From Branchipolynoe longqiensis (lineage: Eukaryota; Annelida; Polychaeta; Phyllodocida; Polynoidae), in assembly GCA_030323885.1 (NCBI GenBank), contig CM059193.1:72391543-72455542 (forward strand): 64,000 nucleotides of DNA, read 5' to 3'. The notes under the pieces are model-generated. The model had not been told where the DNA came from and made no database searches. It saw only the letters and a program-made list of their open reading frames with translations. The translations under genes and the position numbers were made by a program. Below, one piece after another: positions 1 to 64,000 of the stretch (position 1 is the first letter of the stretch; every line of letters starts with the position of its first letter).

Positions 1-87
1 TGAACAAAAACAAACATTTCTCGCTGTGAATATGGCCTATGCTGCCGACACGGCGTAAAGCAACCACCAATCAATCAATCAATCAAT
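1..87 (+). mobile_element. AATC-tailed retroposon, 3' end
   Basis: The 3' portion of a retroposon ending GGCGTAAAGCAACCACC followed by (AATC)n. The same end recurs at 8272-8362 (plus), 39810-40040 (minus) and 49456-49822 (minus). The tetranucleotide tail is typical of LINE/SINE reverse transcription by RTE-like machinery. The copy is cut by the window edge. Confidence 0.6.
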
Positions 88-217
88 GTTTACACTTCCA
101 ATATCTCCGAAGTTAGTAGGTGTATACCTATGTTACTTAAAACTAAAATAAGGTAGATTATACTGATCAACCTATTATATTTATCTCAGAAAATGATAGA
201 AATTCAAAGCGATCTGA

Positions 218-846
218 CTACATTAAAGCTGCAGAGTGCGATGAAAGTGTAATCTTTCCAAAGCCAAAACAATTACCTAGATTTGATCTATTAAGCATTT
301 GTTGCTATGCATGAGGGAATACGAAGCCAAGCTAATAGAACATGTTAAGCCCCTGTCACACTATGCTGTATTGTGTCAGCATATGCCGACATATGTGATT
401 TTGCGACAACACGTTGGTGTATGCTGGTGTACGCTGGTGTATGCTGAAAAACGTTATGGGTATGTTTGGCATAAGTAGTATTCGTTAACAGCCCACTGGT
501 GTACGCTGAGATAAGTTATGGGTAAGTTTGGCATAAGTAGTATTTTTGATCATGTTCAAAATTCCACCGTATGACAGCATATATGTTACATACATTGGCA
601 TACGCTGACGCAATACAGCATGGTGTGACAGGGCCTTTACTGCTAAAACCTATGTTGTTATAATCTTGGCGTCTTCGCCAAAATTAATTTGTCACATTTT
701 CATTTCAAATATCTCCAAAGTTTGCAATTTAAGAAAAAAGTTACTTCAAACCAAAGGAAAGTAAATCAAAACGATCCTTCTAATATATTTATCTAAATAA
801 TTAATGGCAGAAACTCAATATCATCAGATTATGCAACTTCAAAGCT
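218..846. mobile_element. MITE-A copy, split by a Harbinger-like element
   Basis: A degenerate copy of the most abundant element in the window (consensus about 355-375 bp; ends AAAGCTGCATAGTCCGATG and its complement). Its left part is 218-347 and its right part 637-846. The break falls in the conserved phrase GAACCTGTTACTGC, so the intact target of the inserted element can be read. Confidence 0.65.
348..636. mobile_element. Harbinger-like word element, TATGC family
   Basis: A 289-bp element with ends AGCCCCTGTCACACTATGC and, on the other strand, AGGCCCTGTCACACCATGC. TTA flanks both sides (345-347 and 637-639), and the uninterrupted host MITE has a single TTA there. The interior is mostly GTATGCTG/CATATGCC-type words in both orientations. 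No coding capacity. Related copy at 59795-60071. Confidence 0.7.
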
Positions 847-849
847 GCA

Positions 850-1209
850 TAGTCCATTGAAAACATCAAATTTTCAAAACCCAATCAAGTATCTAAATCT
901 GATTTCTAGATATCTAACTTAGATACTGGTGTACTTATTAAACATTTGTCGCCATCCAAAAGCAAATACTGAGGCACTGAAATAGAACCTGTTACGGCAG
1001 AATGCTCTGGTGTCAAGAGTTTGCCGTGCTTGCCTAAATTAATTTTGCATGGTTGCACTTCAAATATCTCCAACGTTAGCCATTTAAGAAATAAATTAAC
1101 ATAAACCAAAGTCAAGAAGATTATAATGATCAATCTAGTAGTGTATTTATCTCAATAATAAATGTCAGAAACTCAAAACCATCCTTTCATCAGATTATGC
1201 AGCTTTAAA
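850..1209. mobile_element. MITE-A copy
   Basis: A full-length but diverged copy running from CAAAGCTGCATAGTCC to GATTATGCAGCTTTAAA. It contains the shared interior landmarks: a palindrome-like TTGCCGTGCTTGCCTAAATT and the AAATATCTCCAACGTTAGCC stretch. It abuts the preceding copy at its terminal repeat. Confidence 0.75.
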
Positions 1210-1800
1210 TTTGCATGGTCCGATGAAACATATTTTTTTCAAAACCAAAACACTTACCTAATTTGGTTCTATATATCCAACTTAGATCCCAGTGCATTAG
1301 CTAAGGATTGGGTACAGCCTATACAGAATAATTAGTGCATTTATTACCTCATCCCCTTGGACACCTACTTTGAGACAGCTTTGGTAGCTATGGTAGCATT
1401 TTTACCAACCCGAACCCCCACCAACACCACTACCATATGTTTCCCCTCCGCAACCCTGTGTGTGACCGTCCCGTAATGATCAGTCGCCTCTCCTAGTCTA
1501 AAACTAATGGACAAGTGTGACTGAGGTTTCTATTCACATACCGCATGCCGCATGCCGCACCGTTCGCTACAGGGACCGATCAAGTTGTCGCATTCGCATT
1601 CGCATTCGCATACCACATGTAAGGAATGTAGCCCATAGGCTTCAAGGCGTTTCGATTTTTTGCCGCATTCGCATTCGCATACCGCATGCCGCATGCCACG
1701 TGTAAGGAATGTACCCCTTATGCAGGAACACCATTAAGCAATTAGGTCAATCTCGTGGCAATGGGGTGAAATATGACATAAGAGGAGATGAGATGTGACA
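1209..1800. mobile_element. MITE-A2 variant interrupted by a GCGAATGCG-word element
   Basis: 1209-1390 and about 1722-1800 match a longer MITE-A variant also seen at 48803-49305, with shared phrases TACAGAATAAT and AATTAGGTCAATCT. Between them, about 1391-1721, lies a word element with CGCATTCGCATTCG and CCGCATGCCGCATG runs. It ends AAGGAATGTACCCC and is related to the elements at 9856-11432. Confidence 0.55.
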
Positions 1801-2394
1801 TAAGAAGGTAAAGAAACAAATATATAAATGTATTGTAATTACTGTTATTGAATGTCTATCTATCAGTATTCATCGCATAATGCAGGACTTAATAACTTAG
1901 GAGTGTCACACAGATATTGATATATAATTCCATCATAATATTGCTATGGACTAATTATTAATGATGTAAATTAAATAAATACAGCTAAATATGTATTATA
2001 TTAAATATATATATATAATCAAATATTTGTAATGTCGAATATACTGCCATATATGGTATAGATCTGTAAGTTAATATTATATTGGATGATATTACACCAC
2101 TGCCAAACAGCCAATGAATATGGTCAAAAGTTCACACAAAAATATAACCACACTAAAAGTAATCAAACAATGATAGTGTAAATAAAATACAATATATAAA
2201 AATATATTATAAAAAAAACATAAAATAAGGAAAGATCAAAGAATGCACACCAAAATGTGGTATGTCGATTGTGATATTTGTATTTGGGAATGTTATGGTT
2301 ATATTAGAAAGCAACTTTAAAAATGTTAATTATTAACGTCTAGACAGAAGACTATATCATTTCAGGAATTACAACAAAGTAGCAAGTTGAAGAA
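1801..2394. other. AT-rich unassigned DNA
   Basis: About 590 bp of AT-rich sequence with short TATA runs near 2000-2020. No ORF of note, RNA gene or terminal repeat recognised. Confidence 0.4.
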
Positions 2395-2401
2395 TGCTTT
2401 G

Positions 2402-2803
2402 TTAAAGCTGCATCGTCCCATGAAGCATCAAATTGTCAAAACCAAAACAATTATCTCAAATTTATCCTACATATTTGACACTGACAGCAAATTTGCAACA
2501 ATTCATCGCATGCCATGAAACAAATGATGGAACAATGGCGCCATCAGTGTAAAATGCTAGGTGACCAAGCTATAATTTGATTTAGGTCATTCAACGTCAC
2601 GTGGTCATCGCGAGATGTCAATATGTGTCATAGCAAGAGGACTTTTGGAAAGCTTGTCGAAAGTATTTAGGGTTCTTTCAGCTCAAATTGCTTCAAAACT
2701 AGCCATTTTTCATCAAGATTACTCCGAAATAATGATTAGTAGGTTATAATGATCAATTTGATATATTTATCTAAAAAATAAATAACAACGGACCATGCAA
2801 CTT
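2402..2803. mobile_element. MITE-A2 copy
   Basis: Starts TTAAAGCTGCATCGTCCC and ends ACCATGCAACTTTA. The interior matches 48803-49305 (GTCATCGCGAGATGT, GACTTTTGGAAAGCTTG). It lies head to tail with the MITE-A that follows. Confidence 0.65.
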
Positions 2804-3156
2804 TAGTGTTGCATGGTCCGATGGTTTAAAGTGTTTGGCATTTCCTGAGATAAATACATTAGATTAATCATTATAGTCTACTTTGAAGTAACTTTTAATT
2901 TAAATGGAAAACTTTGGAGATATTTGATGCAAAAATATGCCAAATTAATTAATTTTGGCAAGCATGCCAAAACTCTGACACGATAGGCTTCAGTAGTAAC
3001 AGGTTCTATTAAATCGGCGCATTACACCCTTCTAGGCAGCAACAGATGTTTAATAAGTGCACCAGTATCTAGCTTGGATATGTAGAATCTAATCTAGATA
3101 ATTGTTTTGATTTTGAAAATTTGATATTTTCATCGGACTATGCAGCTTTAAGTGAA
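2804..3156. mobile_element. MITE-A copy
   Basis: Complete copy, from GTGTTGCATGGTCCGATGG to CATCGGACTATGCAGCTTTAAG, with both terminal repeats readable and the usual TTTTGGCAAGCATGCCAAAA palindrome near the centre. Confidence 0.8.
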
Positions 3157-3850
3157 GGAGATAGTGCCCCTCACTCAGTCCGGTGACTGTGACGTCACTG
3201 CGTTAGTCAGCCGGTGCTTTGACTGAGTCAGACGACGAGACGCAGGCCTCTTCGCACGCACCGGGTTTTGGCGGGAAATCCTGCGCAGGCGCACTGCTGC
3301 AGCGAGACATTGTTTCACTCATCCACGCCACTCATCCCTAAAGACCCCGAACGCCATCATTTGCAGCGAATGTTTATGAACGTCTGTCTGTCTGTCTGTT
3401 CCTCACGCATGCGCATTGCCAATTCCTAACCGCCTGTCCAAATCTCTTGGGGCTATTTTTTATATGTTTACATTTTGGTTGAATTATTGGCCACCTTTGA
3501 TAGAGATTTTAAAATTTATTACAGAAAGAGTGAATTGTTGTTGTTGCAGAAACAGACGACTTTTTTTAGGAAATTTGAATGGCGGGGGGGAAAAATGTTG
3601 GGAGGTGAGGTTTTAAATTTTTAACCCGCGAGCTGCAGCCACGTGGTGCCCCTCCACTCCCCTCCCCCCAGCGTCCCACCGGAGGAGTCACGTGACTCCC
3701 AGGGCGCGTCTGGATCGTCCTCCTCCAGGGGGATGATTCAGACAACAGGTCACGTGGTAACGACCCGGCCATTGTTTTAATTGCGGCGTCACGCTGACAC
3801 ACTGCTCGTTTTCCCGCGCTTTTAAGTTGTTCTTGTTGTTGTTGCCGTTA
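3157..3850. promoter_or_regulatory. CpG-rich promoter-like islet with CRE, E2F and NRF1 motifs
   Basis: Non-repeat sequence between two MITE-A copies, GC-rich and CpG-rich against an AT-rich background. It holds a perfect CRE (TGACGTCA, 3190-3197), an E2F-type site (TTTTGGCGGGAA, 3266-3277), an NRF1-like site (3281-3293), a second NRF1 palindrome CGCATGCGCA (3406-3415) and AP-1-like TGAGTCA. No initiator, TATA box or adjacent exon could be shown, so this is a candidate promoter or its remnant. Confidence 0.4.
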
Positions 3851-3942
3851 TTTATAGGAGAGACAGATTATTTCACAGTCAAAATCCACAAGTTGGCTTC
3901 CGAGTTGCCGTTTACCAACACAGTCGTGCGTGCTGCTTGCAT

Positions 3943-4290
3943 TAAAGCTGCATAGTCCGATGGCTTTGAGTTTCTGTCAATTTCTGCGATAAATACATTA
4001 AATTGATCATTATAAGCTACTTTACTTTAGGTTGAAGTAACTTTTAGTTTAAATGGCTAACTTTAGAGATATTTGAAGTGACAACATGCAAGATTAATTT
4101 TGGCAAGCACGCCAAAACTCTGACACCATAGGGTTATGCAGTAACAGGTTCGATTAAATTGACTCCCAATGCCCTCTAAGTTCTATGTGACAACAAATGC
4201 TTAATAACTGTACCAGTATCTATGATAAACATGTAGAATCAAATCTAGGTAAGTGTTTTGGTTTTGAAAATTTGATGCTTCAACAGACAA
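3943..4290. mobile_element. MITE-A copy, right terminal repeat damaged
   Basis: The left end TTAAAGCTGCATAGTCCG is intact. Homology runs to GAAAATTTGATGCTTC and then fails, where a word element begins. Confidence 0.75.
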
Positions 4291-4616
4291 TTCAGTATAC
4301 AAAAAGAACTATAAGGAATGGCAACGGACATGTAATGGATATGTAATGGATGGGAACGGACGGTAATGGACGGTAACGGATGGGAACGGATGGATAATAG
4401 ACGGGGAACGGATGGTAATGGATAATAACCACATACATCAGTCCGGCGCAATCCGGTACAAGTTTTGTGCATGCTCAAAACTTGTAACGGATCGGGCCAG
4501 ATATCAACAGATATCAACGGATATGCAATGGACACAAAGCGGATTTTGTCGGATATCAACAGACTTTGTTCCATTTCAATCCATTTCCTCAATCCGGTAA
4601 AGTCTGACAGGGCCTT
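4291..4616. mobile_element. Word element, GGAACGGATGG / ATCCGGT family
   Basis: The interior repeats AACGGATGGTAATGGA-type words and, in the second half, the opposed AATCCGGTA/GGATATCAAC words. The right end, GTCTGACAGGGCCTTTA, is the Harbinger-like terminus used elsewhere in the window. The left end is missing or unrecognisable. Short reading frames here are artefacts of the repeats. Confidence 0.5.
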
Positions 4617-4649
4617 TAGACTTAGAGGTCAGGATTTGCTGCTACTTGC

Positions 4650-4998
4650 ACAGGATGGCCGAATGAGTAGGGCGTCCGTCTCCCGTTTTGGTAGATCATT
4701 GGATTCAAACCCATGGCTTCGAATCCTGGCCAAGTCAAACCAATGACTTAAAAATGTATGCTTGTCACTTCCTAGCAAGCCGCTAGACATTATTCAGACA
4801 GGGCAATGACTGGTTTGACTCAGAGTCAGGAGAATGCGACTGAGTGCGATATCAGGTCGTGATGCTAATGGCCTGGTCTCCCAGTGGGGCAGCACTATAA
4901 AGTCACCAAGAGTGTGTGCACTGTCACAAGTCAGTACCCGTCCTGACATGACCTTAGATGTTGCCTGGACGTAAAGCTCCAACAACCAACCAACCAGG
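4650..4998 (+). mobile_element. SINE-A copy (tRNA-derived), full length
   Basis: A tRNA-like head with A box (GGCCGAATGAGTAG) and a B-box region near 4718-4735 is followed by the family body (GGCCTGGTCTCCCAGTGGGG, TCACAAGTCAGTACCCGTCC) and an (ACCA/CAAC)-rich tail. About 340 bp. At least 20 copies or fragments lie in the window on both strands. Confidence 0.85.
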
Positions 4999-5290
4999 CT
5001 TCCTGTTTATTAGCTTGCGTGGCATGTCCCTCTTTGTCTTTCGGATGAGAAACAGCAGAGGGCGCCACCGCCCGTGACACGCATGTGACGCCTCTCTTAC
5101 ACGTCATGACAACACGCCTTCCTATCTCCCACGCGAGGCATGCGCGTGCGCATGCGCAGTGCACCCAAGCCATAATGAGCCCGCGACGAAAGGGCGACTT
5201 CCTTCCTCGCCGCGCGCATTCACCACCAATGGAAATGGAATGTCGTCTGCTGAGCTAGACATTCGCCAATATCAAAATGTCGTCTGCTGC
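4999..5290. promoter_or_regulatory. CpG-rich islet with CTCF-like and NRF1 sites
   Basis: Unique GC-rich DNA. The stretch at 5052-5069 (ACAGCAGAGGGCGCCACC) fits the core CTCF binding pattern of bilaterians. A perfect NRF1 palindrome TGCGCATGCGCA lies at 5147-5158. Function is inferred only from motif matches. Confidence 0.35.
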
Positions 5291-5369
5291 CGCCGCACTA
5301 TTCTAAGCCCCTGCAGGTTATTGATTACATAATCGAAACTTCGGCGATCTTTTGTTATCGTTGTTGTTG

Positions 5370-5425
5370 TTTGTTGTTGGAGTTTTTATGTCCTGGCAAC
5401 ATCTAAGGTATTATCAGGATGGGTT
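5370..5425 (-). mobile_element. SINE-A tail fragment
   Basis: A short minus-strand fragment of the SINE-A 3' end (GTCCTGGCAACATCTAAGG followed by TTATCAGGATGGG). Confidence 0.55.
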
Positions 5426-5481
5426 GTCGTTGTTGTCATTGTTGAATTAAATCAATATGTGCAAGTTTGTGTTGTGCGACA

Positions 5482-5782
5482 TTAAAGTTGCATAGTCCGA
5501 TGCTTTCGAGTTTCTGCCATTTTCCGAGGTAAATATATTATGCTGATCGTTATAATCTACTTGACTTTAGTTTGAAGTGTCTTTTATTTTAAATGGCTAA
5601 CTTTGGATATTTGACGTTAAAACATGCCAAATTAATTTTGGCAAGCATGCCAAAAGTTTGACACCAGTATTTATTTTATTTATTGGGGTTTAACGTCCTA
5701 TCAATATTCATGGTCATATCAAGACGGGAAGACTTCAGTAGTAACAGGTTCTATTAAATTGACTTAAGCATCAAATGCTTAA
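5482..5782. mobile_element. MITE-A copy with a small insertion
   Basis: Begins TTAAAGTTGCATAGTCCGATG. Homology is interrupted at about 5663-5732 by a fragment carrying SINE-like AACGTCCTATCAATATTC, resumes with TTCAGTAGTAACAGGTTC, and stops near AAGCATCAAATGC without a right terminal repeat. Confidence 0.65.
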
Positions 5783-5784
5783 AG

Positions 5785-6141
5785 TTAAAGTGACATAGTC
5801 CGATGGTTTTGTGTCTCTGGCATTTTTCTGAGATAAATACATTATATTGATCATCATAATTTACTTTACTTTAGTTTGAAGTAACCTTGATTTAAAATGG
5901 CTAACTTTGGAGATATATTTGAAGTGCAAACATGTCAAATTAGTTTTGGCAAGCAAGCCTGACAAAACTCTGACGCCATAGCCTTCTGCAGTAACAGGTT
6001 CTATTAAATTGACTCATCATTCTTCTATGCAGACACAACTGTTTAATAAGTGTGTCCGTATCTAAGTTAGATATGCTGAATCAAATCTGGATAATTGCTT
6101 TGGTTTTAAAAAGTTGATGCTTCATCCGACTATGCAGCTTT
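5785..6141. mobile_element. MITE-A copy
   Basis: Full length, from TTAAAGTGACATAGTCCG to CCGACTATGCAGCTTTAA. It is followed at once by the right-hand 97 bp of another copy (6142-6238), so copies cluster here in one orientation. Confidence 0.8.
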
Positions 6142-6238
6142 AATAAGCACACTAGTATCTCAGTTGAGTATATAGAATCAAATCTAGATAAGTCTTTTGG
6201 TTTTGAAAATTTGATGTTTTCATCAGACTATGCAACTT
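6142..6238. mobile_element. MITE-A right-end fragment
   Basis: From ATAAGCACACTAGTATCTC to GACTATGCAACTTAA. It equals the last quarter of the consensus and is probably what remains of a copy into which the preceding full copy inserted. Confidence 0.65.
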
Positions 6239-6694
6239 AAAAAAGACGATTGCATCTTGAATGATGGTCGATCGAAAAGTCACCTTTTAATTTCTCATGC
6301 TCACCAAGCAAGATCTGCTTGACAAATAGCAAACACAGCGTCCAATGGGTTCATTCTAATCAAATATGCATTCAATGACAACCAAATAGGCAGCGTACTA
6401 ATACTACGACATTGGATTATTCTCAGTGGGGCAGGCCCCAAGTGATTTAAACAAAATATACCGAACCCAATTAAAAACTCAGTGCCTGTGGTTAATTTCT
6501 GCAGGGAACGTCTGATTGCTTTTCATGTAAAAACATGGACGCCGGAAATTAAGGAACATTTCACAGATGACACCTTTCCTTTCTTTTTATTTTATCTCAT
6601 TTTATCTCATTTTATTTTATTTTAAAGAGAAGACCACTTTCATACTATTATTGTATTCATTCTCAAAGGAATGTTCCGAAAAGCGGGGGGCAAG
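6239..6694. other. Unassigned DNA
   Basis: No gene seen. 6240-6300 is similar in inverted orientation to 30510-30580 (shared CGATCGAAAAGTCAC motif), so part of it is a low-copy dispersed repeat. A TTTTA-rich run lies at 6580-6625. Confidence 0.4.
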
Positions 6695-7262
6695 GGGGGG
6701 GGAGGCTTCTCGTGCGGAAGGTCGGGAGTTTGAATCCCAGCTGAGTCAAACCAGTGACTTATAAAATTGATAGTTGTTGCTACCTATAGCCCGGTGCTAG
6801 GCATTACTAGGATAGGACAAGGACTGGTTAGCTCAATATCAGGATAATGTGACTGTGTGGGATTTTGGGTCATGGTGCCAGCAGCCTAGTCTCCCAGTTG
6901 TTTTTTTTTCTTGAAGATTTATACTGCCTATTATGGATAAGTCTGAATAGACTTGTTTTCACCATTAGACAGTTTGTCGATAGAAAGCCCGAGCCTACAC
7001 TTTCACCGACCCAAGGGAATTTTAACCTCCCCACAGCACATAGACATGGTATGAGAGCAACTGGCCTTTGATGACGCTGTAAGTTATCCACAGCGGTGGA
7101 AATCCAAATTGGCAGAGGTGGGGGGGGGGGGCACAGGGAATCGAACCACCAACCTTCAGATTAGGAGTCTAACCTAGAAAAAAGTCAGACACTCTAACCA
7201 CTCCGCCACAGAGAACACCACATGACTGCCCATTGTCACAAGTCGGTACCCATCCTGATATG
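6695..7262 (+). mobile_element. SINE-A copy split by SINE-B
   Basis: SINE-A body at 6720-6899 and tail at 7222-7262 (ATTGTCACAAGTCGGTACCC). The two pieces are in phase with the consensus and are separated by a SINE-B on the other strand. Confidence 0.75.
6900..7221 (-). mobile_element. SINE-B copy (tRNA-derived)
   Basis: On the minus strand a tRNA-like head (CTGTGGCGGAGTGGTTAGAG; B-box region GGTTCGATTCC) leads into a body containing AGCGTCATCAAAGGCC and CATACCATGTCTATGTG, then an A-rich 3' end. Further copies: 25830-26125, 33137-33590, 37145-37765. Inserted in SINE-A, so this copy is the younger insertion. Confidence 0.8.
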
Positions 7263-7499
7263 ACCTTATATATATATATGGGTGGAGCAAGCTCTCACCG
7301 GTTCGAATTTTTAAGCGAGTGGTACAGACAAGAGGCTGAGTCATGACAGCTGAATAGGCCAGGTGGCAGCACCAGGCAAGGCAGAGAGCCTGTCCATTCG
7401 CCTGAGTTGTTAATTGTCAGTAGTTGTGAGTTGTCCAGATAAGGTGCAACCAGAGGCACCATTAAAGGATAATCACTTTACGGATAATTATGTAATGCT

Positions 7500-7571
7500 T
7501 ATACAGCATATATATATATATATATATATAGTTTATGGATAATTATACTCATATAATGCTTATACAGCATA

Positions 7572-7622
<51 letters not shown>
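7500..7622. repeat. (AT)n microsatellites
   Basis: Two AT runs, about 7508-7530 and 7565-7622. Each is preceded by the phrase TAATGCTTATACAGCATATA, which also precedes the TATG repeats near 21180 and resembles sequence near 41893. Confidence 0.9.
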
Positions 7623-7623
<1 letters not shown>

Positions 7624-8061
7624 AACATGTTAATTACTGAGAACGGTAAGTCTAGTGAAAATGATTTGAAAGTTGAAGCGATACCTTTTAATTTGGGACC
7701 GTTGTCATCGCCCTGAACTAGAAACATTTTTCTTTGTGGAGTATTGCAGAGGATTCACTTCAACCAGACGCCTAAGTATACTTACCATATTCAACTTAGT
7801 CATGGAATTTGTAAGATACTATATATTGGGAATTAGACAGTTGCCTACGACATCAGTGCATTGGGTTGTTGTTTAATGGGCGAATCCATTCATTGTAAGC
7901 TGTTGAACCTCAATCCCACAGGTTTGATTGGCTCTGATTAGGGCCCCGGATGAATGACGTCAATTAGGGCAATGACGTCATCACCAGTCCTCTTTAATCA
8001 GAAGTCGTCAGGCGCGCATGTCACCTCTGGAAACAAAATGGCGGAAATGTCAACCCACTGA
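7623..8061. other. Unassigned DNA with paired CRE motifs
   Basis: No coding similarity recognised in the short plus-strand frame at 7673-7876. Two TGACGTCA sites lie near 7957 and 7973, and a YY1-like AAAATGGCGG lies near 8035. This may be a small regulatory remnant. Confidence 0.3.
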
Positions 8062-8522
8062 AGGGGTAAAGTTGCATAGTTCGATGGTTTGGGGTTTCTG
8101 TAATGTTTCTGAGATAAATATATTACATTGATTGTTATAATCTACCTTACTTTAGTTTGAAGTAACTTTTATCTTAAGTGCCTAACTTTAGAGATATTTG
8201 AAGTGGAAACATGTCAAATTAATTTAGGCAAGCATGCGAAAACTCTGTCACCATAGGCTTCTGCAGTAACCATGGTTTGAACAAAAAACAAACATTTCTC
8301 GCCATGAATATGGCCTATGCTGCCGACACGGCGTAAAGCAACCACCAATCAATCAATCAATCTGCAGTAACCGGTTCTATTAAATTGACCCAGTATTCCC
8401 TGCTATGTGGCAACAAATCCTTAATAAGTGCATTGATATCTAAGTCAGATATGTAGAATAGCATATTGATAATAGCTTTGCTTTTGAAAATTTGATGCTT
8501 CATCGGAGTATGCAACTTTAAG
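8062..8522. mobile_element. MITE-A copy split by an AATC-tailed retroposon
   Basis: Left part 8066-8271, right part 8363-8522. The retroposon 3' end (8272-8362) interrupts the phrase TTCTGCAGTAACCGGTTC and duplicates TCTGCAGTAACC around itself, a clear target-site duplication of about 12 bp. Confidence 0.8.
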
Positions 8523-8639
8523 CGCCACGATGATGACTGTCGTCGCCATGAAAAGCTATGTGTATAATAAACCCACGAGACCCATGTAATTAGTGGATAT
8601 TGTTGTTGTTGTTTTGATACAGACATAGTGTGTATGTAC

Positions 8640-8645
8640 AGACAC

Positions 8646-8681
<36 letters not shown>

Positions 8682-8940
8682 TGTCCATATAGGGAGGGGG
8701 TCGGTTTAAGGCGTTTCTATTATCATTACAATGGTATTGTATGGCTGATTGTTTGTGACCCCCCCCCCCCCCAAAACGATCGATATAGGGGAGTGGTCGA
8801 TCTGTGGAGGTGGTCGGTTAGAGAGATCTTGCAGTATACATATACACATACATCTATGTATAATGTATGTACGTACATATATATATATATATATATATAT
8901 ACGTATAATATGTATTCATATATATATATGTAAGTACGCA
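8640..8940. repeat. AT/TATG microsatellites around a pogo-like MITE
   Basis: AT runs at 8646-8682 and 8875-8900. Between them, 8690-8836 is a pogo-like MITE: the inner words CGATCGATATAGGGG and GTGGTCGATCTGTGG and the right end GGTCGGTTAGAGAG match 14828-15203 and 59451-59643. A run of 14 C interrupts it. Reading frames of IYIYIY type are repeat artefacts. Confidence 0.7.
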
Positions 8941-9204
8941 TTACAAGAAGACCGGCGTGGATGATACAATCTTTATTACAATAACGTATATATAGATATG
9001 GGTGTAAAACATATATAATAGAGAGTATCTGGCTGGGCTGACAATGCCCTACCGATCAAGTAAAAATAAAAGTAATTCGTATGAATGTGTAGAGGCGTAG
9101 TGACGCGATCGGCGCGCGCTCAGTGTATATATCGCTACAGCAGCGCCGAGTAGCGGATTTTGCCGGAACCCCACGCGGTAGTACCAGGCACCGCCGCGAT
9201 GGGC

Positions 9205-9420
9205 AGCACCATATATATATATATATATATACATGCATACATGTAATGTACATGCATATATATTCATATATATAATGTATATGCACATATATGTATATAT
9301 ATGCATATCAATTAAGTATGCGCATATATATGAATAATAATACATACATATAGAAACACAGATATATATATATACATAGATATACATATAAATGTGTGTA
9401 TATTCAAAAGTACGGCTAGT
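9205..9420. repeat. Degenerate TATG/TACATA microsatellite
   Basis: Alternating purine-pyrimidine sequence, mostly TATATG, TACATG and TATATA words. It yields the YIYIYI-type open frame on the minus strand, which is not a gene. 8941-9204 before it has no recognised feature. Confidence 0.85.
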
Positions 9421-9624
9421 ATGCACTGTCAGTGGTGGTTTACTATGACTGATAACTCAACCATCATAACAGATAACATGACAGAGCTGATCAGCAAATT
9501 ATTTCAGCAAATTTAATCGACGCAATCATTTCATCAGTTGAACTAAACGATTAGCAGCCGTCTCCAAAAGTTGCATCCGCAACCGACAAGCCGAGTGACA
9601 ATCAACCTGTGTTCTATGGGATTG

Positions 9625-9855
9625 TAAAGGCCAACCAGTGATCCACAACTGGTTCATCAAAGGCTGTGGGATATGATGTCCTGTCTGTGTGAAAGTGCAT
9701 ATAAAATACCCCTTGCTGCTTATCAGAAAGAGTAGCCGAGGTGGCGGTGGCAGGTTTCCTCCAAATAAATATGTCAGAATGACCATATGTTTGATGTCCA
9801 AGAGCCGATGATAACAATCAATGTGCTCTAGAGGCATCGTTAAATCAAACAAGCT
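9625..9855 (-). mobile_element. V-type SINE copy
   Basis: Minus-strand copy with the conserved start AAGCTTGTTTGATTTAACG, the core GTCATTCTGACATATTTATT and the downstream CACAGACAGGACATC-type phrase. Related copies: 31739, 36225, 42172 and 59141. I associate this core with SINEs abundant in molluscs (memory, unverified). Confidence 0.75.
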
Positions 9856-10796
9856 TAAAGCTAAGATTCCTTACACGCGGTATGCGGTATGCGAATGCGA
9901 ATGAGGCAAAAAATCTAAACGCCTTGAAGTCAATGGGCTACATCCCTTACATGCGGTATGCGAATGCGAATGCGAATGCGAATGCGGCAACTCGATCGGT
10001 CCCTGTAGCGATCGGTGCGGCATGCAGCATGTGGCATGCGGCACGCGGTATGCAAATAAAAACATCAGTCGCACTTGTCCATTAGTTTTAGATGAGGAGA
10101 GGCGACTGAGCATTACGGAACGGTCACACACAGGGGTGCGGAGGGGACACACAGGCATAGAGGGGTGCCGTGTATATAGTGATTAGTGTGTGCAGAGGGG
10201 AAACATATGGTAGTAGTAGTAGTAGTAGTAATAGTGGTAGTGGTGGTGATGGTGGTGGTGGTGGTGGTGGTGGTGGTGCCCTGTACATAGTGATTAGTCT
10301 CACATGGGGGTTCCTACCTTTATAATTGCCAAAGCATAGATAACTATTCCTATTTCTGTGGATAAAGGTAGGAACCCCCGTGTGAGACCTCGCCGCATGC
10401 CGCATGCCGCATACCGCATGCCACATACCGCATAGAAGGAATCATGCCATTTGCATACTGCATACCGCTTGCCGCATACCGCGTAGAAGGAATCTTAGCT
10501 TTAAGCTAGGATTCCTTACACACGGTATGTGGTATGCGAATGCGAATGCGGCAAAAAATCAAAAAGTCAATGGGGGTGATTCCTTACATGCGGTATGCGG
10601 CATGCGGCATGCGAATACTGAATCGGTCCATGTACCGATCGGTGTGGCATGCGAATGCAAATGCCCATAGACAACATTGTTAGAGAAACCTGACACTATG
10701 TGTGTGGGTGTGGGTGAAAGGACCCAACCTCTTCGCATACCGCATGCCGCATACCGCATGCCGCAAGCCGCATACCGCGTGCAAGGAATCTTAGCT
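9856..10796. mobile_element. Harbinger-like word element, GCGAATGCG / GCGGTATGCG family
   Basis: Ends AGCTAAGATTCCTTACACGC and, at the right, GCGTGCAAGGAATCTTAGCT, with TAA on both sides. The interior is built from GCGAATGCG, GCGGTATGCGG and GCATGCGGC words on one strand at the left and their complements at the right. A TAG/TGG trinucleotide run lies at 10207-10278. An internal AAGCTAGGATTCCTTACAC end at 10502 shows that a second copy is fused or nested. Confidence 0.7.
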
Positions 10797-11432
10797 TAAA
10801 GGGCACATTCCATATACGCGTAATGCGTAATGCGAATGCGAATGCGAATGCGACAAAAAATCGAAACGCCTTGAAACCTATGAGCTACATTCCATACACG
10901 CGTAATGCGTAATGCGAATGCGAATGCATCAGAAATTCATTATCCCGATCGGTCCCTGTAGCGATCGGTGCGTAATGCGTTATGCGTCAAGCTGGATGTG
11001 AATAGAAACCTGAGTCTGATGTCTCCATTAGTTTAACACCAGGAGAGGCGACTGAGCATTACGGAACAGCCTCACAGAGGGGTGCTAATTGGAAACACAT
11101 GGTGAGCTGGGCACCAGGGAGACATAGGGTTAGGGGAAAGCTAAAAATGCTACCATATGCACAGAAATATGAATACTTATCTATAATTTGGTTATAATAA
11201 AGGTAGGAACCCCCATGTGACATACAAAAAGTTACATAGATATACATGCAATATTTGGTCACATACAGAGCAGTATGGAGAATAATTGTTTATTTTTATT
11301 TTTTAAATATAGCCAGTCGTGCGCCACATAACGCATTACGCATTACGCGTATATGGAATGCTGGCATTCGCATAACGCATAACGCGTAACGCATAACGCA
11401 TTACGCATTATGCGTATATGGAATGCGCCCTT
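10797..11432. mobile_element. Harbinger-like word element, GCGTAATGCG family
   Basis: Abuts the preceding element. Left end AGGGCACATTCCATATACGC; right end GCGTATATGGAATGCGCCCT. Words GCGTAATGCGTAATGCG and GCGAATGCG fill the left, and their complements (CGCATTACGCATTACG) the right. It shares the internal phrase ATCGGTCCCTGTAGCGATCG with 9856-10796, so the two are sister families with different outer words. Confidence 0.7.
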
Positions 11433-12060
11433 TACTTTGGATTGTAAAGTCGGAATTGTCGGTTAGTGTAAGTTGGTCTTTAACGGTTGCGCCACTCCGA
11501 GCCCGGTGCCTGAAATTAGGCGGGCTAGTTGCTGGGATGATGAATAATCATTTGAATCCAAATTCAGTTTCTGAGGTTAATTTAAGCAGTGGGGCGGGGC
11601 TTTGTAAATTGTTGTGGTAATTCGGGGGCCTTTGGGGCATCTGGCTCGTCCCTCTCCCCCCCCCCCCCTTCCGCCCTTCTCCCCCTCACCCCCGCACACA
11701 CAACACCCTCCTTTCCACCAGAACTGCCTCCTCTACAAGTTCAACCCACAAGCGCCACACGCCAGGCTACTCCCCACAAGCCGCCAACCCCCACCCCACC
11801 CCCCACACACAACACCCTCATTCCCACAAGAACTGCCTCCTTCACAACAACCCCCAACCGCCACACGCCACTGCGCATCCCCCTCCACACACACACATAC
11901 ACACATGAAAACACAGCCACACCCACCCACACAGCCAGAGCCTTCCCGACGTTCCACAGCGGTTGAACGCGTGACTGATATCAGTCCCACGACGATAAAA
12001 ATTACGGACCGCTCCCGTCGTTCCTGTCAACTTTGATCAAGCTATCCATGACGTCATCGC
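11433..12060. other. Unassigned DNA with C-rich and CA-rich tract
   Basis: 11650-11935 is rich in C and CAC words and opens several proline- or cysteine-rich frames on both strands. No conserved domain was recognised and overlapping frames are equally open, so I call no gene. Confidence 0.4.
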
Positions 12061-12062
12061 AG

Positions 12063-12090
12063 AAGGGAAAAAAACACACACACACACACC
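12063..12090. repeat. (CA)n microsatellite
   Basis: AAAAAACACACACACACACAC run. 12091-12280 beyond it is unassigned. Confidence 0.9.
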
Positions 12091-12280
12091 CAAAGGAAAG
12101 AAAGAAAATAAAAAGAACCCCGCAGAAACCCAGGAGGACGTGACAGTTCACTCTCACAGCAGATGCTTGCACCCTGGGCGTCCCAGTTGTTATTCTATTA
12201 GAGCAATCGCCAGCGGAGTTTGCATTTCAAGGCATTTCAAGGCAAGTTGTAAGTGACAGTAACACCTATTTACAATGGAT

Positions 12281-12722
12281 GTACAGTCTACACTGTCTAT
12301 AACGGACACCCATGGGACTGGAGCAAGATGCCGTTATAGAGAGAGATCCGTTATAGGCAGAGACTGACTGATGGAGGACACATGCACTGGCACGGGCACA
12401 TACACTGGCACAGGAACATGCACAGGCATAGGCAGGCACATATACAAGAACATGCACAGGAACAGGCACATACACTGGCACAAGTACAGGCACGTGCACA
12501 GGCACATGCACATGCGCATGAACAGACAGAGACAGATGTTAGAATATCTATATGGCATGTCGTTATTGAAAAAATCGATCGTTGTCCGGAATAGACAGTT
12601 GTCCGTTAGACACAGAGGCAATGCTATTAATCTAAAGGGGTGCCATGAAGGGACCAGCACATTTTGTCGTTATTGACAGAGATTCGTTATTGACAGAGGC
12701 CATTATTGACAGAGTAGACTGT
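12281..12722. mobile_element. Pogo/Tc1-like MITE carrying a CACAGG minisatellite
   Basis: The ends ACAGTCTACACTGTCTATAA and TTATTGACAGAGTAGACTGTA are inverted and flanked by TA, as in pogo-type Tc1/mariner elements. The interior repeats GTTATAGACAGA/CGTTATTGACAG words. 12375-12520 is a (GGCACATRCACA)-like minisatellite that explains the open frames there. Confidence 0.65.
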
Positions 12723-12734
12723 ATGTGGATTATA

Positions 12735-13030
12735 TATTTGTTTGTTTGATTGAGTTTTATGTCCTGGCAACATCTAAGGTTATCTCAGGACTGATACCGA
12801 CTTGTGACAGTGCGCATTCATGGCGACTTTATAGTACTGCTAAACTGGGAGATCAGGCCGCCGCCAGCACCATGACCTGATATCTCACTCAGTCACATTA
12901 TCCTGATACTGAGCTAACCAGTCCTTGCCATATCCTAATAGTAATAATGCCGAGTGCTGGGGTAGGTAGCGACAAGTTTCAATTTCGTAAGACATTGGTT
13001 TGACTCGATCGGGAATCGAACTCCTGCTGA
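12735..13030 (-). mobile_element. SINE-A copy
   Basis: Minus-strand copy from GAGTTTTATGTCCTGGCAAC to the tRNA-like head near GGGAATCGAACTCC, nearly full length. Confidence 0.8.
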
Positions 13031-13086
13031 GATATATGGATATTAATGTAAATGTTGGCCATACATCTTTCCTAAGAAAACATGCT

Positions 13087-13089
<3 letters not shown>

Positions 13090-13143
<54 letters not shown>

Positions 13144-13165
13144 GAGAGAGAGAGAGAGACAGGGA
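13090..13165. repeat. (TA)n(GA)n compound microsatellite
   Basis: About 25 TA units, then GA units and an AGGAGG-rich stretch to about 13200. Confidence 0.95.
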
Positions 13166-13404
13166 AAGAGAGAAAAGGAGGAGGGAGGAGGAAGGGTGCA
13201 TGGGGAAAAGCAGACAACTAGATCCGGGAGCCCTTCCGGAAAACACTAACGCTGCGGGGCACTCACTCACTCTACCCTACCCCAACCGGAAGTTGGCAAT
13301 TAGGTCATGAGTCAGATAATTAGGTCACGGTAATTAGGTCAGGAAACATCAAGAGGGGATTAGCTCCTTCAACTCCCCTCAAATCCCAGCTTCCCTCGCC
13401 TTGC

Positions 13405-13530
13405 ACCCCCCCCCCCCCCCCCCCCCCTTAACCTCCCCCTTCACACACACACGCGCGCGCGCACTCCACCCTTCCTGCCCCCCTCACTCCCCCCTAACGC
13501 GCACGCACATGACCACACACACGCGCATGC
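13405..13530. repeat. Poly-C and CA/CG-rich tract
   Basis: A run of about 21 C, then (CA)n(CG)n with GCGCGCGC near 13455. A SINE-A tail fragment follows at 13588-13640. Confidence 0.85.
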
Positions 13531-13766
13531 GCGCACTCACGCAGAACCCACTCTCACTCCCCAAATCATCTTCTAATCTCCCGTTCTGATATGACCTTAG
13601 ATTTTACCAGGACGTAAAACTCCAACCACCAACCAAACTCTTCTAATCCCCCCCCCTTTTTTATAGCTTCCCTGTTCCCATCCGGTTCCTGCTTAGTTAG
13701 TTCTGTGACACGCCGCCAGGGTGGAATTAAGTGTGGTCACCAAGGGCAAACAGGTCTGTCTGCTCT

Positions 13767-14108
13767 TTAAGTTTGCATAGTCCGATGGTTTTGAGTTTCT
13801 GTCATTTTCTGAGATAAAGGTTGATCGTTATTATCTACCATATTATAGTTTGAAGAAACTTTCATTTTAAATGGCAAACTTTTGAGATATTTGAAGTGCA
13901 AACGCGTCAAATTAGTTTTGTCAAGCACGCCAAAACTCTGACACGATAGGTTTCTGCAGGAACAGATTCTATTAAAATACCTGAGTTTTCCCTTCCACGT
14001 AACGAGAAATGTTGAATAAGTGCCCTAGTATCTAAGTTAGATATGTGGAATCAAATCTAAATAATTGTTTTGGTTTGAAAACTTTTCATCGGACTATGCA
14101 GCTTTAAC
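13767..14108. mobile_element. MITE-A copy
   Basis: From TTAAGTTTGCATAGTCCG to TCATCGGACTATGCAGCTTTAAC. Complete, with slightly shortened interior. Confidence 0.8.
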
Positions 14109-14261
14109 TTTGGTGTGTGCTGTGGTGCCGCGGAAAACGCGGCGGAAGCGGCGGGACTTGACGTGGGGGTCGGGCCGTCACGTGCTTCCGGTCATGATGT
14201 ACGGCCCGCCCCCGCCCCCCGCCCCCCGCCCCATACACACACGCACACACGCGCGATCGGA

Positions 14262-14530
14262 CGCGGTGACCGAATCGGTAGAGTGCTGCCCTCAAGTGTG
14301 GGAGATCGGGAGTTCAATTCCGACTTGTGACAGTGCGCACTCATGGCGACTTTATAGTGCTACTTTATAGACCTGGCCACCTGCACCGTGACCTGATATC
14401 CCACTCAGTCACATTGTCCTGACACTGAGCCAACCAGTTCTCGCCCTATTCTAATAATTCTGAGTGCCTCGCTAGGAAGCGACAAGTAAAAATTCTTAAG
14501 TCATTGTTTTGACTCGACCAGGGTTGCTCC
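14262..14530. mobile_element. Inverted chimera of SINE-A head and tail
   Basis: 14262-14318 is the plus-strand tRNA-like head (GCGGTGACCGAATCGGTAGAG, GGGAGTTCAATTCC). It joins directly to the 3' part of SINE-A in minus orientation (GACTTGTGACAGTGCGCACTC), which runs to its own head near 14525. Further SINE-A-like debris reaches 14690. Confidence 0.7.
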
Positions 14531-14827
14531 TCTGAGATACCATGCCACCAACATCAACGGCTTGGATATCACACTAGTCACATAGATCTGACACTGAGCC
14601 AACCCAACCTAATATTGCCATGACTCGGCCGGGGATCGATCCTGTATGGGAAGTGAATACTCTAACCACAATGCCATCCCGTCCAATTGCTAATGCAGCC
14701 ATAATTTAATTTAAAAAATTACTTGTGAATTATACCTATGCAATATAAATATCCGGTAATATTAGCTTTTAAAAAAAAACAAAAAAAACAACAACAATCC
14801 TGTGAATTGCCTTATTTATTTATTTAC

Positions 14828-15022
14828 TGTAAAACCTCTCTAACCGACCACTTCCACAGATCGACCACTCCCCTATATCGATCGCTTTATTTGGGTCCCA
14901 AATGATCGTCCATCCAATACCAGTGTACTGATTTTGTTTAAACCTCTCTAAACCGACCACTTCCCAAAATGGACCATTTAAAGTCGGTTCCATAGTCGGT
15001 CGATTTAGAGAGGTTTTACTGC
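14828..15022. mobile_element. Pogo-like MITE, AAACCTCTCTAA family
   Basis: Ends TACTGTAAAACCTCTCTAAC and TTTAGAGAGGTTTTACTGCA. The interior is ACCGACCACTTCC, CGATCGCTT and GGTCGGTCGATTTAG words. This matches the TA-target, CAGTARAACCTC-type ends of pogo-derived MITEs. AT-rich unassigned DNA lies before it (14691-14827). Confidence 0.75.
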
Positions 15023-15203
15023 ACAGCAAAACCTCTCTATAGCGACCCCTCCACAGATCGACCACTCCCCTATATCGATCGTTTTAAATGGGTCCCAACA
15101 ATACCATTGTAAGGCTATTCTAATTCTCTAAACCAACCACCTCTCTGAATGGACCACTTATAGTCGGTCCCATGGTCGGTCGATTTAGAGAGGTTTTACT
15201 GTA
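15023..15203. mobile_element. Pogo-like MITE, second tandem copy
   Basis: Ends CAGCAAAACCTCTCTATAGC and TTTAGAGAGGTTTTACTGTA. It directly abuts the preceding copy in the same orientation. Confidence 0.75.
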
Positions 15204-15690
15204 TTTATTTATTTTGTAGAATACTGGCTCCTCTGTTATTAGTACAACAGAGTGCTGGACTTGCCAGTGGCACAGGAATGCATCCTCGGGAGGTTTGCCA
15301 GACACAGAGGCAGATTAAAGAGATGAGGACAAAGGAATGCTTGAGGTTTGGAATGACGCATTAGGCTTGAGATAATCTCCAATTCGCCCACAACTTATGG
15401 GCAGGGAATTAGTCACAGGGGTGGGAGGGTGGGAGGGTGGGAGGGTGGGTGAGGAGGGAGGGGTAACCAACGGGCAACATGTTGCAAAACTGTTGCTACT
15501 GGATGCTCTGTGACTTTTTTCCTCCTCCTCCTCCTCTTAATCGGAATTTTACATGCGCTAAAAAGTAATTTAGCGGCAATAACAACAACAAAACAGGAAA
15601 TGAGTAATGAGCCAACGCTATCTCCTGGGTTTTTTTGTGCTCAAATTAAAAATTGATAGCATTGCCTTGTGTAGCGATAACTCATATTCA
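15204..15690. other. Unassigned DNA with a G-quadruplex-prone tract
   Basis: No gene recognised. 15418-15465 has four or more spaced GGG runs in a GGGTGGGAGGG pattern. A (TCC)n run lies at 15517-15535. Confidence 0.5.
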
Positions 15691-15692
15691 AT

Positions 15693-16068
15693 TTAAAGTT
15701 CCATAGTCCGATGGTTTTGAGTTTCTGTCATTTTCTGAGATAAATAAATTAGGTTGATTGTTATGATGTATCTTACTTTACTTTGAAGTAGTTTTTATTT
15801 TAAATGGCTAACTTTGAAGATATTTAAATTGTGAACATATTTAAAGTGTGAACAAGTGGGAAATTAATTTTGGCAAGTACGCCAAAACTCTGACACCAAA
15901 AGTGTCTGCAGTAACCGGTTCTATTAAATTGCCTCCAGAATTCCCTTCTATGTGGCCACAAATGTTTAATAAGTGCATCAGTATCTAATTTAGATATGTA
16001 GAATCAGATCCTGATAATTGTTTTGGTTTTGAAAAATTGATGTTTGCATCGGACTATGCAGCTTTAAG
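15693..16068. mobile_element. MITE-A copy
   Basis: From TTTAAAGTTCCATAGTCCG to TGCATCGGACTATGCAGCTTTAA. Complete; includes a local duplication of the ATATTTAAATTGTGAACATAT stretch near 15825. Confidence 0.8.
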
Positions 16069-16147
16069 GGCAATGGGGAAACTCGGCATAAGTAAGGAAG
16101 GGCACAAGCAATATGGAATTATTAAAATAGCCATGACACACCATCGA

Positions 16148-16470
16148 TTTGGTTGGTTGCTGGAGTTTTACATCCTGGCAACATCTCAGGCCATATCAGG
16201 ACAGGCACCGACTTGTGACAGTGCACACTCATGGTGACTTCATAGTGCTGCCCCATTAGGCTGCCAGCACCATGACCCGATATCCAACTCAGTCACATTA
16301 TGCTGACACTGAGCTAACCAGTCCTTGTCCTATTCTATTAATGCTGAGCGCCAGGCTAGGTAGAGACAAGTATCAATTTCGTAAGTCATTGGTTTGACTT
16401 GACCGGGAACCGAACTCCCGATCTTCCGCACTCGAGGCCTGCGCTCTACCGATTCTGCCACCGCGCCCGG
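16148..16470 (-). mobile_element. SINE-A copy, full length
   Basis: Minus-strand copy ending in a well-preserved tRNA-like head (ACCGAACTCCCGATC and CTCTACCGATTCTGCCACCG on the plus strand). Confidence 0.85.
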
Positions 16471-16484
16471 TGACGCACCATCGA

Positions 16485-16535
16485 AGGGTGGGGGTGGGGG
16501 GTGGGGGATGGGGGGTGGGGGGTGGGGGGGGGCTT
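16485..16535. repeat. G-rich tract, quadruplex-prone
   Basis: GGGTGGGGGTGGGGGGTGGGG-type repeat; a second pure G run is at 16771-16786. 16536-16944 otherwise shows nothing recognisable. Confidence 0.8.
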
Positions 16536-16944
16536 GGTTAGGCAGGCGGTAGGATCTATTTTTTTTAGGAAAAGGATTTTAAGGGAAAGAAAAAGCGAAA
16601 GAAAAAATATCTTAATGGAAGAGCAGCACAAATTATACAGACCAATCAAGTGCCACTAACAAAGTTAATGTAATGGATTTATTCAAGCCCAGCACTAATA
16701 ATACGAGACTCATACTGGTAGAGCTTCAAGCTTAAAAACAAAATGCATTATTTGGAAATGAGAAAGCGTTGGGGGGGGGGGGGGGGAGTGGTGGAGAATG
16801 GTGTACAGTGATACTCACTGACAGATTTGGTTGTTTGTTAGGGTTCTGAGTCCTAGCAACATTTAAGGTTATATCCGGACTGCTGATTTACACATTTTAA
16901 CTGATATTTTGCTATTGAATTTCGTTCATATTATTCCTAGTCAT

Positions 16945-17140
16945 ATTGATTGCTTGTTATTTACATGCTTTCAGGACCTCCCAGCATTCTGGCACCAGTT
17001 GGACAATTTTAAGGTGGGCTTCCTCTAGCTCAAATGGCAGAGTGTGGGTCTCAAGATCAGAGGGTAACCGGTTAGAATCTTGGAACTGGAATAATCTTTT
17101 TTTAAAGAATGTTTTTCTACTTTTATTGAATGCATAATTA
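16945..17140 (+). mobile_element. SINE-D (tRNA-like), left flank of the minisatellite
   Basis: Contains a tRNA-like module near 17020-17090 (TAGCTCAAATGGCAGAGTG; GGTAACCGGTTAGAATC), followed by an A/T-rich 3' part. Its inverted counterpart is at 20280-20470, where the better-preserved boxes are TAGCTCAGATGGCAGAGTG and GGTAACTGGTTCAAGTC. The pair encloses the minisatellite. Confidence 0.65.
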
Positions 17141-17164
17141 TATTAATATTAATAAATATACCTT

Positions 17165-20035
17165 TACCTAACTCGACATTGCTCGATGTTACCTGACTCG
17201 GCTTTAACCGGCTCGGCTTTACCCGGCTCGGCTTTAACCGGCTCGGCTTTACCCGGCTCAGCTTTCCCCGGCTTGGCTTTACCCGGCTCGACTTTACCCG
17301 CCTCGACATTACCCGCCTCGACCTTACCCGCCTCGACCTTACCCGCCTCAACGTTACCCTCCTCAAAGTTACCCGCCTCGACGTTACTCGCCTCGACCTT
17401 ACCCGCCTCGACGTTACCCACCTCAACTCTATGCGACCCGACTTCACCCGACCCGACTTCACCCGACCCGACTTCAGCCAACTCGACTTCACCCAACCCG
17501 ACTTCAGCCGATTCAACTTTTGCAGACTCAACTTCATCGGACTTGACTTCACCCAACCCGACTTCACCTGACCCAACTTCACCGACCCGCGTTCACCCGA
17601 CACGATTTTACCCGACCCGACTTTACACAACCTGACTTTACCCGACCCAACTTCTTCACCCAACCCAACTTTACCTGAGCGCACTTTACCCGACCCGACT
17701 TTACCTGACACGACCTCACCCAACCCGACTTCAGCCAACTTGACTTCAAGCAACTTGTCCCGACCTCTACAGGACCCGACCTGACTTGAGTCGGGTAAAG
17801 TCAAGTCGGGTAAAGTCAGGTCGGGTAGAGTCAGGTCGGGCAGAGTCAGGTCGGGCAGAGTCCGGTCAGGCACAGTCAGGTTGGGCAGACTCGAGTTCGG
17901 CAGAGTCGAGTTGGGTAAAGTCGAGTCGGGTCATGTCGAGGTGGGTAACATCGTGTCGGGTAAGTTCGAGTCGGGTAATGTCGAGTAGGGTAATGTCGAG
18001 TAGGGTAATGTCGACCTGACCCCACTTTACATGAACCAAGTTTACCCGACCCGACTTTACACGACTCGACTTTACCCGACCCAAATTTACCGGACTCGAC
18101 TTTACCGGACTCGACTTTACCCACCTCGACTTTACCCACCTCGACGTTCATGCCTCGACGTTACCCACCTCAACGTTACTCGCCTCGATGTTACCTGCCT
18201 CAACATTACCTGCCTTGACGTTACTCACCTCGACATTACCCACCTCCATGTTACCCGCTTTGACGTTACCCGCCTCAACTTTATAAGCCTCGATGTTACC
18301 CGCCTCGACGTTACTCGCCTCAATGTTTCTCCGTTGCCCGACCTGACTCTGCCCGACCTGACTTTACCCGACTCGACCTCACCCGACCCGACCTCACCCG
18401 ACCCGACTTCAGCCAACTTGACTTCAAGCAACTTGACCCGACCTCTACAGGACCCGACCTGACTTGAGTCGGGTAAAGTCAGGTCGGGTAGAGTCAGGTC
18501 AGGCAGAGTCAGGTCGGGCAGAGTCCGGTCAGGCAGTCAGGTTGGGCAGACTCGAGTTGGGCAGAGTCGAGTTGGGTAAAGTCGAGTCGGGTCATGTCGA
18601 GGTGGGTAACGTCGAGTCGGGTAATGTCGAGTCGGGTAATGTCGATTCGGGTAATGTCGATTCGAGTAATGTCGAGTAGGGTAATGTCGACCTGACCCCC
18701 CTTTACCCTAACCAAGTTTACCCGACCTGACTTTACACGACTCGACTTTACCCGACCCAAATTTACCCGACTCGACTTTACCGGACTTGACTTTACCGGA
18801 CTCGACTTTACCCACCTCGACGTTACCCGCCTCGACTTTACATGACCCAATCTCACCCGACCCGACTCACCCGACCCGACTTCAGCCAACTTGACTTCAG
18901 CCAACTTGAGCCGACCTCTACAGGATCCGACCTGACTTGAGTCGGGTAAAGTCAGGTCAGGTAAAGTCAGGTTGGGTAGAGTCCGGTCGGGCAGAGTCCG
19001 GTCGGGCAGAGTCGAGTCGGGCAGAGTCGAGTCGGGCAGAGTCAGGTTGGGCAGAGTCAGGTTGGGCAGAGTCAAGTCGAGCAGCAAGTCGGGCAGAGTC
19101 TAGTCAGGCAGAGTCGAGTCGGGCAGAGTCGAGTCAGGTAATGTTGAGTCGGGTAATGTCGAGTCAGGTAATGTCGAGTCGGGTAATGTCGAGTTGGGTA
19201 ATGTCGAGTCGGGTAAAGTCGAGTTGGGTAAAGTCGAGTCAGGTAAAGTTGAGTCGGGTAATGTCAAGTCGGGTAAAGTCGGGTCGGGTAAAGTACAGTG
19301 GGGTAAAGTTGAGTCGGGTAATGTCGAGTCGGGTAAAGTCGAGTCGGGTAAAGTCGAGTCGGGTAATGTCGAGTCAGGTAAAGTCAAGTCGGGTAATGTC
19401 GAGTCGGGTAAAGTCGAGTCGGGTAATGTCGAGTCAGGTAAAGTCGAGTCGGGTAAAGTCGAGTCGGGTAAAGTCCAGGGGGGTAAACTTGAGTCGGGTA
19501 ATGTTGAGTCGGGTAAAGTCGAATCGAGTAAAGTCTAGTCGGGTAAAGTCGAGTCGGGTAAAGTCCAGTGGGGTAAAGTCGAGTTGGGTAAAGTCGAGTC
19601 GGGTAAAGTCGGTCGAGTTGGGTAAAGTCCAGTTGGGTAAAGACGAGTCGGGTAAAGTCGAGTCAGGTAATGTTGAGTCGGGTAAAGTCGAGTCGGGTAA
19701 AGTTCAGTAGGGTAAAGTCAAGTCGGGTAAAGTCAAGTCAGGTAAACTCGAGTCGGGTAAAGTTGAGTCGGGTAAAGTCAGTCGAGTCGGCTAGGGTCGA
19801 GTCGGCTAGGGTCGAGTCGGCTAAAGTCGAGTCAGCCAAGGTCGAGTCGGCTATGGTCGAGTCGGCTATGGTCGAGTCGGCTATGGTCGAGTCGGCTATG
19901 GACGAGTCGGCAAAGTCGAGCCAGGGCAAAGGCGAGCCGGGGCAAAGTCGAGCCGGGGCAAAGTCGAGCCAGGGCAAAGTCGAGCCAGGGTAAAGTCGAG
20001 CCAGGGTAAAGTCGAGCCCGGTAAGGTTGACTAAT
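17165..20035. repeat. 15-bp minisatellite array with alternating orientation
   Basis: About 2.87 kb of units close to GTCGAGTCGGGTAAA. Orientation switches: C-rich strand up at about 17165-17775, 18019-18458 and 18691-18936; G-rich strand up at 17776-18018, 18459-18690 and 18937-20033. Each C-to-G switch has the same junction (GACCTGACTTGAGTCGGGT), so inverted arms were amplified as a higher-order unit. All six frames stay open for long stretches because 15 is a multiple of three; these frames (SRVKSS, VESGK, LPDST repeats) are not genes. Confidence 0.95.
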
Positions 20036-20036
20036 A

Positions 20037-20275
20037 TTAAAGTTGCATAGTCCGATGGTTTTGTTTTGGCAAGCTTGGCAAGCTTGCCAAAACTCTGACA
20101 CCATAGACTTCTGCAGTAACAGGTTCTGTCAAATTGACTCAGTATTGCCTTCTACACAGAAACAAATGCTTAATAAGTGGATCAGTATCCAAGTAAGTAA
20201 AGTATGTAAAATCAAATCTAGATAATTGGTTTGGTTTTGAAAATTTGATATTTCATCGGACTATGCATCGGATTA
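20037..20275. mobile_element. MITE-A copy, internally deleted
   Basis: The ends TTAAAGTTGCATAGTCCG and CATCGGACTATGCAT are present, but the interior jumps from the left end straight to TTTTGGCAAGCTTGGC. This gives about 240 bp instead of 360. Confidence 0.75.
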
Positions 20276-20279
20276 TGCA

Positions 20280-20470
20280 TTAACATTTTTTTTATTAAGA
20301 CATTCTTTAAAAAAAAGTATTCCGGTTCCAAGACTTGAACCAGTTACCCTCTGATCTTGAGACCAACACTCTGCCATCTGAGCTATACAGGAACTGCTAA
20401 ACACAGAATGGTCCAATTGGTGCCAGAATGCTGGGAGGTCCTGACAACATGTGAATAATGAGTAAACAAT
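20280..20470 (-). mobile_element. SINE-D (tRNA-like), right flank of the minisatellite
   Basis: Inverted partner of 16945-17140. On the minus strand: TAGCTCAGATGGCAGAGTG, GGTCTCAAGATCAGAGG and GGTAACTGGTTCAAGTC, then an A-rich part. The head is tRNA-like in box order, but I could not make all stems pair, so I do not call a functional tRNA gene. Confidence 0.65.
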
Positions 20471-20890
20471 ATGGATAGAAATAACCTGAAAACAATTTAA
20501 AAGAAAGGATAAATAATAAATCAATTTAAATATAAATAAATTAAATTAAAATAAATAACATCACATCATCATTGACCAACATGGTATGGCTAGAGGTGGG
20601 CTGGTGGGGGTGTGGATTGCAGACCAGTGTTGCTGTGTGGCTATTGTCTTACTTTGTGTGTGTGGGTGGGGGGGGGGGGCGGGAAGGTGTCAGGTGGGGC
20701 AACCATGCATGACTACCACTAACCTGGTCTATATGGCTGGCAGGGTTACACCAACACAAAGAAGCTAGGATGGGGATGCATCTGTAAACTGTCCAACTGA
20801 AAAACTTAGTGGGGATGTGGGTCATGCTCATCGAGCCATGACTGCTGCCAAACCTTGTTTTTAAGTTTGAGGAGAGGGGTACTACCCGTA
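20471..20890. other. Unassigned DNA
   Basis: No gene recognised; a GTGTGTGTGGGTGG/poly-G run lies at 20655-20680. TACA/TATG microsatellite follows at 20905-20980, and 20981-21180 is unassigned. Confidence 0.4.
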
Positions 20891-21184
20891 CCAGTATATC
20901 CACACATCCATACATATATGCATATATATGCACATATAAATGTCCATATTTACACATATATACACATATATATATATAAAATCCGGCGGTACAGTGAGTG
21001 TATGTGGGGGGGAGGGGGATACTGGTGCTTGCACAGACGTGTGGCGCCCCCCAACAGATATGAGTGAGTGTAGGATGGAAGTTTTGTAGCTTAAGAAGGC
21101 TCCACCAGTAGATGACCGGGGGGAGGAGAACGGGCTGGGGAGAAGATGGAAGCTTCCGGCCCTATTATACTTGTATAATGGCTT

Positions 21185-21357
21185 ATACAGCATATATATG
21201 TGTGTATTTACATATCTACATGTATATGTGTATATATGCGGATATATACATATATATATATGCGTATATATTTATATATCCTTGTATATATGCGTATATA
21301 TGTGTATATGCATATATATACGCATATATATGTTTGTATATACGTATCTACACATAT
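21185..21357. repeat. TATG/TATA microsatellite
   Basis: Degenerate TATATG/TGTATA words beside the 3' tail of the LINE below. Confidence 0.9.
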
Positions 21358-22303
21358 CATCATCATCATCATCATGCTGTCGGTCGCGATGCGACAAAGA
21401 CTGCTTTCATTACTTGACTGCCGCTCTCCATTTAGCTCTCTGCTGTGAGAGTTGCATCCATGAGTCGGTCTTAATGTCTCTCAGCTTCAGGTTTCTCTTG
21501 ATGGTATCTTTGAACCGGAGACGGGGGCGCCCTCTCTTTCTGTAGCCAAAAGACAGTTGAGAATAGAGGATCTGCTTTGGTAGCCTGTCTGATGACATCC
21601 TCATGAGGTGTCCAGTCCACCGGAGATTCTTTTTGATCAGAAGATCTTCCATAGAGGGCAGCCCCATCCGTTCGAGTATTTCCTTATTCGTCAATTTGTC
21701 CTTCCAGGTTAGCCTCATGATTGAACGCAGATGTCGCATCATGAAGGCATGCAGCTTTTTCACCTGCTGTCTGTACGCTGTCCAGGCCTCGGCTCCGTAT
21801 AGTAGGGTGGATAGCACGATTGCGCGGTAGATCTTACCTTTGACCCGAATGGACACATGGTGGTTGTTCCAGAGTCTCTGGCGTAGTCGGCCGAAAGATG
21901 CGCTAGCCTTGGCCATCCTCCTCTGTATCTCAGCATCAATGCGTCCATCACTTGATATTGTGCATCCAAGATAGGTGAATTCCGGAACAGAGTTCAGCTT
22001 GTTTCCGTCAACCATGATCTCCTCCTCTCGGGTTCTTGTAGAGTTGGGTTGGTACAGCACCTCCGTCTTCTTGATGTTAATTTTCAGGCCAAACTTCTTT
22101 GATGCATCGGAGAAAGCGTCCACTATTTTCTGGGTCTCTTCAGCAGAGTGGGCAACCAGTGCACTGTCATCTGCGAATAGTAGCTCTCTCACCAGTATCT
22201 GAGTAGTCTTGGTCTTCGCTCTGAAGTGTGCGACATTGAATAGGTCAGCGCTCTGTCTGGACTGTATATAGATGCCATCCCCCATGTCTCGGAAAGCCTC
22301 GTC
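21358..22303 (-). mobile_element. Non-LTR retrotransposon (RTE/jockey-type), 5'-truncated
   Basis: The minus strand encodes the C-terminal part of a LINE reverse transcriptase. The reading frame from 22303 to a stop at 21410 (297 codons) includes LLFADDSALVAHS (the catalytic YADD-type box), FGLKINIKKTEV, YLGCTISSDGR, LLYGAEAW and the C-terminal RWTGHLMRMSSDRLPK and RPRLRFKDTIKR signatures. It is uninterrupted, so the copy is fairly young. The endonuclease domain and the first RT motifs are missing. A (ATG)n tail on the minus strand (21358-21375 on plus) marks the 3' end. Upstream codons of the same frame are microsatellite read-through. Confidence 0.85.
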
Positions 22304-22580
22304 ATATATATGTGTATATAAGCATATATATCCACATATATGCCTGTATATCACTATATATTTATAATTATGCCTATATATGCATATATATATATATATA
22401 TGGGTATATGCAAATATATATGTGTATATGCATATATATATACATGTATATGTCTGTCTGTATATGCACATACACATATACTGTATGGTGGATATACCAC
22501 ACAGAGAGAAATCCCACTTTGCACCCACACCCACACCCACACCCACACCCACACCCACCCCACACCCACACCCAGCTCCA
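22304..22580. repeat. TATG and (CCCACA)n simple repeats
   Basis: 22304-22480 consists of TATATG/TATATA words; 22512-22575 is a (CCCACA)n run. Both produce repeat-only reading frames. Confidence 0.9.
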
Positions 22581-22639
22581 ATGGCCATCCTTGTGCAGGA
22601 GACTGCTAAAACAACAACCCATCTGCCTGTGTACATTAG

Positions 22640-23060
22640 AATAATGGCTTATATGATGATATACATCATGATTTGTTCATATTGTTGGTTATTTCTCATT
22701 AACTATGTCCAGGATTTTGATTCTAAGAAAAATACTTGTTTAAATAGACCATGGTGTTTCACCAGTAAAAATGACTAATTCCAGAATACAAACAGCACAA
22801 TGTTTTAGGCAAAATAAGATTATCTCTTTATTTTAATGTAGTTTTAATTGAATATTATGAACATACTATACCTTGTAGCATTTTCTTCATAGAAACTTTG
22901 AAGAGCTACTTATAGCCATTTTAATGATGTATTTAGTTAGGTTCCATCCTCAATATTAAAGTAGTGGCAGACTGTGATAGTTCACCCCTATTTGTTTCTA
23001 TATGTAAACTGTCTTGGTTTTTCAAACGTCTTGCTTTCTCAAGACGTTTTGAAATCCAAG
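22640..23060. mobile_element. Dispersed repeat E, copy 1
   Basis: Matches 39435-39720 plus 40195-40350 in intron 1 of the TIR gene, with shared phrases CATGATTTGTTCATATT, GGCAAAATAAGATTAT and CACCCYTATTTGTTTCTA. Copy 1 is uninterrupted, so it serves as the empty-site reference for copy 2. No coding signal or terminal repeat seen. 23061-23436 after it is unassigned. Confidence 0.65.
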
Positions 23061-23436
23061 TCGTGGCCCTTACCTGGTTGTTGGCGATCAAAATCTCTCC
23101 CACTTAATCAATGAATGTAATAAATTGTTTAAAAACAAACAAAAAATACCCACGAAAGTGCTGCCCTCTGATGACAGTAACAAAAACTAATTGTAAAAAT
23201 ATACGGCCTTTCGGTCATGGTAGACGAGTTGGGAAAAATATCAATATCTCGGGTGACGGAGTTGGGATATCGGTGCCCACACACTGTGTGACATAAGAAT
23301 GCTATGTGTAAATGTTATGACCCGCAGTGACCGTGATTGTGATATGATGTCCAGATATGAAGATACTGTTACTTATTACAGAAATGTTCCCTCCATGCAC
23401 CAGGAAGAGTGTAAATGGAGTGGGAGCATCTATTAA

Positions 23437-24200
23437 TGTTTACTGTAACTGTATGACGATTACTTGTTACCACGGGACCGCTGGGCAAGCACACCAGCCA
23501 TTCTGCATACATTATGGACACCACCTCCACTGGGGTTGAGTGACAGGTGCCGCCGGAGCCGACCCCTACGAAGTAGTCCTTAAAGTAGAGGGTGGGTGGA
23601 TGTGGTAAAAGTTCAGTGTCCAATGGCCAAGTGAAACCGAATGGCTGGAGGTGGGGGGAGGCTTCAGGTACAGTGATGTTCGTCCTGCCCGCTTGGGGCG
23701 TGGTGGGTACTCAGCTACCCTCATCGACTCAACCACAATTTGGAAATTAGCCGCCAATGTTTACTGTAACTGTATGACGACTACTTGTTACCATGGGACT
23801 GCTGGGCAAGCACACCAACAATTCTGCATACATTATGGACACAACCTGCAATGGAGTTGAGTGACAGGTGCCCGTCTTGGGCGCCGCCCCTCCCAGGGTG
23901 CAGGGTGTGCCTGATTGGCTGGCTGTGTGAGCCCAGACACTTTATACTCCTTGCACTTGCTATGCAGACAGACACTCACTCTAGAAGTACAGAAAGAAGC
24001 AGTTCACCACTGAGCTGTGTGCAACAACCATTGGACTCAGGTTGAATGGGCTGTAGGCACTGATTTTGATTGAACCAGCAGGAACCATGTGGGTCTGTTT
24101 GGCAGGTTGTAAGTGAGTCAGGGTGGCAGGTCACTAGTAGGTGAGCAAGAGATGTAGCCAATAAAGCTCAACCTTATCACTGTCAATCTTGCATGACTTG
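23437..24200 (+). mobile_element. LTR-like sequence with duplicated 5' part
   Basis: Two copies of a block of about 125 bp, starting TGTTTACTGTAACTGTATGACG, lie at 23437-23560 and 23757-23880. Downstream is a TATA-like TTTATA (about 23940) and AATAAA (24160-24165), the order expected of U3-R-U5. No internal retroelement domain follows, so this would be a solo LTR with a partial U3 duplication. Confidence 0.4.
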
Positions 24201-25044
24201 TCTTCCCTTTCTTCCTTATGAGTTGTTTTGGGTACTTTATAGGTGGGGACTGGCAGACAGTTGCCAGGAACTGCCTGAGTAGTAGTGAGCACAAAGAGTT
24301 GCTGAGACGGCCATCGACAACCTTTTCATAATGTTGTGGGGAGCAGCTCGCCATCACTTATCTTCCGCGGAACTCGTTTATTGTGAAGATTTGATCAGAT
24401 GATGCTCTAGCTATGGAAGGAGCTCTGCCACTGCTGGCCCATCTGTGGTAATCTAGATAAAAGGACCCGATAGGGCTTGTATCTATAATGGGAAATACCC
24501 CTATTATCGACCCCTGTATCTATGGTTCAGTTGGCTGCTAAATTGCCAAACACAGATTCAATAGCAGAATCGGGGTAGAGAGGAAGAAGCCAATGCGTAT
24601 GATGATGTTGATGATGATGATGACGATAATGGTGATGGTTGGTTGGTTGTTGCATTTCCACGTCCTGGCAACAGCTAAGGTCATATCAGGATGCGGGATG
24701 GTGATGGTGATGATGATGATGATGATGATGAGTGTGTGTGGGAGGTACGGGGGCGTTAGTGTGTATTTTTGAGTGCATCATAATAATAATAATAATAGCA
24801 ACAATAAGACAAATTAGAATAATAATGATAATACTAATTTGAATTTAATAGAGCTCCCTCATTACCAGGAACCAGTATAAGGTGATGTACAGTAAAGCAA
24901 TGGCATGACATATTTATAACTTGGGTAAAATATTTGAAGGATGAAGAAATTTGATTACAAATCTATATCAAACAATTTAAACTTGTCAAAAGAGGCTCGT
25001 AGATCCGTGTTATTTGTAACCTACTGAAGGCTGAGTGTGTTTGT
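24201..25044. other. Unassigned DNA with microsatellites
   Basis: GAT/GTT trinucleotide runs near 24600-24630 and (GAT)n at 24708-24730, (AAT)n at 24780-24800, and a SINE-A tail fragment at 24640-24695 (minus). No gene recognised. Confidence 0.5.
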
Positions 25045-25585
25045 TGGAATTTTACGACCTGGCAACATCTAAGGTCATAGAAGGACGGGTACCGACTTGT
25101 GACAGTGCGCACTCATGGCGACTTTATAGTGCTGCCCCATTGGGTTTGTGTGTTTGTTGTTGTTTTTCGTCCTAGCAACATCTAGGGTCATATCAGGACG
25201 GGTACCGACTTGTGACAGTGTGCACTCATGGCGAGTTTATAGTGCTGCCCCACTGGAAGACCAGGCCGCCAGCACCATGACCTGATATCCCACTCAGTCA
25301 CATTATCCTGACACTGAGCCAACCAGCCCTTGCCCTATCTTAATGCCGAGCGCCAGGCTAAGAAGCGACGAGTATCAATCTTTAAGTCATCGGTTTGAAT
25401 CGATCAGGGTTCGAACCCACGATCTACCAACACGGGAGACGGGCGCTCTAACTCATTCGGCCATCCTGTCTGGTTCCCCCTCCTCCATGGGGAAATAAGG
25501 CTGCCGGCACCATGACCCGATATCCCAATCAGTCACATTATTCTGACACTGAGCTAACCAGTCCTTTCCCTATACTATTAATGGT
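25045..25585 (-). mobile_element. Cluster of SINE-A copies and fragments
   Basis: A 100-bp tail fragment (25045-25145), a full-length copy (25150-25475, tRNA-like head with GGGTTCGAACCCACGATC on plus) and a body fragment (25500-25585), all on the minus strand. A poly-G run is at 25617-25630. Confidence 0.8.
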
Positions 25586-25829
25586 TAGATTTTCTCTGAA
25601 TGAACTGAACCATTCGGGGGGGGGGGGGGCATGCTTAGGACCCAAAGACGCACAAACAATGATAAAACAGGAAAATGTTGGTACTACAGTTCCACAAATC
25701 TGAAACCTAAAAAGCACAGAAAAGCGAACATTGTTTCGTTCCCCTGGTACAACATGTAAATAAACTGTAATACATGATATATTCTTTATTTAACCAACTA
25801 AGTGTAAATATTCATACCTTTCTCTGGTG

Positions 25830-26125
25830 AAGTCTTTCTTGAAGATTTATACTGCCTATTATGGATAAGTCTGAATAGACTTGTTTTCACCATTAGACAG
25901 TTTATCGATAGAAAGCCCGAGCCTACACTTTTACCGACCCAAGGGATTTTTAACCTCCCACACCACATAGACATGGTATGAGAGCAACAGGCCTTTGATG
26001 ACGCTATAAGTTATACACAGCGGTGGAAATCCAAATATGCAGAGGTGGGGGCATGGGGAATTGTCTGAAGGAGTCCGACCTAGAAAAACTTCAGACACTC
26101 TAACCACTCCGCCACAGAGAGCACC
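25830..26125 (-). mobile_element. SINE-B copy
   Basis: Nearly full length on the minus strand, from the A-rich end (TCTTGAAGATTTATACTGCC on plus) to the head (ACCACTCCGCCACAGAGAGC on plus). A small deletion removes the B-box region. Confidence 0.8.
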
Positions 26126-26376
26126 TTAATAGGTTTGATTACGATTTATTTGAAGCTGTAATATGCTTAAGTTTCTGTTCTACATAATTTATGGTATATT
26201 TCTGAGCACATCACGTATGTACATGCCGTATTCTCGCGGGTTAATGCCTAAGTGTGGTTTAATGCCCCCCCCCCCCCCCCCCCGACACACTTGGCCAATA
26301 TGTCGTAAGCGACCACCCCTTAAACGCCCTTAAACCACTTATACATGAAGCACATAGGAGATTAAACAATAAGTAA

Positions 26377-26751
26377 GGCATCAGTCACACTATGGCTTGC
26401 AACCACAAGCGACCACTTTACGACCACTTTGCGACCATGAAAAAGGAGCAGTCACAAAGTGGTCGCCCAGAGGTCGCCGACCGGTCGCTGACCTTTGGGC
26501 GACCATTTTGGTCGTAAGGAGGTTGCAGATGCTGCCCCAAAAACCTCCTTGCGATCAACACAGTCGCCCGAAGGTCGCCGACCTTTTTCAGTGCTTACGA
26601 CCAGTCACTGTCCAGTCACCAACCAATCGCTGACAGATTCATTGGAAACCATTGGTTTTCCCATAATTTTTTCTTCGGTCGCAAGGACGTCGCCGGCTTT
26701 TGGTTTCAAAGTGGTCGCAAAGTGGTCACAAGCCATATTGTGACAGAGGCC
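26377..26751. mobile_element. Harbinger-like word element, GCGACC family
   Basis: A 375-bp element flanked by TAA (26374-26376 and 26752-26754). Ends GGCATCAGTCACACTATGGC and, inverted, GGCCTCTGTCACAATATGGC. The interior is almost entirely GCGACCACTTT, GGTCGCAAAG and AGGTCGCCGACC words. The frames here encode repeat artefacts. A poly-C run lies just upstream at 26266-26283. Confidence 0.8.
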
Positions 26752-26924
26752 TAAACGACTGCCAAACCAAGCAAAGCATTAAGTTCACATACAGGATATA
26801 ATCAACCAAATAACAAATAAATCCTAACAGGCTACATTTTTACAAAGACCCTATAACACTAAGACAGCTCACTCCCTATCTCTCCCATGGTAATTTGACA
26901 CCGACACCGCATATGAGTTTAAAG

Positions 26925-27420
26925 TTGGATTTATTTTCTTTTTCGATAATGAGTCAGTAGTAAGCACATGTCAATTTTAGTAAGCACATATTAAGTTCAA
27001 CAGAATAAGCACAGTGAGATAAGCCAATGAGTTATGCACAAAGAGATCAATAAGCTTTAACCCTATGCCCTATATAGTCTTTAGCAGGGATGGGTGGGAT
27101 GGCAGTTCAAAGCCAGCTAGTGTCCTCCTGTGGCCGTGTTGAAGTGAGCTCTCTGCTGCTGAGACGGGCCTTATATAGGCGCCTTGGCCGTTAGTTTGAG
27201 CTGTCGACCGCAGATGGCAGGTCAGTAAGACAGAGTTAGCATCTCGAAGTATTTACGTATCAAATACGAATAACCAGACGGCGCTGACGCAGAAGTCAGA
27301 AAGACGTACCGCCGTAAGTAGATAGGTGGCAGCACAAGGATTTAACCTTAAGGCTACGAAGCTATGGTGGCGATCGAATGCCAAATTACCCGTGTTGCTG
27401 AGCATCACGAACAATGTAAA
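26925..27420 (-). mobile_element. Solo LTR-like element
   Basis: On the minus strand it starts TTGTTCGTGATGCTCAGCAA. It has TATATAAGG (about 27171-27180) and then AATAAA (about 26931), the order of an LTR. It aligns with 43427-43880 over the start and over the stretch around CTGCCATCCCACCCA. No gag or pol is adjacent. Confidence 0.55.
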
Positions 27421-27975
27421 TTTTGCAGTGCCACCTTGTGGTGGGTTTGATCAGCCCGGCTGCTGGTTGGTGTTTCACATGTAAACACATACAATTATAT
27501 TATACATGATTTGGTAAGTATGAATACACATCAATATGAAATTGTTATGAACAAATGCGCATCATCATCAGCATCATCATCATCATCGCCATCATCATCA
27601 CACATCTTTAACATTCATATATACATTTATACATATAATATAGCAACTGTGTAATCAAGAGAACAGCCAGCGCACCAGGTGGTGGGTTTGATCATTTTGA
27701 TTACACAGTACAGGCTGAGTGAGCCGTCTTAGAGTTATAGGGTCTTTGATGTTTACTTGCTAAAATGCACACACAATAAAACACCACTGGTATAGCATAA
27801 TAGCACAAATAACAACAAATTAAGTTGTCAAACACTGCATTGGTCGCGTTTGATTCGGTGAGACAACACTCGACGACCCAGACCTGCTGCACTTTGGGCT
27901 TTACTTCGAGTGGAGCGACCAGTCTAGTCTTCATCAAGATGTTTACCCCACTTCTCCAGTTGCTGATGGGGCTAC
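27421..27975. other. Unassigned DNA with CAT microsatellite
   Basis: (CAT)n at 27560-27602. The phrase GGTGGGTTTGATCA occurs at about 27440 and 27680, suggesting a small duplicated repeat. No gene recognised. Confidence 0.4.
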
Positions 27976-27982
27976 ACAGACC

Positions 27983-28300
27983 TGGACCGTGTTGAAGGGA
28001 TGCCTCGGAGGCGCCTCGGAGATATTCTGGATGTCGTGCTAGTCTGAACGACTTTAGCTATCAAATGCTTCAAAAATGGCAGCCTCCATAGGGTGTGGCC
28101 ATTTGCAATTGAAAAGAACAGCTGTGATTGGCTGAAACTGCTGAATCCGGTAGCCATTTTGGAGACGCTTTTTGCCTCCTATTTGAAAAGCAAGACGTCT
28201 CTGAGGTGACACTGAGGTGAACCGTGAACCCATGTAGGCAAAAAAAAAGATCGTGGAGATGTATCGGAGTCGCCTTGGAGGTGACTCCTGAATGCGGCCC
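27983..28300. mobile_element. Word element, GGCGCCTCGGAG family
   Basis: Ends GGACCGTGTTGAAGGGATG and, inverted, GGGCCGCATTCAGGAGTC. Words GGAGGCGCCTCGGAG and GAGGTGACTC. Sister copy at 37201-37498. The centre holds AATGGCAGCCTCCATAGG, shared with the sister copy in inverse order. Confidence 0.65.
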
Positions 28301-28507
28301 TGCCTAGCCAAAATTTCCTCTGTCAGTACTCCAGTGAAAAAACAGATGTATACTCCGCCCCCCCCAAAAAATAGCCTCCAGTTTAAATAATATTTGCATA
28401 ATGCGCTATGCCCCACAGTTTCTCACTTTCATCGAGTCAAAATACTGCAAAATCATTGTTCCTGACTGCATACAGACTCAGCTGTTCCTTGTGGGAAAAT
28501 ACTGCAA

Positions 28508-28870
28508 CCAGAGCAAGGTGGGCTGTTTGGTTGGTTGTTGGAGTTTTACGTCCTGGCAACTTCTAAGGTCATATCAGGACGGGTACCAACTTGTGACAGT
28601 GCGCACTCATGACGACTTTATAGTGCTGCCCCACTGGGACACCAGGCCACGAGCACCATGACCTGAAATCCCATTTAGTCACATTTTCCTGACACTGAGC
28701 GAACCAGTCCTTGCCCTATCCTAATAATGCCGAGCGCTTGACTGGGAAGCAACAAGTATCAGTCTTAAAGTCATGGTTTTGACTCAAACAGGGTTGAAAC
28801 CCATTGGTTCGAATTCTGCGATCTACCTAAATGAGAGACAGACGCTCAACTCCTTCAGCCATCCTGTCTG
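28508..28870 (-). mobile_element. SINE-A copy, full length
   Basis: From GAGTTTTACGTCCTGGCAAC to the tRNA-like head at about 28870, with a small duplication near the B-box region (two partly overlapping GTTCGAAT/GGTTGAAACC phrases). Confidence 0.8.
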
Positions 28871-28911
28871 TTCCCAGCTGTTTGGTGTTTGCTCTTGTTC
28901 CATGGTCCTTA

Positions 28912-29403
28912 ATCCCCAGTCAGACCTCACCGGATTGAGGAACCGGATAGAAAATGAACACTAGCCAGTGAAATACGGCAATGTATGGTTTATATATGGC
29001 TGGCATCCGGCATGTCCGTTATCTGTCCGGTGGTGTCCGGCAGTGTCCGGTACAAGTTTTGAACATGCACAAAACTTGTACCAGACACCACCGGACTGAA
29101 GTGTATGGTTGGTGTCCATTTTAAGTCTGTTTAGTCCGTTTTGTCCGTTTCATGTCCGTTACTCATGCGTTAGGTGTCCGGTTTGTATCCTGAAGAGTCC
29201 GTTGATGGTGCTGCGGGAATTCGGTTCGGTCTGGTTGGTGTCCGGTTGGTGTCCGGTTGGTGTCCAGTCCGTCCGTTTGACACTCGTTTGTCATCTGGTT
29301 CTCGTCCATTGGCTATTCATTAATGTACATTTCTTGTCCGTTTAGCATCCATTTTGTCTGGTGGCCGTTGCAACAGTTCGACACCGGTACTCTGACTGGC
29401 CCT
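28912..29403. mobile_element. Word element, GTCCGGT family
   Basis: Flanked by TTAA on both sides. Ends TCCCCAGTCAGACCTCACCGG and, inverted, GGGCCAGTCAGAGTACCGG. The interior consists of GTCCGGT, GTCCGTT and CATTTTGTC words. The same TACAAGTTTTG-CATG module appears here (29050-29085) and in 4440-4485. Confidence 0.75.
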
Positions 29404-29576
29404 TAACGTTCTTCAGGGTTATTCACCACTGTAAGTGTAAGAACAAATCAACGTTAAAATAGCAAAGCAAATTTTCCTTTACTTCCTTGTAACAAATTTA
29501 AATTGCATATTTGTTAGATGAATGGATTATCGTGATCATTATAATTGACGGTATTTTATTTTACAGTAACTATTAT

Positions 29577-29893
29577 TTTAAGAAGATCACCAACAAAGAA
29601 GTTCTTAGAAAAATTAAAACTAAGAAAAGCTTGTTTGCCACTATACAGACAAAGAAACTTATTTATTTTGGCCACATCATTCGTCAGAGTTCAATATACC
29701 GTACATTGTTGGAAGGGAAGGTGAATTGGCAGCAGAGGGAGAGGGAGACCAAGAACATCATGGTTTACAAATATTTCACAGTGGACAGGCTTGAATTATC
29801 CACAGTCTATCAGAACAGCACACCATCGGGACAAGTGGAGAACCATTGCATCCAACCCTCGACTAGAGGACGGAACTATTGATTGATTGATTA
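29577..29893 (+). pseudogene. RTE-like LINE 3' end, frameshifted
   Basis: The translation KITNKEVLRKIKTKKSL followed by KLIYFGHIIRQSS and LLEGKV is the conserved C-terminal segment of RTE-class LINE proteins. The frame shifts near 29830; the next frame reads KWRTIASNPRLEDGTID and a stop. The element ends in a (TTGA)n tail at 29879-29892. About 105 codons remain. Confidence 0.75.
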
Positions 29894-30525
29894 TTTTAAA
29901 TGGCTACCTTTGGAGATATTTGAAGTGTAAACATGCTAAGTTAATGTTGGCGTGCAGGTCAAAATACTGATCAAATAGGCTTCAGCAGTAACATAAAATA
30001 GTATATTGCAGGCTGTAGGATTTCACGGTGACGATCGTTACTGCTAACGTATCATTACCGTGCTGGGGAAGCTACGGAACCGAAATTGGGTTTCCCATGA
30101 TATTAATGAAACGCAATGCAATTAAATCTTTTAAAAATAAAATGCTACAGACGGTTGTTTTCATTACATTGTAGATGATTAAAGGTATATATGTACAATT
30201 TGTGCACAGGTGTGTTCAAAATATAATCCTACTAAATTTAATTAACTGTTTCAAGAATGGGTACCTATCACCAACTTTACGGAACCGAAAAACAGTTACC
30301 CATGAATTCCCATGAGTACCAGGTACGGAACCCAAAAAGTGTTTCCCATGAAATCTGAAATTGTATGGCCTAATATTGACTTTGTATTCACTCTTATGCA
30401 GCAATATATGCTTAATAAATGCACCATTATCATATGCAGGATCAAATCTAGGTGAATATTTTGACTTTACAAATTTGGTGTTTTCATTAGCCTATGCAGG
30501 CTTAGCAATAGCAAGAGTACTGTGA
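29894..30525. mobile_element. MITE-A pieces with unassigned insert
   Basis: 29894-29995 (TTTTAAATGGCTACCTTTGG, TTGGCGTGCAGGTCAAAA) and about 30380-30500 (GCTTAATAAATGCACC to TTCATTAGCCTATGCAG) are MITE-A. The insert between them has GTTTCCCATGA at 30089 and 30345 and related words in both orientations, so it may be a further word element. Confidence 0.5.
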
Positions 30526-30582
30526 GAAATTAAAAAGTGACTTTTCGATCGACTGTCGTTTAAGATGCGATCGTCTTTTTAA

Positions 30583-31120
30583 AGTTGGATAGTCCGATGA
30601 AAACATCAAATTTTCAAAACCCCTACCACCCTACCACCCACCCCAATGGGTCCCCTCCCCTGCCACCACCCTTAACCATCATGAACAAACCATCAACACA
30701 CCGAACATCCTACACAACTATCAATCTGTTTAAACACATCGAACATTATATAAGACAGACAAAATGTCTTGTTAACTATAAACTTTGCTTGTTTTATAAG
30801 AGAAAACATGTAACCCACAACGATTGTTTGAGCTGCCCTGGGTATACATCTTCTACTCGGTGCTGCTCCCCATTTTTGAATGAACCGCAGTGACTGGTGC
30901 TGTACATTATACAGCAGGAGCCACTCCCTTAATTCTTCAGGATCGGTGCTGTGACTAATACAGCACTGACCAAACTTAGATTGTTTACAATGTCAACTCC
31001 AATAGTAAGATGGCCGGAAGACCAGTGCTTCGGCGCTGACAAATGTCATATTCAGATGAATAAATACTTTACCAAAAAAAACCCCCCCAAAAACCCACTT
31101 ATCTAGATTTGATTCTATAT
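30583..31120. mobile_element. MITE-A left end, interrupted by an LTR-like repeat
   Basis: 30583-30624 (AAAGTTGGATAGTCCGATGA, ATCAAATTTTCAAAACC) and 31100-31120 (TATCTAGATTTGATTCTATA) are contiguous in the consensus and now flank the LTR-like insertion. Confidence 0.6.
30628..31075 (+). mobile_element. LTR-like dispersed repeat, copy 1
   Basis: About 445 bp with TATATAAGACAGAC (about 30747) and AATAAATACTTTACC at the 3' end. It is repeated in the same orientation at 34371-34800. The TATA then AATAAA order suggests a solo LTR; the A-rich 3' end would also fit a retroposon. Confidence 0.5.
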
Positions 31121-31302
31121 ACAGTAAGACCTCTCTATACCGATCCCTCCACAGATCGACCACTCCCCTATATCGATCGCTTTATTTGGGTCCCAAAAAT
31201 ACCATTGTAAGGATATTCTAACTCTCTAAACCGACCACCTCCCCAAATGGGCCACTTAAAGTCGGTCCCATGGTCGGTCGATTTAGAGAGGTTGTACTGT
31301 AT
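31121..31302. mobile_element. Pogo-like MITE, AAACCTCTCTAA family
   Basis: A 180-bp element with ends ACAGTAAGACCTCTCTATAC and TTTAGAGAGGTTGTACTGT between TA dinucleotides. Almost identical in layout to 15023-15203. Confidence 0.8.
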
Positions 31303-31737
31303 TACCTACGTCTACACACATGTGTCTCTAGAAACAGTTTTAATTTACTGATTACTGTAACAATGACATTTTAAAAACAAGTCTCTTCGGGTTCAATCTG
31401 TTACTTATTGTGTTTGTTTGTTGGCGTTTCAATCCTGACAACATCTATGGGCAAATCAGGATGGCTTCCTTCTATTGTAGATAAAGGTGTATTCACCTAA
31501 TTTTGATATTTATTATTTACACAAATATCCGGCATATGTCAACAATATAATTATTCAAATTCTAGAAACATCATCTTAATTCAGAACTACTAACACAAGC
31601 CATGTCATATCCAGTCCCCATCTACTGTGTTGGAGTTCAACCAACCCATTCTATAGTATAATGCAGGGAAGATACATAGGCTATAAGGCATAGTTAAACC
31701 GCTTAAAATAACAGATAATATGAGAGAAAAAAAGGAA
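31303..31737. other. Unassigned DNA
   Basis: No gene recognised. A SINE-A tail fragment lies at 31412-31465 (minus). Confidence 0.4.
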
Positions 31738-31738
31738 A

Positions 31739-31980
31739 GCTTGTTTTATTTAACGACACCTCTAGAGCGTATTGATTTTTATCATCAGCTACTGGGCATC
31801 AAGCATATGGTCATTCTGACATATTTCTTTGCAGAAAACCTGCTGCCATAAAATAGGCTACTCTTTCTGATAAGCAGGAAGGGGTCCTTTATATGCACTT
31901 TCCCACCGACAGGACAGCACATACCACAGCCTTTGATGAACCAGTTGTAGACCACTGACCACTACTGCCTGAGCTATGTC
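31739..31980 (+). mobile_element. V-type SINE copy
   Basis: GCTTGTTTTATTTAACGACACC, then GTCATTCTGACATATTTCTT and GACAGGACAGCACATACCAC. 3' end near AGTTGTAGACCACTG. Confidence 0.8.
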
Positions 31981-31991
31981 CCGCTCCTTAG

Positions 31992-32345
31992 TTAAAGCTG
32001 CATAATCCGATGAAATATCAAATTGAAAAAAAACAACCAATTATCTAGTTTTGATTTGACATATCTAACTTAGATACTGATGCACTTATTAAGCATTTGT
32101 TTCTGCGTAGAAGGCAATACTGAGTCAATTTAACAGAACCTGTTACTGCAGAAGTCTATGGCGTCAGAGTTTTGGCAGGCTTGCCAAAACTAATTTTCTA
32201 TCTTTGCACTCAAAATATCTCAACAGTTTACCATTTAAAATAAAAGTAACTTTAAACTAATGTAAAGTAGATACTAGTGATCAATCTAATATATTTATCT
32301 CAGAAAAAATACAGAATTTCAAAACCATCGGACTATGCAGCTTTA
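31992..32345. mobile_element. MITE-A copy
   Basis: From TTAAAGCTGCATAATCCGATG to CATCGGACTATGCAGCTTTAA. Full length and close to the copies at 45667 and 49879 (shared GTTTCTGCGTAGAAGGCAAT). Confidence 0.85.
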
Positions 32346-32487
32346 ATATAAAGCCCTTTGACTATGCCTTGATAATTAGCGTAATGATATTTTCTTTGGG
32401 GAATTCTATTACAGCGAATTGCTTTTGTATAACTCTTCTCTATGGTTAGTGATCCACAAGTCTAAGCATGTTTCAGTTCTGTTCTAC

Positions 32488-33052
32488 AGTTGGTTGGTTG
32501 GTTGTTGGAGTTTTATGTCTTTGCAGCATCTAAGGTCATATCAGGATGGGTACCGACTTGTGACAGTACGCACTGATCGTGCCACCGATCTTCAGATTAG
32601 GAGTCCGACCTAGAAAAAAGTCAGACACTAACCCCTCCGCCACAGAGAAGACCACAACTATGACCCCAGAGGTTGCTAAGATGCAACACCCCAACAAACA
32701 AGCAAACAAACAAACACACTAGTGCCTAAACACCATATCGTTTGTTTGTTGTTGTTTTACGTCCTAGCAACATCTAAGGTTATATCAGGACGGGTACCGA
32801 CTTGTGACAGTGCGCACTCATGGTGACTTTATAGTGTTGCCCCACTGGAAGACCAGGCCGCCAGCACCATGACCTGATATCGCACTCAGTCACATTATCC
32901 TGGCACTGAGCCAACCAGTCCTTGCCCTATCCTAATAATGCTGAGTGGCAGGTTAGGAAGCAACATGTATCAATTTTTAAGTCATTGGTTTGACTCGACC
33001 AGGGTTCGAACCCACGACCCCACGATCTACGAACACGTCAGACAGACGCTCT
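32488..33052 (-). mobile_element. SINE-A copies with SINE-B fragment
   Basis: A SINE-A tail fragment (32488-32575), a SINE-B head fragment (32576-32655) and a SINE-A of which the head lies at 33000-33052, continuing after the element below at 33770-33792. The last is nearly full length (32745 onward). Confidence 0.8.
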
Positions 33053-33054
33053 GA

Positions 33055-33766
33055 AGCCTGGTACACACCTCCCGTATAAAACCTAAAACTGCTTGTTTCG
33101 CGACAAAGTTTCAGTTTTAGTCGGTTTCAGTCTTTAGGTGTGGTGTTCTCTGTGGTGGAGTGGTTAGAGTGTCTGACTTTTTTCTAGGTTGGATGCCTGA
33201 TCTGAGGGTCAGAGGTTCGAGTCCCCGTGCCCCTGCCCACCTCTGCCAATTTGGATTTCCACCGCTGTGTATAACTTACAGCGTCATCAAAGGCCGGTTG
33301 CTCTCATACCATGTCTATGTGGTGTGGGAGGTTAAAAATCCTTTGGGTCGGTTCAAGTCTAGGCCCGGGCTTTCTATCGACAAACTGGCCACAGCAGGAG
33401 TGTCCACATCACGGCCCTGGGAATCAGCTGTCTGATTGCAAATCCTGCTACCACCATCCACCACCAAGAGCACATCCCACGAATAAAGATCATACCTCTG
33501 CTTGAAAATCCCTTGAGATAACTGGTGGAAGGACACGATGAAGAAGAAGTCTTTAGTGTGACCCCCTATCACACCAGAGCCTTCCGATTCGTGACTTAAA
33601 ACTCAGTTTTACATTTTATACGGGAGGTATGTACCGGGTTTTATAAGATTCGAAAAATGAATCGGGCAGTTTTAGTCAGGAAACGGGATGGGTCGGGTTG
33701 TAACGAGTACCGTCAAGGCAGTCAGTTTTAGCACGTGAATCGTATACGGGAGGTGTGTACCAGGCT
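33055..33766. mobile_element. Harbinger-like element, TACGGGAGGTGTGTACC family, with nested SINE-B
   Basis: Ends AGCCTGGTACACACCTCCC and the inverse GGGAGGTGTGTACCAGGCT. It sits inside the SINE-A head at CTC|TGA...TTA|CTCATTC; undisturbed SINE-A copies read CTCTAACTCATTC, so the target duplication is three bases of TWA type. Words CAGTTTTA and TTTTATACGGGAGG occur on both strands. A SINE-B (33137-33590, plus) is nested inside. Confidence 0.8.
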
Positions 33767-33825
33767 TTACTCATTCGGCCATCCCATCTGGTATCGTGTA
33801 CATAATAAAACTTGTGTACTTACAA

Positions 33826-34042
33826 TTACACTGACAACCCGCGGCGAAGTTTGTGCCAGAAGTATCTATCACGATATCTAAGATACACTCTTGTCTGCAC
33901 CCACATCTTCATATCATCTGGTAGTTGACTGAGCACCTCAGGCTGCCTACTGCCTTGGCTTGTGAGATCCTCAAGGAAAACGCTGATGAACCGGAAACTT
34001 GCATCTTGAATACACTTCCTCTTACTCTCCCTAAACTGATAA
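33826..34042 (-). CDS. Exon 3: TIR C-terminal section (box 3) and stop codon
   Basis: A 217-bp exon with 71 codons and a TAA stop at 33828-33826. The acceptor is a pyrimidine-rich tract ending GTCCTAG (34049-34043). The translation begins YQFRESKRKC, continues with FISVFLEDL, and includes box 3 RYFWHKLRRGL near the C-terminus. A consensus donor GTAAGT lies two bases past the stop (33823-33818), so this exon may splice onward into a 3' UTR exon. No AATAAA is visible on this strand in the next 60 bases, where a SINE remnant and then a Harbinger-like element begin. Confidence 0.82.
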
Positions 34043-37000
34043 CTAGGACACAAATTGGGAAAAAAACATAATGAATAGATGAACAAAAATCGGCAATGTC
34101 ATGTCTACAAAAACAAATATATTATATATATATTATATATGTATATTATATATAATATATATTAATTTTATATTTTATATATTATAAATATAATATATAT
34201 ATTATGTCTATTACATATATTAAATATAATATATTTGATTCTATATACAGAATATATATTATACATATTATATATAATATATATTTATTATATATTTTAT
34301 ATACTATATACATTATAACATGTGCTATATATTAAACGTTATATATTATATTATACATAATTTACTACCCACCCCAATGGGCACCCCCTCCCCTGCCACC
34401 ACCCTCAACCATCATAAACAAACCATCAACACACCGAACATCCTCCACAACTATCAACCTGCTTAAACACATTGAACATTATATAAGACAGACAAAATGT
34501 CTTGTCAACTATAAACTTACCTTGTTTTATAAGAGAACAAAATGTAACCCTCAACGATTGTTTGAGTTGCCCCGAGCATACACTTTCTACTTTGTCCTGC
34601 TCCCCATTTTTGCATGAACTACAGTGTGCTGTACATTATACAGCAGGAGCCACTCCCTTAATTCTACAGGATCGGTGCTGTAACTAATACAGCACTGATC
34701 AAACTTAGATTATATAGACTGTCAATTCCAATAGTAAGATGGCCAGAAGACAGGTGCTCTGGCGCTGACAAATGTCATATTCAGATGAATAAACACTTTA
34801 CAACAACAACAAAATATATATATAAGATATATAATGCTTTTGATGTGGATGCTGATGGGAGGGGCAGGGTTAGCCAATAAGGAAGAGCAGTGGAGGTAGC
34901 ACCTACGAGGGATGATAGCCTGTGTAGGGAGGGTTAGACAACATGAGGGTGAGCATAGACACTGTTGTAAGCGACAGGTAGTCGGTGCTAAGAGTAGCGG
35001 GAGCAGTGTGCTGCCAATCACAATTATGGCGGGGAGTGGCTTGGGGGGATCAATGAGTGTATTTAACCAATTGTCTGCATGAACAAAAGCAAGCCTGATA
35101 CCCCTGTCACACTACGACGTAATGAGCCAACGTGAGCCTAACGTGGTGATATTTCGTCATTACGTTGATGTACGTTGGATTACGTTATGATGACGTCATA
35201 ATGACGTTAGAGTGACGTCGAGCTACGTCACATTACGTCGTGTTACGTCGAGATACGTCGAGGTTTTGGACATGTTCAAAAGTTTCGACGTAGGTCGAAC
35301 GTAAGGGTTTACGTTCGCCGTACGTTCTGTTCACGTTCAGCGAACGTCAATGACATTAAACGGACGTTATTCCAATGCTCCTCACTACGTTCAACTACGT
35401 TGACCCCCATTAAACCAAGTGCAAATGCCCACGGGGCGTAATGGGAACGTCAGGACAACGTCAGGAGAACGTCAGGAGAACATGCATTCAACATACGTTC
35501 AACGTCTCATGACGTAGCTAACGTCACGTAACGTTCTTCTGACGATGGAATAACGTTCATAACGTTCCGTCAGCGTCATTACGTTCACCTCTCTCGTCGA
35601 ACGACGGTATCACTACGCTTTACCGACGTTACTCTCTCGTCCACTACGCTGCATCCACGTTCAACTTCTGCCCAAATTTGCATACTACGCCGAGAAGTTC
35701 AACGTTCTTCACGTTCTCCCTACGTTGACGTCGTTACGTCGTAGTGTGACAGCCCCTTGATGGAAAATATATTCAAAAATGTCCAACTTGTGAAATTAAA
35801 CACTTCAACACTGCTCTAAGTTAACTTCTTCAACTGCTACTACACTAGAAGGGTTCAGGTTTTAAAAAAACAAACAAGTGCATTTGTTTCCTGCGAAATA
35901 GAATGTATCATTGTGCTTTCCAGATAAAGTCTATTGATTCCATATTGAGTAGGGCGTTATATAACGGATGTGGCAAAAATATGGATTTGATTATTGGAAT
36001 GATGGCAGCTTGGTGTCTGTGGGGAACCCCTCAGGGTCATGTGATAAGGGAATCCTAACGGTGACATCATTCGTACATTACAGAGCTCAGTATTCTTCCT
36101 CCAAATATTCAGTTGCATGAACTGAAAGACTAGCCAAAGGTGTGCTTGGAGAGCATTTGCCGGAGGACGGCTCCAGTCCCCCAGACCTATGAGGGATCCC
36201 ATCACCATGTACAAAACAAACAAAAAAGCTTGTTTTATTTAACGATGCCTCTAGAGCGCATTGATTTTGTTATTGTATCATCAGCTATTGGAAGTCAAAC
36301 ATATATGATCATTCTGACATATTTCTTTGGAGGAAACCCGCTGCTGCCACATAGACTACTCTTTCCGATAAGGACCATTAGTTCAGTAACATGTACAATG
36401 CACCAATGATATTGTCATGGGGGTGATGAAAATGGGAAATATTGTGCCTAGAGCGGGACTCGAAACCACATCTCTTTGCATTCCGGGCCAGTGTGCTAAC
36501 CATTACACCACCTAGGCTCCCTGATATCAACACACTACCCACGCCTACCTGTCTATGCGGCTCCCTGCCTGAGAGGTCAGTGCAGACAACTACACTCGTC
36601 CCCCTGGAATTGTAAGTCTTTTAATGCTTACAATTACATACATACAGGCAATGCAACGCACTTACATACACAGGGTAGGTTCAACAACTATACAGCGCGT
36701 AGCTTGTACAGGATCCTGGTCAGGGAAACCAGTCTCATGGGGGTGATGAAAATGGGAAATATTGTGCCTAGAGCTGGACTTGAACCCACATCTCTTTGCA
36801 TTCCGGGCCAGTGTGCTAACCATTACACCACCTAGGCTCCCTGATATCAACACACTACCCACGCCTACCTGTCTATGCGGCTCCTTGCCTGAGAGGTCAG
36901 TGTAGACAACTACAATACTATTTAATTAAAGCTGCATATAGTCTGATGAAGTATCAAATTTACAAAACCAAAACAATTATTTAGATTTGATTCTATATAT

Positions 37001-40000
37001 TTAACTTAGATACTAACACACTTATTGAGCATATATTGCCACATAAAAGGGACTACTCAGTCAATTTAATAATAGAACCTGTTACTGCAAAAACATATGG
37101 TGTCAGAGTTGTGCCGTGCTTGCCAAAGCTAATTTGACATGTTTTTTTTTTTTGTCCATTAGTTGTTTAAGCAGGGGAAATTTCAGTCATAGACGACTGG
37201 GCCGTATTCAGGGTCCGTCTCGGAGGCGCCTCGGCGACGTCTCGGCGATGCTTTTTGGTCTATTTGCGTTCAGGGTCCGTCTTGGCGACGTCTCGGCGAC
37301 GCCTCCCTTTTCAGGCAGGAGACAAAAAGCGCCTCAAAAATGGCCGCCGCATTCAGTGCTTTCAGCCAATTACAGCCCAGCTTGTCCATTGCAAATGGCC
37401 GCCACCTATGGAGGCCGCCAACAGCTAAATCCGTTCAGATTAGCCTGACGTCACGGGCGCCTCCGAGGCGCCTCCGAGACAGAGCCTGAACGCGGCCCTG
37501 GTCTTCCTCATTCCACTGCTGGTCGATAGAAAGCCCGAGCCTACACTTTTACCGACCCAAGGGATTTTTAACCTCCTACACCACATAGACATGGTATGAG
37601 AGCAACCGGCCTTTGATGACGCTGTAAGTTATACACAGCGGTGGAAATCCAAATTGGCAGAGCTGGGGGCACGGGGAATCGAACCGCCGACCCTCACATT
37701 AGGAGTCTGACCTAGAAAAAAGTCAAACAGTCTAACCACTCCGCCACAGAGAACGCCATGTTAATACTTCAAATATCTCAAAAGTTAGCCATTTAAAATA
37801 AAAGTTACTTCAAGCTAAAGTAACGTAGACAATAACAATCAGTTTAATTTATTTGTATCAGAAAAGTGACAGAAAGTCGAAATACTCGGACTGCAATTTT
37901 AATTAATTAACTAATTACTATTGTAGTGGTCTGCACTGAGCTCCCATGCAAGGAGCCGCATAGACAGGTTTGCATGGGTAGTATGGTGATATCAGGGAGC
38001 CTAGGTGGTGTAATGGTTAGCACACTGGCCCGGAATGCAAAGAGATGTGGGTTCGAGTCCCGCTCTAGGCGCAACTTTTCCCATTTTCATCACCCCCACG
38101 ACACTACTCAATTGTCTTGAATGAGCGAGGTTGCTCATTCGGTGTCATTGTTGGACATGGCAGGCTCAAGGCCGAAGCCCTCCCCCCCCCCCTGCCACTA
38201 CTGTGGTGGTGGTGGTGGGGGGGGGGGGAAGCCATCTTCCCCCCTCCAGCATATATAACAACTCCTACCAGCCATCATGGCCAGGCACTATCCTGGGGTC
38301 TTCCGGAGCCACCAAAGCTGGTCAGTCTTCTCCAAACGCCCGCACTGACCATTTCCCACCTCCAATTTTACCCACCCACCCACACCTGCAGTTGATTGTG
38401 CCCACAAAATCAACAAAACCAAAAACCAATCAAGCATTTAAACTAAAAAATAAAGAATCCCATCGAATGAGCGGCTGACACCCGCACAGTTGACAGAACA
38501 CACCTACTTAAATGTCACATTTCTGATAATTTACCCTCTACTGTTATCTCATATTTTTATCATTAGCTATTGCTATTGTACTTTAACGTAATTGATTACT
38601 CATTTGTTAAATCATTCACATGACTCATATGCCCTCATCACATTTCATTTTCCCAATATATCGGGGCCTTCGCTCATTCGCTTCTTGCCCGATGATACAC
38701 ATTCAATGTACATGCCGCCGGGCGGGCAGCGCCCGAATAAAAGCCTTGATTAACCCACTCATGCCTCTGAGTCAGCTGTGTCTGTGAGCAATGAGCGATA
38801 GTAAACAAACTTACCAGCAGTTGTTGCTACTGATGTAATTTGGAGTTAGTAGGACAACTGTCCCACAACTCTCATTTATTCTGGTAGCTACATTGTCGAC
38901 TGGATTAATTCCAACAGAGATATCGTAGAAAGTACGGATCTCCCAGAAAGGTAGTTCTCCTATAAAGGTAGAAGAAGCATCATTTAGACAAGATTTCTCA
39001 ACGTTTCATCACGCAACCATTTCATAGACAATCATTAATGCTTGCAAAAAATAATGGTTGTTTTAAAATTAAGTTATACATTGTAATAGAAATTTAAATA
39101 TAAAAATCTTTTGCCTGTAACATTTTGGTGCTTGTATTATAAAATTCGTAATTTTCACCAAGAAACCAGCATGGTCTATACTAATAAACACTTGTCTTAG
39201 AATACAAATGCCATACATAATAAATTAGATATGTAGAATCAAATCTAGATAATTGTTTTGATTTTGAAAATTTGATGCTTCATCGGACTATGCAACTTTA
39301 AGGACCAGACGCGGTGGCCGAATGAGTTGAGCGTCCGTCTCCTTTCTGGGAGATTGGGGGATCCGAAATCATCAGTTTGTGGGTTCGAACCCTGGTCGAG
39401 TCAAGCCAATTGTTAAGCAAGGCCTGCATTTATATTACATTAATGGTTTATATGATGCCACAAATCATGATTTGTTCATATTCTTGGTTATTTCTCAATA
39501 ACTAAGTCTAGGAACTAAGTGAATATTTTAGAACAGACCATGCTCGTTCCCCAATATAACATGACTAATTCTATGATACAAGCACCACAATGTTACAGGC
39601 AAAATAAGATTATTTATTCTAATGTAATGTCAATTGAACTCTCATATTCATAGAAACTGCAAAGAGCTGTTTAAGCCCTTTCTACTGATATATTTTGTTA
39701 GGTTCCCTCTTCAATATGAGCCTGTCTCAAAAGGTGATAACATTTTTTGGGGTCCATTGTAACGATTGACACAAAACAGCACAGAAACCATTACACTGAA
39801 AACACAAGGTTTGATTGATTGATTGGTGGTTGCTTTACGCCGTGTCGGCAGCATAGGCCATATTCAGAGCGAGAAATGTTTTTTTTTTATTCAAACCATC
39901 GCTTTTACATGTAAAGGCAGACAATCAATTATGTGCCAATAGACACTCATTAAATTAGAAAGCTCACAATCATATATTTGTGGTCAAGGGAAACAAATTC

Positions 40001-41770
40001 GGGGACATTTGCTTCAAATCAAGGACACAAGGACATTTGCTTCAAATCAATATGTATTCTATTGGGATTATGAAACACCATGTAAAAAACAAATCAGTTT
40101 ATCGTGAGCAAATGCATAAGCAGATAGTATGTTGATCGTTACAATGGACAAAGTTTTGTCCCATATTGCTTAGCACCTTTTGAGACAGTCTCATATTATA
40201 CACGCTGTCAACTGTGATGGGTCACCCTTATTTGTTTCTAGATGAAACTGACTCTTTTTCTTCTTCTTCTTTTTCCCCCATTTTTCCCCTTTTTTCCCAC
40301 TCAATGCACTTTGAGAAACTGAGACAACTTTAAAAAACCAAGTGTTGCTCCATTCACCACCCACAGCACTACCCTACCCTACCATACCCTACCCTACCCT
40401 ACCCATATCAGCTTACTTTTCATAACTGGCAGGACGTCCGATTCGACCATCTCTCGATCTTTGCTGCTGTAGGAGAGAAACACTATCAACCTATTTGAAT
40501 CGAGCCGGTAAAGGCTCCTCTTAGAAGAAATCCCGTAGAAGATGAGCAGTTGCAAGTTGGCTCTGAACATGAGAGCGATGCTGACCGCGACCAGAATCAA
40601 AATGCCGGCGACAGTCACCGCGATGATGGTCTTCAAGTGGTTGACGGCGTTGCGCATGCACCGAGGCTCACTTCCGCTCCACATACCGGAGTATTGGCAG
40701 CGTCTACTGGAAACGCCGCTGAGATGGAACCCTTCCGCGCAGCTGTACGTCGACTCATTGAGCAGACTGGTGCCCTGAAGCGCAACGCTGCCGTTTACAG
40801 GAGCGTCCAGCGGTGAGCATTTGACTGGCTTGTAGAAGCACACTTCCGGGTCCAGCGATGGCGGGTATGTCCCGCAATGTGCCGGCTGAGCGTGCTGACT
40901 CAGCTTTCCCTGGCATCCCGTCAGCGCTTCGATGCAAGTCTGCGCACAAGGTAGGATCGGCATGTCGTTGTGGCATTTCGGGAAAAAGGAATAACATATG
41001 AATTCCTTAATATACTGATAACAGTTCACTTTTGGACTAAATACAAGCTGTATCCGTTTAATTACGAAAATGGTCTCATTTTCGAACATCATCCCTAGAC
41101 TGTTTGGAAAGGTGGTGGTGTTACGATGTGAACTGATAATATTGTCCTTTGAAGGGCTAGAACAAAATTGTTCCGTTAGATGCACGCACTTTGTTGGAAA
41201 CGTACAATTGAAATCCATGTGTATATTAATATGCAGATCCGGAAATGTTCTATCAGTACATATGTAGCCAATATACAATAGCCATTCGTCAGTCTTGTCG
41301 CCTGTGTAGAAATGTCTAGTTCCCATACAAGTGCACCATCCAGGTGGCCTGAATTCACATCCTGAGTTATCGGAAACGCCAGAACAGGGTACCAAATAGT
41401 AACGGCTTGAAGTGGTGACTTTATCTAAGCCTCTAAAGCATTTTTTGACTGGATCAAACATAGTGTTGGATCGTATCGTCCGTAATGTATCAAAGCTGAA
41501 GACGAGAAAACGTGCAGTGTTTCCAATAAGGAATGATATATTATACTTTATAAATAGTTTATCTGTTGTCAATGAATCGAACTTGATACGCTTGAATGTG
41601 GAAAGATTGATCTCTTTATCGTATGATGAATGGGTACAGGGAACATCTGCATTTGAGGAAGGTATAACAAGGCTCATCAACAGGAGAGCAATAAGTGACC
41701 ATTGGCTTCCGATCTGTACGATAATGTTTGTGTAGGATATGATGCATGCACCACTTTGAAAAATGGCCAT
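33826..41770 (-). CDS. Frizzled-CRD / sushi / transmembrane / TIR receptor, three exons
   Basis: Predicted 571-residue type I receptor that should bind a ligand outside the cell and signal through a cytoplasmic TIR domain. Exons 41770-40417, 38959-38815 and 34042-33826 join in frame (phases 1 and 2; donors GTAAGC and GTAAGT; acceptors TATAG and CCTAG). Residues 1-41 are a signal peptide (hydrophobic SLIALLLMSLVI). Residues 42-190 are cysteine-containing and unrecognised. Residues 195-311 are a Frizzled CRD with ten cysteines (195, 203, 250, 259, 266, 275, 279, 286, 299, 311) and the FPNSLG and FFPKC signatures. Residues 318-371 are a sushi domain (four Cys, W364). The TM helix is 379-401 and TIR is about 426-571. 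Seven N-glycosylation sequons lie in the ectodomain. In TIR, box 1 is FLSYSSKD, the BB loop is DISVGINP (Val467 where TLRs have Pro) and box 3 is FW at 561-562. Phe503 sits where NADase-type TIRs have Glu, so an adaptor-recruiting role is more likely than NAD cleavage (inference). Extra 5' exons are possible. Confidence 0.87.
34100..34365. repeat. TATA/ATTATATA-rich tract
   Basis: About 265 bp of nearly pure A/T with TATATATTATATA words. It lies in intron 2 just upstream (gene sense) of exon 3. Confidence 0.9.
34371..34802 (+). mobile_element. LTR-like dispersed repeat, copy 2
   Basis: Same sequence and orientation as 30628-31075, including the TATATAAGACAGAC and AATAAACACTTTAC landmarks. 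Flanks differ from copy 1, so the two are independent insertions rather than paired LTRs of one element. 34803-35098 after it is unassigned. Confidence 0.5.
35099..35757. mobile_element. Harbinger-like word element, ACGT family, copy 1
   Basis: A 659-bp element flanked by TGA (35096-35098 and 35758-35760). Ends TACCCCTGTCACACTACGACG and, inverted, AGGGGCTGTCACACTACGACG. Throughout, ACGT occurs every few bases as GACGTAA, AACGTT and TACGTC. Related copies at 52430-53098 and 56514-57184 run in the opposite orientation. Confidence 0.85.
35758..36224. other. Unassigned intron DNA
   Basis: No gene, terminal repeat or SINE recognised. Confidence 0.35.
36225..36415 (+). mobile_element. V-type SINE, 3'-truncated
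   Basis: AGCTTGTTTTATTTAACGATGCC, GATCATTCTGACATATTTC and CCGATAAG landmarks. Cut where a SINE-C begins. Confidence 0.7.
36416..36913 (-). mobile_element. Two SINE-C copies (tRNA-like head), same orientation
   Basis: 36416-36594 and 36735-36913 are near-identical 179-bp blocks offset by 319 bp. On the minus strand the head is GCCTAGGTGGTGTAATGGTT with B box GGGTTCGAGTCC. The 7-bp acceptor stem (GCCTAGG with TCTAGGC) and the D stem pair, but the anticodon stem does not, so this is a tRNA-derived SINE rather than a tRNA gene. Confidence 0.7.
36925..37905. mobile_element. MITE-A copy split by SINE-B that is split by a word element
   Basis: MITE-A left part 36925-37140; right part 37766-37905, resuming at AATACTTCAAATATCTC. 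SINE-B (minus strand) occupies 37145-37197 and 37499-37765. The word element 37201-37498 sits inside the SINE-B. This gives a three-step insertion order. Confidence 0.75.
37201..37498. mobile_element. Word element, GGCGCCTCGGAG family, copy 2
   Basis: Ends GCCGTATTCAGGGTCCG and, inverted, GGCCGCGTTCAGGCTC. TGG lies at both junctions. Words GGCGACGTCTCGGCG and GAGGCGCCTCCGAG. Short frames here are shadows of the repeat. Confidence 0.75.
37921..38112 (+). mobile_element. SINE-C copy
   Basis: Plus-strand copy of the same 190-bp unit: GAGCCGCATAGACAGG, then the head GCCTAGGTGGTGTAATGG and the tail CCATTTTCATCACCCCC. Confidence 0.75.
38118..38798 (+). mobile_element. Unclassified repeat with AATAAA and 9-bp flanking repeats
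   Basis: AATGAGCGA occurs near 38120 and again near 38790, like a 9-bp target duplication. Between them are a poly-C/poly-G stretch (38182-38228) and, near the end, a GC-rich stem (GCCGCCGGGCGGGC) followed by AATAAA (about 38736). This may be an LTR or retroposon. No protein domain found. Confidence 0.35.
38815..38959 (-). CDS. Exon 2: TIR middle section (BB loop, box 2)
   Basis: A 145-bp exon too short to show as an ATG-initiated ORF. On the minus strand it follows a pyrimidine-rich acceptor (CTTCTTCTACCTTTATAG) and ends at TG before GTAAGT. It translates as ELPFWEIRTFYDISVGINPV and continues through DNVATRINES and TVVLLTPNYISSNNC. This matches the TIR helix A to strand D region, with the DN-IA--I--S and V-LL-P-Y-SS patterns of Toll/IL-1R domains. 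The phases (two bases in, two bases out) fit exons 1 and 3 exactly. Confidence 0.85.
39226..39420. mobile_element. MITE-A right end joined to a SINE-A head
   Basis: 39226-39302 ends CATCGGACTATGCAACTTTAA. 39302-39415 is a plus-strand SINE-A head (GCGGTGGCCGAATGAGTTG, GGGTTCGAACCCTGG) that stops after about 115 bp. Confidence 0.75.
39435..40350. mobile_element. Dispersed repeat E, copy 2, split
   Basis: 39435-39720 and 40195-40350 match 22640-23060. The break carries a TIR element (39722-40189, ends CTGTCTCAAAAGGTG and its inverse) that itself holds an AATC-tailed retroposon on the minus strand (39810-40040; the tail reads TTGATTGATTGATTGG on plus). Confidence 0.7.
40368..40405. repeat. (TACCC)n simple repeat
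   Basis: Seven imperfect TACCC units at the intron 1 side of the exon 1 splice donor. Confidence 0.9.
40417..41770 (-). CDS. Exon 1: signal peptide, Frizzled CRD, sushi, TM and TIR box 1
   Basis: This 1354-bp exon carries residues 1-451 plus the first base of codon 452. Reading through the donor (GTAAGC at 40416-40411) adds only seven residues before a stop, as expected for unspliced intron. The start used is the first ATG of the open frame; it leaves a rather long 41-residue leader, so a downstream start or a 5' leader exon spliced at an AG near 41718 cannot be excluded. That the whole ectodomain sits in one exon while TIR is split by two introns suggests the ectodomain was acquired as a block (inference). 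Confidence 0.85.
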
Positions 41771-42080
41771 GGCAAATATTGGAGTCGAGAATAAACAAAT
41801 TAAACTTGTTCATATATATATATCCCCCGATGTGACTGACACTTGTCAACATCCGGTTGTGCCACCGATACAGTTTTGGGTCTTACACCGTTATACTTGC
41901 ATAATGAGTTATGCATCATATGATATATATGTATATATATGTACATATAATAGCATTTGCTGACTAAGAGGGGGACATTTAAATAACGGACAACTGGTAT
42001 TCCTCATTCGTATGCTCCTTGCTCTCTCCTAGTAATATCAATTGTCAGTCTTGGTAGCATTTCTAAGCAACACGTACCAT
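41771..42080. other. 5' flank of the TIR receptor gene
   Basis: Contains ATATATATAT near 41813 and TATG words at 41918-41945. No clear promoter motif set. A TATA box cannot be told from the microsatellite. Confidence 0.4.
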
Positions 42081-42171
42081 TTTTTCAAATCATCGGTTTG
42101 ATTCGGTCGGGGTTAGAATTCCACGACCTTCCACAAGGGAAGGGAGTGCTCAACTCATTTAGCCTACCAGT

Positions 42172-42415
42172 CTGGCATTGGTCAGGGAAAACCAGTGGTC
42201 CACAGCTGGTTCATCAAAGGCTGAGGTATGTGCGGTCCTGTCTCGTGGGAAAGTGCATATAATAGACCGCTTCCTGCTTATCGGGAAGGGTAGCCTATGT
42301 GGCGGCAGTGGGTTTGCTCCAAAGAAGTATGTCAGAATGACCATATGTTTGACGTCCAATAGGCGATGATACACAAATCAATGTGCTCTAGAGGCGTGAA
42401 ATAAAACAAGCTGTA
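42172..42415 (-). mobile_element. V-type SINE copy
   Basis: Minus-strand copy with GTCAGAATGACCATATGTTTG on plus and the terminal TAAAACAAGCT. A SINE-A head fragment precedes it at 42080-42170. Confidence 0.8.
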
Positions 42416-42589
42416 CTTCGTGGAGAGATCCGTAAATCAGAAAGTTTGGCAGCAACGGGGTGGACTTGTGGTATATAACGCCAGTACCAGTTTCATTAAT
42501 TCCAGTTAGGATGTCGGCTGGAGACTGCAAAAGTTGAACAAGGGTTGAACATTATCTGTTGGATGGGGGGAGGGGAGGACGGAACAATA

Positions 42590-42950
42590 CACACATGCAG
42601 AATCCAGGGTCCATTCACATGTGAAGATATGGAATTCAAGGCTATTTCAAGGCTTTTCAAGGCTGTTTTTCAAGGCTGTTTTTCAAGGCTGTTTTTCAAG
42701 GCTGTTTTTCAAGGCTGTTTTTCAAGGCTGTTTTTCATAGGAATTCAAGACTATTTTCATTTGGATTTAGTCCGAAATCACCATTTGTAATAATGAGTTT
42801 GGACTAATTTAGAGCAGTGCGAACAGTTTAATGAAATTTCAAGCTTTTCAGGGCTTTTCAAGACTAATTACCCAAAATAGGTTAAATGTAAGGTTTTTCA
42901 AGGCCTTGAAATGGGTCAAATGAAGTTCAAGACTTTCCAGGGGCAGTGGG
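42590..42950. mobile_element. TTTTCAAGGC-word repeat with 13-bp tandem array
   Basis: 42658-42738 is six units of CAAGGCTGTTTTT. On both sides TTTCAAGGCTTTTCAAGG and AAGGCCTTGAAA words occur in opposed orientation, as in a foldback element. No terminal repeat could be fixed. Confidence 0.6.
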
Positions 42951-43426
42951 GAGACAACCATTAATGGTTACACTGTTCCTGCATTTTCTATTGTCAACAT
43001 GTTTGTGGAATAATGTATAAAAATTGTGAATAAAAAATATCTTAGATGTCTTCCAGGCCACGTACGGACCGTGAGAATTATATTTAAGAAGGCGACTCCC
43101 CCATGCCTGAATTCCGGCCGATTTTTGACGGATATGATCAAAATTTGCGACCATTCCATGTTTTGCACAAATCACTCCCTTTAGAAGTCCCAAAAATTCA
43201 TAATTATTTTCCAGATTTTCTTTATCGAGCCATTCTCATCTATGAGACAATTATCGTGCAGAAATTAAATATTTATTCCAGTTAAATTGGATAAAGGTTT
43301 GTAGGATATGACTAAAAGGTAGATGGGATCGAAGTGAGGTAAGGACACATTGGGTGTGGGTGTCATCGGTTATTTTTGTAAATAGCTTGTATTCTTCATA
43401 ATAATACATTTGTCAGTGCCTAGGCA
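42951..43426. other. Unassigned DNA
   Basis: Short frames on both strands at 42927-43285 show no recognisable domain. Confidence 0.35.
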
Positions 43427-43880
43427 CATTGTTCGTAATGCTGAAGCATTACGGGTAATTTGGCTGCAAATACAGCCAAGCGCTAGTAGCTATGGCTGCT
43501 CGATATGTCGCCGACTGGCGGCTCCTTGCTGAACTAATTTAACTATAGCTTAACGCCGACTAGCGGTTTTCTGGCAATTCCGCCATATATCGCCCAGTAA
43601 ACAAGGCGACTGCGGCTCCACCGGTGTCATATTTCTAAATTGCCCGTCTTTGGGTATAAAAGCGACTGCTAGCTGCGAACATTTCACTTTCGACACGGGA
43701 GCCACGAGGACAACAACTGCCTTAAATTGCCATCCCACCCACCCCACAATGAGAACGGGATATAGGGTTATAAGAGTGCCTAAGCCTCATTTGACATCAC
43801 ATAACTACCTAAGAGACTGTACTGACGACAAGAGCTAAAAATTGTAATAAAAAAGGCATACTATATTCGCTGTGTTTGTC
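43427..43880 (+). mobile_element. Solo LTR-like element
   Basis: Starts TTGTTCGTAATGCTGAAGCA, where CGTAATGC and GCATTACG form a terminal hairpin. TATAAAAG (about 43657) and AATAAA (about 43842) are in LTR order. Matches 26925-27420 (minus) and shares its first bases with 53987. Confidence 0.6.
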
Positions 43881-43999
43881 TTGCTAAATAGCCATTTAGC
43901 CATTTACACAAATAATTTAAATGATGAATAAACTAGGGAGGGTGAACATGATCAGTGATGAGATATATTTACATTTGTACTTCTCGATTGCTGATAATT

Positions 44000-44390
44000 C
44001 TGCTGAATGGTTGTTGGAGTTTTACATCCTGTCAACATCTAAGGTAAAAAAGAGAAGTTATGTTGCATGGCAGAGTTGTAGTTTTGCATCCTAGCAATGT
44101 CTAAGGTCATATGAGGATGGGTACTGACTTGTGACGTTGCGCACACATGGCGACTTTATAGTGCTGCCCCACTGGTAAACCAGGCCACCAGCACCATGAC
44201 TCGTTTTCCCACCCAGTCACATTATCCTGTCATTGAGCCAACCAGGCCTTGCCCTATCCTAATAATGGCAAGCACCTGGCTAGGAAGCAATGTTTAAGTC
44301 ATTGGTTTAACTCGACCAGGGTTCTTCGAATCCCACGATCTACCGAAACGGGAGACAGACGCTCAACTCATTCGAGTTTGTTTACGAGAT
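44000..44390 (-). mobile_element. SINE-A copies
   Basis: A tail fragment (about 44005-44045) and then a full-length copy (44080-44390) whose head is on the minus strand (CTACCGAAACGGGAGACAGAC on plus). Confidence 0.8.
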
Positions 44391-44502
44391 GGGTTTGACA
44401 GGTTGATGTGCCACCTTTCCTTTTGCCAGTTTTGAATTTTGTTGTCCGTGCTAATCTCTTGTTGTGTGTGCTAATACACTGCTATTTCCCATGCAAATAA
44501 GA

Positions 44503-44840
44503 CCAGACGGGATGGCCGAATGAGTTAGAGCGTCCGTCTCCCGTGTTGGTAGATCGTGGGTTCGAACCTTGGTAGAGTCAAACCGATGACTTAAAAATTG
44601 ATACTTGTCATTTCCTAGCCAGGCGCTCGGCATTATTAGGCTAGGTCAAGGACTGGTTGGCTCAGTGTCAGGATAATGTGACTGAGTGGGATATCAGGTC
44701 ATGGTGCTGGTGGCCTGGTCTTCCAGTGGGGCAACACTATAAAGTCACCATGAGTGCGCACTGTCACAAGTCGGTACCCATCCTGATATGACCTTAGATG
44801 TTGCTATGACATAAACAATAAACAAACAAACAAACCATGC
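44503..44840 (+). mobile_element. SINE-A copy, well preserved
   Basis: Head GACGGGATGGCCGAATGAG, B box GGTTCGAACC, full body and (AAAC)n tail. It is one of the best copies for building a consensus. Confidence 0.9.
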
Positions 44841-45031
44841 AAGTGACATATTTCTACTCTAATTCTTAATAACAATTGACGGGGTTTGTTTCCTTTGTTG
44901 GGTCTTTGCGTCCTGACAACTTCAAAGGGCTGATATCAGGATTAGTACTGACTCTGTGTGTCCCTGTTGACAGCATGGACAGCTCGGTAACGCCTAACCG
45001 TCCCCCCCTTCCCCCCCTCCCCTGCCCCTCC

Positions 45032-45286
45032 CCCATCACACCAAAGTAGTTCTCAAAACGTCCGACCCTGTTCTAAAACGGGCTGAGGTCGGGGTAGAAC
45101 ATGGCTGCAAGAAAATTCTGGGCATGCTCAAAGTTCTGGAGCACCAATCCATTCTAGTCCATCCATTCCATTCGTAAAAAGACCGTAACATGTTGCTACT
45201 ATGTCCATTCCGTTCGCACACAGTTTGAGCTCATTCAACAACATTTTCAAGAACGTAGTGAAAACTAGTTTGGTGTGGTGGGGGTA
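45032..45286. mobile_element. Harbinger-like foldback element in repeat F
   Basis: Ends CCCCATCACACCAAAGTAG and, inverted, CCCCACCACACCAAACTAG. It interrupts a repeat also seen at 50570-50670 and 51030-51130 (TGTCCCTGTTGACAGCATGG before; CTTAACCCCGACTTTGATGG after). Confidence 0.55.
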
Positions 45287-45462
45287 TTAGAGAACACCAA
45301 AATAAACTAAAGATGTCCGTCTCCTTAACCCCGACTTTGATGGTCGCCGCACATTGGCAGTAGTGAAGCAATCATGCTGGCTTTATAGCGCTGCCCAACT
45401 AATAGACTGGACTGTCAGTACCATGACCCGATAGCCCACTCAGTCACATTATCCTAATACAG

Positions 45463-46315
45463 TATAACCCCTTTAAACCAAACTTAAAGGGACCCTAGAC
45501 ATTTTTTGGATTAACCGATCATTGCTTTAACCGAGCTTTGGTTTCGACTTTGACTTGGTTTTGCCAAAAATGCAGGTGCATTATGAATGCAATATACAAT
45601 ATATGTGGACAGTTTGATTATTGTTTTTTATGTATATATACAGTATAACCCAATTAAATCAAGCTCAGTTAAAGCTGCATAGTCTGATGAAATATCAAAT
45701 TTTCAAAACCAAACTAATTATCCAGATTTGATTTGACATATCTAACTTAGATACTGATGCACTTGTTAAGCATTTGTTTCTGCGTAGAAGGCAATACTGA
45801 GTCAATTTAACACAACCTGTTACTGCAGAAGTCTATGGTGTCAGAGTTTTGCCAAGCTTGCCAAAACTAATGTTCCATGTTTGCACTCAAAATATCTCAA
45901 AAGGTTACAATTTAAAATAAAAGTAACTTTGAACTAATGTAAAGTAGATACTAGTGATCGATCTAATATATTTATCTCAGAAAAAATACAGAAATTCAAA
46001 ACCATCGGACTATGCAACTATAAACCAAACGATTGGTTAATCCAAACTTTTTTCGGCGGCCCGGCAAAATACTACAATTTATCATAGAAAAAAGTCTCAG
46101 ATAAAAGTTTGGTTTAACCATACCGGAAGTGGCCTGGGGCGAGACAATTTTGTTTGGATTAACCGATAGTTTGGATTAACCGACTTTGGCTTAACCAACT
46201 TTTTATATGATAAATGGAAGTATTTTGCCGGGCCGCAGACAAAAGTTTGAATTAACCGATTGTTTGGTTTAACCGAGCTTGGTTTAACGGGGTTGTATTG
46301 TACTGAGCTAACCAG
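45463..46315. mobile_element. Pogo-like element, TTTGGTTTAACCGA family, with nested MITE-A
   Basis: Ends TACAGTATAACCCCTTTAAA and TTTAACGGGGTTGTATTGTA with TA borders. Words GGATTAACCGA and TTTGGTTTAACC on both strands. A second left end (TACAGTATAACCCAATTAAA, about 45640) and a complete MITE-A (45667-46023) are inside. Confidence 0.7.
45667..46023. mobile_element. MITE-A copy
   Basis: From GTTAAAGCTGCATAGTCTG to CATCGGACTATGCAACTATAA. Very close to 31992-32345 and 49879-50237. Confidence 0.85.
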
Positions 46316-46431
46316 TCCTTATCGTAGTAATGCCGAGCGTCAGGATAGGTAGAGATGTGAATCCATTTTTAAGTCATTAGTTTGCCTTCGCCTGGGTTCC
46401 AACCCCATGCCCTCTCACATGCAACACCACC

Positions 46432-46757
46432 GGGTGCGGTGGCCGAATCTGTAAAGCGCCGGCCTCGTGTGCGGGAGATTAGTCGTTCGGTTCACGGTAA
46501 AGTCAAATCAATGACGTAAGCTATAAAATTTATACTTGTCACTTCCCAGCCTGGCACTCGGTATTAGTATGATAGGACAAGGAATGGTTTGCTCAGTGTC
46601 AGGATAATGTGTGACTGAGTGGGATATCGGCCTGATTTCTCAGTGGAGCAGCACTATAAAATTGCCAAGGGTGCTGATTGTTACAAGTCGGTACCCGTCC
46701 TTCTATGACCTTACATGTTGCCAGGATGTCAAAATCTAACAACCAACCAACCACATG
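46432..46757 (+). mobile_element. SINE-A copy
   Basis: Plus-strand full-length copy: head GGGTGCGGTGGCCGAATCTG, 3' end CAACAACCAACCAACCA. A body fragment on the minus strand precedes it at 46310-46420. Confidence 0.85.
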
Positions 46758-46940
46758 AGAAACCAGCAAGCAATCTTACCGATTTGGTCATCTCGCCTGG
46801 AACCAATGCCTGCCTCGGCTGGAGGCATTGCACGTACCATACCCAGTGTGGTTGGTTTTTTTTCAATTCGGTCGAGCACTTTATTTACTATATTTGTGCA
46901 AGTTTATTATAAATAGTGGATAAACATGTGTTCTCCTTAT

Positions 46941-47594
46941 ACCCCAGTCGCAAGCAGTAGTAACCACTTTGCGATCACAAAAAAAATTGTGTGGTCGCAA
47001 GGATATTTGTTTGTTTGTTGTTGTTTTACGTCCTAGCAACATCTAAGGTCATATCAGGATGGGTACTGACTTGTGACAGTGCGCACTCATGGCGACTTTA
47101 TAGTGCTGCCCCACTGGAAGACCAGGCTGCCAGCACCATGACCTGATATCCCACTCAGTCACATTATCCTGACACTGAGCCAACCAGTCCTTGCCCTATC
47201 CTAATAATGCCGAGCGTCAGGATAGGAAGCAACAAGTATAAATTTTTAAGTCATTGGTTTGACTCGACCAGGGTTCGAACCCACGACCCCACGATCCTCC
47301 AACACGGGAGACGGACGCTCTAACTCAGTCGGCCATCCCGTCTGGTCGGTTGCAAGGAGATCGCAAGAGGTTGCAAAATGGTCCAAAGTGGTCGTCGACG
47401 TCCTTGCGACCATTTTGATTGCAAGGAGGTTGCAGCTACTGCACTAAACACCTCCTTGCGACTAAAATGGTCGCAAGGAGGTCGGCGAGTATTGATTTGG
47501 TCGCAAGGAGGATGTCGCAAGGAGGTGGGTTTGTTGTTCCAAAGTGGTCACAAAGTGATCGAAAAGTGGTCACAAGCTGTAGTCTGACTGAGGC
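46941..47594. mobile_element. Word element, GGTCGCAAGGAGG family, with nested SINE-A
   Basis: Ends CCCCAGTCGCAAGCAGTAG and, inverted, GCCTCAGTCAGACTACAGC. Words GGTCGCAAGGAGGT and GCGACCATTTTG. A minus-strand SINE-A (about 47010-47345) splits it. Related in wording to 26377-26751. The short frames here are repeat shadows. Confidence 0.75.
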
Positions 47595-47725
47595 TTTAGC
47601 AGTCTCGTAAGATGTGCTTTAATAATACAGGCTGAGTATACTTTCTGGGTCAGCTACAGTTGAATTATTTTCTTCATGGGAGGACAAGACACAGTAGAAT
47701 ATATAGTATGCAGAACCGGTCATGA

Positions 47726-48274
47726 GCCCCGTTTACATGGGCGATTTAAAACGTTTCATATGAACCCACTTGCCTAGATCGACTCACATTTGGCGTGTAG
47801 ACGCGGTTCTGTGGCGTTTTAGGGCTGAATCGCTTCATACGAAACGCCTCATCTATACCACCTAGCTAGGTGGTTTATTTGAAGCGATTCAGCTGGTTCC
47901 CGGGCGGCGATAGTATAAAATAGTAGTGCGTGCCGGCAACAGGGGGAGCAGTAACTAATCGCTGGTGCCTGGCAGTGTTAGGGCCCGATTAGGCCGAAAT
48001 CTAGTGAATACGATCATATTTAACAGAATTACAGACTCAAATAATGAAATTTAATTAAATTAACCTTAAATTCCAAGCGATATTAACATAGCAGCTACAT
48101 CGGCATCGAATCACCAAGTGTAAACAAAACAAATAGCAGTGCTAGCCGGCTACAGGCGCCTGCTGATTCCCGGCGCCACACACTTTTCAACTCCGCCGTG
48201 TAAACATCTCTCGAAAACGCTTCATATAAATCGCCTTGTCTAGAACGTTTCACAATTCCCCGTGTAAACACGGC
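47726..48274. mobile_element. Word element, GCGATTTAAAACG family
   Basis: Ends GCCCCGTTTACATGGGCGA and, inverted, GCCGTGTTTACACGGGGA. Outer words AACGTTTCATATGAA and GCTTCATACGAAACGC. The central 200 bp (TCATATTTAACAGAATTACA to CATCGGCATCGA) is shared with the foldback at 60387-61118, although the ends are unrelated. Confidence 0.7.
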
Positions 48275-48284
48275 TATGGTCTAC

Positions 48285-48790
48285 TTAGTAGCCTAAGTGA
48301 TGACCTAGTCACTAGTATTGCCTAGTGCTTGCTTGCACGGTACCACAACCTGGTCATGATCTCGTCAGTCGCTTCATCTAGCAATTAAGTAGACTTACAT
48401 AGCCATACCCTTATGACGATAAGTAGCCTGCACCGTTCTGATATGACCTGAGATGTTGCTAGGACGTAAAACAACAACGATGAGTAGCCTGGCCTAGCCG
48501 AAGCCTAGTGAGTAGCCTGGGTTAGCAATAGCCTCGTGAGTAGCTATGCCTAGCCTAAGCCTAGTGAGAAGCCTGTACTAGTAAAAGCCTAGTGAGTATG
48601 AGTAGCCAGGCCTAGCCAAAGCCTAGTGATCAGCATGGCCTAGTCAAAGCCTAATGAGTACCCGGGCCTAACCAAAGTCAAGTGCGTAGCCAAGCCTAAC
48701 ATTAGCCTCGTAAGTAGCCAGGCCTAGCCAAAGCCTAGTGAGCAGCATCGAGTTTCCCTAGCCTTTTCAGTAGTTTGGCTAGTCATGGCC
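48285..48790. repeat. Imperfect minisatellite, about 35-bp unit
   Basis: Repeats of AGTAGCCTGGCCTAGCC followed by AAAGCCTAGTG, diverged, at least nine units at 48480-48760 with looser ones upstream. It contains a SINE-A tail fragment at 48430-48480. Confidence 0.75.
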
Positions 48791-48802
48791 AAATGAATAG
48801 AT

Positions 48803-49305
48803 TAAAGTTGCATGGTCCGATGAAATATAATTTGATCAAAATCAAAAGAACTACCTACATTTGATCCTATAGAGCAAACTTAGATACTAGTGCATTAACT
48901 AATGGTTCGGTACAGCATATACAGAATAATCAGTCAATTTAAAACCCCATTCCTTTGGACAGTCACTTTCAGACAGCCATTAAACAGGGAGACCACTAAC
49001 AAATTAGGTCAATCTTGTGACCTTATTAGTCCTGTACTGACTCTGTGTGACCCAGTACGATATATGGCATTAGTCAGGTTCCAGATTACCTACGCATTAA
49101 GAGGTCATTCCTCATCATGGGACCATCGCGAGATGTGAATTTTTGCCACAACAACAAGACTTTTGACAAGCTTGCCGAAATGATTTTGTGTCCTTTCAGC
49201 TCAATGACTCAGGAATAATAAATAGCAGGTCATAATAGTCAACCTGATATATTTATCTAAAAAATGATGCAAACATTTTAAAGCCATCGGACTATGCAAC
49301 TTTAA
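48803..49305. mobile_element. MITE-A2 copy, full length
   Basis: TTAAAGTTGCATGGTCCGATG to CATCGGACTATGCAACTTTAA, about 500 bp. The longer interior replaces the central TTTTGGCAAG palindrome with TTTTGACAAGCTTGCC and an extra segment. Reference copy for 1209-1800 and 2402-2803. Confidence 0.8.
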
Positions 49306-49374
49306 CCTAGACAAAACTGTTCAGAATACCCAGGAAATAGTCATGAGCATGGTCTAATCAAAGTATAGACATGA

Positions 49375-50435
49375 GCTTCAAAGTGCAGAGTCAGATAAAA
49401 GCATCAATTTTTAAACCAAGGCAATTATATAGATTTTATTCTACATATCTAACTTAGATTGATTGATTGGTGGTTGTTTTACGCCGTGTCGGCAGCATAG
49501 GCCATATTCACGGCGAGAAATGTTTGTTTTTTGTTCAAACCATCGCTTTTACATGTAAAAGCAGACAATCAATTATCTGCCAATAGACACTCATTAAATT
49601 AGAAAGCTCACAATCATATATTTGTGGTCAAGGGAAACAAATTCCCATAGAAAAAGAAAAGTTTTATTAATAATTGATAGAATCTATTTAGTAAACTATA
49701 TGAGGTGGTACAGTCCAGTTGCCCTCAAAAAGGCTCAAATGTTTTCCTGTTTTACCTTAGTAAAAAGGTCATGCATACTGTCTGCAGTGTAGAACTTTTG
49801 GCGTAGGGCCAAAAAAGTTAGATGCTGGTGGACTTATTAAACATTTATTTTTGCCTAGAAAGGAATACGGAGTCAATTTAAAGCTGCATAGTCCGATGAA
49901 ATATCAAATTTTCACAACCAAACCAATAATCTAGATTTGATTTTACATATATCTAACTTAGATACTGATGCACTTATTAAGCATTTGTTTCTGCATAGAA
50001 GGCAATATACCGAGTCAATTTAACAGAACCTCTTACTGCAGAAGTCTATGATGTCAGAGTTTTGGCAAGCATGCCAAAACTAATTTTCCATGTTTGCACT
50101 CAAAATATCTCAAAAGTTTACCATTTAAAATAAAAGTAACTTTGAACTAATGTAAAGTAGATATTAGTGATCGATCTAATATATTTATCTCAGAAAAAAA
50201 TACAGAAATTCAAAACCATCGGTCTATAAAACTTTAATAGAACCTGTTACAGTTCAAGCTTATGCTATCAGAGTTTTGATATGCTTACCAAAATTATTTG
50301 TCCATGTTTGCACTTCAAATACCTCAAAAGTTAGCCATTTCAAATAAAAGTAAGGTAGCTTAATACGATCAAACTACTATATTTATATCAAAAAGGTGAT
50401 AGATACTCAAAATCATCGGACTGTGCAAACTTTCA
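49375..50435. mobile_element. MITE-A copy carrying a retroposon and a second MITE-A
   Basis: The outer copy is in pieces at 49375-49455, 49826-49878 and 50238-50435. Insert 1 is an AATC-tailed retroposon (49456-49822, minus). Insert 2 is a complete MITE-A (49879-50237) placed at TCAATTTAA|AGCTGC...ACTT|TAATAGAACC, where intact copies read CAATTTAATAGAACC. Confidence 0.8.
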
Positions 50436-50473
50436 CCGATTCAGGTGTTTGGTTGGTTCATGGAGTTGTATAC

Positions 50474-51262
50474 GTACATATACACTATATGCTAAATATA
50501 GCTACAACGCTAACATTACGTAAATGACAATGTATACTCACCTTTCTGTGGCTTCTCTAAGTTCTAACTGTGTCCCTGTTAACAGCATGGAGAGACACCA
50601 ACATTAACTAAAGCTGTCGGTCTCCTTAACCCCGACTTGGATGGACGCTGCACATTGGTAGTAGTGAAGAACTCAGCTCCAAACCACTTCGGATACACAC
50701 ACTTACCTTTCAGCCCGGCTTGGCAATCTGTCTAGCCGGTGGTGAAACTAGGTCTGGCACACGTGACAAATGTGCTGTATTTAAAGCCCTGGTCACATAG
50801 CCGTTAGTGGACGTAGTTGAACGTATGTTAAACTACATCCAACTACTTCCAACCACATTAGCCTCCACCACGTTCAACTACATCCACTAATCGCTATGTG
50901 ACCACGGCATGCACGACATGGAATGGCCATGGTTTTGTACATATACACTATATGCTAAATATAGCTACAATGCTAACATTACGTAGATGACAATGTACAC
51001 TCACCCTTCCATGGCTTCTCTAAGTTCTAACTGTGTCCCTGTTGACAGCATGGAGAGACACCAACATTAACTAAAGCTGTCGGTCTCCTTAACCCCGACT
51101 TGGATGGACGCTGCACATTGGCAGTAGTGAAGAACTCAGCTCCAAACCACTTAGGATACACACACTTACCTTTCAGCCCGGCATGGGAATCTGCCTAGCC
51201 GGTGTTGAAACTAGATCTGGCACACCTTGCGAATGTACTGTATTTAAAGCCCTGGTCACATA
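50474..51262. repeat. Tandem duplication, period 465 bp (repeat F)
   Basis: 50474-50800 and 50939-51262 align base for base over more than 300 bp (TATATGCTAAATATAGC to TGTATTTAAAGCCCTGG). Each copy leads into the same type of TAA-flanked element. Part of the unit also occurs at 44950-45400. Confidence 0.85.
50785..50907. mobile_element. Word element, GGTCACATAGCCG family, short copy
   Basis: A 123-bp near-palindrome: ends AGCCCTGGTCACATAGCCG and the inverse of CGCTATGTGACCACGGC. Words CGTAGTTGAACGTA. Confidence 0.7.
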
Positions 51263-51785
51263 GCCGTTAGTGGACGTAGTTGAACGTAGTGGAGGCTAAC
51301 GTGGTGTAAGATTGTTAAACAACGTTGAAATACGTTAAGGTATGGCACCTTTTGCCACCGAATGATATGGATAAATATGTTATCGTAGGGATGCCAGTCG
51401 GTAGGTTCAACTACATTAAACTACTTTCAACTACGTTAGCCTGCACTATGTTTAACTACATCCGCTAATGGCTATGTGACCACGCCATGCGCGACGTGGA
51501 ACAGCCATGGTTTTGTGCGGGTGAAAGTACACTAGAGTAGGCTAGAGTACATTAACAGGTACGTTCTACTACGTCCTCCTATGTTCAAAATTCAGTCTCT
51601 AACGTACCGCTCTTTTGAACATGTCCAAAAATTAAATCGGAGATCACGGCTCACCCACGTTGTTACCAAGTTAACATCACGGACAAGTTTGGATGTTGGT
51701 ACGTTCAACTATGTTCAACTACTTTCAACTATGTTAGCCTCCACAACATTCAACTACGTCCAGTAACGGCTATGTGCCTAGGGCT
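51248..51785. mobile_element. Word element, GGTCACATAGCCG family, long copy
   Basis: A 538-bp copy flanked by TAA (51245-51247 and 51786-51788). Ends AGCCCTGGTCACATAGCCG and, inverted, AGCCCTAGGCACATAGCCG. The interior is CTACGTTCAACTA and CAACTATGTT words. A second internal end near 51475 (TATGTGACCACG) shows that it is compound. Confidence 0.75.
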
Positions 51786-51788
51786 TAA

Positions 51789-52130
51789 GGGTATTGCCAT
51801 GGGCTGAAAACTGTCCTGCCGCGACTCTCCCGGGGGCGGAGCAAGAATTTTGAAAACCGGGTTTATGTCTCGGCTGGCTGGCTGGTTGGTTGGTTGTCAC
51901 TTTAGCATTGCTACCTTACAGACTTCACCGTTGACCTAGACCCCAAGTAGGGCATAGGTTCCGCCCATCGACCAAGGTCCATATGTTTTCTTAGGGCATC
52001 CTTTTCCTTGTCACACCTTTGTTTGTGTGTATGTGTGTCTACATTAGTTGAGTAAGCAAGGGAAATTTCCATCCATCGCGGTCTTCCTCATTCCACTGCT
52101 CCTTCCCATATCCTAGTGCAATGTGGAATA
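51789..52130. other. Unassigned DNA
   Basis: Contains (CTGG)(TTGG) runs at 51873-51895 and a SINE-B 3' fragment at about 52030-52105 (GTAAGCAAGGGAAATTTCC). No gene recognised. Confidence 0.4.
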
Positions 52131-52132
52131 AA

Positions 52133-52429
52133 GTTAAGATTCCTTACACGCGGTATGCGGCATGCGAATGCGAATGCGAATAAAAATTGAAGAGCAATGT
52201 CTGAATGTGTGAATGCGAATGCGGCAAATGGATCGACCCATGGACCGATCGGTGCGGCATGCGAATGCGAATGCTGCTGCATTTGCCATAGAAACCAATA
52301 CCCACCTTCACAAATTTGGAGGAAAAACCCCAACAAATATTGGGGGTTGGCATATATCTACACCGCATATACGACATTCGCATGCCGCATGCCGCATGCC
52401 ACATGCCGCATACCACATATAAGGAATCA
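52133..52429. mobile_element. Word element, GCGAATGCG family, short copy
   Basis: Left end AAGATTCCTTACACGCGG; right end ACCACATATAAGGAATC. Same words as 9856-10796 and the shared phrase GGACCGATCGGTGCGGC. Confidence 0.7.
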
Positions 52430-53098
52430 TGGGGCTGTCACACTATGACGTAACGACGTCAACGTAGGGAGAACGTGAAGAACGTTGAACTTCTCGGCGT
52501 AGTATGCAAATTTGGGCACAAGTTGAACGTGGATGCAGCGTAGTGGACGAGAGAGCAACGTCGGTAAAGCGTAGTGATACCGTCGTTCGACGAGAGAGGT
52601 CAACGTAATGACGCTGACGGAACGTTATGAACGTTATTCCATCGTCAGAAGAACGTTACGTGACGTTCGCTACGTCATGAGACGTTGAACGTACGTTGAA
52701 TGCACGTTCTCCTGACGTTCTCCTGACGTTGTCCTGACGTTCCCATTACGCCCCGTGGTCATTTGCAGTTGGTTTAATGGGGGTCAACGTAGTGGAACGT
52801 AGTTGAATGTAGTGAGGAGCATTGGAATAACGTCCGTTTAACGTCATTGACGTTCGCTGAACGTGAACAGAACGTACGGCAAACGTAAACCCTTACGTTC
52901 GACCTACGTCAAAACTTTTGAACATGTCCAAAACCTCGACGTAATTCGACGTAACACGACGTAATGTGACGTAGCTCGACGTCACTCTAACGTCATTATG
53001 ACGTCATCATAACGTAATCCAACGTACATCAACGTAATGATGAAATATCACCACGTTAGGCTCACGTTGGCTCATTACGTCGTAGTGTGACAGGGGTA
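52430..53098. mobile_element. Harbinger-like word element, ACGT family, copy 2
   Basis: About 669 bp, in reverse order to 35099-35757 and collinear with it throughout. Ends GGGGCTGTCACACTATGACG and, inverted, ACCCCTGTCACACTACGACG. Confidence 0.85.
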
Positions 53099-53344
53099 TT
53101 AACAGGCTAGGCGGCGACATGTATCAATTTGTCAGTCATCGGTTTGACTCGGCAGGGGTGTTCAAATCCCATGACCTGTCAAACCAGGAAGTGGATGCTC
53201 AACTCATTCGGTCATACCGTCTACAATGGATAAAGTGAGATATGTGTGTGTGTCTTCGTCCCCACTGTAACCATGGTAACCCACCGACCCACACACATCC
53301 CACTGTGTCCACACCGTGTGGACTATGTGTGTGCTATCACAGTG

Positions 53345-53660
53345 GTTGATTAGTTGTTGGAGTTTTACATCCTGGCAAAATCTAAGGTCATGTCAGGATG
53401 GGTACCGACTTGTGACAGTGCACACTCATGGTGACTTAATAGTCCTGCCCCATTTGGAGACCAAGCCGCCAGCACCATGACCTTGATATCCCACTCAATC
53501 ACATTATCCTGACAGTGAGCCAACCAGTCCGTGCCCTATCCTAATAATGCAGAGCGCCTGGCTAGGAACCAACAAGAATACATTTGTAAGTTATTGGTTT
53601 GAGTCGACCAGGGTTCGAAACCGTGGGTGCAAATCTCACGATATACCCAATGTGGGTCAC
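53345..53660 (-). mobile_element. SINE-A copy
   Basis: Full-length minus-strand copy. Another head fragment lies at 53105-53225, and a TATATATG tract at 53667-53687 follows. Confidence 0.8.
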
Positions 53661-53986
53661 GTCAGATATATATATATGCATATATCTAAACTGAATTGGC
53701 AGATACATTTGTGAATTGTTGTTTTTATTCTGATACAAAGTTCTATAATTAGATTTATCAATTTACTTCCTGGTAAGTGTACAAAGCAAGAAGTTTGAAA
53801 AGTCCTCATTCCAAGAAGTTAGTTAGTTGGTTGGTTGTTTGAGTTTTACGTCCTAACACCATCTAAGGTCATATCAGAACAGATACCAACTTGTGACAGT
53901 GCATACTGATGGTGACTTTATAATGCTGCCCCACTGGGAAATTAGGCCGCCGGCACCATGCCCCGATATCCCACCCAGTCACATTG

Positions 53987-56171
53987 GTCGTAATGCGAAG
54001 CATTACGTTTGATGCGAGGGAAGGGAGAGACCCTCCCCCGCCGCTGTGGCGCTCCCTACTCACCTCGGCCGAGCCCCGGCTCGCCCCCCCCCCCCCTCTC
54101 CTGCCAGTCCTTTGTTCTGGCGCTCACGCCTCACCCGACGCCCGCTGCTCGCCACATCTCACCCTCCCCCGGGCCGCCAGCATTCGCACCTCACCGCCTG
54201 TCGCCCCTCCCTCCTCCCTTATAAGGCCGCCCGCCGGCCCTCCTCAGGCACTCACCTCCCTGCCGTCTTCTGCTACCCTTCACTTTTTCCTCTTTGGGCC
54301 TACACCTCGGACCGCTGACGCACACCAGCATCCACCAACCATGCCTCAAGGGAAAGGACGAGGACGAAAGGGCTCCCGGGCCGCCCCCCGGTCCCCGGGG
54401 CCCTCTACGTCGCCCGGGAGGGTCGAGTCACCAAGACCGGTCGCGGTCTCCCCCCCGGCGCCCTCGGACCTTTCCTCGGGCGCCGAGACCTCCTCAGTGC
54501 TGGAGGCTATCCAGCGCATGCAGCTGGAGCACCGGCAGGCCAACGAGGAGCACCGGCAGGCCAACACCGAGCACCGGCAGGCCACTGCTGACCTCCATGC
54601 CCGGATCGACCACATCAGCGCCAACGGGACCCGGCCCGCGCCAGAGGCGCCCCCGCCTGCCGCACCAACACCTCGGGCATCTGCCACCGCCACGGCCCGA
54701 CCGCCGCCGCCCCCCCAGGCGGCCCTCCCCGGAACGACGCACACGGAGTACGGGAGGTACCGCCACATCCTGCCCCAGCTGCAGCCCTCCACATCGCCGG
54801 CCTACCAGGGGGAGGAGACCCGCCACAACCCCGCCTCCACGGCCGACGCCGTCAGGGAAATCCTGGCATCCGCCGAGGCGCGGCATTCAACCAGACGCCA
54901 AGGCATCCCATCCCACTACATCTTCCCCTCCGATCTGGTGAGGCGAGGTCCCGAGAAGAAGCCAGTCAAGAGGGGGGAGGCGACCAAGGACGAATACGCC
55001 CTCGCCCTCCTCACCCTCATCGACCACCCGGACTTCCCCGCCCACTCCGCCCCCGGACTCCACCACCATATCCTATCCATCTGTCGTGACAACCTCCTCT
55101 ATCCCTGGACGACCGTCCGCCACTACTCTGAGGCGGTCTTTACCGCGATCGCGGACGGTACCCTCCCCCATGGCTGGCACGACCCAGTGGCCATAAACCT
55201 CCTCAGACTGGAGTCCCTCGCCATGCCTCCCCACTCCACCACCACCCAACTCCCCTCCCTCGACCCTGCAATGCCCCGCCCCCAGTTCCGCGGCCACACC
55301 GACACACGCGTGGCCTACAGTAAGGAGACCCACAGCCCACTCTGCTATGCCTAGAACCGGGACCCCAACTCCTGCACCCACGCAGCCCCGGGGGAGGTCC
55401 ACGGCCAGGGGGTCTCCAGACAACTACACGCATGCGCATACTGCGCCAATGTCCGGAGGGTACTAACCAGGCACAGCGAGGACGCATGCCTGGCCAAGCG
55501 CGCCCGGGCAGCGGCTCCCGCCTCGCCGGATTTTTGAGGAGCCGGCACCTCCAGCACGGCACGGAGGCCCCAGACCGGCCCACCAACCCTATCAAAGCAG
55601 CCCACCACACTGCTACCAGCCCTCCGGACACCACCGCCCACCCGCCCGAGGCGCGGCCTGCCCGCCGCCTCGGCGCCGCCGTGCCCTCCGGCAACCACCC
55701 CCGCCTCGGGCCCCAGCGCCCCCTCAGTAAGGCTCCCATCGCCGCCCGGCGCCAGTCGCCCGTCACCCTCGACCCAGACATCCACCTCGACCCAGGCGAA
55801 ACCGCCTTCCTCTGCCCCCCTGAACCCACCGACCCCCCCACCGACCCGCCCCACGACCCCCCCCCCGACCGCCCGCGATTTCGCCGCCCCCCTAGCCCGC
55901 CCCCCGCCGCACCTCCTCCCCCGACCCCTGCCCTGACCGCCACCTCGGTACTACCAACCACATCGGCAACCACCGCCCAGTCGGGCCCCAGCGGCCCCTC
56001 AGTAAGGCTCTCACCACCGCCCACCGCCACCAGCCCGCCACGGACCACAGCCCAGCCCAGCCCAGTTTGCCCGAGGCGCGGCCCGACCGCCGCCTCGGCA
56101 CTGCCGACCTCATCGGCAACCACCTCCAAGTCGGGCCCCAGCGCCCCCTCAGGAAGGCTCTCATCGCCTGC
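53987..56171 (+). mobile_element. GC-rich retroelement fragment: 5' terminal sequence, gag-like ORF, proline-rich repeats
   Basis: The start GGTCGTAATGCGAAGCATTACG is a terminal hairpin shared with the solo LTR at 43427. A TTATAAGG box (about 54219) precedes the ORF by about 120 bp. After the gag-like ORF come three diverged copies of a GGGCCCCAGCGCCCCCTCAG block (about 55710, 55983, 56137). There is no reverse transcriptase and no second LTR, so the copy is 3'-truncated or internally deleted. GC content and codon use differ sharply from the surroundings. Confidence 0.65.
54341..55537 (+). pseudogene. Gag-like (ORF1) protein of a retroelement, broken by one in-frame TAG
   Basis: From ATG at 54341 (context CCAACCATG) the frame gives MPQGKGRGRKGS, a basic, proline-rich N-terminus. 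Then come three heptads EHRQAN(E/T) predicted to be coiled coil, and a folded segment KDEYALALLTLIDHPDFPA followed by LHHHILSICRDNLLYPW and HDPVAINLLRLESLAMP. A TAG at 55352-55354 stops it. The same frame then continues 60 codons with NRDPNSCTH and a C-X2-C-X9-H-X4-C knuckle (CAYC...H....C) to TGA at 55535-55537. One substitution would explain the break; natural readthrough is possible but unproven. The frame is also open upstream of 54341 to 53984, but that lies partly in the terminal sequence. The parent family may be DIRS/Ngaro-like or LTR; uncertain. Confidence 0.6.
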
Positions 56172-56335
56172 CACTGAGCCAACCAGTCCTTGCCCTAGCC
56201 TACTAATGCTGAGTGCCAGGCTAGGAAGCGGAAAGTAGCAATTTTATAAGTCATCGGTTTGACTTGACTGGGAACCGAACTCCCGATCTCCAGTACGGGA
56301 GGCCCGCGCTCTACCAATTCAACCGGTCAAGAAGT

Positions 56336-56513
56336 TGGTAAATTTACCCCCCCCCCTGCACCTATTCTTCAGGTATGATATTCGCATTGTATTGCAAATA
56401 ACCCCGGCATACATTGCTTACCGGGCACAGAGAGACAAACACACAATTGACGCATTGTCCTATTAGTTAGTGGCTGGTGGCTATTTATTGCAGTATGAGA
56501 CAGCGTTATATAA
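56336..56513. other. Unassigned DNA
   Basis: Poly-C run at 56347-56356; nothing else recognised. Confidence 0.4.
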
Positions 56514-57184
56514 TGGCCCTGTCACACTACGACGTAACGACGTCGACATAGGGAGAACGTGAAGAACGTTGAACTTCTCGACGTAGTATGCAAATTTGGG
56601 CACAAGTTGAACGTGGATGCATCGTAGTGGATGAGAGCGTAACGTCGGTAAAGCGTAGGTATACCTTCATTCAACGAGAGAGGTCAACGCAATGACGCTC
56701 ACGGAACATTATGAACGTTATTCCATCGCCAGAAGAACATTACGTGACTTTAGCTATGTCATGAGACGTTGAACGTACGTTGAATGCACGTTCTCCTGAT
56801 GTTCTCCTGACGTTCTCCTGACGTTCTCCTGACTTTCCCATTACGCCACATGGACGTTTCCACCGGTTTTAATGTGGGTCAACGAGTGGAACGTAGTGGA
56901 ACGTAGTGAGGAACGTTTGCCTAACATCCATTTAACGTCATTGACGTTCGCTGAACGTGAACAGAACGTACGGCGAATGTAAACCCTTACGTTCGACCTA
57001 TGTCAAAACTTTTGATCATGTCCAAAACATCGACGTAACTCGACGTAACACGACGTAATGTGACGTAGCTCGACGTCAGTCTAACGTCATTATGACGTCA
57101 TCATAACGTAATCCAACGTACATCAACGTAATGACTAAATATCACCACGTTAGGCTCACATTACGTCGTAGTGTGACAGGGGTA
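56514..57184. mobile_element. Harbinger-like word element, ACGT family, copy 3
   Basis: 671 bp, collinear with 52430-53098. Ends GGCCCTGTCACACTACGACG and, inverted, ACCCCTGTCACACTACGACG. Confidence 0.85.
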
Positions 57185-57255
57185 TTATTTGCTGGTTGAG
57201 GCGTGAGTTGAACATGGGGAAAGTGAGTGGTGAGTGACTGGCTGGAGCTGTCTGT

Positions 57256-58370
57256 CACTGAGGCAGTAATTGATTAATCAACTCGGGTCACCCGAGCCAC
57301 TTTTTGATGCATGCGCACATCCTACAGATTCGAGTCGAATAATCAAATATGCTTCTCGACGCTCGGGCAGAGAGCATGTATATAGATGAGAGGGACAACT
57401 CTCATACTGGCCCATGTAACAGCTGTCGACTGTTGCGCTCGAAGTGGTGGTTGTTGAACAGTTTATGACAGCTGGCAAACTCAAGGCTATTTGTCAATGG
57501 TCGTGTGCAATCTTGCTACAGAAAAAGTGAAATATCTCTAAAACCACACCACCTAGAAGCAAATCGCATGGTACACATATAGAAAACATGTTTACCGAAA
57601 GGATTATATTAAATTTATAAGGTTACACTGCTGGATTTCTATTAATTTTGAATAAAATAACCACTTTGCACTGCAGGTACGGCAAACTCAACGCATTGTC
57701 AATGGTCGTGTGCAATCTTCCTACAGAAAAAGTGAAATATCTCTAAAACTACACCAAATAGAAACAAGCCGCTTGGTACACATATAGAAAACACGTTTAC
57801 CAACAAGATTATATTGAATTTATAAGGTTAAGGTTCTGGATTTTTATTAATCTTTTAAGAAAATTAATGTTTTGCACTTCGCGTAATGGCAAACACAAGG
57901 GTTGTTCAACAATAACCGCCAGGAGCGCCACTGTAGCCTGTGTTACCTATTTGCAGGGAGTTGTCCCTCTCATCTATATACACGCTCTCTGGCTCGGGGT
58001 GGACAAAATGGTGGCTTAATCCAAACCCTTCTCTTTTTTTTACTAACCGATAAAACTACAGCAAAATAGGACTTAGAGTATTTTATGATGGCATAGTTTA
58101 GTAATTTTTTCATTTCATTAATCTAGGTTATTAAAAATACAAAACATGTAAGACTGGTAGTGGTAGCTGTTATCCTGCAGGACAGTACCAGCGCAAATGT
58201 GACGTCATCGCGCATAGCCAACCCCAGCCACGAGGTGGGTTAATGGGGTCGGATCGTTTTGCACATGGCGCATGTATTTGTCGACTCTACTAGAGGTGTT
58301 CGATTTGAGATTCTGATGACTCGGGTGACCCGAGTCGCCCGGGTCGTGTTAATCGATTACAGCCTGGGTG
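57256..58370. mobile_element. TIR element with ACTCGGGTCACCCGAG ends and an internal 200-bp repeat
   Basis: Left end CACTGAGGCAGTAATTGATT, then ACTCGGGTCACCCGAG. The right end is its inverse (ACTCGGGTGACCCGAGT, AATCGATTACAGCCTGGGTG). Inside, 57490-57700 and 57701-57880 are two tandem units (TCAATGGTCGTGTGCAATC, AGTGAAATATCTCTAAAAC, GTACACATATAGAAAAC). The same unit is present twice at 61229-61580 in a different element. No transposase seen. Confidence 0.6.
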
Positions 58371-58398
58371 TTTTTTTTGGTTATGACCAGGTTGTGGC

Positions 58399-59130
58399 CG
58401 CATGAGCTGTGCCCATTCACACTATTCACGCGTGACCTAATTCGGCCTCAGAACGAGTCTGAGTAAGCGTTGGTATTGGAAATGGCCATAAGACACTACA
58501 GAAATTAAAGGAGTCAAATTTGAAGATATTCACTTTTGAAACTATCATATTCATTTGTGCATTCCTTTTCTCTATTTATTGGTCACTTTTCATGAAGATT
58601 GAGTGATGATCAGATGCATTTCAGTAGGAAATGTCAACAAAGTCGCTCACCTTGGCTGCCAATCTTTTCTTAAATTCAAAATTGCATAACTTTCTGAATA
58701 TAGATATTTAAAAAATATATTTTAACCCTTTTAAAGCTTTTATTAATTTGTAATTACTAAGACTAGTTGTTCAACTGTGTTGCACAGATAACTACGCTGA
58801 CAGTGCTGCATTACATGATACCGCCATAACTATGCAGACTTGAAGTTAACAGTCACATTGTAGTTAAAGAATGGGAAAATCACCATGCATGGGTCACCAA
58901 ATCTTCGTGAAAATTGGCCAATAGATAGAAAACAGGTATGCAAAGATGAATATGGTAGTTTAAAAAATGAATACCTTCAAATTTGAGTGATTTCGAGAGG
59001 GATTGGTCGACAAAAAAGTATTCACATTACTTTTCATACAGCGGCGCCTCACAGACGCATACGTGGCCTCGGTCTGGTTTCAACATGGCCATGGCATGAA
59101 TAGTGTGAATAGGGTTGTCTTCTCATGCGC
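58399..59130. mobile_element. Foldback element with ATTCACACTATTCA ends
   Basis: Arms 58399-58620 and 58860-59130 are inverted copies, for example TCAAATTTGAAGATATTCA against TGAATACCTTCAAATTTGA. Ends CGCATGAGCTGTGCCC and, inverted, CGCATGAGAAGACAACCC, both followed by ATTCACACTATTCA. Confidence 0.65.
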
Positions 59131-59140
59131 TCAGCAAACA

Positions 59141-59400
59141 GCAAAGCTTGTTTTATTTAAATGATGCCCATAGACCACATGGATTTTTGTATCATCGGCT
59201 ATTGGACGTCAAACATATGGTCATTCTGACATATTCCTTTGGAGGAAACCCGTTGCCACCACATAGGCTACTCTTTCCAATAAGCAGCAAGGGGTCTTTT
59301 ATATGCACTTTCCCACAGACTGGACAGCACATACCACAGACTTTGATTAACCAGTTGTCGACCACTGGTTGGAATGGAAAATAGCCCAAACTGTCCACAC
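59141..59400 (+). mobile_element. V-type SINE copy, near full length
   Basis: AAGCTTGTTTTATTTAAATGATG, GTCATTCTGACATATTCC, CTTTCCCACAGACTGGACAGC and 3' AAATAGCCCAA. Good reference copy for the family. Confidence 0.85.
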
Positions 59401-59450
59401 GCTCAGCAATGACAACGAATGAGTGCAAAACTCTCATTCAACCCAACTCC

Positions 59451-59643
59451 AGTAAAACCTCTCTAAATCGACCCACGATGAGACCGACTTTAAATGGTCC
59501 ATTTAAGGAAGTGCTCTGATTAAGGGGTTTATTTTATCGCTACAATGGTTATTCTCTAGGCGATCGCTTAGGACCGAAATAAAGCGATCGATATAGGGGA
59601 GTGGTCGACCTGTGGAGGTGGTCGGTTAGAGAGGTTTTACTGG
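59451..59643. mobile_element. Pogo-like MITE, AAACCTCTCTAA family
   Basis: Ends CAGTAAAACCTCTCTAAATC and GGTTAGAGAGGTTTTACTG. Same interior words as 14828-15203 and 31121-31302. Confidence 0.8.
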
Positions 59644-59794
59644 ATGTCAGTTTGTACAATGAACCTGACCTTATTGTTCCTTGCTTTCCAACTGTTTGAC
59701 ATAAATGAGTTATTGCTCTCAGGGCATGGACATGGGGAAGGAGGAAGTTAGAAGTTGGAGGCAACAAAGCAAGACTTTCTCAGCTGAAAGCTTA

Positions 59795-60071
59795 AGGCCC
59801 TGCCATACTATGCCATATTGTGTCAGAGTATGCCAACATACGCTGTCATACAGCGGAATTTTGAACACGCTAAAAAATAGACTTATGCCAAACTTCCCCA
59901 TAACTTATCTCAGGAAAAACGTGTGGGCTTTAATGAATACGACTTTTGCAAAATATGCCCATAACGTACCCATAACTTGTCTTAGTGTACACCAGCATAC
60001 ACCAATGTGTTGGCGCATAATCACATACGTCGCCATATGCTGACGCAATACGGCATAGTGTGACAGGGCCT
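59795..60071. mobile_element. Harbinger-like word element, TATGC family, copy 2
   Basis: 277 bp between TTA (59792-59794) and TTA (60072-60074). Ends AGGCCCTGCCATACTATGCC and, inverted, AGGCCCTGTCACACTATGCC. Same words as 348-636. Confidence 0.8.
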
Positions 60072-60139
60072 TTACCCAGGGATCCCTCCCACAAGGCACA
60101 AAATCTTGTTCATAAACACACACGTACATAAAGTTACCC

Positions 60140-60305
60140 AGTGAGATGGTTATGAGTTTCTCTCATTTTTATACACATATTACCATACTTTAGTTTGAAG
60201 TAACTTTTTATGTTTTTCAAATCTTAAATCGCTAACATTTGAGATATTTGAAGTGCAAACATGCGAAATTAACGTTGGCAAGCACGTCAAGACACCACAG
60301 CCCTC
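60140..60305. mobile_element. MITE-A fragment
   Basis: GGTTATGAGTTTCTCTCATTT, TAGTTTGAAGTAACTTTTTA and TTGGCAAGCACGTCAAGAC are the left half of the consensus; the rest is replaced by a SINE-A. Confidence 0.65.
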
Positions 60306-60386
60306 TGCAAACACCAATGACTTTTTATCACCACGACCGAGCCTGCCGTTCGCCACTAGTAGTAATAGAATACAGCAAAGGTCTGG

Positions 60387-61118
60387 GGCCATATGCAGGA
60401 GTCAGTCTTAGCAGGGTTTGGTGTTAGAGCCTATTACCGTTTAGCTATCACTGACGTCGGGAACTGTGTCAAGTCGTATGCAGGAGCGCGTAACACTTTC
60501 ATTATAGCTAAACGTGAATTTATTTATAGATTTGGGAAATCCCTCTGCATCTGTACCCATATATTAAGCTTAAATATATTAAATGCTATCATATTTAACA
60601 GAATTAGATACGCAATAAGTGAAATTTGATCAAATTAACCCTAAGTTCAAAGCAATATTAACGCTGCCGCCGTAACGGCGGCGATATTAATATTTATATT
60701 TTCGAATCGACGAACGTAAAGTAAACAAATCGCCGCAGCCGCCGCATCGACATCGCTTTCCATACTGGCGGCGGCGGCCATTTGTTTACTTTACATTCGT
60801 CGATTCGAAAATATAAATATTAATATCACCGCCGTTGCGGCGGCAGCATTAATATTGCTTTGAATTTAGTGTTAATTTGAATAAATTTCACTTATTGTGT
60901 ATTTAATTCTGTTGAATATGATAGCATTGAATAGATTTGGCGACAACCTTAGGCTAACACCGCCCTTAAACGTCATATGAAACGGGGTTAGTGTCGCGGA
61001 CCTTAAAGGCGCGGTGTTAGGCCTATCACTAACTCGTGCATACCGACTTTTCGGCGCTAAACCAGAAATCCCGTCTAAACGCGTTTTGGCTCGCTATCAC
61101 CGACTCCTGCATATGGCC
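60387..61118. mobile_element. Foldback element, about 730 bp, near-perfect palindrome
   Basis: Ends GGCCATATGCAGGAGTCAG and the inverse. The two arms pair over most of their length, with a centre at about 60750 (AAGTAAACAAATCGCCGCAG against GGCGGCCATTTGTTTACTTT). CTGG flanks both sides. It includes GGCGGCGATATTAATATTTA and its inverse. Transcripts would form a long hairpin. Confidence 0.75.
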
Positions 61119-61174
61119 CCTGGTTGGCTCAGCATCAGGACAATGCGACGGAGTGGACTATCGGGTCATGCCGT

Positions 61175-61666
61175 CGGTGTTGCAGTTTCAGCGGCACACC
61201 AGTTTGCGAGGGACACATCCATTCAAATGCATTGTCAATGGCCGTGAGCAAATCTTCATACAGAAGAAGTGAAATATATCTACAACCACAGCACCTAGAA
61301 ACAAATCGCTTGGTACACATATAGAAAACATGTGTATGAAAAAGATTATATTAAATTGATAAGGGTAGGGTTCTGGATTTCTATTAATTTTGAATAAAAC
61401 TAATGTTTTGCACTGAGCGTACCATCAAACTCAAGGCATTGTCAATGGTTGTGAGCAATCTTCATACAGAAAATACAGCAAAAGTGAAATATCTCTAAAA
61501 CCACACCACCTAGAAACAAATCGCTTGGTACACATATAGAAAACATCCTTACCAAAAACATTATATTAAATTTATAAGGTTAGTGACGATGCTGTTCGAT
61601 GTTGACGCATGCGCAGAAGCGATGTGTCCCTCGCAAACTGGTGTGCTGCGGAAACTGCAACACCGG
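61175..61666. mobile_element. TIR element with about 46-bp ends
   Basis: Left end CGGTGTTGCAGTTTCAGCGG; right end, inverted, CCGGTGTTGCAGTTTCCGCA. ACACCAGTTTGCGAGGGACA is shared by both arms. The interior is two tandem copies of the 200-bp unit also found in 57256-58370. Confidence 0.75.
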
Positions 61667-61720
61667 TCCTGATATGATCTTAAATGTTGCTAGGATGTAA
61701 AACACCAACAAACAAACAAA

Positions 61721-62120
61721 ATCAGGTCCCTCCACAATTCTACAGAGGGGAAGAAGCCCCGCTGATCCCACGTTCCCAGGCCTCTAAACGCCCATCGGCG
61801 ACAGCAACCAGCGAGAGGTTAAATAACAAAAACGAGAAGAAAAACATTGCGGTTATTTGCTGCGCGCCTGCGGTGCGCCTTCAGTGGGCGCCGCCATGTT
61901 GCTTTTCTGCGGGGCTAGTGTTTTTCTTTCCCGCGCCAGGCGCCTGAACAAATAGAATGGCGCGTCCTCGTTGGTTCTGTGCCTGTCGGTTGTCGTCTGC
62001 CCCGGTACTTCCGGTGCTTGGCTACCGATCGTCACATTTGGACCTTGTGCCGACCGCCATTTTGGAAAACCATATGTTGAGATGGATATTGGCCAAAAAA
62101 CAACCCAAACGCCCCCCAAA
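61721..62120. promoter_or_regulatory. CpG-rich promoter-like islet with YY1-type motifs
   Basis: GC-rich unique sequence with GCCGCCATGTTG (about 61891) and CGCCATTTTGG (about 62056), both YY1-like, and several CpG clusters. The short frames on both strands have no recognisable domain. A candidate promoter of a gene beyond the window, or a relic. Confidence 0.35.
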
Positions 62121-62636
62121 AAGCCCTCATTGCTTTGGTAGAATAAAAACGGGTACTCATGAATAGATTTTGGTTGTAAATTAATTTATCAACAATAATA
62201 AAATCGTGTTAATATTAACTACATTAGTCTAAATTTTTCTTTTTGTTTAATTGTTGGTAAATGAATTCAGTGCCACAGCCGTGATTGGTACCACTATTTA
62301 CGCAACATTATGTATGATTTATACATAATTTTTAAAGTATAACTAAAATACACCTGATCCAATAAGTAAATGGATATATACAGAAGGTACAGCATTTTAG
62401 GTCTACGACTCCTTATCGGGAATGTGATGTTTTTCTTAGTTTAAAAAAAAAGTCTTTGGCATAGTTCAATATAACCAGGTACACTTTTTACATAATACGT
62501 ATTGAGGGATGTAAGAATTAAAATGATATGGGTGTCAGCTTTCAAATTGTTGAGTCAATAAATTGAAATTACGATACCGTTGGCTTGGCTACTGACTTTA
62601 TGCAGAAACTATATAACGAAAGTAGAACGGAAAAAG
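62121..62636. other. Unassigned AT-rich DNA
   Basis: No ORF, terminal repeat or SINE recognised. Confidence 0.4.
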
Positions 62637-62639
62637 TTG

Positions 62640-62980
62640 GTTTATTTGTTGTTGTTTTACGTCCCAGCACCATCTAAGGTCATATCAGGATGGGTGCCGA
62701 CTTGTGACAGTGCTCACGCATGACGACTTTATAGTGCTGCCCCACTGGGAGACCAGGCCGCCAGCTCCATGACCTGATATCCCACTCAGTCACATTATCC
62801 TGACACTGAGCCAAACCCGTCCTTGCCCTATCCTAATTATGCTGAGCGCCAGGCTAGGAAGCGACAAGTATACATTTTTAAGTCATTGGTTTGACTCTAC
62901 CAGGGTTCGAACACATGACCCCATGATCTACCAACACGGGAGACGGACGCTCTAACTCATTCGGCAATCCCGTCTGGTAG
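62640..62980 (-). mobile_element. SINE-A copy, full length
   Basis: Minus-strand copy from TTTTACGTCCCAGCACCATC to a complete tRNA-like head (CTAACTCATTCGGCAATCCCG on plus). Confidence 0.88.
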
Positions 62981-63450
62981 TGTGGGTGTTGGTTGTGAAC
63001 GCAGTTGGGGAAAGTGCATATAGTTGGTGTGAGTTCATTTGGTTTTACAATGTCATAGCGATTGGTGGGTGTTTTTTGTATTTAAAAAGTGGAAAAAGGG
63101 GGGAAGAAAGATAGAGAAAAAAGATAGAGAAAAGAGAGAAAAAGAGCTCGTCTAAACTCTATAGCATTGCACATTCGCATTCATGGTACCTGGGGGGCAT
63201 GGCAGGAACTACACTGCATCGGGTAAAGCCTGTTTGATCAGCCGGTACTTCCGGGCTTTCTTGCACCACCAATGCAACCTCAGGTCTGATCCTTGTGTGC
63301 AATCTCCAGCTAATCCCTGGTGCCATCCTCGTCTACTAATAACAAATTGAGTATTACTAAATGAACCACTTCCTATTTCAAGTCAGTTTCTTTTAAAATA
63401 TATATTTTGTTGCTTTTCTTCTCTTTCTGTCTCTTTGTTATTATTGTCTC
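62981..63450. other. Unassigned DNA with a GAAA-rich tract
   Basis: 63090-63145 is a purine-rich AGAGAAAAAAGATAGAG tract; nothing else recognised. Confidence 0.4.
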
Positions 63451-63454
63451 TCCT

Positions 63455-63467
63455 ATCTTCCCCCCCC

Positions 63468-63500
<33 letters not shown>

Positions 63501-63520
63501 ACTCTCTCTTCTCAATGCTG
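63455..63520. repeat. (CT)n microsatellite
   Basis: Poly-C then a long CT run, purine-free on the plus strand over about 40 bases. Confidence 0.95.
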
Positions 63521-63628
63521 ATTTGCGCATTTCTTACGCGTCAGGCAATTTAAAGATCTTCACGATGGAATTTTTAATTGAACTCCATGATGACGTCACC
63601 AATCAGACGTCCACAGTGCTGCCACCCA

Positions 63629-63863
63629 CCGTATATATGTCCCAATAGACGCGCACTGCACGAGTGCAGACACATGGATGAGCGTCTATTCAAAGTTAAA
63701 GAATTTCATGGATTTGTTTTTGTCGTGCCTTTGAAATAAAGTGGGATTGTTTTATTTTATGTGCATTCAGTCTGAATATGATCGTAAATTTGTGCGCGCT
63801 TTCAATCTTCAAATGGGGGGTGTGCTCCTATTGGGTAGCGTCGTTCTATTGGGACATATACAG
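63629..63863. mobile_element. Small TIR element, TATATGTCCCAATAGA ends
   Basis: The left end CCGTATATATGTCCCAATAG and the right end CTATTGGGACATATACAG are inverted. About 235 bp with no coding potential; contains AATAAA near 63735. May be a Tc1-type MITE. Confidence 0.55.
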
Positions 63864-63914
63864 TATCTATTTTCTTCACATTTATGTCAGTAGTAGAACT
63901 ATCATTTTATGTCT

Positions 63915-64000
63915 CTGCTTCCCTCCCTCCCTCTCTCCCTCCCTCTCTCCCTCCCTCTCTCCCACCCTCCCTCCCTCCTTCTCTCTCCCTTTCCAGCCCC
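63915..64000. repeat. (CCCT)n / pyrimidine tract at the window edge
   Basis: CCCTCCCTCTCT words to the end of the window. Confidence 0.9.

Follow-up and report, generated by a model that had tools for sequence, protein, structure and literature searches.

A family of predicted single-pass receptors combining Frizzled, Sushi and TIR domains with a probable GOLD-like domain in the annelid Branchipolynoe longqiensis

The TIR receptors known from animals mostly have an ectodomain of LRR or Ig type. The locus described here raises the question of whether a Frizzled (Fz) CRD and a TIR domain can belong to one and the same receptor and, if so, how such a receptor would act. The gene lies on the minus strand of C8:72391543-72455542 (Branchipolynoe longqiensis, contig CM059193.1), a stretch of 64,000 nucleotides that we call the window; the genome comprises 1.85 Gb in 1914 contigs. 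Its structure, in window positions, is as follows.

40417..41770, minus strand: exon 1, residues 1-451 plus one base, in a 471-codon stop-to-stop frame; contains the start codon, signal-like stretch, probable GOLD-like domain, Fz CRD, Sushi domain, transmembrane (TM) helix and about 25 initial TIR residues
38960..40416, minus strand: intron 1, 1457 bp, phase 1
38815..38959, minus strand: exon 2, residues 452-499 and two bases; central TIR including the BB-loop region
34043..38814, minus strand: intron 2, 4772 bp, phase 2, repeat-rich
33826..34042, minus strand: exon 3, C-terminal TIR with the FW box 3, and the stop codon

The ATG at 41770 stands in a GCCATGG context, GTAAGC comes directly after 40417, exon 2 is bordered by the acceptor TTTATAG and the donor GTAAGTTT, and exon 3 follows the acceptor GTCCTAG and is terminated by TAA. 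All joins are GT-AG and the three exons merge into one frame of 571 codons plus a stop, which bears out, to the exact coordinate, the phase-correct joins proposed in a preliminary description of this DNA. Among three positions tried for the exon 3 acceptor, only 34042 leaves the frame open, a shift of one base either way introducing stops. Exon 3 was also recovered independently, at C8:72425374-72425583 (E 6.1e-7), by a six-frame genome search with the database homologue P0003. When the product is aligned with nine relatives, presented below, no gap falls at the second splice join in any of them, nor at the first in six (P0004-P0006 are one residue shorter there), and the exon 2 product shares 19-42% identity with the nine. 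No AATAAA or ATTAAA occurs within 1.4 kb of the stop codon.

Intron 2 harbors two MITE-like elements, at 35104-35752 and 37199-37498, with terminal inverted repeats of 22 bp (95%) and 41 bp (85%), respectively, the former being dense in ACGT-type words. It also holds, at 36410-36929 and 37907-38106, SINE-like copies of about 190-200 bp derived from tRNA-Ser(GGA), two in the same orientation and one inverted, which are 90-91% alike. Elsewhere in the window we observed a LINE-like reverse transcriptase ORF at 21410-22648 on the minus strand (RVT_1, E 2e-7), and a long low-complexity repeat stretch at 17025-19993 that stays open in numerous frames of either strand; the single frame of it that was scanned matched no Pfam family. 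At 53924-56243, both strands carry long open frames that overlap one another, and the two frames scanned there matched no Pfam family either.

The predicted protein is divided as follows ahead of its TIR domain.

41645..41770, minus strand: signal-like region, residues 1-42; hydrophobic at about 16-38, hydropathy peak 1.8
41189..41644, minus strand: probable TMEM145_N/GOLD-like beta-sandwich domain, residues 43-194; profile-profile match and low-confidence models
40838..41188, minus strand: Frizzled CRD, residues 195-311; ten cysteines, Pfam, solved chains, fold match
40658..40819, minus strand: Sushi (CCP) domain, residues 318-371; Pfam, solved chains
40559..40636, minus strand: single TM helix, residues 379-404; hydropathy peak 382-400, model helix 376-404

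The profile search suggested in the preliminary description placed the Fz, Sushi and TIR domains above their Pfam cut-offs: Fz (PF01392) at residues 216-302 (E 5.2e-9, 37.1 bits against 32.1), Sushi (PF00084) at 318-371 (E 1.5e-8, 35.4 bits against 20.7), TIR_2 (PF13676) at 430-526 (E 1e-8, 36.1 bits against 28) and TIR (PF01582) at 431-533 (E 2.9e-5, 24.4 bits against 21.3). The CRD has the ten cysteines first claimed, at positions 195, 203, 250, 259, 266, 275, 279, 286, 299 and 311. The Sushi domain, with four cysteines and the borders first given, belongs to its family by score, and its region matches Sushi modules of complement receptors and selectins among solved chains. The TIR, also a family member, has recognisable boxes 1 (VFLSYS) and 3 (FW) and an atypical box 2, and its region matches the TIR domains of Toll-like receptors 1, 6 and 10. 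A sole TM peak (382-400, mean hydropathy 2.95), located between Sushi and TIR, agrees with the helix described earlier, while the proposed signal peptide stands as a signal-like hydrophobic stretch, judged by hydropathy. A Pfam scan of the protein up to E 10 detected no LRR and no Ig family, and no Frizzled 7TM family was found by Pfam, hydropathy indicating a single TM. The proposed architecture, a single-pass receptor with Fz, Sushi, TM and TIR, is thus strongly supported by Pfam, by homologues and by paralogues.

For residues 40-194, to which no domain had been assigned, we now place a GOLD-like candidate. Residues about 43-194 are probably a beta-sandwich related to the TMEM145_N/GOLD domain, as suggested by a profile-profile match to the TMEM145_N domains of the same genome (E 9.4e-6, prob 82.8, 20 shuffled controls); the other tests of this assignment gave weaker results, and the structure models are of low confidence (mean pLDDT 54.9 and 57.3). 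The N-domain profile does not include P0005, whose model begins within this domain. According to passages of PMC9711517, TMEM145 is counted as a GOLD-domain protein. Two other TMEM145_N loci were observed in the genome. The first (L076 1279-2577, C9:49.83 Mb) is an ORF of 433 codons in which TMEM145_N matches twice in tandem, followed by a hydrophobic tail (judged by eye). A seven-TM region is not apparent in this ORF, which illustrates GOLD-like domains outside GOST proteins; its product is perhaps GPI-anchored. The second (L080 1504-2568, C17:44.53 Mb) is a TMEM145_N exon fragment (WWYVAASKCGSVK) present in many copies in a low-complexity array.

The window receptor falls outside the classes of Toll-like receptors, IL-1 receptor family members, Frizzled GPCRs and GOST proteins, although it has something in common with each. 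It shares with Toll-like receptors a single TM and, at the C-terminus, a TIR that has boxes 1 and 3, but their ectodomain is made of LRR whereas its own contains the probable GOLD-like, Fz and Sushi domains. Non-LRR TIR proteins of the IL-1R type and others likewise join a TIR to an extracellular-type domain, which is Ig or EGF in their case and Fz and Sushi here; parts of the relevant papers report IG-TIR and EGF-TIR proteins in oyster and Aplysia and Ig-TIR proteins in sponges (PMC4346834, PMC9334734, PMC8242945), and a figure legend on sponge receptors names a frizzled domain (PMC8242945). The Fz CRD (above cut-off, with ten cysteines and fold matches) is shared with Frizzled, Smoothened and MuSK; however, Frizzled and Smoothened have seven TM instead of one, and a GPCR core or a kinase occupies, in the three of them, the place of the TIR. 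As for GOST proteins (TMEM145, GPR180, TMEM87 and WLS), the N-domain is probably related to TMEM145_N, but they possess a seven-TM domain that the window receptor lacks. Domain shuffling around TIR, as seen here, is also a feature of amphioxus, in which 20 of 28 TIR combinations are said to be amphioxus-specific (PMC2575513); the list of partners sits in an additional file of that paper, and Fz-TIR may be there. Bivalve TIR proteins are treated in Gerdol 2017, as cited in portions of PMC6321704 and PMC5620054. The combinations named in those parts of the immune and receptor literature that we covered are LRR-TIR, Ig-TIR, EGF-TIR, ARM-TIR and others, Fz-TIR not being among them, and no description of an Fz-TIR protein was found in the portions of the open-licence literature searched.

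We consider it likely that the window gene encodes a Toll/IL-1R-like single-pass receptor with a GOLD-like-Fz-Sushi ectodomain, which would signal through paired TIR domains. In Toll and IL-1 receptors, ligand-driven pairing of ectodomains unites the TIRs, which recruit adaptors. By analogy, a ligand (a Wnt-type lipidated protein, a free lipid or a microbial product) would engage the CRD, the GOLD-like module and the Sushi module together. At least two receptors would then assemble, and their TIR domains, once paired, would bring in a TIR adaptor, for example MyD88, leading to an NF-kB-type output. We infer the surface location and the dimerisation; the ligand class and the MyD88/NF-kB output, along the lines of the preliminary description, are suggested with less support. 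Reports describe Fz CRDs that form dimers around fatty acids, and this would be a simple way for a lipid, or a ligand carrying one, to bring TIRs into pairs. The more specific proposal, that a Wnt-type or lipid ligand on the Fz CRD directly pairs the TIRs in an undescribed ancient animal family, is put forward tentatively.

A narrower reading is that the protein is a true Wnt receptor, whose CRD binds a palmitoleate-bearing Wnt with the assistance of the GOLD-like domain, so that Wnt drives the TIR directly. By sequence, the CRD is closest to those of Frizzled-7, -2 and -8 among solved chains, its model resembles Frizzled 5, 8 and 7, and the GOLD domain of WLS touches Wnt according to passages of PMC9711517. 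However, the sequence match is weak, the best one, to Frizzled-7, being at E 4.1e-4, the N-domain was compared with TMEM145_N rather than with WLS, and Smoothened and MuSK also appear in the list of fold matches. Fz CRDs are also found in proteins with other ligands. All things considered, a dedicated Wnt receptor is possible but doubtful, and the Toll/IL-1R-like receptor with a broader choice of ligands is the reading retained below.

Is this architecture peculiar to one gene? By using single-sequence, two-row and ten-row profile searches of 5.8 billion proteins, we retrieved six homologues (P0001-P0006), all of which have Fz, Sushi and TIR domains above cut-off and a TM peak. P0001 is a near-full-length homologue (34% identity over 92%) and its E-value of 3.2e-84 among so many proteins indicates that the architecture of the window protein is not due to chance. 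Whole-genome scans gave 27 Fz matches with E no higher than 1, of which 14 exceeded the cut-off, and 31 TIR_2 matches, of which 20 did so, and Fz and TIR were found together in one uninterrupted frame at three places.

C10:51514574-51515581: C10 paralogue, single ORF, 569 residues from the first Met
C5:65404266-65405246: C5 paralogue, single ORF, 544 residues from the first Met
C18:23677699-23678712: C18 paralogue, single ORF, 586 residues from the first Met

Fz and Sushi are above the Pfam cut-off in all three paralogues and TIR in two, that of C10 being slightly below both cut-offs (26.4 against 28 and 19.9 against 21.3); each has its TM peak between Sushi and TIR. The window TIR is absent from both TIR family scans of the genome because introns split it. 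A genome search with P0003 gave 15 matches, the four best places being the window, C5, C10 and C18 genes; the best TIR match outside the family is a C7 gene (E 1.5e-11), LRR plus TIR by Pfam. ORFs were inspected in 22 loci, and the TIR genes without Fz that were scanned with Pfam are the C7 LRR-TIR gene, one at C8:44 and a C2:82 fragment. The C8:44 gene (L021 577-2196, C8:44.1 Mb) encodes a TIR in a single ORF of 540 codons; its product has a hydrophobic N-terminus but no recognised ectodomain. The C2:82 fragment is similar to TLR2 and TIRAP and, to a weak degree, to MyD88; a C2:71 TIR fragment had no match in a PDB search.

The Fz-Sushi-TM-TIR order is conserved in the ten proteins formed by the window receptor, its three paralogues and the six homologues. 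The ten Fz cysteines are complete in eight of them, and eight positions are invariant in all. The third and eighth cysteines (250 and 286) are both missing in P0001 and P0002 only. We take these two to form a known disulphide, being bonded to each other in Frizzled 8, and their joint loss is what would be expected from a real Fz disulphide pattern; because P0001 and P0002 are 84% identical, the loss was probably one event rather than two. An N-terminal hydrophobic stretch exceeds a simple threshold in the window, C10 and C18 proteins only (3/10); several homologue models appear start-truncated.

In an unrooted IQ-TREE analysis of whole proteins (480 columns), C18 grouped with P0004-P0006 (98.5/98) and C5 with C10 (98/99), while a place of the window protein beside P0001-P0003 was poorly supported (39/64), against 0.95 in a quick FastTree. 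Under any rooting, P0001-P0003 and/or P0004-P0006 nest among the paralogues of this animal, which implies that at least one duplication predates a species split, if the P proteins come, as is likely, from other organisms. A TIR-only tree, built with 13 genome TIR loci out of the 31 TIR_2 matches and weakly supported (many nodes below 0.8), placed P0004-P0006 apart from the other family TIRs, so that these three may have had a separate TIR history; in the same tree, a truncated C9 TIR adjoins the family.

Within the family, the window TIR shows two peculiarities. Its BB loop reads ISVG, without the usual Pro, PG being present only in C5 and P0004-P0006 (4/10), and its CCYQ motif has, after a conserved Cys, a Gln at the last place, where eight of the ten members have Glu. 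Adaptor use by the window copy may therefore differ. These two peculiarities would also suit a decoy, co-receptor or dampening receptor, whose divergent TIR, without signalling of its own, would pair with better-conserved paralogues or Toll receptors, or sequester adaptors from them, the more so as C5 retains both PG and Glu. Against this, the window TIR exceeds both Pfam cut-offs and keeps recognisable boxes 1 and 3 beside its atypical box 2. Moreover, identity to P0001-P0003 is even along the protein (30-34% in the N-domain, 37-45% in Fz, 31-35% in Sushi and 35-37% in TIR); the TIR, with values among the 30-45% found for the domains of the ectodomain, does not seem to have escaped constraint. 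We regard a non-signalling or altered role of the window copy as a serious but less likely alternative and favour a signalling Toll/IL-1R-like receptor.

It is extremely improbable that the gene model is an artefact in which an Fz-Sushi membrane gene just happens to precede the TIR exons of another gene: despite repeat-laden introns of 1.5 and 4.8 kb, about 25 initial TIR residues are already inside exon 1, and the same order within one ORF in the three paralogues, which effectively refutes such a joining, is found again in the six homologues.

The Fz-Sushi-TM-TIR proteins therefore constitute a real and conserved receptor family, small, old and unusual in its composition, and four diverged members in one genome, with relatives in other database contigs, indicate that the Fz-TIR combination is no recent accident. 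If a Frizzled-type ligand domain does act on a TIR tail, it would provide a direct physical link from Wnt or lipid recognition to Toll signalling, and the family would be a test bed for sensing by Fz CRDs outside Wnt signalling.
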